From the NCBI GenBank assembly GCA_025928015.1, contig JAICKJ010000005.1, forward strand, positions 1 through 35,269: a stretch of DNA of 35,269 nt. Direction: 5' to 3'. A model generated the notes under the pieces. That model was not told the origin of the DNA, searched no databases, and worked only from the letters and a program-made list of their open reading frames with translations. This stretch comes from Thermomicrobiales bacterium. Lineage in GTDB: Bacteria; Chloroflexota; Chloroflexia; Thermomicrobiales; UBA6265. Each line of letters begins with the position of its first letter. The first letter of the stretch is position 1. Shown here piece after piece: positions 1 to 35,269 of this stretch. Made by a program: the position numbers and the translations under genes.

Positions 1-375
1 CCGAGACCGAACCCGACTTCCAGCCGGCCGCCGGTCAGGTGGTCGAGCATGGCCAGCTCCTCGGCAAGCTGCACCGGCACGCGGATCGGCAGCGTGTAGC
101 CGAGGGCGCCGAGACGCATCCTCGGCGCGCGTTGCGCGGCGGCCGCCAGCCAGGTCGACGCCGAGGGGATGACGTGGGTGGCGAGGAAATGGCGCTCGGC
201 GGTGAAGGCGATGTCGAATCCCAGCTCGTCCGCCAGCGCCAGATCCTCCAGCCGCCGGACGTACATCTCGCCCGGGCTCTCCCTCAGCACCGGATCGACC
301 TGCATGATGTCGAACAGGCCAAGGTGCAACGGCCGGCCCGGTGGCGCGGACGTGGTTCCGTCGTGCTCGCTCAAC
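1..375 (-). CDS. LLM-class (luciferase-like) flavin-dependent oxidoreductase, 3' part truncated by window edge
   Basis: Reverse-strand translation from TTG at 375: LSEHDGTTSAPPGRPLHLGLFDIMQVDPVLRESPGEMYVRRLEDLALADELGFDIAFTAERHFLATHVIPSASTWLAAAAQRAPRMRLGALGYTLPIRVPVQLAEELAMLDHLTGGRLEVGFGLG; typical luciferase-like N-terminus (AERHF, LDHLTGGRLEVGFG). Confidence 0.85.
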
Positions 376-444
376 GCTGGAAACTCCTCACAGGATTCAG
401 AAAATCGACGCCTTGAGTGTGCCGCGCCCGCCCGCCACAAAGTA

Positions 445-474
445 AACAGCCGGCCCCGCGTGGGACCGGCTGTT
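445..474 (-). terminator. Terminator-like hairpin between short ORF and LLM oxidoreductase
   Basis: AACAGCCGG-c-CCC gcgt GGG-a-CCGGCTGTT stem; on the minus strand followed by TTTACTTT. Confidence 0.55.
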
Positions 475-504
475 CTTCGCTGGGCATCACGGCAAGCCGC
501 TGCG

Positions 505-555
505 CTAGGCGCAAACAACCTCCACCGTGATGCCCGTCGACATGTGACTACTCAT
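505..555 (-). CDS. Short ORF (16 aa, MSSHMSTGITVEVVCA), putative leader peptide
   Basis: ATG 555-553, TAG 507-505; preceded by AAAGGAGGTGATGCCC (strong SD about 8 nt from ATG); promoter-like TTGACG-18-TACTGT upstream. Confidence 0.5.
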   Translation of the reverse strand: MSSHMSTGITVEVVCA

Positions 556-627
556 GGGCATCACCTCCTTTACCCTATCCGGTTAGGAGTCGTGCGGTAC
601 AACCAGGCGGTTCCCGATTGCACCCGC

Positions 628-657
628 ACAGTAGCACGCCGTGTATCGACCCGTCAA
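628..657 (-). promoter_or_regulatory. Sigma70/SigA-like promoter for short ORF / LLM oxidoreductase
   Basis: Minus strand TTGACG (657-652), 18-nt spacer, TACTGT (633-628). Confidence 0.45.
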
Positions 658-676
658 TGATCGATCGCGGTGTCCG

Positions 677-1549
677 TCAATCCAGCCGTTCATCGATCGC
701 GTCCCTGAGCTGCTCGTACATGTCGGCGCGGAGGTCGCGGAGGACCGGGAAGAACGGGCGGAAGCGGTGGGTTTGGGCGTAGTCGACCTCGCCCACGACC
801 AGCGCCTCCACGTCGTACGGCGCCTGGCTGACGACCGGCGCGCCCGGCACCTTCGTCTCGCGGTCACCCGGGCCGATCAGGCGGCTGCCACCCCAGTAGT
901 GGGTGCCGCCCTCGTCGCCGGCCAGGTTGCAGTAGGCGAACCAGACGGTGTTCTCCATCGCCCGCGCCTGCACCAGCGGCTCGAAGATCGGCCGCTCGAA
1001 GGCCGGCGATCCTGATATGCCGACCAGCAGGTCGGCCCCTTTCAGCACCAGCAGCCGCGCCAGCTCCGGATAGAAAATGTCGTAGCAGACGAGCAGGCCG
1101 ATCCGGCCGATCGGCGTGTCGAAGATCGGGCTGCGCGTGCCGGCGCGGAAGAAGCGCCGGTCCGGGAAGGCGCCTGCGCCGCCCTCGTCGGTCGCGTGGC
1201 CGGGCAGGGTGTGCTTGCGCCAGGTGCCGATGTGCCCGTTCGGCCCGATCAACACCGCCGCGTTGTAGATCACCCCGGCCAGCCCGCGCTCCGGCATCCC
1301 GATGACGACGTGCTGGCCCAGCTCGTTCGCGACGGCCGCGATGCGGTCGGTGGCCGGACCCGGCACTTCCTCGGCGACATCGAAAAAGCGGTCCCCGCAG
1401 GCGTACCCGCTCAGCGACAGCTCGGGAAAGACGACCAGATCGGCGCGTTGCTCCGCCGCCCGGCGGATGAAAGCGGTCATGGTGGCGAGATTCGCCTCAA
1501 TGTCCGCCGTCGCGGGCGTCACCTGCGCCAGTGCCACGTTGATCTTCAT
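677..1549 (-). CDS. Carbon-nitrogen hydrolase (nitrilase superfamily)
   Basis: MKINVALAQVTPATADIEANL...VVFPELSLSGY...W.KHTLP...GLLVCYDIFYPELARLLVLKGADLL: Glu/Lys/Cys nitrilase motifs. Start placed at ATG 1549 (GGGAGG SD), GTG 1555 possible. Confidence 0.9.
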   Translation of the reverse strand: MKINVALAQVTPATADIEANLATMTAFIRRAAEQRADLVVFPELSLSGYACGDRFFDVAEEVPGPATDRIAAVANELGQHVVIGMPERGLAGVIYNAAVLIGPNGHIGTWRKHTLPGHATDEGGAGAFPDRRFFRAGTRSPIFDTPIGRIGLLVCYDIFYPELARLLVLKGADLLVGISGSPAFERPIFEPLVQARAMENTVWFAYCNLAGDEGGTHYWGGSRLIGPGDRETKVPGAPVVSQAPYDVEALVVGEVDYAQTHRFRPFFPVLRDLRADMYEQLRDAIDERLD

Positions 1550-1587
1550 CGGCACCGCCTCCCTTGGAGGAAGCCGCTCGCCGGATC

Positions 1588-1723
1588 GTCATTCTGAGGT
1601 CGAAGACCGAAGAATCCCCGCGCGAAGCGCCATTCCCGACATAAGACACGTCATCTATCGGCACCGTCGCCCGCTGGGGCGGACCGGCTTCGCCGGGGGA
1701 TGCTTCCCGGTGGTCAGCATGAC
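1588..1723. repeat. MITE/REP-like intergenic repeat (GTCATTCTGAG family), copy 1
   Basis: Starts GTCATTCTGAGG, inner GAAGAATCCCCG; its reverse complement aligns with 27663-27805 over both ends. Confidence 0.75.
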
Positions 1724-1760
1724 GGCGTGTGGTAGCGCGATCTCCACCGCGGACGTCCTC

Positions 1761-2816
1761 CTAATCGCGGCAGAAGAGGACGGAGACCGGCGCCGGGATA
1801 TCGAGCTTCGTGCCGGTCGGCGTCAGCTCGCCGGTCGCCGCGTTCCGGCTGAAGACGACGAGGTTCCCGCTCTTCTGGTTGACGACAATCATCCAGTGGC
1901 CGGTCGGATCGAGGTTGAACCCGCGTGGCCAGTCGCCTTCGGATGAGACGAAGCTGGGCGCCCCGAGATCGCCCGTCTCCTGGTCGACCGGGAAGATGGC
2001 GATGCTGTCGTGGCCGCGATTCGAGGAGTAGACGAAGCGGCCGTTCGGCGAGACGACGATGTGCGCGGGGTAGTTTGTCCCGTGGAAATCATCCGGGATC
2101 GACCGGACCGTCTGCCGCCGGGTCAGCTCGCCCTGGTCGTGATCCCACGTGTAGACATCGACGGTCGAATCAAGCTCGTTCGCGCAGTAGAGCGTGCCCT
2201 CCCCGGGCGCGAACGCGAAATGGCGCGGCCCCGCCCCCGGTTGCGCATCGACCTTCGAATGGGGAATCAGCCTGCCGGTGCCTTCATCGAAGAGCGAGAC
2301 CAGGATCTGGTTCGTGCCCAGATCGGCCGAGAGGACGAAGCGGCGGTCGGGCGACGACGCGATCATGTGCGCGTGCGGCCCGTCCTGCCGCTCCGGATTC
2401 TGCCCCTTGCCCTCGTGCTGGAGGACGCTGCTCGCCGGCGAGACCGCCCCTTCAGCGGAGACCGGAAACGCCGCGACGTTCCCGCTCTGATAGTTGGCGA
2501 CCAGCGCATAGTGCCCGGAGGCGACGGCGCTGATGTAGCACGGCGCCGAGCCGTGGGTCGACTGCTGGTTGCGGTAGGTCAGCCTGCCGGTGGCCGGATC
2601 GCGGTCGAACGACTGGATTTGCCCATCATCCAGCTCACAGACGGCGAAGAGATTCCGCTGCGACGGATTGGCGGCCAGAAACGATGGATTGACGACGTGA
2701 TCGGTCACGATCTCCAGCGGCGTCAGCTCACCGCTCCGCTCGTCGAACTCGAAGCTGTAGATGCCTTTGGCGTCACCCAGCTTCCCGTCGGTGTAGGTGC
2801 CGATATACAAGTACAT
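1761..2816 (-). CDS. Lactonase family protein (6-phosphogluconolactonase-type beta-propeller)
   Basis: MYLYIGTYTDGKLGDAKGIYSFEFDERSGELTPL...NPSFLAANPSQRNLFAVCEL...GPHAHM...GAGPRHFAF...: hallmark lactonase (PF10282-like) repeats. Confidence 0.9.
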   Translation of the reverse strand: MYLYIGTYTDGKLGDAKGIYSFEFDERSGELTPLEIVTDHVVNPSFLAANPSQRNLFAVCELDDGQIQSFDRDPATGRLTYRNQQSTHGSAPCYISAVASGHYALVANYQSGNVAAFPVSAEGAVSPASSVLQHEGKGQNPERQDGPHAHMIASSPDRRFVLSADLGTNQILVSLFDEGTGRLIPHSKVDAQPGAGPRHFAFAPGEGTLYCANELDSTVDVYTWDHDQGELTRRQTVRSIPDDFHGTNYPAHIVVSPNGRFVYSSNRGHDSIAIFPVDQETGDLGAPSFVSSEGDWPRGFNLDPTGHWMIVVNQKSGNLVVFSRNAATGELTPTGTKLDIPAPVSVLFCRD

Positions 2817-2889
2817 TGACCTCTATTCCCCTTCCCCATGCACAAACGAGAGCGGCGCTGCCCGGGTGGACAGCGCGCGATTCACCGGT

Positions 2890-3753
2890 TTACCGACCAG
2901 TGGCCGAGCCCGCCAGCGCGGCGTCCGGCCAGACGTATCGGTCCGGCATCCGGTTGGCGAGTGACGGCACCTGCGCCCGCACCCGCCGCAGGTAGGCGAG
3001 GTCGAGCGTCGCCGAGATGACGGCCGGCTGGTCCGGCGCCGTGGCGAGTACCGTCCCCCACGGATCGACGACCATCGTGCGGCCGTTGCACCAAAGCCCG
3101 CCGGAGTGCTGCCCGACCTGGTCCGGCGCGACGACGTAGACCGTGTTCTCGATCGCCCGCGCCCGCAGCAACGTCTCCCAGTGGTCGCGGCCGGTCCGCA
3201 TCGTGAACGCGGCCGGCACGGCGATGACCTCGGCGCCGCGCAGCGCGAGGATACGGTAGAGCTCGGGGAAGCGGAGATCGTAGCAGATCGTGAGCCCGAG
3301 CCGCACACCGTCGATCTCGACCGTCACGATCTCGTCGCCCGGCGCCGTGGTCGCCGACTCGCGGTAGGACTCATTCCCGGCCAGATCGATGTCGAACATG
3401 TGGATCTTGCGGTAGGTCGCGATGATCTCGCCCGCCGGATCGAAGACGACGGTCGTGTTGAAGCTGCGCGGCTCGCCCTCGGCCCGTTCCAGGAAGCTGC
3501 CGGCGTGCAGGTACACGCCGTGCCGGCGGGCGCGTTCGGCCAGCGTCGCCGTCAGCTGCCCCGGCACGGGCTCCGCCACGGCGGCCGCGCCGCTGTCCGG
3601 CCCCATGTAGGTCCAGACCTCGGGCAGCATGATCAGGCGGGCGCCGGTCGCGGCGGCCTGATCGATCGCCGCCAGCGCGGCGGCGATATTGGCGTCCTTG
3701 TCGTCACCGGGATTGAGCTGGACGAGCGCGACGTTGAGCAGATCGGCGGTCAT
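2890..3753 (-). CDS. Carbon-nitrogen hydrolase (nitrilase superfamily, Nit-like amidase)
   Basis: MTADLLNVALVQLNPGDDKDANIAAALAAIDQAAATGARLIMLPEVWTYMG...YRKIHMFDID...LTICYDLRFPELYRILALRGAEVI: catalytic Glu/Lys/Cys. Confidence 0.92.
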   Translation of the reverse strand: MTADLLNVALVQLNPGDDKDANIAAALAAIDQAAATGARLIMLPEVWTYMGPDSGAAAVAEPVPGQLTATLAERARRHGVYLHAGSFLERAEGEPRSFNTTVVFDPAGEIIATYRKIHMFDIDLAGNESYRESATTAPGDEIVTVEIDGVRLGLTICYDLRFPELYRILALRGAEVIAVPAAFTMRTGRDHWETLLRARAIENTVYVVAPDQVGQHSGGLWCNGRTMVVDPWGTVLATAPDQPAVISATLDLAYLRRVRAQVPSLANRMPDRYVWPDAALAGSATGR

Positions 3754-3921
3754 GGGAACACATCCTTTGCGCATCGACACCGGGCCACTGGCGGCATGTC
3801 ACGCGCAGCCCGGCGCCCGTGCCGTGATCTTAGCATCAGCCGGATCGGAGCGGTGACGCGGCGTTACCACCGCCCGGCGAAGTCACCGACTCCCTTGATC
3901 CGCTTCAGCTCGGCCAGTGCT

Positions 3922-4332
<411 letters not shown>

Positions 4333-4347
4333 AGGAGTGTTCCCGCG

Positions 4348-4569
4348 TCAGCCCATCGCGCCGCGGATGGTGATCGCCACGCAGGCGAAGAGCACCAGGA
4401 CGATCAGGATGACGATGATCGCCAGGCAGGAGCGCGACGCCGAGGCGAGATCACCGGCATTGACGGGCGGCTCGCCGTCCGGCGGTGGTGCCGCCTCGTG
4501 GTGACTCGCCGGCACGACGATCTTGCCGGTCGGACGCTCGGGCCGTTTTATTGGTTCGTGTTCGCTCAT
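4348..4569 (-). CDS. Small single-TM hypothetical protein (73 aa)
   Basis: MSEHEPIKRPERPTGKIVV...ASRSCLAIIVILIVLVLFACVAITIRGAMG; ATG overlaps the TGA of the upstream CDP-alcohol transferase (ATGA), suggesting coupling. Confidence 0.65.
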   Translation of the reverse strand: MSEHEPIKRPERPTGKIVVPASHHEAAPPPDGEPPVNAGDLASASRSCLAIIVILIVLVLFACVAITIRGAMG

Positions 4570-5288
4570 GAGGACCTTCGCGACCGTTTGTCGCCCGTCT
4601 TGCGCGCGCCGGCCCGTCCGCGCTGATGGTTGGTGGAAGTCGTGGGCTGCCGCGCTGAAGCTGTTTTGCCGACCGGCTTGGCCGGCGTCGCGCGGATGTT
4701 GCCGGGATCGGCCCGCGAGAGTCGCCAGACGTGGTAGATGCGGGTGAAGGCCGTGATATGCGTCGCGACGGCGAGGATCCAGAGCGCCCACAGCGGTTCG
4801 TTGATGATCAGACAGATCGCCAGCAGCCCGACTCGCTCCGGCCGGGCGACGAGCCCGACCGAGGCGCCGTAGCCAACCGCCTCGGCCCGCGCCCGCGCAT
4901 AGCTGATCATGAGCGCGCCGGTCGCCGCGATCACCGTCAGCATCGCGCCGATGTGGTCATCCCCGGTCTGGTTCAGATAATAAAGCAACCCAATGTAGAC
5001 GACGATCTCGGAGTAGCGGTCGAGCGTCGAATCGAGGAAGCCGCCGAACTTCGACATCTGGTTCGTCGCCCGGGCGACCGCCCCGTCGACCATGTCGAAG
5101 GCGCTGGCGATGATCAGGAAGATGCCGCCCCAGCGCGGGTGCCCCGACGCGATCACCGCCGCCACGCCGATGTTCAACAGCAACCCAATGATCGTGAACA
5201 TGTTCGGGCTGATGCGCGACTTCGCCAGCCACGCGCCCACGTGGAGCATGTAGTGTCGGACCCACTGTCCAACGCGCTCAGAAATCAC
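4566..5288 (-). CDS. CDP-alcohol phosphatidyltransferase
   Basis: DMVDGAVARATNQMSKFGGFLDSTLDRYSE = DGxxAR(8)GxxxDxxxD CDP-OH motif; several TM segments. Confidence 0.92.
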   Translation of the reverse strand: MISERVGQWVRHYMLHVGAWLAKSRISPNMFTIIGLLLNIGVAAVIASGHPRWGGIFLIIASAFDMVDGAVARATNQMSKFGGFLDSTLDRYSEIVVYIGLLYYLNQTGDDHIGAMLTVIAATGALMISYARARAEAVGYGASVGLVARPERVGLLAICLIINEPLWALWILAVATHITAFTRIYHVWRLSRADPGNIRATPAKPVGKTASARQPTTSTNHQRGRAGARKTGDKRSRRSS

Positions 5289-5317
5289 CGCGCTCTCCCC
5301 AGAAACCCCACGTGCGC

Positions 5318-6463
5318 CTAGACCAGCTCCTGACGCCAGGCGGCCCGCTTGGCGACCTCCGCGGCGCGGCCATAAACCTCCAGCACCTGCTGCGCCACCC
5401 GTGGCCAGGCGAACCGCTGCGCCGAGACCCGCCCATTCTGCCCCAACCGCGCCCGCAGCTCGCGGTCCGCGAGCACGCGCACCAGCGCAAGGGCGAGCGC
5501 CTGCGGGTCCTTCGGCTCGACCAGCAGGCCGTCGTGACCGGCGCGGACCACGCTGGCGTAGCCGGGAATGTCGGTCGCCACGACCGGCTTGCCGGCGGCC
5601 ATCGACTCGGCGAGGATGTAGCCAAAACTCTCGTTGCCGGTCGACGGTGCGCAGACGACGTCACAGCTCGCATAGTATCGCGCTTTGTCCTCCAGCGACA
5701 CGAACCCCTTGAACTCCACATCCCCCACGCCGTACTGCTCCATCGGGTGGTCGAACTTCTCCGGCCGGCCCGAGCCGATGACCACAAGCCGCGCGTGCGG
5801 GAACTGCTGCCGCACCAGTGGCATCGCCCGCAACAGGTATTTGAACCCCTTGCGCGACTCCTCGAAGCGGCCCACGAAGAGGACGCGGGGGATCGAATCC
5901 TCCGCCCAGGGGAAGGGCGCGACCCGCTCGTCGTACCGGTCGACGTCGATCCCGTTCGGGATGATGTCGTACGCCCCCTCGAAATACTGGGCGACGAACT
6001 CCCGCGCCGGCACGGAGACGGCGATCCGGCCGTCGAGCCGGCCAAGCACGAAGGACATGTAGGGCTTGAACGCCGTGTACCAGGGCTGCGAGCCGCTGTA
6101 GGCGTGGAAGGTGGCGACGTTCACCGCCTTCGAGTTGAGCAGCACCATGTAGGGCAGCACCGGCATCAGTGGCTCGTGCAGGTGGACAACATCGAACTGC
6201 TCGCGCCGCATGATCGCCTTCACATCGGCGTAGAGCGTGACGTCGAAGGTCAGGCGCATCCGGCTGCCGTTGCCGGGGATCGTGATCGTGCGGCCGATGC
6301 CGTAGTAGTGGTCGTGGACCTCCAGCCCGCCACGCGGTCCCCGGGGCGCCATCACGGTCACGTCGTGGCCCAGGCGGATGAACTGGTCCCGCAGATGCAC
6401 GACGTGCTCCGAGACGCCTCCGGGTTGCTGCAAGCTGTAGGGTGACACGAGCGCGATCTTCAC
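5318..6463 (-). CDS. Glycosyltransferase family 4, PimA-like
   Basis: MKIALVSPYSLQQPGGVSEHVVHLRDQFIRLGHDVTVMAP...PNGIDVDRY...VLFVGRFEESRKGFKYLLRAMPLV...ESFGYILAESMAAGKPVVATDIPGYASVV. Confidence 0.93.
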   Translation of the reverse strand: MKIALVSPYSLQQPGGVSEHVVHLRDQFIRLGHDVTVMAPRGPRGGLEVHDHYYGIGRTITIPGNGSRMRLTFDVTLYADVKAIMRREQFDVVHLHEPLMPVLPYMVLLNSKAVNVATFHAYSGSQPWYTAFKPYMSFVLGRLDGRIAVSVPAREFVAQYFEGAYDIIPNGIDVDRYDERVAPFPWAEDSIPRVLFVGRFEESRKGFKYLLRAMPLVRQQFPHARLVVIGSGRPEKFDHPMEQYGVGDVEFKGFVSLEDKARYYASCDVVCAPSTGNESFGYILAESMAAGKPVVATDIPGYASVVRAGHDGLLVEPKDPQALALALVRVLADRELRARLGQNGRVSAQRFAWPRVAQQVLEVYGRAAEVAKRAAWRQELV

Positions 6464-6500
6464 GCCGGAATCCTAGCAAAGTCGCGCCAACGCCGGCGCC

Positions 6501-7487
6501 TCAGGCGGCGACCTCCGGGTTCCGGCGGCCGGAGCGCAAGCGGGGCCAGCCTTTGAGCCGCATCAGCACCAGTCCGAACAGCACCAACGCGCCGCCCGCG
6601 AGTTTCGCTACCCCGAACTCCTCGCCGTAGAAGAGCACCGAGAGAATCCCGCTAAAGACCGGCACGATCAGCTCGACGCTCGTCGCGATCTCGACGCCCC
6701 GGCGGTGCGCCGCCCAGTTCCAGAGAATATAGGCGACGTAGACCGGCAACACCGCCATGTAGAGCAGGATGAGCCACGCGCCCAGGTCCACCGCGCCCCA
6801 GTCCTGGCGGAACGCGCTCGGCGCCGAGACGAGCAGCAGCAGACCGCCGCCCGCCAGCACGCTGTACGCCGAGACGGTCTCCGCCGGGTAGCGGCCGACG
6901 ATGCGCCGGTTGAGGATGCCGTAGAGCGCGAAGGAGAGGGCGGAGCCGAGACTGAGCAGGTCGCCCAGCCAGGTGCCACCGCCGCGCTGGCCGGTCAGGA
7001 AGAGGATGACCCCGCCGATCGCCACGACGACGCCAAACCAGGCGAATGACGATGGCCGCTCGCCCATCAGCCGGAGAAGGATGAGGGTGAAGAGCGGCAT
7101 CATGGAGATGAGCAGCGAGCTGGCGAAGGGCGAGGTTCGGTCGAGACCGAGCACGAAGCCGAGCTGGTAGAAGAAGTACCCACAGCTCCCGGCGAGAAGG
7201 AACCAGATGGCATCCGCCCGCGCGATCCGCCAATAGCGGGCCGGATCATTCCGGCCCCGCCAGGCGAGCACCCCGAAGGCCAGCAGGATGATGAGCAGAA
7301 ACCGCAGGAAGGCGAAAGCCAGCGGCGTCATCTGGGTGAAGAGGTCTTTGGTGAGAATGAACGTCGACGCCCACAGGAGCATCACGGTCAGCAACGCCAG
7401 TTCGGGCAGCGCCGCGCCGATCAGGCTCGCTGGTTGTGTGGCGGGCTGCGCGTGCGCGGCTCCGGTCGACTCCTCAGTGGCAGTCAC
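6501..7487 (-). CDS. EamA/DMT-family transporter
   Basis: About 10 hydrophobic segments; LLWASTFILTKDLFTQMTPLAFAFLRFLLI typical EamA start. Confidence 0.9.
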   Translation of the reverse strand: MTATEESTGAAHAQPATQPASLIGAALPELALLTVMLLWASTFILTKDLFTQMTPLAFAFLRFLLIILLAFGVLAWRGRNDPARYWRIARADAIWFLLAGSCGYFFYQLGFVLGLDRTSPFASSLLISMMPLFTLILLRLMGERPSSFAWFGVVVAIGGVILFLTGQRGGGTWLGDLLSLGSALSFALYGILNRRIVGRYPAETVSAYSVLAGGGLLLLVSAPSAFRQDWGAVDLGAWLILLYMAVLPVYVAYILWNWAAHRRGVEIATSVELIVPVFSGILSVLFYGEEFGVAKLAGGALVLFGLVLMRLKGWPRLRSGRRNPEVAA

Positions 7488-7514
7488 CGTGTTTCCCGAC
7501 CGGTCCCATGCCGG

Positions 7515-8054
7515 TTAGACCAGCCCGGCAAGCTGATCCTCCAGCCAGGCGCGACGTGCCGGCACGTCCCGATCCGATTCCAGATAGCGCACCCAGGCGT
7601 CGCGCTCGTGCCAGGCGGGTGCCAGCTCCCAGGCGCACATCACTGGGCTGTGCGTGCCTCGCTCCGCCGGCGTGAACGGGTCATTCGTCGCGGCGTCGCG
7701 CGTGTAGACCGAGATCCACATCTCCTGGTGCGCCCGCCAGCTCGCGACCACGACGAAATCGAGCTCCTCCGAATGGTGAATCACCACGAACCCCATGCCA
7801 TAGGGAAAATCAAAATGGCCTGCCGCCAGCTCGCTGGCGACGAGCGCCCGCGCCGTCGCCTCCAGCTCCGGCGTCAGCGGCGCATGCGCCAGCGCGACCG
7901 CCGCCCACTTGAGCACCGCGCCGCCCACCGCCTGTGGCGCCAGGGGCGTCACAAGCCGCTGGTGATGACGGTAGCTGACCGGGACGTCGCCGATCGCGGC
8001 GAGCTGAGCATCGGAGATCGTCGAGGTCGATGGATCGGCGGAAGAAGACGCCAT
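7515..8054 (-). CDS. Hypothetical protein (179 aa)
   Basis: MASSSADPSTSTISDAQLAAIGDVPVSYRHHQRLVTPLAPQAVGG...; codon usage consistent, no family recognised. Confidence 0.7.
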   Translation of the reverse strand: MASSSADPSTSTISDAQLAAIGDVPVSYRHHQRLVTPLAPQAVGGAVLKWAAVALAHAPLTPELEATARALVASELAAGHFDFPYGMGFVVIHHSEELDFVVVASWRAHQEMWISVYTRDAATNDPFTPAERGTHSPVMCAWELAPAWHERDAWVRYLESDRDVPARRAWLEDQLAGLV

Positions 8055-8206
8055 CTGTCACTCCTCTGTCGGTTCACGACCAGCATCCAGGCAACAATGG
8101 TGACAGGCCAGCACAATTCGCGCTCCCACGATCCAGGAAGCGAGGGCGCATCATGCAGACCGGGTCTCCGCGATCATATCAGGCTGGGCGGCTGTCGCGC
8201 ACCGCG

Positions 8207-8563
8207 TTACGGGTTCTCGCGCTGGGCCGGCTGCTGCCAGGGCCAGCGACCCTCGATCTCCAGCTCCAGCTCGAGACTGAGGAACGTCCGGATGCCGACG
8301 ATGATCGCCAGGACGCCGACCGAGCGGAAGGTGGGATCGGTCGCGACGGTGCGGATGATGTCGCCCGCGACGAGGAATTCCAGGCCGAGGAGGATGGCCC
8401 GACCGATCGAGCGGCGAAAGGCCGTGTAGGCGGGCGGCGTCGCCGGGATACGCCAAGTGAACATGAAGCGGATGGTCGCCAGGACGACGCCGATAACGAC
8501 GATCGCGACCCCCGCGCCATCGAGCACCTTCCCCGCCCATTCGACCGCCGTCCGGAAATCCAT
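8207..8563 (-). CDS. DUF1622 family membrane protein
   Basis: MDFRTAVEWAGKVLDGAGVAIVVIGVVLATIRFM...IGRAILLGLEFLVAGDIIRTVATDPTFRSVGVLAIIVGIRTFLSLELELEIEGRWPW. Confidence 0.88.
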   Translation of the reverse strand: MDFRTAVEWAGKVLDGAGVAIVVIGVVLATIRFMFTWRIPATPPAYTAFRRSIGRAILLGLEFLVAGDIIRTVATDPTFRSVGVLAIIVGIRTFLSLELELEIEGRWPWQQPAQRENP

Positions 8564-8680
8564 GCCTCCCTCACCCGCTCACCGAATCGGTTGCGATGAT
8601 TCCCATCGCAACACAAGCTCCGGGTCGTGCAGGGACCATGCCAGCGGGCGATGGAGTGCGGCAAATGGGGGTGTGGAACA

Positions 8681-9556
8681 TCAGTCCGCGGGGCATGTGC
8701 CGGCCGCGCGCGATGCGGCCGGCGCCGCGACGCTCGCGACGGTCAGTCCGTCAAACGCGATGTGGACGCCCTCCGGCAGCGCCGGCTCGACGTCCGCCTG
8801 CCTCCCCATGTCGTGCGAGAGGTGCGTCAGCACGGTCCGGCGCGGCCGCAGCTCATCGACCAGCGCCAGCGCCTCGTCGAGGTCGAGATGCGCGAAGTGC
8901 GGATTTTGCCGCAGCGCGTTGATGATCAAGAGGTCCAACCCGCGCAGCAGTTCCATCGACGCCGGCGAGATCGTCTTCACATCGGTCACGTACGCCACCG
9001 ACCCGAAGCGGAAGCCGATGATCGGCAGCCGGCCGTGCAGGACCGGCACCGGCGTGACCTCGACCCCGGCGACCGTGAACGGCCCGTCGATCTCATGCAA
9101 CGTCAAATCCGGTTTGGCGCCGTAAAACGGGAAGAGGTCCTGGAAGGCATAGCCGAACCGCTGCCGCAGATCGGCCGCGGTCTTCGGTGACGCATAGGCC
9201 GGGATGTGCTGCTGTTGCAGATCGTTGAAGGTGCGCAGCTCATCGAGCCCGGCCGTGTGGTCGGCATGCTCGTGCGTATAGAGCACCGCGTCGATCCGCC
9301 GGGTGCCGGCGCGCAGCATCTGCGCCCGCAGATCGGGCGACGTATCGACGAGCAATGTTGCATCCCCGGCCTGGACCAGCACCGAGGCCCGGAGCCGCTT
9401 GTCGCGGGGATCGGTCGAGCGGCACGTCTCGCAGTCGCAGCCAATGACCGGCACACCCGTCGACGTCCCGGTCCCTAGAAATGTCACCTCGACCACGACC
9501 CGCCCGCTTTCCGTTCCGATCACTACGTTTCGCCTTCCGCGCCCAGTATAGGGCAC
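8681..9556 (-). CDS. MBL-fold metallo-hydrolase, PhnP-like
   Basis: VEVTFLGTGTSTGVPVIGCDCETCRSTDPRDKRLRAS...TSPDLRAQML...YTHEHADHTAGLDELR...LTHLSHDM. Exact start uncertain (GTG codons near 9490-9530 plausible). Confidence 0.9.
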   Translation of the reverse strand: MPYTGRGRRNVVIGTESGRVVVEVTFLGTGTSTGVPVIGCDCETCRSTDPRDKRLRASVLVQAGDATLLVDTSPDLRAQMLRAGTRRIDAVLYTHEHADHTAGLDELRTFNDLQQQHIPAYASPKTAADLRQRFGYAFQDLFPFYGAKPDLTLHEIDGPFTVAGVEVTPVPVLHGRLPIIGFRFGSVAYVTDVKTISPASMELLRGLDLLIINALRQNPHFAHLDLDEALALVDELRPRRTVLTHLSHDMGRQADVEPALPEGVHIAFDGLTVASVAAPAASRAAGTCPAD

Positions 9557-9566
9557 GAGCCATATG

Positions 9567-9602
9567 CGACCGGCGGCCCTGGTTTTTCAGGGCCGCCGGT
9601 CG
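9567..9602. terminator. Perfect 15-bp hairpin with U/A-rich loop
   Basis: CGACCGGCGGCCCTG gttttt CAGGGCCGCCGGTCG, downstream of the 9626-9997 minus gene. Confidence 0.6.
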
Positions 9603-9625
9603 GGGAATGGAGTGGGAGGAGTCGA

Positions 9626-9997
9626 TCAGGCGGGTTCCGGGATGTCGTCCTTGTCGTACTTGAGGCGGATATTGTCTTCCATCACGCTCTCGACCATCTC
9701 CGGCGTGATGTATTTGTCGGAGCTGAAAAGCCCCTTCGTGTCGACCTTGAAATACCCGGTGTGCATCATCCGGTCGGTCACCTTGTCGTCGTCGCCGGGC
9801 GAGAAGAGGGTCCGGCCCTCGAAGACCGTGTCCTGCTCGCTCGGCTCGACCGTCGCCGCGTTCGGATCGGCCATCTGCACGTATTTGACGGTGCCGACCT
9901 CGTTCCCGGTGGCATCGAGCACCGTCATGCCCTCACGAATGCGTCCCATCAGATCCTTGTCGGCGCCTTCGCCAAACGGTGTGGATTCAACAACCAT
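9626..9997 (-). CDS. Hypothetical protein, PRC-barrel/DUF2171-like
   Basis: MVVESTPFGEGADKDLMGRIREGMTVLDATGNEVGTVKYVQMADPNAATVEPSEQD...; start at internal Met of the ORF. Confidence 0.65.
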   Translation of the reverse strand: MVVESTPFGEGADKDLMGRIREGMTVLDATGNEVGTVKYVQMADPNAATVEPSEQDTVFEGRTLFSPGDDDKVTDRMMHTGYFKVDTKGLFSSDKYITPEMVESVMEDNIRLKYDKDDIPEPA

Positions 9998-10085
9998 GGC
10001 GCTTCGTCCCTTTCCTTCAATGCCAACGTGCTGGCGGATACGCAAGGGTCGTGCCACTTTTCGCCTTGCCCGGTACAATGCCGGC

Positions 10086-11504
10086 ATGAAGACTGACCAC
10101 ACCCCGGCAACGGATCAGGACGCGTTCGCCGCCGTCGCGGACGCCATGGACCGGGCGCACGCCCTGGCGCGTCGTTATGTCCAAACGCTGCCCGAGCGGC
10201 GTGTCGCCGCCCAGGGCACGCCGGCGGAGCTCGCCGCGGCGCTCGACGAGCCGCTGCCGGAGCAAGCGTCCGATCCAGCGGGCGTCGTGGAGGAATGGTT
10301 CCGCCGCGCCGAGCCCGGCATCGTCGCCTCGGCCGGCCCCCGCTTCTTCGGCTACGTCGTCGGCGGCGCCACCCCGGCGGCGGTCGCCGGCGACTGGCTG
10401 GCGACCGCGCTCGACCAGTGCTCCGGCTTCTACCCGGCCGCCCCGGCCGCCGCCGAGACCGAGCTGGTCGTCGTCCGCTGGCTGCTCGACCTCTTCGGCC
10501 TGCCGGCCTCCTGGAGCGGCACGCTGACCGGCGGCGCGACAATGAGCAACCTCACCGGCCTCGCGGCCGCGCGCCAGTGGGTTGGCGCGCGGCTCGGCTT
10601 CGATCCGGCTGCCGATGGCCTCGGCGGCAGGCCGCCAATCCCGGTCATCACCAATACGATGACCCACTCCAGCGCCCGCAAGGCGCTCAGCACCCTCGGC
10701 CTGGGCCGCACCTCACTCCACGAGGCGCGGACCATCGACGGCCGCGTGAGCTTGGCCGACCTGGAGCAGAAGCTGGCCGCGATCGACGGACCCGCGATCA
10801 TCATGGCGACCGCCGGCGAGGTCAATTCCGGCCACAGCGACGACATCAACGCTGTCGCCGACCTGCGCGACCGCCATCCCGGCGGCGCCTGGCTGCACGT
10901 CGACGGCGCCTTCGGCCTCTTCGCCGGCATCTCGCCCGCCCTGCGGCATCATGTCGCCGGCGTCGAACGGGCCGATTCCATCGCCTCCGACCTGCACAAG
11001 TGGCTGAACGTGCCCTACGGCGCGGGCGTCGCCTTCGTCCGCGACGCGGCGATCCACAAGTCCGCCTTCGCCATCCCGGCGCCCTACATCGCCAACAGCG
11101 AGGGCTGGAACAGCGACGACTACGGCCCCGAGATGTCCCGCCGCTTCCGCGCCCTCGCCGCCTGGTGTGCGCTCAAGGCGCTCGGCCGCGCCGGCTACCG
11201 CGAGATGGTCGAGCGCTGCGTCGCCAATGCGCAGCAGTTCGCCGAGTGGATCGAACCCCAGCCGGACCTGGAGCTGCTGACCGCGCCGGAGCTGAACATC
11301 GTCTGCTTCCGCTTCACCCAAGGCGGCGACGACCTCGACGCCTTCAACCGCCAGGCGGTGACCGCGATCCAGCGGGATGGCCGCGCCTTCGTCAGCGGCA
11401 CCACCTGGGGCGGCAAGGCCGCCATCCGCGCCGCCTTCGACCACTGGGCCACAACGTCCGAAGACGTGCAGATCCTCTGCGACGTCGTCCGAAGCGGGCG
11501 CTGA
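10086..11504 (+). CDS. Pyridoxal-dependent decarboxylase (group II, AADC/Glu-decarboxylase-like)
   Basis: MKTDHTPATDQDAFAAVADAMDRAHALARRYVQTLPER...PRFFGYVVGGATPAAVAGDWLATALDQCSGFY...LTGGATMSNLTGLAAAR...HVDGAFG...ASDLHKWLNVPYGAGVAFVR (PLP Lys). Confidence 0.93.
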   Translation: MKTDHTPATDQDAFAAVADAMDRAHALARRYVQTLPERRVAAQGTPAELAAALDEPLPEQASDPAGVVEEWFRRAEPGIVASAGPRFFGYVVGGATPAAVAGDWLATALDQCSGFYPAAPAAAETELVVVRWLLDLFGLPASWSGTLTGGATMSNLTGLAAARQWVGARLGFDPAADGLGGRPPIPVITNTMTHSSARKALSTLGLGRTSLHEARTIDGRVSLADLEQKLAAIDGPAIIMATAGEVNSGHSDDINAVADLRDRHPGGAWLHVDGAFGLFAGISPALRHHVAGVERADSIASDLHKWLNVPYGAGVAFVRDAAIHKSAFAIPAPYIANSEGWNSDDYGPEMSRRFRALAAWCALKALGRAGYREMVERCVANAQQFAEWIEPQPDLELLTAPELNIVCFRFTQGGDDLDAFNRQAVTAIQRDGRAFVSGTTWGGKAAIRAAFDHWATTSEDVQILCDVVRSGR

Positions 11505-11670
11505 TCCCGATCGGATCGGCTCAACACCCCGCGGATTCGGACGAATAGACGCGGCAAGACATGCTGCTTTTTGCCCATGCACCTGCTACGATGGCGCGCA
11601 GGTGAATCAACGACGCAATCTGGGTCTTCGTGGTCGCGCATCTCGCTGGGAACATCCCGGGAGGAAGCGG

Positions 11671-13173
11671 ATGAAGACGTATCGACGGAACGGCCGATCA
11701 TCTCGTGCAGCGCGGCCGTCGCTCGCGCTGCTCCTGGTGCTTCTCCTGCTCCCCGCGATCTTGCCCGGAGCGGCGGCGGCCCCCTCAGCTCAGTGGCGCG
11801 TCCCTGGACCCGCGACCAAGCTCTACATCGGCCACATCGCCCGGCTCACGGCCCAAATCCCATCGTACTGGACGCCTGGCCTGACAGATTACGTCGACTT
11901 TGCTGGACCCGACGGCTTCGTCGCGAGCGGGGCGGTGCATGGGTCGAGCATTGACGATGCCTGCGCGCAGGTCATGGGACCGGACACTTCCGGCGCAACG
12001 ATCAGCATGTCGCGCTGGCAAGGGCTGCCCGCCTGCCTGATCACCTCTCCGGCCGAGCCATCACGTGGCCACCCCGCAGAGTCGGGCATCGTCGTTGCCC
12101 ACCCACATCCGTTCTCATTCCTCGGTGATACCTACGCCTACGCGGCGTTGTTCACCGATCCCACCCACTTTCCCGCGATCCTGGCTACCCTTTCGTTCTC
12201 GCCAGACCGCGTGACGCCGCTCGCCTACGCCACATCGGTCATCGACATGGCGGAGGCGCATGCGCTGCACGGCGACACGGTTGACTGGGCATCCATCCGG
12301 CGATCGGCCGCGCGAACCGTGCATGACTGGACGAGCGCCAGGGCGGCCATCAATCAACTCGCCACGTTGCTTGACATCGCTGGCAACCCCGCCCAATTCG
12401 TTTTACCGGAGGATTTGCGCAGCGGCGTCTACCAGGTTGGGACGATACCGCCCGCCGGACATCCCCTGCCCGGCAACATCGGCTACCTCAGCATCGAGGC
12501 GATGGGACCGGGCCTGGCCCAGTCCTCGGACTACCTACATACTGTCCGCGCGACGATTGCCCGGATCGAACAGAATCCCACTTGCGGCTGGATCGTCGAT
12601 CTCCGCTACAACGACATTGGCGACGCCTACACGATGATCCAGAGTCTCGGTCCGCTGCTTGGCGATGGTCGCGTCTTCGGGTTCAAGGAAGCGCACGGCC
12701 GCGACATTTGGATCGAGGTTCGTGCTGGCGCCGTCTACGAGAATGGCGTCGAAATCATCCCCGCGGTCGCCGATGTGCCGCCGTCGCCACCTCGACGGCA
12801 GGTCGGACCGATCGCCGTGCTCATCGGTCCCAGCACGAAGTACTCAGGCGAGTTATTGGCGATGGCATTCGTGGGCCGGCCAAGTGCCCGCCTGTTTGGC
12901 TCGCCTACGGCTGGAGATACCGAAGCCGACCGTTCGTTCACGCTGTTCGACGGCTCCGTATTCTCCCTCCTCAGCGCCTTCGAGATGGATCGGACCGGCC
13001 ACGTCTACACCTTTCCCGAGCGGGTCACGCCGGACCAGCAGACCGAGGAGATCAGCGGGGTTTCGCCGAAATATGGCACCGAGGACGATCCATCGGTGAA
13101 CGCGGCCATGGCGTGGCTCGGCCAACAGCCGGCGTGTCAGGCGATGACCGCCGACGCCACGCCCGCCGCGTAA
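11671..13173 (+). CDS. Secreted S41-family-like peptidase
   Basis: Signal peptide MKTYRRNGRSSRAARPSLALLLVLLLLPAILPGAAAA; C-terminal GYLSIEAMG...CGWIVDLRYNDIGDAYTMIQSLGPLLG...IAVLIGPSTKYSGELLAMAFVGRPSARLFGSPTAGDT.; SD GGGAGG before ATG. Confidence 0.8.
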   Translation: MKTYRRNGRSSRAARPSLALLLVLLLLPAILPGAAAAPSAQWRVPGPATKLYIGHIARLTAQIPSYWTPGLTDYVDFAGPDGFVASGAVHGSSIDDACAQVMGPDTSGATISMSRWQGLPACLITSPAEPSRGHPAESGIVVAHPHPFSFLGDTYAYAALFTDPTHFPAILATLSFSPDRVTPLAYATSVIDMAEAHALHGDTVDWASIRRSAARTVHDWTSARAAINQLATLLDIAGNPAQFVLPEDLRSGVYQVGTIPPAGHPLPGNIGYLSIEAMGPGLAQSSDYLHTVRATIARIEQNPTCGWIVDLRYNDIGDAYTMIQSLGPLLGDGRVFGFKEAHGRDIWIEVRAGAVYENGVEIIPAVADVPPSPPRRQVGPIAVLIGPSTKYSGELLAMAFVGRPSARLFGSPTAGDTEADRSFTLFDGSVFSLLSAFEMDRTGHVYTFPERVTPDQQTEEISGVSPKYGTEDDPSVNAAMAWLGQQPACQAMTADATPAA

Positions 13174-13335
13174 CGCCGGGCACGGCAACGGGATTGATCT
13201 CGTCCCCTCGCTGCACTAGACTGACGCGCGGCGCGATCGGTTCGTGCCGCGACGTTCTGTTGCCGGAGCACGCGTGAACACGCACATCCGCCGTTTCGAC
13301 GGCGCCCCAACCGGATATCTCCTGCTGAGCCTATC

Positions 13336-13420
13336 CCCGTTGTCCTGATACCCGACTGGCGCAGGTGGACAACGGGAAGAGCGCAGCACCCTCCGCTCTT
13401 CCACGATCTGTCATCGTGGG
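13336..13420 (+). ncRNA. Candidate structured leader: three contiguous stem-loops
   Basis: CCCGTTGTCC(13336-45)/GGACAACGGG(13367-76); GAAGAGCG(13376-83)/CGCTCTTC(13394-401); CCACGAT(13401-07)/ATCGTGG(13413-19). Confidence 0.45.
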
Positions 13421-13422
13421 GA

Positions 13423-14745
13423 GTGACCCCGCTCGTGTTTCGCAACAATCGAGAACATGGCGCCGCGGCCGGCGCCCTCTGGCGGCAGCCCGACTTCCTC
13501 CGGCTCTGGACCGCCGAGACCATTTCGCAAGTCGGCACCCAACTGACCATTGTCGCGATCCCGCTGATCGCGGCGCTGACCCTGCACGCGACGCCCTTCC
13601 AAATGGGGCTGCTGACCGCGGCCGGCGGCCTGCCGCGGCTGCTCGTCGGCCTCGTCGCCGGCGTCTGGGTCGATCGCCTGCGACACAAGCCGATCATGGT
13701 CGCGGCCGATCTCGTCCGCGCGGCCGTCCTGACGACGATTCCGGTCATGGCCGCGCTCGGCCACCTGACCGTCCATCTCCTGCTCGCCGTGACCTTCACG
13801 GTCGGCATGCTCGACGTCTTCTTCAACGCCGCGTGGGTCGCCTTCCTGCCGATCCTCGTCGGCCGGAAGCACCTTGGCGACGCCAACGGCAAGCTGATGG
13901 CCAGCGGCTCCGTCGCGCAGATCGCCGGTCCGGCCCTCGGCGGCTCCCTCATCGCGCTCATCACCGGCCCGGTCGTGATCCTGCTCGACGCCGTCTCCTT
14001 CGTCTGCTCGGCGTTCCTGATCAAGCGCATCATGAGAGATGAACCGACGCCGGATCGAACGGGTCCGCAGCGACGACTGCTCCCGGAGATCAAGGAGGGA
14101 CTGCGCGCGCTCGTCCATTCGCCCATCCTGCGCGCGATCACCGCCAGCTCGGCGACGATCACGCTGGCCGGCTGGATGTTCCTCTCGGTCTACGTCCTCT
14201 ACATGGCTGACGACCTGGGGCTGAGCGCGCGGGGCATCGGGCTCGTCTACGCCTGTGGCGGGATCGGCTCCCTGATCGGCACCATCATCGCCGTGCCAGT
14301 CGCCCGCTGGTTGGGGCTCGGTCGCGCCATGTTCTGGGCGGCCGCGCTCTTCGGCCTCTTCGGGCTGGCGGTCCCGCTCGCCCTCTTCGTGCCGGCCCAC
14401 GCGCTACCGCTCGTCGTCTTCGCCGAGTTCAGCCAGTGGCTGACGCTGCTGGTGATGGACGTCAACCGGGTCAGCCTGCGCCAGGCGATGACACCGGACC
14501 GGCTGCAAGGCCGCGTCTCCGCCTCGTCACAGGTCCTGATCGGGGGCATGCAACCGATCGGCAGCTTCCTCGGCGGCGCACTCGGCCAGCTCACCAGCGT
14601 CCACCTCACGCTCTTCATCTCGTGCCTGGGCATGTTCTGCGCGGCCGCCTGGCTCCTGCGCCGCGAGGTCTTCACCCTGCAAACCCTGCCAACCGAACCA
14701 GAGCCAATTGAAGTGGAGCCCATGACAGCCATCGGAACAGCCTGA
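13423..14745 (+). CDS. MFS transporter (EntS/MFS_3-like)
   Basis: GTG start; FRNNREHGAAAGALWRQPDFLRLWTAETISQVGTQLTIVAIPLIAALTLHATPFQMGLLTAAGGLPRLLVGLVAGVWVDRLRHKPIMVAADLVRA. Confidence 0.93.
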   Translation: MTPLVFRNNREHGAAAGALWRQPDFLRLWTAETISQVGTQLTIVAIPLIAALTLHATPFQMGLLTAAGGLPRLLVGLVAGVWVDRLRHKPIMVAADLVRAAVLTTIPVMAALGHLTVHLLLAVTFTVGMLDVFFNAAWVAFLPILVGRKHLGDANGKLMASGSVAQIAGPALGGSLIALITGPVVILLDAVSFVCSAFLIKRIMRDEPTPDRTGPQRRLLPEIKEGLRALVHSPILRAITASSATITLAGWMFLSVYVLYMADDLGLSARGIGLVYACGGIGSLIGTIIAVPVARWLGLGRAMFWAAALFGLFGLAVPLALFVPAHALPLVVFAEFSQWLTLLVMDVNRVSLRQAMTPDRLQGRVSASSQVLIGGMQPIGSFLGGALGQLTSVHLTLFISCLGMFCAAAWLLRREVFTLQTLPTEPEPIEVEPMTAIGTA

Positions 14746-14920
14746 CCGCGGCCATGTAGAAGCCGAGCTTGCTCTCGGTCCATCAGGCTCGCACCCCATC
14801 CGCCAGATACGCTACGCGGGGGACGATCTTGTATCGGCCCGTCGCCGCCACTCCGTCACGGTGTGGTTGGCGACGCGGGCGGACACGAGGTCGTCCCCGC
14901 ACGGTGCTGCGCATCCCGCC

Positions 14921-14967
14921 GCACTTCTCGGGGAAGTGCTCCCCTCTCCCAGGATTGGGGGGAGGGG
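14921..14967. terminator. Two adjacent hairpins between convergent genes
   Basis: GCACTTCtcgggGAAGTGC then CCCCTCTCCCaggattGGGGGGAGGGG. Confidence 0.55.
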
Positions 14968-14971
14968 CCGT

Positions 14972-15331
14972 TTACGAGGCGCGCGCCGGGGTCGTGCTCC
15001 GTTCCATTGCGGCGGTGTCCTTGGGGCGCTCGGCCTCCGAGTGCGGTACGAGCTGCAGCCACTCCTCGCGGAACCACTGCTCGCCCCACGGGATGCCGCG
15101 GTTCTTGTAGCCCTCGAAATCGACCAGGTACTGGATGCCGCCAGTCTGGTAGCGCGGCTCGGTCGCGACGGCGTCCTCCGTCACGTCGATGTCGATCACC
15201 TTGCCGGTCGCGCCGTCGAACTTCGCCTCGGGACGCGTCGTGTACATGGGGTGGATCGTCCAGACGCCGCGCTTGTTGTAGCCGCGCAGGATATGCACCT
15301 TCACTTCGTCCCCAACGTTGAACTTGGCCAT
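14972..15331 (-). CDS. Hypothetical protein (119 aa, SH3/KOW-like beta-rich)
   Basis: MAKFNVGDEVKVHILRGYNKRGVWTIHPMYTTRPEAKFDGATGKVIDIDVTEDAVATEPRYQTGGIQYLVDFEGYKNRGIPWGEQWFREEWLQLV... Confidence 0.7.
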   Translation of the reverse strand: MAKFNVGDEVKVHILRGYNKRGVWTIHPMYTTRPEAKFDGATGKVIDIDVTEDAVATEPRYQTGGIQYLVDFEGYKNRGIPWGEQWFREEWLQLVPHSEAERPKDTAAMERSTTPARAS

Positions 15332-15572
15332 CCGTTGCTGCTCCTGCCGGTCCGGCGCATTACATCCGCGCCCTGTCGCCACCCCATCTCGCGCATCCGC
15401 GCCGTTCGCCCAAAGTATAGAGCAGCCCGCTCCGCGCGCGGCCGCCACACCCCGAACGATCGTTCCCTCCCGCCATTCTCCACCGCCGTCATGTTGAGCG
15501 AAGCCGGATCATCTCCCGCCGCAGCGGGTTCCATGACCAACCCCAACGTCTGCTCTGCCAACCCCCTGCGCT

Positions 15573-15769
15573 GTCATTCCGACGCAGGAGAGCCTGTCCT
15601 GAGGAACCGAAGGAAAGCTCCTGCCGCAGCAGCGTCCGCGTCGCCGGCCTCTTCCATTACTCCGGTCCCAATCCATCACGCAATTGCGGCGTGGCAGCCG
15701 TTCGCGGCGCTCACAAGAGAGATTTCCTTCGGCAAGATCAGGACAGGCTCTCGATTCGCTCGGAATGAC
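15573..15769. repeat. MITE-like element with long inverted termini
   Basis: GTCATTCCGA...AGAGCCTGTCCTGA...GAAGGAAA at left; TTTCCTTC...TCAGGACAGGCTCT...TCGGAATGAC at right. Confidence 0.75.
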
Positions 15770-16081
15770 GGCGTGTTGGCATTGGCGAGCCGACAACGGA
15801 TTGGTCGGCAACCCGGACGCTCGCCGCGCGCTCTACAACACGGCGTGCCGGAACCGTCCATCAGTCTCAGCCTCGCAGAGGCTTCGTCGGTTGAGCGCCT
15901 GATTTCAATCTGGCGTCTCCCGGCGGCACACGGCTTCATGTTTGCCAACCACGTTCGCAATCCAACCTGGCGTCACCGGGCTTCGCCGCCCTGGCCCGGT
16001 CCATTGACGGCCGGGCGCACCTGACAATCAGCCGTCCTCGGGCTCTTCAACCATTCGGCATTGATATTCTCAATGTCCATA

Positions 16082-16110
16082 TTGACAATCTTAATCTCGT
16101 TCCTTATCAT
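16082..16110 (+). promoter_or_regulatory. Near-consensus SigA promoter for the DUF2089 operon
   Basis: TTGACA (16082-16087), 17-nt spacer, TATCAT (16105-16110). Confidence 0.65.
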
Positions 16111-16193
16111 CATCCTCGATGACCGGGGCGCACCTGCTCGTGATGACCCGGCATCGGACCCGGCCGGCGATCGCCGGCACAAGGAGAACGCAC

Positions 16194-16628
16194 ATGTCCA
16201 ACCATTCTGAGCCGGGCGCACAGTGGCCGCAAGCCCCCATCCTGGGCCAGTGCCCCGTGTGCTCCAATCCCCTCACCGTCACGAGACTCGAGTGCCGCAT
16301 GTGCGGCACGGTGGTCGAAGGGAACTTCGTGCTCGGGCGCTTCGCCCGCCTCAAGGGCGAGCAGCTCGCCTTCCTCGATGTCTTCATCAAAAACCGCGGC
16401 ATCATCAAGGATGTTGAGGCCGAGCTCGGGATTTCGTACCCCACGGTCCGCGCCCGGCTCGACGATGTCCTCCGCGCCCTCGGCTATCCGACCAGCGACG
16501 CGGACGGCCTGCGGCCCAGCCAGGCGCGCGAGGAGCGCCGCCAAATCCTCGAAGAGCTGCGGGAGAAGCGGATCTCGGCCGACGTCGCCGCCCAGCGGCT
16601 GGCGTCGCTCGCGGACAGGAGGTCATAA
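16194..16628 (+). CDS. DUF2089 family protein (Zn-ribbon + HTH)
   Basis: APILGQCPVCSNPLTVTRLECRMCGTVVEGNFVLGRFARLKGEQLAFLDVFIKNRGIIKDVEAELGISYPTVRARLDDVLRALGY. Confidence 0.92.
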   Translation: MSNHSEPGAQWPQAPILGQCPVCSNPLTVTRLECRMCGTVVEGNFVLGRFARLKGEQLAFLDVFIKNRGIIKDVEAELGISYPTVRARLDDVLRALGYPTSDADGLRPSQAREERRQILEELREKRISADVAAQRLASLADRRS

Positions 16629-17066
16629 ATGGCGGCCAACGGCACCGATGAGACCAGCACCGGCAACCTGCTCTCGGACGACCGGCTGGAAATCCTGCGC
16701 ATGGTCGAGGCCGGCACCGTCTCGGCCGAGGAAGCGGCCCGGCTCTTCGAGGCGCTCGACCGCACCGAGCGCGCCGCGCCCGGCTTCCCGCCTCCCGGTC
16801 CCAACCAGCCGACCGCGCCCTTCCGGCCGGAGCCGGCGCGACCGAATCGGGTCGTCCGTTTCCGGGTCACCGAGGGCGACCAGCCGGTGCTCAACCTGGC
16901 CCTGCCGCTCGGACTGCTGGATTCCGGCATCAAGATCGCCAAGCGCTTCACCGGCGACCTGATGGTCGATGGCGGCGATCTCAAGCAGACCGTCAATGAG
17001 GGCTTTCGCGGATCGCTCCTCGATGTCAACGATGGCGATCAGCACGTGGAGATCATTGTCGAATGA
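16629..17066 (+). CDS. SHOCT-like domain protein
   Basis: MAANGTDETSTGNLLSDDRLEILRMVEAGTVSAEEAARLFEALD...; immediately follows the DUF2089 stop codon. Confidence 0.8.
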   Translation: MAANGTDETSTGNLLSDDRLEILRMVEAGTVSAEEAARLFEALDRTERAAPGFPPPGPNQPTAPFRPEPARPNRVVRFRVTEGDQPVLNLALPLGLLDSGIKIAKRFTGDLMVDGGDLKQTVNEGFRGSLLDVNDGDQHVEIIVE

Positions 17067-18760
17067 TCAGCAGCACGACGGACGATTTGACGACACAGCG
17101 CACGGGAGGAATCGCGGTGAGCGAGCAGACGAACGACAACAACGGCCAGAAGTTCGACCTGGTGCCGATCCCCGGCACCAACGGCTACCAGCAGACGGTG
17201 AAGATCGATCCGAACCAGCCATTGATCCTCTCTGTCACCAACGCCAGCGGCGACGTGCAGATCACCGGGTCCGATCAGCCGGACGTCCAGATCGTCGCCC
17301 GCAAGCACAACGGCGATGTGAACGACACCACCGATCCCGGCCTGGCGTTGACGGTCGACGGCAACCAGATCTCCCTCCGCCCGACCTGGCAGTCCATGAG
17401 CGGCTTCGGCGACGCCGCCCGGGCCCTCAAGGAGCAAATCCAGGAGGGCCTGAGCAAGGGCAAGTGGAACTTCTCCGGCGTGCCGAAGCTCGGCATGAAC
17501 GAGGAGTACGACTTCCGCATCCAGGTCCCGCGCGCGCTGGCCGCCCATTCGCGGCTCAGCATCAAGACCGCCTCCGGCGAAGCGGAGATCGAGAACGTCA
17601 CAGCCGACGTCACGGTCGGCACCGCCTCCGGCGACATCGACGCGAAGGCGATCTCCGGTCAGGTGGCGATCCACACCGCCTCCGGCGACGTCGCGGCCCA
17701 TGACATCACCGGCAGTCTCGAGATCAACTCGGCCAGCGGCGACATCCTGGTCAAGGGGGGCGACGCCTGGACGGCGGTGCGGACGATGAGCGGCGATCTG
17801 GCGCTGACCGACACGACGCTGCGCAACGCCCGGATCACCACCGTCAGCGGCGATCTCGTCGGCGTGGTGACACTGGACAACAAGGCCGACTACACCTTCG
17901 AGACGGTGAGCGGCGATCTCTCGCTCACCTGCCGCCTGCCGCACGACGCGACATCGCGTCTCACCTTCCGCTCGATCTCCGGCGAAGCGGCGGTCAATGA
18001 CGGCTGGACCGCGACCGGGAAGAAGGAATGGAAGACCGGTGATGGCCCGGACGGCCCGTCCATCCGGACGCGGAGCGTGAGCGGCAATCTGCGCGTGGCA
18101 GGTTCGCGCGACGGCGATGTCCATCTCCGCGCCGAGACGCCCCAGACGCCGCGCCCGTCCGATACCGCCCAGCCACAGTCGGGCATGGACGAGATCAAGT
18201 CCTACGCGGCCCAGGCCCGCGAGATGGCGGACGAGATGAAGCGGATGTTCACGTCGCCCACGCCGCCGACCCCGCCCACGCCACCGACGGCGCCGTCGGC
18301 GCCCACCGCACCCACTGCGCCGATGTCGCAAGCCGACTTCGACGCCGCCCAGGCGCAACACGACGCGGAACAAGCGCACCGGGATGCGGAGCAGGCTCAA
18401 CGCGACGCCGAGCAAGCACAGCGCGACCGCGAGCAAGCGCAACGGGATCACGAGCAGGCGCTGCGCGACGAGGCACCGGCCCAGCCCCAGAACGCGGCCG
18501 GGCAGAGCGGCGACTGGTGGGCCGAGCGGGCCGAGATCGAGACACAGAACACCGCGCCGATCACCCGGCCGGTGGCCGGTCCGTCTACCTCGCAGCCGCC
18601 CGCCACGCCAACGGGCCAGCCGACCGAGCCGATCCGGAGCGGCGCGGCCGCCGAAGAGGATCCGGCGCGCCGGAAGGTGCTCGAACAGGTCGAGCGGGGC
18701 GAGATCGACATCGAGGAGGCGCTCAACCGGCTCGAACAGTCGGACGGCGAGACCGCCTAG
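17063..18760 (+). CDS. DUF4097 family beta-strand repeat protein with C-terminal heptad and SHOCT-like motif
   Basis: Repeated ...SGD(V/I/L)... strands; Pro/Thr linker; (EQAQRDA)n; C-terminal ARRKVLEQVERGEIDIEEALNRLEQ. Start overlaps upstream stop (ATGA); GTG 17117 is an alternative. Confidence 0.88.
   Translation: MISSTTDDLTTQRTGGIAVSEQTNDNNGQKFDLVPIPGTNGYQQTVKIDPNQPLILSVTNASGDVQITGSDQPDVQIVARKHNGDVNDTTDPGLALTVDGNQISLRPTWQSMSGFGDAARALKEQIQEGLSKGKWNFSGVPKLGMNEEYDFRIQVPRALAAHSRLSIKTASGEAEIENVTADVTVGTASGDIDAKAISGQVAIHTASGDVAAHDITGSLEINSASGDILVKGGDAWTAVRTMSGDLALTDTTLRNARITTVSGDLVGVVTLDNKADYTFETVSGDLSLTCRLPHDATSRLTFRSISGEAAVNDGWTATGKKEWKTGDGPDGPSIRTRSVSGNLRVAGSRDGDVHLRAETPQTPRPSDTAQPQSGMDEIKSYAAQAREMADEMKRMFTSPTPPTPPTPPTAPSAPTAPTAPMSQADFDAAQAQHDAEQAHRDAEQAQRDAEQAQRDREQAQRDHEQALRDEAPAQPQNAAGQSGDWWAERAEIETQNTAPITRPVAGPSTSQPPATPTGQPTEPIRSGAAAEEDPARRKVLEQVERGEIDIEEALNRLEQSDGETA
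18345..18471 (+). repeat. Imperfect 21-nt/7-aa tandem repeat (AQxDAEQ)
   Basis: AQAQHDAEQAHRDAEQAQRDAEQAQRDREQAQRDHEQALRD. Confidence 0.85.
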
Positions 18761-18770
18761 CGATGACCGG

Positions 18771-18857
18771 GTGACCGGCGGCGCCGGTCACCACCCCGTC
18801 ACCACAGCCACATCAGGGACACGACGAGGCGGGCCGGTCGCGGTCGCGACCGGCCCG
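18771..18857. terminator. Two tandem perfect hairpins after the DUF4097 operon
   Basis: GTGACCGGC ggc GCCGGTCAC (18771-18791) and CGGGCCGGTCGCG gt CGCGACCGGCCCG (18830-18857). Confidence 0.55.
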
Positions 18858-18943
18858 GTGGGGGACCGTTTGTCAAAAACGTCAGAGCGGAAGCGTGTGC
18901 CAGCAGGGGAAGATCGGGCGCGGGCTTCCTGGGGGATAACGAC

Positions 18944-19171
18944 ATGATGACCCATCCGGATTTCGTCCTTCAGGCCAGCAAGGATCGCCAGGAGCGGATC
19001 AGCGACGATCTGCGCGCGTTGCGCGGCATCGACGCAACGGAGCGGCCCGGCAAGGTCCGCCGCACGGTCGGCGGCGCTCTGATCACCCTCGGCGAGCGTG
19101 TCGGCGGCCGCCAGGAACCGCGCGAGCCCGCCTGGTCCGCGCCCCGCCATTCCACCGTCCACCTGATCTGA
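18944..19171 (+). CDS. Small hypothetical protein (75 aa)
   Basis: MMTHPDFVLQASKDRQERISDDLRALRGIDATERPGKVRRTVGGALITLGERVGGRQEP...; purine-rich SD-like GGGGGA upstream. Confidence 0.5.
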   Translation: MMTHPDFVLQASKDRQERISDDLRALRGIDATERPGKVRRTVGGALITLGERVGGRQEPREPAWSAPRHSTVHLI

Positions 19172-19205
19172 CCTCTTTCCGACCCGCGCGAGGGAGCACG
19201 GCACC

Positions 19206-20483
19206 GTGGCGCAAACGACGGCCATCGAACCTCCGAAACTGGCCACTCCGACAAGCAGCACACGTCACCGGCTGCCGGTCCTCGCGCTGATCGCGGCGAC
19301 GGCCATCTCCTCGGTCGGCAACCAGATCACGGCGCTGGCGGTCCCCTGGTTCGTCCTCCAGACGACCGGCAGCGCCGCCCGGACCGGCATCACGGCGGCG
19401 GCCGTGCTTCTCCCGTCCGCGCTGGCCGCCTTCTTCGGCGGCCCGCTCGTCGACCGGCTCGGCTTCCGCCGCATGTCGGTCCTCTCCGACCTGCTGAGCG
19501 GCGTCACCGTCGCCGCCGTGCCGCTGCTCTATCACACCGTCGGACTCAGCTTCCCGCTGCTCCTGCTCCTCATGTTTTGCGGCGCGCTCTTCGACGCGCC
19601 CGGCAGCACGGCGCGGCAATCGATGGTGCCGGAGCTGGCGGCAGCCGCCGGCAGCACCCTGGAGCGGGTCAACTCCGCCTATCAAACGATCTTCGCCACC
19701 ACCGGTCTCTTCGGCCCGCCGCTGGCCGGCATCCTCATCGCCTGGCTCGGCGCCAGCAACGTCCTCTGGATCGACGCCGTCTCCTTCATCGTCTCGGCGC
19801 TGCTGGTCGGCGCGCTGGTCCCGGGGATCGCACGCGCGGCCGCGCAGGGCGCGTCCTACCTTGCCGATATGCGCGAGGGACTCGGCTTCCTCTGGCAAGA
19901 TCGGCTCCTGCTCACCATCGCCCTCGTCGCCCTCACCATCAACTTCGTGACCAACGCCATCTACGCGGTCGCCATGCCGGTCTACGCCAAGGAGATCTTC
20001 GGCAGCCCCAAAGCACTCGGCATCATGATGAGCGGCTTCGGCTGCGGTGCGCTGGCCGGTTCTCTCCTCTACGGCTGGCTCGGGGCGCGGGTCGCCGGCC
20101 GGCGGATGGTCCTGCTGACGATCGCGTTGATCGCCGCGCCGGTCGCCCTCCTCGCCATCCTGCCGCCGCTCTGGGTCGTCTTCGCGCTCAACGCGCTGGT
20201 CGGCCTCGGCTCCGGCCTGGTCAATCCGTTCATCTTCACCGTCTTTCACCGGCGGACCCCGGTCGCCCTGCGCGGCCGCGCCTTCGGCACCTTCATCGCC
20301 TTCGCGCTCTTCGCCTCGCCGCTCGGCGTCCTCATCGGCGGCACCTTGATCGAAGCGATCGGCCTCCGCTGGATGATCGCCACCGGCGGCGGCGTCCTCT
20401 GTCTGATCGCGCTCGTCACCCCCTTCCTCCGGCCCCTCACCGGCCTGAATGCCCTGCCGCAGGCGCCGGATCCGTCCGACTAG
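19206..20483 (+). CDS. MFS transporter (EntS/MFS_3-like)
   Basis: GTG start; LPVLALIAATAISSVGNQITALAVPWFVLQTTGSAARTGITAAAVLLPSALAAFFGGPLVDRLGFRRMSVLSDLLSG. Confidence 0.92.
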   Translation: MAQTTAIEPPKLATPTSSTRHRLPVLALIAATAISSVGNQITALAVPWFVLQTTGSAARTGITAAAVLLPSALAAFFGGPLVDRLGFRRMSVLSDLLSGVTVAAVPLLYHTVGLSFPLLLLLMFCGALFDAPGSTARQSMVPELAAAAGSTLERVNSAYQTIFATTGLFGPPLAGILIAWLGASNVLWIDAVSFIVSALLVGALVPGIARAAAQGASYLADMREGLGFLWQDRLLLTIALVALTINFVTNAIYAVAMPVYAKEIFGSPKALGIMMSGFGCGALAGSLLYGWLGARVAGRRMVLLTIALIAAPVALLAILPPLWVVFALNALVGLGSGLVNPFIFTVFHRRTPVALRGRAFGTFIAFALFASPLGVLIGGTLIEAIGLRWMIATGGGVLCLIALVTPFLRPLTGLNALPQAPDPSD

Positions 20484-20492
20484 ACGAGTAGA

Positions 20493-23162
20493 ATGGGAGG
20501 CATGGCACAAGCACGCCTCGCACCGGACCGCTTGGAAGACCTCGTCAACAGGACGCGCCTCGCCGCCCCGCGCTCGACCCCGGTCTCGCGGCCGGAACTG
20601 GCCGCGCGAGTCGAGGCGGGCGCGCACGCCGGGCTGGTGCTCGTCTCGGCGCCGGCCGGCTGGGGCAAGACCAGCCTCCTGACCGACTGGTCCCGGCAAT
20701 CGCGCCTGCCCGTCGCATGGGTCTCGCTCACGCCACACGAAAATGACTCCGTGCGATTCATGCGAACGCTGATGGCGACGATCGAAGCCGTCATTCCCGG
20801 AGAGCTGACCGATGTGCGGGCTATGCTCCGCTCGTCGGAGCCCCGGCCAATCGAGGACGTGACGACGGTCCTCCTCGAGTCGCTCCAGGCTCTGGAACAA
20901 CCGGTCGCGGTCGTGCTCGACGATTTCCATGTCATCACCCACGCCGATGTGCTCGCCGGCGCGGAGCACCTGATCGCCTCGGCTTCATCCCCCTTGACCC
21001 TCGTGATCGCCACCCGGGTCGATCCGCCCTGGCCACTTGCCCGGCTCCGGGCCTCCGGGAGACTGGCCGAGATCCGCACCGGCGACTTGCGCCTGACCGC
21101 GCCGGAAGCAAGCGCGATGCTCAGCCAGCTCTCGTTGCCGGAGCACGCCGTCGCGGCCCTGGTCGAGCGCACCGAAGGGTGGGCCGTCGGTGTCCAGCTC
21201 GCGGCACTGGCCGCCGCCCGGCACACCAATCCCGAACTGATGATCAGCAATCTCCGCGGCACTCACCGGGACATCGCCGACTACCTCATCGAGCAGGTGC
21301 TGGTGGCGCAACCCGCCGACGTCCGGGATTTCCTGCTGACGACCTCGCTGCTCGAACAGCTCTCTGGCTCGCTCTGCGATGCGCTGCTGGGTCGGACGGA
21401 CAGTCAGGCGATGCTCGAACGGCTCGAGGCCGCCAACCTCTTCCTGATGCCGCTCGACGACGAGCGGCGCTGGTATCGCTACCACGCCCTCTTCGCCGAT
21501 CTCCTCCGGACGCACCTCGGCCGCAGGACGGACGTCGATAGCCGGACGTTCCACCGCCGCGCCGCCGCCTGGCTCGAGCAGAACGCCATGTTGGCGGAGG
21601 CGGTCAACCACCTGCTCATGGCCGCCGCGTTTCCCGAGGCGGCGGCGCTCATCGACCGGACGGGGGAGACGCTGCTCTTCTCGTGCGGCGAGACATCGAC
21701 GCTCGTGCAGTGGATCGAAGCGCTGCCGCGCGAGATCCTGCCGGAATACCCGCGGCTGCTCCGCTACTTCGCCTGGGGCTTGACGCTCACCGGCCGGCTG
21801 GAGGACGCGGAAGCCTTGTTGGCCGAGGTGACCGTCCAATCCAGCGCCGACGACGGCCCACAACCGCACTTGTTGCAGGCGGAGGTCGCCGCGATCCGCT
21901 CCCGCCTGGCCTCCTATCGGGGCGATCAGGAGCTGACGATCGCCGACGGCCAGGAGGCGCTGGCCCTGATCGGCGAGACCCGCGACCGCATCGCCGGCGA
22001 CGTCAGCGTCAGCCTCGGCTTCGCCTACCGCGCGCTCGGCAAGACGGACGAGGCCGCGGCGGCCTTCGCCCGTGGCGCGGCCAGCGGCTGGTCCACCGGC
22101 AACCTGCACGCCGCGCTGTGGGGCACGCGCTACCTGGCGTTGATGCGCGTCGTGCAAGGACCCCTCAACGACGCTACCGCGATCCTCGACGACGAATTCG
22201 CCCGGCTGAGTCGTGAGAGCATCGCGCCCGGTCCGGCCTTCGCCGCGCTCCTCGTCGGCCGGGCCGAGCTGCGTTACGAGCGCAACGACCTCGATGGCGC
22301 GCTGGCCGATCTCCAGCAGGCGCTCGCCCTCGCCATGCCGGCCGGCGACGCCAAGATCCTGATGAACATCTACGTCATCAAGGCGATGGTCCACCAGGCG
22401 CTCGGGCGCCACGAGGATGCTACAACGACGGCCCGCCGCGGCCAGCAGGTCTTCGGCGAGCAGATGCCGCTCGCCATCCCGGCCCGCATCGCCCTCCTGC
22501 AGGGCGATGTCGCCGCCGCGACCCGCTGGGCCGATGCGCTCGGCTTCGCGCCGGACGATCTGCCCGATCCGACCAAGGGCGAGAGCGAGCAGATCACGTA
22601 CGGCCGCGTCTTGCTCGCCCAGGGCAAGATCGATGCGGGCCGCGCGTATCTTCAGCGCCTGCTCGCCGCCGCCGAGCGCGGCGGCCGCGCCGGCAACATC
22701 ATCGAGCTGCTCGTCATCCTCGCCGCCGCCCACGAACGCGCCGGCGAAACGGACGGGGCCGTTCCACTCCTCGCCCGCGCCGTGCGGCAGGCCGCGCCCG
22801 AGGGTTACGTCCGCACCTTCGCCGACGAGGGACCGGTTCTCATCCCCGTCTTCCGCGCCCTCCTGCGCGACCGCCGGCACGACGAGGTGCCGCGCGAGTA
22901 CGTCAACCGCTTGTGCGACGTCATTGCGGGCGAGCCGGATGCGCCCATATCCCAGCCCTCACCACTCCCGGAGCCGCTCACCGAGCGCGAGCTGGAAGTC
23001 CTCCGATTGATGGCCGACGGCCTGCCGAACCGGGCGATCGCCGATCGGCTCTTCCTCGCGCAAGGCACCATCAAGGCGCACGTCAACCACATCAACGGCA
23101 AGCTGCTCGCCCGCAACCGCACCGAGGCGGTCGCCCAGGCGCGCCGGCTTCGCGTGATCTAG
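20493..23162 (+). CDS. LAL/MalT-type LuxR-family transcriptional regulator
   Basis: Walker A SAPAGWGKTSLL; VVLDDFHVI; TPR-like middle; C-terminal LTERELEVLRLMADGLPNRAIADRLFLAQGTIKAHVNHINGKLLARNRTEAVAQARRL. Confidence 0.95.
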   Translation: MGGMAQARLAPDRLEDLVNRTRLAAPRSTPVSRPELAARVEAGAHAGLVLVSAPAGWGKTSLLTDWSRQSRLPVAWVSLTPHENDSVRFMRTLMATIEAVIPGELTDVRAMLRSSEPRPIEDVTTVLLESLQALEQPVAVVLDDFHVITHADVLAGAEHLIASASSPLTLVIATRVDPPWPLARLRASGRLAEIRTGDLRLTAPEASAMLSQLSLPEHAVAALVERTEGWAVGVQLAALAAARHTNPELMISNLRGTHRDIADYLIEQVLVAQPADVRDFLLTTSLLEQLSGSLCDALLGRTDSQAMLERLEAANLFLMPLDDERRWYRYHALFADLLRTHLGRRTDVDSRTFHRRAAAWLEQNAMLAEAVNHLLMAAAFPEAAALIDRTGETLLFSCGETSTLVQWIEALPREILPEYPRLLRYFAWGLTLTGRLEDAEALLAEVTVQSSADDGPQPHLLQAEVAAIRSRLASYRGDQELTIADGQEALALIGETRDRIAGDVSVSLGFAYRALGKTDEAAAAFARGAASGWSTGNLHAALWGTRYLALMRVVQGPLNDATAILDDEFARLSRESIAPGPAFAALLVGRAELRYERNDLDGALADLQQALALAMPAGDAKILMNIYVIKAMVHQALGRHEDATTTARRGQQVFGEQMPLAIPARIALLQGDVAAATRWADALGFAPDDLPDPTKGESEQITYGRVLLAQGKIDAGRAYLQRLLAAAERGGRAGNIIELLVILAAAHERAGETDGAVPLLARAVRQAAPEGYVRTFADEGPVLIPVFRALLRDRRHDEVPREYVNRLCDVIAGEPDAPISQPSPLPEPLTERELEVLRLMADGLPNRAIADRLFLAQGTIKAHVNHINGKLLARNRTEAVAQARRLRVI

Positions 23163-23365
23163 TCGCGTAAACCGCGCGTAAACCGCGATCACACCCTTTG
23201 GCCGATGGAGAAGAATGCGCGCGAGCCTAGTCTGGTTCCTGACGGCACCAATGGGTGTCACGCCAGCCTCGAACGAACGTTTCATAGTCGGGAGGCAAGG
23301 CATCAGACCAGTCAGGAAAGGACTACTCCATGCTGCCCTACACCGCCGTTGACCTGATCACCTCG

Positions 23366-23497
23366 ATGGATCGAGCGTACGGATTCGAGGACATTCCAGC
23401 CGATCCCACCCGGTGCTCGCGTGACCAGACAGTGCGTCGCTCGCGCCAGATCCTGCTCGCCGCCGCCATCACCCTCACCGCCCTCGCGCGGCGCTGA
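23366..23497 (+). CDS. Possible small ORF (43 aa)
   Basis: MDRAYGFEDIPADPTRCSRDQTVRRSRQILLAAAITLTALARR; no clear SD at this ATG, hairpin follows. Confidence 0.3.
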   Translation: MDRAYGFEDIPADPTRCSRDQTVRRSRQILLAAAITLTALARR

Positions 23498-23529
23498 TCG
23501 TTCTTCGTCTCATCGCATCTCACACCGGC

Positions 23530-23563
23530 TCCGGACCCGCGTTTAATCCCTCGCGGGTCCGGA
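23530..23563 (+). terminator. Perfect 12-bp hairpin with CTGTTCTTCG tail
   Basis: TCCGGACCCGCG tttaatccct CGCGGGTCCGGA ctgttcttcg. Confidence 0.65.
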
Positions 23564-23600
23564 CTGTTCTTCGTCGGCCTCACCTTGAGGAGGAAGCATC

Positions 23601-23804
23601 GTGCTCTCAATTCCACCCTTCACGCACATTCAATTGATCGAGGAGATGGCGCACCACAACCGGACGTCGCGCTATGAACGCGAGGTCGAGGATCTGCTGC
23701 GGGAGGCCGAGTTCGCCCGCCAGGCCATCATCGTCATCGAGGAGCCGAAACAGCAGCGCGGTCTGCGCCGGCTGGTCCTCAACGTCCGCGCCTTCCTCTT
23801 CTAA
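23601..23804 (+). CDS. Small hypothetical protein (67 aa)
   Basis: GTG start with TTGAGGAGGA SD; MLSIPPFTHIQLIEEMAHHNRTSRYEREVEDLLREAEFARQAIIVIEEPKQQRGLRRLVLNVRAFLF. Confidence 0.65.
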   Translation: MLSIPPFTHIQLIEEMAHHNRTSRYEREVEDLLREAEFARQAIIVIEEPKQQRGLRRLVLNVRAFLF

Positions 23805-23814
23805 TTGAGGAGGA

Positions 23815-23843
23815 CCGGCCGGTCGCAGGCAGCGAACGGCCGG
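23815..23843 (+). terminator. Hairpin with CTGTTCTT tail
   Basis: CCGGCCG-g-TCGC aggca GCGA-a-CGGCCGG, then ...ctgttcttgct. Confidence 0.55.
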
Positions 23844-23879
23844 CTTCTCGACCTGTTCTTGCTAGTTGCTACATGGGGA

Positions 23880-25175
23880 TCAGGCCGGATAGACGGCCAT
23901 CGACATCCCGTCGAGGACCTTCCACATCCAGACGAATGTATCCCAGTCGTAGTACTTGTATTCGCCGTGCGCCGGGTCGGAGAGGTAGACACCGTCCTGG
24001 TCATAGGCGAAGGCCACCATCACGTGATCGCCCGCCGCGACCGTGTACGTGTCCTGGTCGTGCAGCGTCTGCCGGGTGTTGCCCCACATCCCGAGCCAGA
24101 CGAGGACCGGGTTGCCCGCGTCGATCTCCCGCTTCAGCTGGCTCGTGTCGCCCTCGGAGTAGAACACGTCCGCGCCGAAGCCGTTGGCACTGAGCACCGG
24201 CACCATCGCCTCCGGGTAGATGCCGTAGTCCGTGACACCACCCCACGGACCATCGATGTTGCCGCGGTAGCCGTAGTGTGGATTCTTCGCCAGGCCAATG
24301 TTGTTGATGAAGGTCGACTCGGAGACGCCGGAGCCGAAGGCGCTGGTCGCGATGTAGGCCGCGGCGTACTCGCAGCTCAGGTTGTGCTCCTGCGCATGCG
24401 TCGGCACATTGTCCACATGGACCCAGTTCGGATCGTGGCGGATGCCGGCTTCCGGGCCCGCGCTGGCCGGCGCCGAGCTGTCCCCCTTGCCTCCGGACGG
24501 GATCAGCAGCCGGGTCCCGACCAGCAGGTCGTAAGGATCGGAAATGCCATTCAGGTCGATGATTGACTCGGCGCTGACGCCATAGAGTGTCGCGATGGTG
24601 GCGACGTTGTCACCCGACTCGACGACGTAAGCGGTCTGCACCCACGGGCTGGTGCCCTCGCGGGCGTAGGCGTCCTGCGCCGCTTCGGACGGCGATTGCC
24701 CCGGGTTCGGAATGATGATCACCTGACCCGGCATCAGCGTGTCGCCATCTGGCATGTAACTGGAGGCGGCGATCGCGGCCGGGTCGACGCCGAAGGTCGT
24801 CGCGACCGAGTCGAGCGTGTCGCCATCCTGGACGACGTAGCGCTCCTGCGCCAGCGTGGTGCCCGCCATGCCGAGCAACAGCACGAGCGCGGCCAGCATC
24901 GCCAGCAGGACCGCTCGCGGACCCGCCACGCGCCCGCCCAGCCGCAGGCGGCGGTAGGTCGATCGCCGGCCCGGTCGCAGCGCCCGTGCGTGGGCGGTGG
25001 TGCCTCGGCCGATTGCGTGTGGCCGGCTGATGTAGACCAGCGGCCGGCGATCCGCGAGCGTTCCCACAGGCGCGGTATTGGCATCCGTCCTGGCCGCGCT
25101 CCCGTGCTGGCGCAGCCGAACAGCATAAAGATCCACGAGCCCTCCCCTTGTCCCCTGCCGATCAACGCTGGACAT
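23880..25175 (-). CDS. Exported LysM (x2) + C39-like cysteine peptidase
   Basis: TM/signal segment; YVVQDGDTLDSVATTFGVDPAAIAASSYMPDGDTLMPGQVIIIPNPG and YVVESGDNVATIATLYGVSAESIIDLNGI; C39: HNLSCEYAAAYIA, GDHVMVAFAYD, LSDPAHGEYKYY. Start uncertain (up to 25238). Confidence 0.88.
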   Translation of the reverse strand: MSSVDRQGTRGGLVDLYAVRLRQHGSAARTDANTAPVGTLADRRPLVYISRPHAIGRGTTAHARALRPGRRSTYRRLRLGGRVAGPRAVLLAMLAALVLLLGMAGTTLAQERYVVQDGDTLDSVATTFGVDPAAIAASSYMPDGDTLMPGQVIIIPNPGQSPSEAAQDAYAREGTSPWVQTAYVVESGDNVATIATLYGVSAESIIDLNGISDPYDLLVGTRLLIPSGGKGDSSAPASAGPEAGIRHDPNWVHVDNVPTHAQEHNLSCEYAAAYIATSAFGSGVSESTFINNIGLAKNPHYGYRGNIDGPWGGVTDYGIYPEAMVPVLSANGFGADVFYSEGDTSQLKREIDAGNPVLVWLGMWGNTRQTLHDQDTYTVAAGDHVMVAFAYDQDGVYLSDPAHGEYKYYDWDTFVWMWKVLDGMSMAVYPA

Positions 25176-25376
25176 CCTCCCCTCGTCCTGGATGCCCGGC
25201 CTGTCCGTCCCCTGGCGTGATCCCAACATGACCGTCATTGGCCATCCTCCGCCCGTAGCGAGCGGCGGGGTCGCGCCCGGGTTCCGTCCATCTCGGCCTG
25301 TTGACCGGCTCCGTCTCGCGGCAACCAGCTACCGGCGCGCTTCGGCGCCTTCCTGTCACTGCGAACCACCCTCATG

Positions 25377-25390
25377 GGTGTACGTACACC
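25377..25390. promoter_or_regulatory. Perfect 14-bp palindrome, operator-like
   Basis: GGTGTACGTACACC in the divergent intergenic region. Confidence 0.4.
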
Positions 25391-25570
25391 TCGGAGAGTA
25401 GCACCATGTACGGACGGTTGCAAGGTTTTGGTGCCAAAGAGGCACGGCGCGGCCAGTGCGGCGCACGCAGCTTGTCCACGCCTGCTGTTGCGCCTATCAT
25501 CAGAAGAGGGAATCGGGCGGTTACTTCCGCCCGTATCGAAGGTCAACCCCTGCCAGCGTAGGTGATCTCA

Positions 25571-26365
25571 ATGGCCGAAACCGGCGCCCGGACCGGCACG
25601 CCGACCAAACTGCTCTACCAGACCGACAGCTACCGCCAGGCGTTCGACGCCACGGTCGTCGCCGTCGATCCCGCCGAGCGCGCCGTCGTCCTCGACCAAA
25701 CGGCCTTCTACCCCGGCGGCGGCGGCCAGCCCAATGACATGGGCACGCTGACGGGCGGCGACGCGACCTGGCAGATCGCCAGCGTCCGCAAGGCCGGCGA
25801 TCAGGTGCAGCACATCCTCGACGGCGAGACGCTGCCGAACGTGGGCGATGCGGTCCACGGCGCGCTGGACTGGGAGCGCCGCTACCAGCTCATGCGCACC
25901 CACACCGCGCTCCACGTCCTCTGCGGCGTCGTCTTCCGCGATTACGGATCGCTCGTCACCGGCGGCAACATGCAGCCGGACCACGCCCGCATGGACTTCG
26001 AGATGGACAGCGCCGACTTCACGCCGGGGCGCGTCGCCGAGATCGAGCGGCGGGCGAACGAGGAAATCGGCAAGGACCATCCGATCCGGGTGCAAATCCT
26101 GCCGCGCGAGGATGCGTTTCAAATCCCCGATCTGATCCGCACCAAGATCAACCTTCTGCCACCGGGCATCCCCGAGGTCCGGACGGTCGAGATCGTCGGC
26201 CTCGACCTGCAGGCCGACGGCGGCACCCACGTCGCCAACACGGCCGAGGTCGGCGGCATCAAGGTGGTCGGCACACGCTCCAAGGGCAAGAGCAACAAAC
26301 GCCTGGAGATCGTGCTGACCGCGCCGGACCCTAGCCGCGCGTCAGACGCGCACGCCGCCGTCTGA
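25571..26365 (+). CDS. Alanyl-tRNA editing protein (AlaX-like)
   Basis: FYPGGGGQPNDMGTL; MRTHTALHVLCGVV (HxxxH); GGTHVANTAEVGGIKVVGTRSKGKSNKRLEI (C/H-type second metal motif). Confidence 0.92.
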   Translation: MAETGARTGTPTKLLYQTDSYRQAFDATVVAVDPAERAVVLDQTAFYPGGGGQPNDMGTLTGGDATWQIASVRKAGDQVQHILDGETLPNVGDAVHGALDWERRYQLMRTHTALHVLCGVVFRDYGSLVTGGNMQPDHARMDFEMDSADFTPGRVAEIERRANEEIGKDHPIRVQILPREDAFQIPDLIRTKINLLPPGIPEVRTVEIVGLDLQADGGTHVANTAEVGGIKVVGTRSKGKSNKRLEIVLTAPDPSRASDAHAAV

Positions 26366-26405
26366 CGCCGGTCGCCCGCACCCGCATTTCCACCTGTTCA
26401 GAAGA

Positions 26406-27644
26406 ATGAGAGGACTCCCAGTGGCCGTCGAGACCAGGGACACAACCACCACGCATACGACCCGGCCAGCGGTGCGCGACCGCGTCGCCAGCCGCACGGC
26501 CGCCTACGGCGATTCGATCTGGACCGAGATGGCCCAGATGTTCAAGCAGCACCCGGACCCGGTCTACTTCGGCGATGGCTCGCCGGCGCCGGAGGCGATG
26601 CCGGTCGCGCAGCTTCGCGCCGCCTCGGCTCACGCCTGGGAGAGCGCGCCGAAATCGCTCGGCTACGGCGAGTCGGACGGCTTCCTGCCGTTGCGTGAGC
26701 TGATCGTCGAGCGCATGAAGCCGCGCGGAATTGACGCGACAGCCGGAGACATCATCGTCACACCGGGCAGCACGCAGGGCATCGAGCTGGCCGCGCGGGT
26801 CATGCTCGAGCCGGGCGACGTCGTCATCCTCGAAAACCCGACCTTCCTCGGCGCGATTCAGACCTTCGAGGCCTACGAGCCGCGCTTCGTGCCGATCGAC
26901 GTCGACGAGCACGGCATGGATATCGACGCGCTCGAGCGGGCGCTGGCCAGCGAGCCGCGCGCCAAGCTGGTCTACACGATCCCGACCTTCCAGAACCCGA
27001 CCGGCTCGACCCTGCCGCTCGAACGCCGGCAGCGGATGATCGCGCTGGCACGCGAGTACGGCGTCCTGATCGTCGAGGACGACCCGTACGGCGAGCTCCA
27101 GTACGATGGCGAGGCCGTGCCACCGTTGCGCGCGCTCGATCCGGACGTCCTCTACCTCGGCACATTCTCCAAGACGATCGCGCCGGCGGTCCGCACCGGT
27201 TGGACCGTCGCGCCGAAGGACCTGCAGACCTATCTGCTCGCCGCGCGCGAGCTGATCGACATCCACAATGACCGGATCACCATGCGCACCGTCTACCACA
27301 CCGCCGCCGACGGTTACCTCGATGCGCACCTGCCCTCCGCCCGCGCCCGCTACAAGAGCCGGCGCGACACGATGCTGGCGGCGCTGGAGGAGCACATGCC
27401 GGACGGCGTGACCTGGTCGCGTCCGAATGGCGGCTTCTTCGTCTGGGTCGCCCTGCCAGAGAACATCGACGTGGTCGAGCTGCTCGGCCGGGCCGCGCGA
27501 CGGGGCGTCATCTTCTTCCCGGGCCACTGGTTCTACCCGCGTCAGGAGCGCCGCAACACGTTCCGCCTCTCCTTCTCGACCGTGCCGGAGGACCGCATCC
27601 GCCTCGGCATCCAGCGTCTGGGTGGGGTGCTCCGGCACGACTAG
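26406..27644 (+). CDS. PLP-dependent aminotransferase (class I/II, 2-aminoadipate/MocR-like fold without HTH)
   Basis: IIVTPGSTQGIELAARVMLEPGDVVILENPTFLGAI...YTIPTFQNPTGSTLPLERRQRM...VEDDPYGEL...LGTFSKTIAPAVRTGW. Confidence 0.94.
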   Translation: MRGLPVAVETRDTTTTHTTRPAVRDRVASRTAAYGDSIWTEMAQMFKQHPDPVYFGDGSPAPEAMPVAQLRAASAHAWESAPKSLGYGESDGFLPLRELIVERMKPRGIDATAGDIIVTPGSTQGIELAARVMLEPGDVVILENPTFLGAIQTFEAYEPRFVPIDVDEHGMDIDALERALASEPRAKLVYTIPTFQNPTGSTLPLERRQRMIALAREYGVLIVEDDPYGELQYDGEAVPPLRALDPDVLYLGTFSKTIAPAVRTGWTVAPKDLQTYLLAARELIDIHNDRITMRTVYHTAADGYLDAHLPSARARYKSRRDTMLAALEEHMPDGVTWSRPNGGFFVWVALPENIDVVELLGRAARRGVIFFPGHWFYPRQERRNTFRLSFSTVPEDRIRLGIQRLGGVLRHD

Positions 27645-27662
27645 CCACCGCGCTCTCCGTTC

Positions 27663-27805
27663 GTCATTCTGAGTGGGCGGAGCCCCGAAGAATCCCCCGG
27701 CGAAGCCGGTCCGCCGCAGCGGACAATCGTGCCTCAAGTGGCGAATGCTGCCTGGTGGCAAGCGCTTCGCGCGGGGATTCTTCGGCCTTCGGCCCTCAGA
27801 ATGAC
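27663..27805. repeat. MITE/REP-like intergenic repeat (GTCATTCTGAG family), copy 2 (inverted relative to copy 1)
   Basis: Terminal inverted repeats GTCATTCTGAG / CTCAGAATGAC; inner GAAGAATCCCC / GGGGATTCTTC. Confidence 0.85.
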
Positions 27806-27896
27806 GGTCATCCCGATCCCACTCCGCGCGGTGTCAACTGTTTGACGGCGCGACCGTCTCCTCCGATCTTCAATGGAAGGCATGGAGGAGCGCGCA

Positions 27897-29102
27897 ATGG
27901 AGCAGGAGCAAGCAATTGGCGAGGCGCTACGGGAGCTGCTGGGCATCGACGGCGACGCCGATCCTACCGCCGCCTACAGCAGACTCTGGACGCAGCCGGG
28001 CGTCTGTCCGCTGGCGCCGGCCGATGCGGTCGTCACGCTCGCCTACGCTGAGGGCGCGACCGTCCTGCGCGACGCGCGGCAGTTCGCACAATGGCCGAGT
28101 GCCGGCCTCTTCCCCGCGCATCCCGAGGATCCCGATCCAGCCCATGACGCCGAGCGCCGCCGCCGTGCGCGCCAGCGGCTCTACGAGGCGCTGGCCGTTC
28201 CCCGCCGCGCCAACGAATTGCAACCGCGGATGGAGCGAATCGCGGCGACGCTCGTCGCGGAGCTTCCGGCCAGCCGGGCCGATCTCGTCAGCGCCTTCGC
28301 CAGCCCGTTCACCGTCGCCGTCATGGGCGAGTTCATGGGGTTGCCGTCGCCCGCCTGGCCGAACTACTGGGCGCGCTGGCTCGCGGAACACCGGCCCTAC
28401 GGAAAACATCCGCGGATCAGCGTCGGACCATATACCGACCGGATCAGGCAGCGCCCCTTGCGAGCGGCGCAGGAGGAGTTGAATCAGGCAATCCTGGCCC
28501 AACTCCACGGCGAGGCGAGCCCCGGCAGCGTGCTGGACACGCTGGGCGAGGCCGTCATCGATGGTGACCTGACCGAAGCGGACGTGCTTTGCATCGTCCC
28601 GGCGCTCTCCCACACGGTCATCAGCATGACCAGCCTCATCGCCGCCGTCACCCGCCGCCTGCTGATCGCGCCCGACCTGGCCCGCGCCGCCATCGCGGCG
28701 CCATCGACGCTGACCCAGGTCATCGAGGAGACCCTGCGGCTGGAACCACCCGTCGCCGCCGTGCTGCGATCGGCAGAGCATGCGACCAGCATCGGAAACG
28801 AGCGTATCGGCGCCGGCGAGGCGGTCGTCGTCCACATCGCGGCGTCAAATCGCGACCCCGCCCGCTTCGCCCATCCCAACCGCCTCGATCCGGACCGACC
28901 ACGATCGAGCTGCCGCCACCTCTCCTTCGGCGCGGGCCCCAACAGTTGCGTCGGCGCACCGCTCGCACGCCGGGCCGCGTTGGCCGGCGTCGCCGCCCTG
29001 CTGCCGCGCCTGCCGCGGATGCAGCTCACCGACGAGCGGCTCCCCTCCTGGCCGCATCCGTTCAACCCGGGGCTCCAGCGCCTCTATGTGGAGGTCGATT
29101 GA
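27897..29102 (+). CDS. Cytochrome P450
   Basis: EETLRLEPPV (ExxR), LSFGAGPNSCVGAPLARRAALAGVAALLPRLP (heme-Cys loop). GGAGGAG SD supports ATG 27897; ATG 27873 is an alternative. Confidence 0.92.
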   Translation: MEQEQAIGEALRELLGIDGDADPTAAYSRLWTQPGVCPLAPADAVVTLAYAEGATVLRDARQFAQWPSAGLFPAHPEDPDPAHDAERRRRARQRLYEALAVPRRANELQPRMERIAATLVAELPASRADLVSAFASPFTVAVMGEFMGLPSPAWPNYWARWLAEHRPYGKHPRISVGPYTDRIRQRPLRAAQEELNQAILAQLHGEASPGSVLDTLGEAVIDGDLTEADVLCIVPALSHTVISMTSLIAAVTRRLLIAPDLARAAIAAPSTLTQVIEETLRLEPPVAAVLRSAEHATSIGNERIGAGEAVVVHIAASNRDPARFAHPNRLDPDRPRSSCRHLSFGAGPNSCVGAPLARRAALAGVAALLPRLPRMQLTDERLPSWPHPFNPGLQRLYVEVD

Positions 29103-29103
29103 C

Positions 29104-30015
29104 GTGTTATTCGACATCCATCCGCTGACATCCAACGAGGCCGCTGCCTACGTGCCGATGACCTTCCCCACCCGGGAGCCGTTGCTCCACGCCTGCGACG
29201 TCGATCCACACGTGATCGCGCTGGGCGCGACGTTTCGCGGCCAGCCGGTCGGGCTGGCACTGGCGGAAATCGCCAACGAAGGTCCTGGGATCGTCCGAAC
29301 GATCTATGTCGCGCCGGATTGCCGGAGTTTCGGGGTCGGATTGACGCTCCTGGCGAGGGCCGAAGAGGCGCTGGCGCGGCGCGGCGCGACCGCCGCTCGC
29401 CTCACCTATCTGGCTGGATTGGCGACGACGCCGCACTGGGAGCGCATTCTTGCCCACCGCGGCTGGAACACGCCACAAATCGACATGCTCCACCTGCGGG
29501 CGACGACGGAGATCACGCGAGCGCCCTGGATCAGGTTCACCCGGTTGCCCGCGGGCATGACCGCTTTCCCCTGGTCCGATCTCACCGACGCCGACCGGCA
29601 CGAGATCGACGCCCGACAGGCGGCCGAGGGCTGGATCCCGCCCGAGCTGGTGCCCTGGCGCTGGGAAGCGGGCTACGACCCACGATGCAGCCTCGCGCTG
29701 CGCGCGCATGGCCGGGTGATCGGCTGGGTGATCACCCAGCCGGTTGGCGAGGACAGCATCAGGTTCTCCGACGCCTGGATCGATCGCGCCTTCCAGCGCG
29801 GCAAGGTCCCACCCTTCCTGCCGCTCTGCATCGCCGCCTTTCGCCGCGCCGAGGCGACCGGCGACTACCGGTACGGTTTGTTCGATTTCTCCTCCCACCA
29901 GAAGCCGGTCTTTCACTTCGTGCAAAGGTGGGTCGTGCCCTACGCGGAGTCGGTCCGGATGACGATGGTGACCAGCAAGGAGCTTCAAGCGGCACCGGCG
30001 GTCAGGATGTCCTGA
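29104..30015 (+). CDS. GNAT-family acyltransferase (two GNAT-like halves)
   Basis: GTG start 1 nt after the P450 stop; GIVRTIYVAPDCRSFGVGLTLLARAEEALARRGATAARL (first half); second half RVIGWVITQPV...; C-terminal PVFHFVQRWVVPYAESVRMTMVTSKEL. Confidence 0.8.
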   Translation: MLFDIHPLTSNEAAAYVPMTFPTREPLLHACDVDPHVIALGATFRGQPVGLALAEIANEGPGIVRTIYVAPDCRSFGVGLTLLARAEEALARRGATAARLTYLAGLATTPHWERILAHRGWNTPQIDMLHLRATTEITRAPWIRFTRLPAGMTAFPWSDLTDADRHEIDARQAAEGWIPPELVPWRWEAGYDPRCSLALRAHGRVIGWVITQPVGEDSIRFSDAWIDRAFQRGKVPPFLPLCIAAFRRAEATGDYRYGLFDFSSHQKPVFHFVQRWVVPYAESVRMTMVTSKELQAAPAVRMS

Positions 30016-30022
30016 CCGCCGG
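29995..30022. terminator. Perfect 13-bp hairpin between convergent GNAT and NHLP genes
   Basis: CCGGCGGTCAGGA tg TCCTGACCGCCGG. Confidence 0.6.
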
Positions 30023-30049
30023 CTGCTGAAAACCGTCATGCCATGCTGA

Positions 30050-30439
30050 TCAGCCGCGCACGCCGCCGACCGAGCGGCCCGGGACATAGGGAACTGTGGG
30101 GTCTCCCTTGCCCGTCTCGTCGTAATACCCGGCGACCTCACGATCACCCAGCTCCGTCCGGGCGATAACGGCGTCGTTCAGCTCGTCCGCCGCCAGCGGC
30201 AGGACGAAATGCAACGACTCCGGCGTCTCCTCGTGGACGTGGATCGCCACCCGCGCGGGCAGCGTCACGCCCAGCTCCTGCTCGACCGTCGCCCGCGGCT
30301 CCTTCAGCAACCGCGCGCGGAACGCCTTGTCCCGCTTGGCGCGATCGACGAACTCCGCCGTGATGAAGTCCCGCGGTCCCTTGACCGGCGACGGTACCGG
30401 CTGTGCCGCAGGCTGTGCCGCAGGTCGTGCCTCTGTCAT
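30050..30439 (-). CDS. NHLP (nitrile hydratase alpha-like leader) family RiPP precursor-like peptide
   Basis: FVDRAKRDKAFRARLLKEPRATVEQELGVTLPARVAIHVHEETPESLHFVLPLAADELNDAVIARTELGDREVAGYYDETGKGDPTVPYVPGRSVGGVRG: NHLP leader pattern (AFRxxLLxxPrAaxexElGvxlPxxvxixVhEeTpxxxhfVLP) with a short C-terminal tail. Confidence 0.82.
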   Translation of the reverse strand: MTEARPAAQPAAQPVPSPVKGPRDFITAEFVDRAKRDKAFRARLLKEPRATVEQELGVTLPARVAIHVHEETPESLHFVLPLAADELNDAVIARTELGDREVAGYYDETGKGDPTVPYVPGRSVGGVRG

Positions 30440-30685
30440 GGCAGCTTCCTTTCAGTTGACCGGACGCCCCGGCGGCGTCCTCGCGATTGCAACCCGATCA
30501 TATCTTCTCACGATCCATGTCGGCAGTAAACCAGTTGACAACCTAGGCGTGCGCGCCGCCCACCGATGCCGGCGATCACTGGCGCGGGATCGTGTGCTAC
30601 CCTCTTCCTGCGCGATGCCCGTGCGGCGTCGCGCGGCTCATCGATCCGTCTCCATCACGCTGTTGCTCCCGGAGCGCCCGCCCGC

Positions 30686-31237
30686 ATGCCAGTTGCTCTC
30701 GCCATCGACGTCAACAAGATCCCGCTCGGCCCGTTCGACACCCGCCTCTGGTGGCTGCTGATCGGCCTCTGCGTCGCGCTGCTGCTCACCTTGCAGGCGG
30801 TCGAGACGGCGGTCGAAGGCGCCTGGCCGAGTGACCGGCGGCCGACCCAGTTCGCGCCCCGCGCCCGCACGGTGCAAGCCTCCTGGGCCTGGGTGGCGAT
30901 GCTCATCATCCCTGGCGGCCTGCTGGCGATCGGCAACGTCGCCGCGCTGATCTGGCGCAAGTCGCCCCACACTGACGCGCAACTCGTCGGCAGCGTGCTG
31001 CTCGGCATCGGCTGGATCCTCTTCCTGCTCTTCAGCCTCGACGTCTTCCGCCTAGGCCGGCTGATGGGCAATCTCGGCATCGTCGGTCCGCTCGCGCTGA
31101 TGCTGATCCTCATCCTCGGCGATATCCTGCTCCTGATCGGGCTCACCGACGTCCTCCCGGCGTGGCATGTTGTACGCGATGCCATCGGCAATGGATTGCA
31201 GGACGTCGTCGATCGCCTGCCATTCATCGGGAACTGA
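30686..31237 (+). CDS. Hypothetical membrane protein (183 aa, about 4 TM)
   Basis: MPVALAIDVNKIPLGPFDTRLWWLLIGLCVALLLTLQAVETAVEG...WAWVAMLIIPGGLLAIGNVAALIWRK...VGSVLLGIGWILFLLFSLDVFRL... Confidence 0.65.
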   Translation: MPVALAIDVNKIPLGPFDTRLWWLLIGLCVALLLTLQAVETAVEGAWPSDRRPTQFAPRARTVQASWAWVAMLIIPGGLLAIGNVAALIWRKSPHTDAQLVGSVLLGIGWILFLLFSLDVFRLGRLMGNLGIVGPLALMLILILGDILLLIGLTDVLPAWHVVRDAIGNGLQDVVDRLPFIGN

Positions 31238-31262
31238 CCGCCGCGTTGAGGATCGCCGGACC

Positions 31263-32870
31263 ATGACGGGTCGCGAACCAGGAGTGCCAACGGAGCAGGG
31301 ACGCGCAGCGGCGCCGCGGGGCGCCGGCCGCGCGGCGCGGCCGGCGCCCCGTCTGCGCACCCGCCCAACCGTCAACCCGACCCGCAAGCCGGATCGCCCG
31401 ACCGCGCCGGCCAACGGCAAGACCGCCAACGGCGACGAGGAGCAGGGCTACGGCGTCGAGCTCCACCCGATCGGCGGCGTCTTCGGCGCGACGGAGACGC
31501 CGGGGTACAAGCCCGCGATCCGGCCGGTCCGGCACATCATTCCCCGCCGTCGCACCACGTTGCGGGTGGCGCCGGTGGAGGGCGAGCCGTCCCTCATGGA
31601 CGACCCGAACTTCCGCGCGCTCTGGCTCTCCCGCCTCTTTTCGCAAACGGCCCAGAGCGCCGTGCTCTACGCGCTGCTGATCCTCGTCGTCGATATCTCA
31701 AACCGCTCGTTCTACAATTCGCTCTTCGTCGTCTGCGCCAACATCCCCTCGATCGCCTTCGGCCTGCCCGCCGGCGTCGTCGTCGACACCGTCCCACGCC
31801 GGCAGCTCATGATCATGCTGAACGGCCTCCGGTTCCTTTTCATGCTGGTCATGGTCGCCATCGAGCCCTCGCTGCCCGGCGTCTTCGCCGCCACGCTCGG
31901 CGTCTGGACGATCCACCAGTTCTATTCGCCATCCGAATCGTCGGTGCTGGCCTCACTGGTGCCCACGGAGCGCTACACCTCCGCCCAGGCCCTCTCGAAC
32001 CTGGCGTTGACGCTCTCCCAGCTCTTCGGGCTCGTCATCCTCGCCCCGTTGCTGCTGAAAACGTCCGGGCCGCGCATGGTCTTCGCCATGGCCGGCGCCC
32101 TCTGGGTCATGGCCGGCGCGCTGAACTTCGTCCTGCCGACCGCGCTGGACGCCGCCCACCGGGTGCGTCGCCAGCGCCGCTCGCTGCGCGATTCGCTCGG
32201 CAACGGCTGGCGCTTCGCGCTGGCCGACCGCGTGACGATGGAGGCGATCGTTGACGACGTGATGGTCGGCATCGGCATGAGCGCCCTCGTCGTCATCATG
32301 CCGTTCTACCTCGAGCGGGTGCTGGGTACCTCCAAGGAGAACACCGTCTTCGTCTTCGCCCCGGCGGCGCTCGGCCTCGTCCTCGGCCTCCGGGCCGCGC
32401 CCGTGCTGGCGCGGGCCTTCGGCAGCCTGCGTAGCGTGCTCAGCGCGTTGCTCATCTTCGCGCTCAGCGTCGGCGCGCTCGGCTTCGTCGAGACGATCTA
32501 CGACTTCATCGCCCACACGATGCGCTTCCCGCTCGACGATATCTCCGACGCCGCGCGCATCTCGCCGCTGATCCTGATCGCAATGGCCCTCTCGATCCCG
32601 GCCGGCTTCGCCTCGGCGATCGTCAACGTCGGCGCCCGGGCGATCCTCCTGGAGCGGACACCCTCCACCGTGCGCGGTCAGGTGATCGCGACGCAGGGCC
32701 TCATGGGCAACGTCGGCGCCCTCGTCCCGACCTTGCTCGCGGGGATCGCCGCCGACCTGGTCGGCGTCAAATCGATCGCCGTCGGCATCGCCCTCTTCAT
32801 GATCCTCTCATCGCTCGCGGTCCACTTCTACAGCCGCCGCCCGACCCCCTTGCCCGCGCCCCTCGCCTGA
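31263..32870 (+). CDS. MFS transporter with about 110-aa low-complexity N-terminal extension (start uncertain)
   Basis: MDDPNFRALWLSRLFSQTAQSAVLYALLILVVDISNRSFYNSLFVVCANIPSIAFGLPAGVVVDTVPRRQLMIMLNGLRF. Confidence 0.88.
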   Translation: MTGREPGVPTEQGRAAAPRGAGRAARPAPRLRTRPTVNPTRKPDRPTAPANGKTANGDEEQGYGVELHPIGGVFGATETPGYKPAIRPVRHIIPRRRTTLRVAPVEGEPSLMDDPNFRALWLSRLFSQTAQSAVLYALLILVVDISNRSFYNSLFVVCANIPSIAFGLPAGVVVDTVPRRQLMIMLNGLRFLFMLVMVAIEPSLPGVFAATLGVWTIHQFYSPSESSVLASLVPTERYTSAQALSNLALTLSQLFGLVILAPLLLKTSGPRMVFAMAGALWVMAGALNFVLPTALDAAHRVRRQRRSLRDSLGNGWRFALADRVTMEAIVDDVMVGIGMSALVVIMPFYLERVLGTSKENTVFVFAPAALGLVLGLRAAPVLARAFGSLRSVLSALLIFALSVGALGFVETIYDFIAHTMRFPLDDISDAARISPLILIAMALSIPAGFASAIVNVGARAILLERTPSTVRGQVIATQGLMGNVGALVPTLLAGIAADLVGVKSIAVGIALFMILSSLAVHFYSRRPTPLPAPLA

Positions 32871-32895
32871 GTGAGTTTGGCATGGATCCCGGCGA

Positions 32896-34491
32896 TCAAT
32901 CCTGCGGGGCGCTCGGAAGCCAGCCGAGGACGATACCGTTCAGCAGTGGCGCTGGCTTGGCGTTCGGATTCATGGCCAGCAGCGAGGTCCGCAGCGGCTG
33001 CGCTTCCGTCACGGTCGTCGTCGAGATGGCCGCGCATTTGCCCCCGGGCGAGAAGGTGGTCATCGTCAAGGTGTAGGGGCCGTTCTCCGCATCGGCGATC
33101 GGCACGCTCCAGGCTCGGTCGGACTGCCCGTCGATGATGTCCAGCCGGGCGGCACCGTCCGTCAGCATCGGCGTCAACGCGACGATCCCGCTGGCGCGGC
33201 CGGAGATCAGCCCGGCCCGCCCGAAGGCGGCGATATCCGCCGCCGGCGCTCCGGTGAGATCCCCGATCTCGGTGTCGAGCAGCGCGTAGGCCCACTCGGC
33301 CGGCATCTCGCCGCCGCGCGCGGCGGCGAGCAGCAGCCACCGGTTGTCCCGAGGCCACCCATCGACCACATCCGCCGCGTCCGCGTGGATCTGCGTTTGC
33401 TTGAGGCTCGTCAGGTCGATATGCCACCAGCGTGACGTCCAGACCCCATTGTGTTCGGCCGTCGTCTGGTAGACCATCGCCTTGCCGGACGGGCTGACCA
33501 CGCCGTCGGTCACCGGCCCGTCCACCTCGCCGACGACCTGAGTCTCGCCGCCAACGGTCGCCGGCCGGGTCATGACCTCCTGATCGCGCAGCAGTACCAG
33601 CCCGTCGCCGCCAAAGGCCAGGCCACCGATCTTCATCTCCTCGCCGAACTCGTCGACCCTGCGCTCGTTGCCGGTCGCGAGATCGCGAATGTAGACCTCC
33701 TTGAGGCCCGGCGCGGCGCGCAGCACGGCCAGCGAGTGGCCATCGGGCGAGAAGGCGGCCGCATCGGGATAGACGAAGCCGTCGAGCAGCTTGGCTTTGG
33801 TCAAATCGCCCGGGATAACGACCACCGGGTAGGAACCCGACGGCGCCAGCGCCGGTTCTTCCTCCGGCGCATGGCGGCTGGATCCGACCGCGAGCGAAAG
33901 CAGCACATCCGTGCCGCCATTGGCGGACACATTCCGGAACGACGCCGGGAACCGGGCATGTGCCCCGGCGATCTTCGCCAACGACCGTTCCGCGCCGGTC
34001 CGCACATCGACGATATCCCAGCCACCCACCTTCAGGACCAGGAGATAGACGCCGACGAGCGCGTAGCTCGGCGTGTTCGCGTAATCGCGCGGCGTGCCGG
34101 TCGGCGCGCCGTAGCGCCGGGCATCGCCGCGAGTGACGTCATAGAGCCACGTCTCGCCGGTCGCGGTCGGCACGACGAACTTGTCCTTGACCGGCGTCGG
34201 CACGAGCTTTAGCGCGCCGGGCACCGGAAACTGACCCAGCGGCGTGCCGTCCGGCGCGACGAGCATCGAGCGCTCCTGCTTGTCGCGGTCGCGGGTGAAC
34301 GGCGCCGTGGAGACGACGAGCGCGCCGCCAGCGGCGCGACAATCGGCCGGAATGGCGCCGCCTGGCGCCGGCGTGGCCGCGCCCGGTGTGGCGACTGGCG
34401 GCGTCTGGGCCCGTGCGCCCGGCGCGACGATGCTGGCGAACAGCGCGACGAGGACGAGCCGCGTCAGTAACCTGGATACGTGAACGATCAA
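32896..34491 (-). CDS. Secreted WD40/beta-propeller-like protein
   Basis: Signal peptide LIVHVSRLLTRLVLVALFASIVAPGARAQ; repeats such as AAFSPDGHSLAVLRAAPGLKEVYIRDLATGNERRVDEFG. TTG start with GGGGAGGGG SD inferred. Confidence 0.72.
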   Translation of the reverse strand: MIVHVSRLLTRLVLVALFASIVAPGARAQTPPVATPGAATPAPGGAIPADCRAAGGALVVSTAPFTRDRDKQERSMLVAPDGTPLGQFPVPGALKLVPTPVKDKFVVPTATGETWLYDVTRGDARRYGAPTGTPRDYANTPSYALVGVYLLVLKVGGWDIVDVRTGAERSLAKIAGAHARFPASFRNVSANGGTDVLLSLAVGSSRHAPEEEPALAPSGSYPVVVIPGDLTKAKLLDGFVYPDAAAFSPDGHSLAVLRAAPGLKEVYIRDLATGNERRVDEFGEEMKIGGLAFGGDGLVLLRDQEVMTRPATVGGETQVVGEVDGPVTDGVVSPSGKAMVYQTTAEHNGVWTSRWWHIDLTSLKQTQIHADAADVVDGWPRDNRWLLLAAARGGEMPAEWAYALLDTEIGDLTGAPAADIAAFGRAGLISGRASGIVALTPMLTDGAARLDIIDGQSDRAWSVPIADAENGPYTLTMTTFSPGGKCAAISTTTVTEAQPLRTSLLAMNPNAKPAPLLNGIVLGWLPSAPQD

Positions 34492-34616
34492 CAACCCCTC
34501 CCCGGGACAGACGAACGCCAGCGAGCGCACACGCACGCGGGAGCCATCCGCGTCTCGCCAGACTGGACCAGCGGGCAAGGTAGCCCGCCGTCGCAAGGCG
34601 CGTCAAATAGCCACGA

Positions 34617-35269
34617 CTACTGCGGCTCCGTCTCGGTGATCGTCACCTTCTGGATCGTCACCGGCTCCTTCGGCACGGACATCTCGCCCGTCTCGCTTGG
34701 CCCGACCGCCACGGCGGCGATCTTGTCGACGACCTCCATCCCCTCGGTCACCTGACCGAAGATGCTGTAGTTCTTCTGGAGCTTGCCGGACTGGTTGTCC
34801 TGGACGATGAAGAACTGGCTCCCGTTGGTGTTCGGCCCCGCGTTCGCCATCGCGACGGCGCCGCGGGTGTAATCGAGCTGCGTCGGCAGCTCGTCCTCGA
34901 ACTGATACCCCGGCCCGCCGGTGCCCGTCCCGGTCGGATCGCCGCCCTGGATCATGAAGCCCTCGATGATGCGGTGGAACGGCGTCTTGTCATAGTAGCC
35001 GGCCCGCGCCAGGCAGACGAAGTTGTTGACCGTCTTCGGCGCCTGCTTCGCCAGCAAGCGGATCTTGAAGGCGCCGAGATTGGTCTCGACGGTCGCAACG
35101 TATCCGGTCTTCGCCGGGTCGATCACCATCTGCGGCGGCTGATTCCACTGCATGTGGCCGCTCGCCATGTCCGGCTTGCCGGACCAGCACTCACCGGCCT
35201 TCGCCTCCTTCTTGCCGCCGCCGCAGGCCGCCAGCACGACCCCGGCCAGCACCACCACCAGCGCCAGCC
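34617..35269 (-). CDS. Cyclophilin-type peptidyl-prolyl isomerase lipoprotein (5' end truncated)
   Basis: Lipobox VVLAACGGG; FKIRLLAKQAPKTVNNFVCLARAGYYDKTPFHRIIEGFMIQGGDPTGTGTGGPGYQFEDEL...GAVAMANAGPNTNGSQFFIV. Confidence 0.93.
   Translation of the reverse strand, partial: LALVVVLAGVVLAACGGGKKEAKAGECWSGKPDMASGHMQWNQPPQMVIDPAKTGYVATVETNLGAFKIRLLAKQAPKTVNNFVCLARAGYYDKTPFHRIIEGFMIQGGDPTGTGTGGPGYQFEDELPTQLDYTRGAVAMANAGPNTNGSQFFIVQDNQSGKLQKNYSIFGQVTEGMEVVDKIAAVAVGPSETGEMSVPKEPVTIQKVTITETEPQ

Follow-up and report, generated by a model that had tools for sequence, protein, structure and literature searches.

Gene organization and boundaries of the locus

The window analysed here, i.e., the whole stretch of 35,269 nt, belongs to contig JAICKJ010000005.1 (C59 in what follows) of assembly GCA_025928015.1, from a Thermomicrobiales bacterium, an uncultured member of the Chloroflexota. 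The locus contains the following features.

27665-27807, no strand: left border of the cassette, with a copy of a dispersed palindromic repeat that has about 40 other genomic sites (inverted repeat I1)
27897-29102, plus strand: cytochrome P450, 401 aa (PF00067, 67.9 bits); the reading frame is open from 27873
29104-30015, plus strand: tandem-GNAT acyltransferase, 303 aa, GTG start, proposed peptide maturase (PF00583; RiPP context of its homologues)
29995-30022, no strand: perfect palindrome, 13 bp with a 2-nt loop, at the convergent junction (from the sequence; fold z-score -5.4)
30050-30439, minus strand: NHLP-leader RiPP precursor, 129 aa (TIGR03793, 64.1 bits; cut-off 50.9)
30053-30127, minus strand: proposed core, YYDETGKGDPTVPYVPGRSVGGVRG, 25 aa, after ...REVAG (from alignments with the precursors of C193 and of G113 and G122, the latter with ...EAVAAGG)

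All the elements described in an earlier note on this DNA were found, namely a P450 gene coupled to a GNAT gene, a perfect hairpin and, convergent with them, a gene encoding a 129-aa NHLP peptide. Only 1 nt separates the P450 stop codon from the GTG codon of the GNAT gene at 29104, and a GGAGGAG sequence six bases upstream of 27897 backs this choice of start for the P450. A Shine-Dalgarno-like AAGGAAG sequence precedes the NHLP precursor gene. The palindrome located between the P450-GNAT pair and the precursor gene includes the GNAT stop codon and has no T-run, and none of 200 shuffled sequences folded equally well.

The cassette is flanked by genes encoding an aminotransferase (26406-27644, upstream) and a membrane protein (30566-31237, downstream), whose orthologues lie 134 to 755 bp apart in eight relatives of the same family, with the MFS gene next to them in four of the eight. 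Because the flanking genes are adjacent in these relatives, the P450-GNAT-NHLP block is, judging from synteny, a discrete insertion of ca. 2.9 kb, and the membrane protein and MFS genes are ordinary neighbours; being conserved flanks in relatives that lack the cassette, they can be discarded as the export partners contemplated in the earlier note. The REP/MITE-like palindromic repeat of ca. 120-145 bp that sits between the aminotransferase and P450 genes may have had a part in the arrival of the cassette. Neither a radical SAM enzyme or comparable maturase nor a C39/NHLP exporter is encoded between the syntenic flanks (27645-30565), and no peptide arginase was identified among the neighbouring genes examined. 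The minus-strand product of 23880-25238, which has two LysM domains and a Peptidase_C39_2 domain of the extracellular type, is unrelated to the leader-cleaving C39 ABC transporters.

The NHLP precursor and its core

The NCBIfam profile TIGR03793 (leader_NHLP) matched the product of 30050-30439 above its cut-off, which bears out the NHLP assignment made previously, and genome-wide it did so at four places, the one in the window and three on contig C193. The proposed core has, as had been noted before, one Lys, no Cys and one Ser; the Lys is found at position 7, and the middle part is rich in Tyr and Pro (YY...PTVPYVP). All four NHLP precursors of this genome have a core with a Lys in its N-terminal part, although its position differs, being 7 in the window core and K4 in the C193 cores. 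Compared with the C193 precursors, that of the window lacks CxxC; it has kept the leader, GVRG at the C-terminus and a Lys early in the core. The precursor cores of G113 and G122, two genomes discussed below, are apparently without Lys. Cleavage of the leader would take place after REVxG or RDVxG in the window and C193 precursors.

With regard to known RiPP classes, the Cys-free window core does not offer the combination of Ser/Thr and Cys of class II lanthipeptides, and of the features of a proteusin cluster the NHLP leader is present, while a radical SAM enzyme and a C39 exporter are absent from the cluster. Two features of a selidamide locus, an NHLP or Nif11 leader (here recognised by TIGR03793) and a GNAT maturase encoded with the precursor, were found, the GNAT gene being adjacent and its homologues residing in RiPP loci. 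The acyl acceptor in selidamides is a core Lys, or an Arg that a peptide arginase turns into Orn; in the window core, the one Lys is the candidate acceptor.

The GNAT protein

Pfam recognised Acetyltransf_1 (PF00583) in the N-terminal half of the GNAT protein only, the C-terminal half remaining unrecognised. When profiles of the two halves, built from six homologues, were aligned with each other, they matched in register along the GNAT core (hhalign E 0.0014, probability only 18%), and the tandem architecture is thus supported but not proven by profile comparison. The N-terminal half contains a P-loop, R74-S-F-G77-V-G79, whose R, G and G are invariant in the six homologues, and the C-terminal P-loop is degenerate in the window protein. 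A single-sequence AlphaFold model of the latter was poor (pLDDT 39), and PHROGs rendered generic acetyltransferase matches only.

The nostolysamide cluster of Nostoc punctiforme encodes NpuN, a characterised GNAT that acylates a Lys of the core and has been modelled as a tandem protein whose P-loop lies in the N-terminal half; relatives of NpuN are encoded together with NHLP or Nif11 precursors, a lanthionine synthetase not always being present (PMC13060382). The likeness of the window GNAT to NpuN is drawn from the published description. It could be argued that the window enzyme carries out N-terminal or Lys acetylation, i.e., the addition of a short acyl group, for instance for self-protection or core capping, in which case the product would be an acetylated RiPP and not a selidamide. 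NpuN does accept acetyl-CoA in vitro (PMC13060382), and Pfam sees only a generic acetyltransferase in the window protein, but NpuN and PhaN, whose precursors are of the Nif11/NHLP kinds, add long acyl chains in heterologous expression (PMC13060382; PMC9505594), and we consider acetylation an unlikely function.

A paralogous cluster in the same genome

Contig C55 (L016) carries P450, LanM and GNAT genes in tight order and ends 49 nt past the GNAT stop codon. Its LanM has 1082 aa (TIGR03897, 808 bits); the motifs WCHG and LCCG of this protein (L016 3447-6695) correspond to the zinc ligand set with three Cys that is known from enzymes of the ProcM clade. The window and C55 GNAT proteins are 50% identical and sisters in the tree (support 98/99), the window branch being the longer one (0.73 vs 0.37), and the two P450s, 35-40% identical, are sisters as well (support 100/100). 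At the end of contig C193 (L014) lie three NHLP precursors that are 50-56% identical over their length to the window precursor and whose cores, FADKDYGTGYSDCKACVGGVRG, FVAKADDGTGTSSCHACVGGVRG and YADKDYGTGYSDCHACASGVRG, bear CxxC and the GVRG C-terminus. These comparisons identify the window cassette as a paralogue of the P450-LanM-GNAT cluster.

When reverse-complemented, the end of C193 starts with TAACCAGG.., with a stop codon, and what comes after is similar, but not identical, to the stretch past the C55 GNAT stop and includes a GC-rich hairpin. Most simply, C193 would represent the far side of another GNAT gene, in the convergent layout seen in the window. When a direct join of C55 and C193 was examined, their ends proved related but not identical, with no exact overlap; that they form one locus is therefore not claimed. 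With a GNAT gene facing an NHLP gene apparently found again at a second locus of the genome, convergence can no longer be held, as it previously had been, against a joint function of the genes in the window.

A search for LanM (TIGR03897) gave matches on C55, C205, C138 and C351, and none on the window contig. The last three contigs harbour LanM/LanC-like loci (L046, L054 and L055, respectively), the one on C205 adjoining a C39 ABC gene, and with the C55 locus they make four in this lanthipeptide-rich genome. An NHLP-like ORF on C85 (L015 2550-2800) consists of a leader only (MTEQTISFGARDVIG...PVAVPA), with no recognisable core. Given these four loci, including the C55 LanM with its CCG motif, the window precursor might be a substrate in trans for LanM or for other maturases (C55, C205), with the local GNAT and P450 as accessories, and ProcM-type enzymes are a known case of one LanM acting on several precursors (PMC13060382). 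A Cys-free core, however, permits no lanthionine, only dehydration of Ser/Thr being possible, and we regard modification in trans as highly improbable.

RiPP linkage of the GNAT relatives

Homologues of the GNAT protein were surveyed in 150 relatives, with one partial match, interrupted by a stop, in G021. Full-length homologues are few among these relatives, and those beyond the window genome are only 25-34% identical; all the examined ones lie in RiPP loci. This rarity, together with the occurrence of NHLP matches at only four places in the genome, places the locus far from a chance association. In G113 and G122, a double-leader NHLP precursor adjoins the GNAT gene, so that the linkage of GNAT and NHLP anticipated in the earlier note does recur in relatives.

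Among the closest systems is a minimal two-gene pair in G073 (L019 873-2264), in which a Nif11-type precursor lies directly upstream of the GNAT gene, with no LanM beside it. As in the window, a GNAT gene is found there next to a Cys-free, Lys-containing core rich in Pro and Tyr (FASNVAGQKAKAKSPGPIANPIPLPYPNVG, which is Lys-rich); in contrast to the window, the leader is of the Nif11 type (25.6 bits, under the curated cut-off of 32.3), there is no P450 and the two genes are in same-strand order. LanM is present elsewhere in the G073 genome, and the general rule that cores are Cys-free because the genome is without LanM was therefore rejected.

In G083 and G087, a C39 ABC transporter (PCAT) gene, five to six tandem short precursor genes, LanM and GNAT are found, with LanM directly followed by GNAT as in C55, and in G087 a HlyD-like gene lies upstream of the C39 transporter. 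These precursors, of 52-58 aa and encoded between the transporter and LanM-GNAT (L020 13900-15100 in G083; L021 14300-15530 in G087), show SLELSDEELEVVSAG and then mostly KEKKSYSCTVSRGDGACTCTC, and end in ELEVVSAG, mostly followed by a core that starts with KEKKSYSC.. Such loci are candidate acyl-lanthipeptide clusters with near-identical cores starting with Lys1. The adjacency of LanM and GNAT in G083, G087 and C55 makes loss of LanM from between the P450 and GNAT genes of the window the parsimonious direction and, in our view, the likelier one; the reverse, a gain of LanM in C55, would be less parsimonious.

Beyond the Chloroflexota, a Shinella plasmid carries a GNAT gene, a Nif11 precursor, a radical SAM gene, an NHLP precursor, a second GNAT gene and NHLP exporters, and a Mesorhizobium plasmid carries Nif11, radical SAM epimerase, GNAT and radical SAM genes. 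In a plasmid of Microcoleus vaginatus PCC 9802 (L069 10001-10907), a GNAT homologue is split over two frames; radical-SAM-like and HlyD-like genes are nearby and an ABC transporter gene then follows. Cyanobacterial plasmid proteins annotated as TIGR03032 family (L070, L071) contain a region 28-31% identical to the window GNAT over nearly its full length and adjoin cadherin-like or Ig-like proteins; they were set aside, no annotated RiPP precursor adjoining them. Scans of contig collections with GNAT and NHLP alignments provided no confirmed relatives. Overall, the selidamide-like (GNAT-acylated RiPP) reading of the window locus is well supported by genomic context, since members of the GNAT family are linked to RiPPs elsewhere in the Chloroflexota and on plasmids of alphaproteobacteria, and what has fallen from the original proposal are its export partners and its argument from convergence.

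A divergent P450 pair

The acid-alcohol pair and a His that contacts a heme propionate are the standard residues for O2 activation in P450s. The window P450 keeps the heme Cys (FGAGPNSCVG) and ExxR, and lacks both the I-helix AGxE/DT motif and the His before the heme Cys. When the window and C55 P450s were aligned with 20 other P450 homologues from the Chloroflexota, AG[HN]E[TS] was found in helix I of 19 of these 20, and in all of them a His precedes the heme Cys by two residues. The corresponding segments are ALSHTV and FGAGPNSC in the window protein and TLANNA and FGYGADYC in the C55 protein, which has also kept ExxR and the heme Cys and, as in the window, has neither the I-helix motif nor the His. 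Curated matches of the window P450 are generic or far under cut-off, its solved-structure relatives are ordinary macrolide-type hydroxylases, and the next P450 matches in relatives are much weaker (157 vs 696 bits). Nothing else in the system is as unusual as this divergent pair of P450s. It may be, on the basis of these motifs, that the window P450 is non-catalytic. Somewhat doubtfully, we also raise the possibility that the pair constitutes a separate clade acting on an acylated peptide, either with atypical chemistry (peroxide-driven, substrate-assisted or cross-linking) or as a heme-binding scaffold; were this the case, the system would represent a P450-tailored, ring-less class of lipopeptide RiPPs.

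The loss of the O2-activation motif, together with the loss of LanM and of both Cys, the longer branch of the window GNAT and the absence of an export gene nearby, could alternatively mean that the cassette is a decaying paralogue, i.e., a duplicated lanthipeptide cluster minus LanM and Cys, yielding no modified product or an unmodified peptide only. However, since the P450 of the intact, LanM-containing C55 cluster has the same motif change, this change belongs to both P450s and does not represent decay of the window copy. Moreover, none of the three ORFs is disrupted, their ribosome-binding sites are good, the P450 and GNAT genes are tightly coupled, and GVRG, the leader and the Lys have been retained. 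Substitution rates were dN 0.47 and dS 1.17 for GNAT, dN 0.64 and dS 0.93 for P450, and dN 0.32 and dS 0.75 for the window precursor vs precursor N3; the synonymous sites are favoured in all three, though with pairwise dS near saturation this excess is weak evidence for constraint only. The longer GNAT branch leaves early decay possible, but decay as an explanation of the locus appears to us improbable.

Proposed function and comparison with known systems

We consider it reasonably probable, from the gene content and its context, that the window cassette is a LanM-less, selidamide-type locus in which the core Lys receives an acyl group from the GNAT and the P450 also acts on this peptide. The system, a paralogue of the P450-LanM-GNAT cluster, has probably lost LanM and the core CxxC, and would operate through recruitment of the tandem GNAT by the NHLP leader and transfer of an acyl group, donated by acyl-CoA or an acyl carrier, to the amine of a core side chain, the likeliest acceptor being the single Lys at position 7. 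This precursor would also be the substrate of the coupled P450, whose reaction is probably an oxidation or cross-linking in the central part of the core, rich in Tyr and Pro. The leader would be cut off after REVAG, and the product exported, by an ABC transporter with a C39 peptidase from another part of the genome, leader removal in trans being an assumption of this scheme. Peptidase_C39 (PF03412) genes are present on C75, C205 and C368; the C75 transporter, an example of what could serve, scores 681 bits with TIGR03796, under the cut-off of 853. Counted against the acylation model are the position of the single Lys, at 7 instead of K4 as in C193 or K1 as in NpuA, and the absence of PCAT, arginase and LanM from the cassette.

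The nostolysamide cluster npuA/M/N (PMC13060382) shares with the window a tandem GNAT that is linked to RiPPs and has one P-loop in the N-terminal half and a degenerate one in the C-terminal half, a leader of the Nif11/NHLP kind and a core with a Lys in its N-terminal part. The window differs from it in having no LanM, no Cys and no PCAT in the cluster, in the coupled P450, in the NHLP instead of Nif11 leader and in a Lys at position 7, not 1. Phaeornamide, a known GNAT-acylated RiPP with an NHLP leader (phaA/R/M/I/N; PMC9505594), is alike in combining an NHLP precursor, a GNAT and an oxidative enzyme, but this last is an Fe(II)/alpha-KG hydroxylase and not a P450; its cluster includes LanM, a peptide arginase and transporters, all absent from the window cassette, and its acyl group is on hydroxyornithine. 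Within the genome, the C55/C193 cluster or clusters share paralogous P450, GNAT and precursors, the GVRG C-terminus and apparently the convergent layout, and differ in having LanM and CxxC cores.

No paper combining NHLP, P450, RiPP and GNAT was found in the open-licence literature. GNAT/NHLP clusters without a lanthionine synthetase were already known (PMC13060382); what is new is a LanM-free P450-GNAT-NHLP cassette together with a LanM-containing paralogue in one genome. The RiPP-linked GNAT family is thereby extended within the Chloroflexota. Because the genome also has the LanM version of the cluster, the Cys-free core of the window, in which absence of LanM goes with absence of the core CxxC, becomes an informative feature. 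The lanthionine-forming and lanthionine-free versions of one acyl-RiPP cluster constitute a natural paired experiment, which allows one to ask what the GNAT requires of a core, whether rings are a prerequisite for acylation and how a non-canonical P450 contributes to RiPP maturation.
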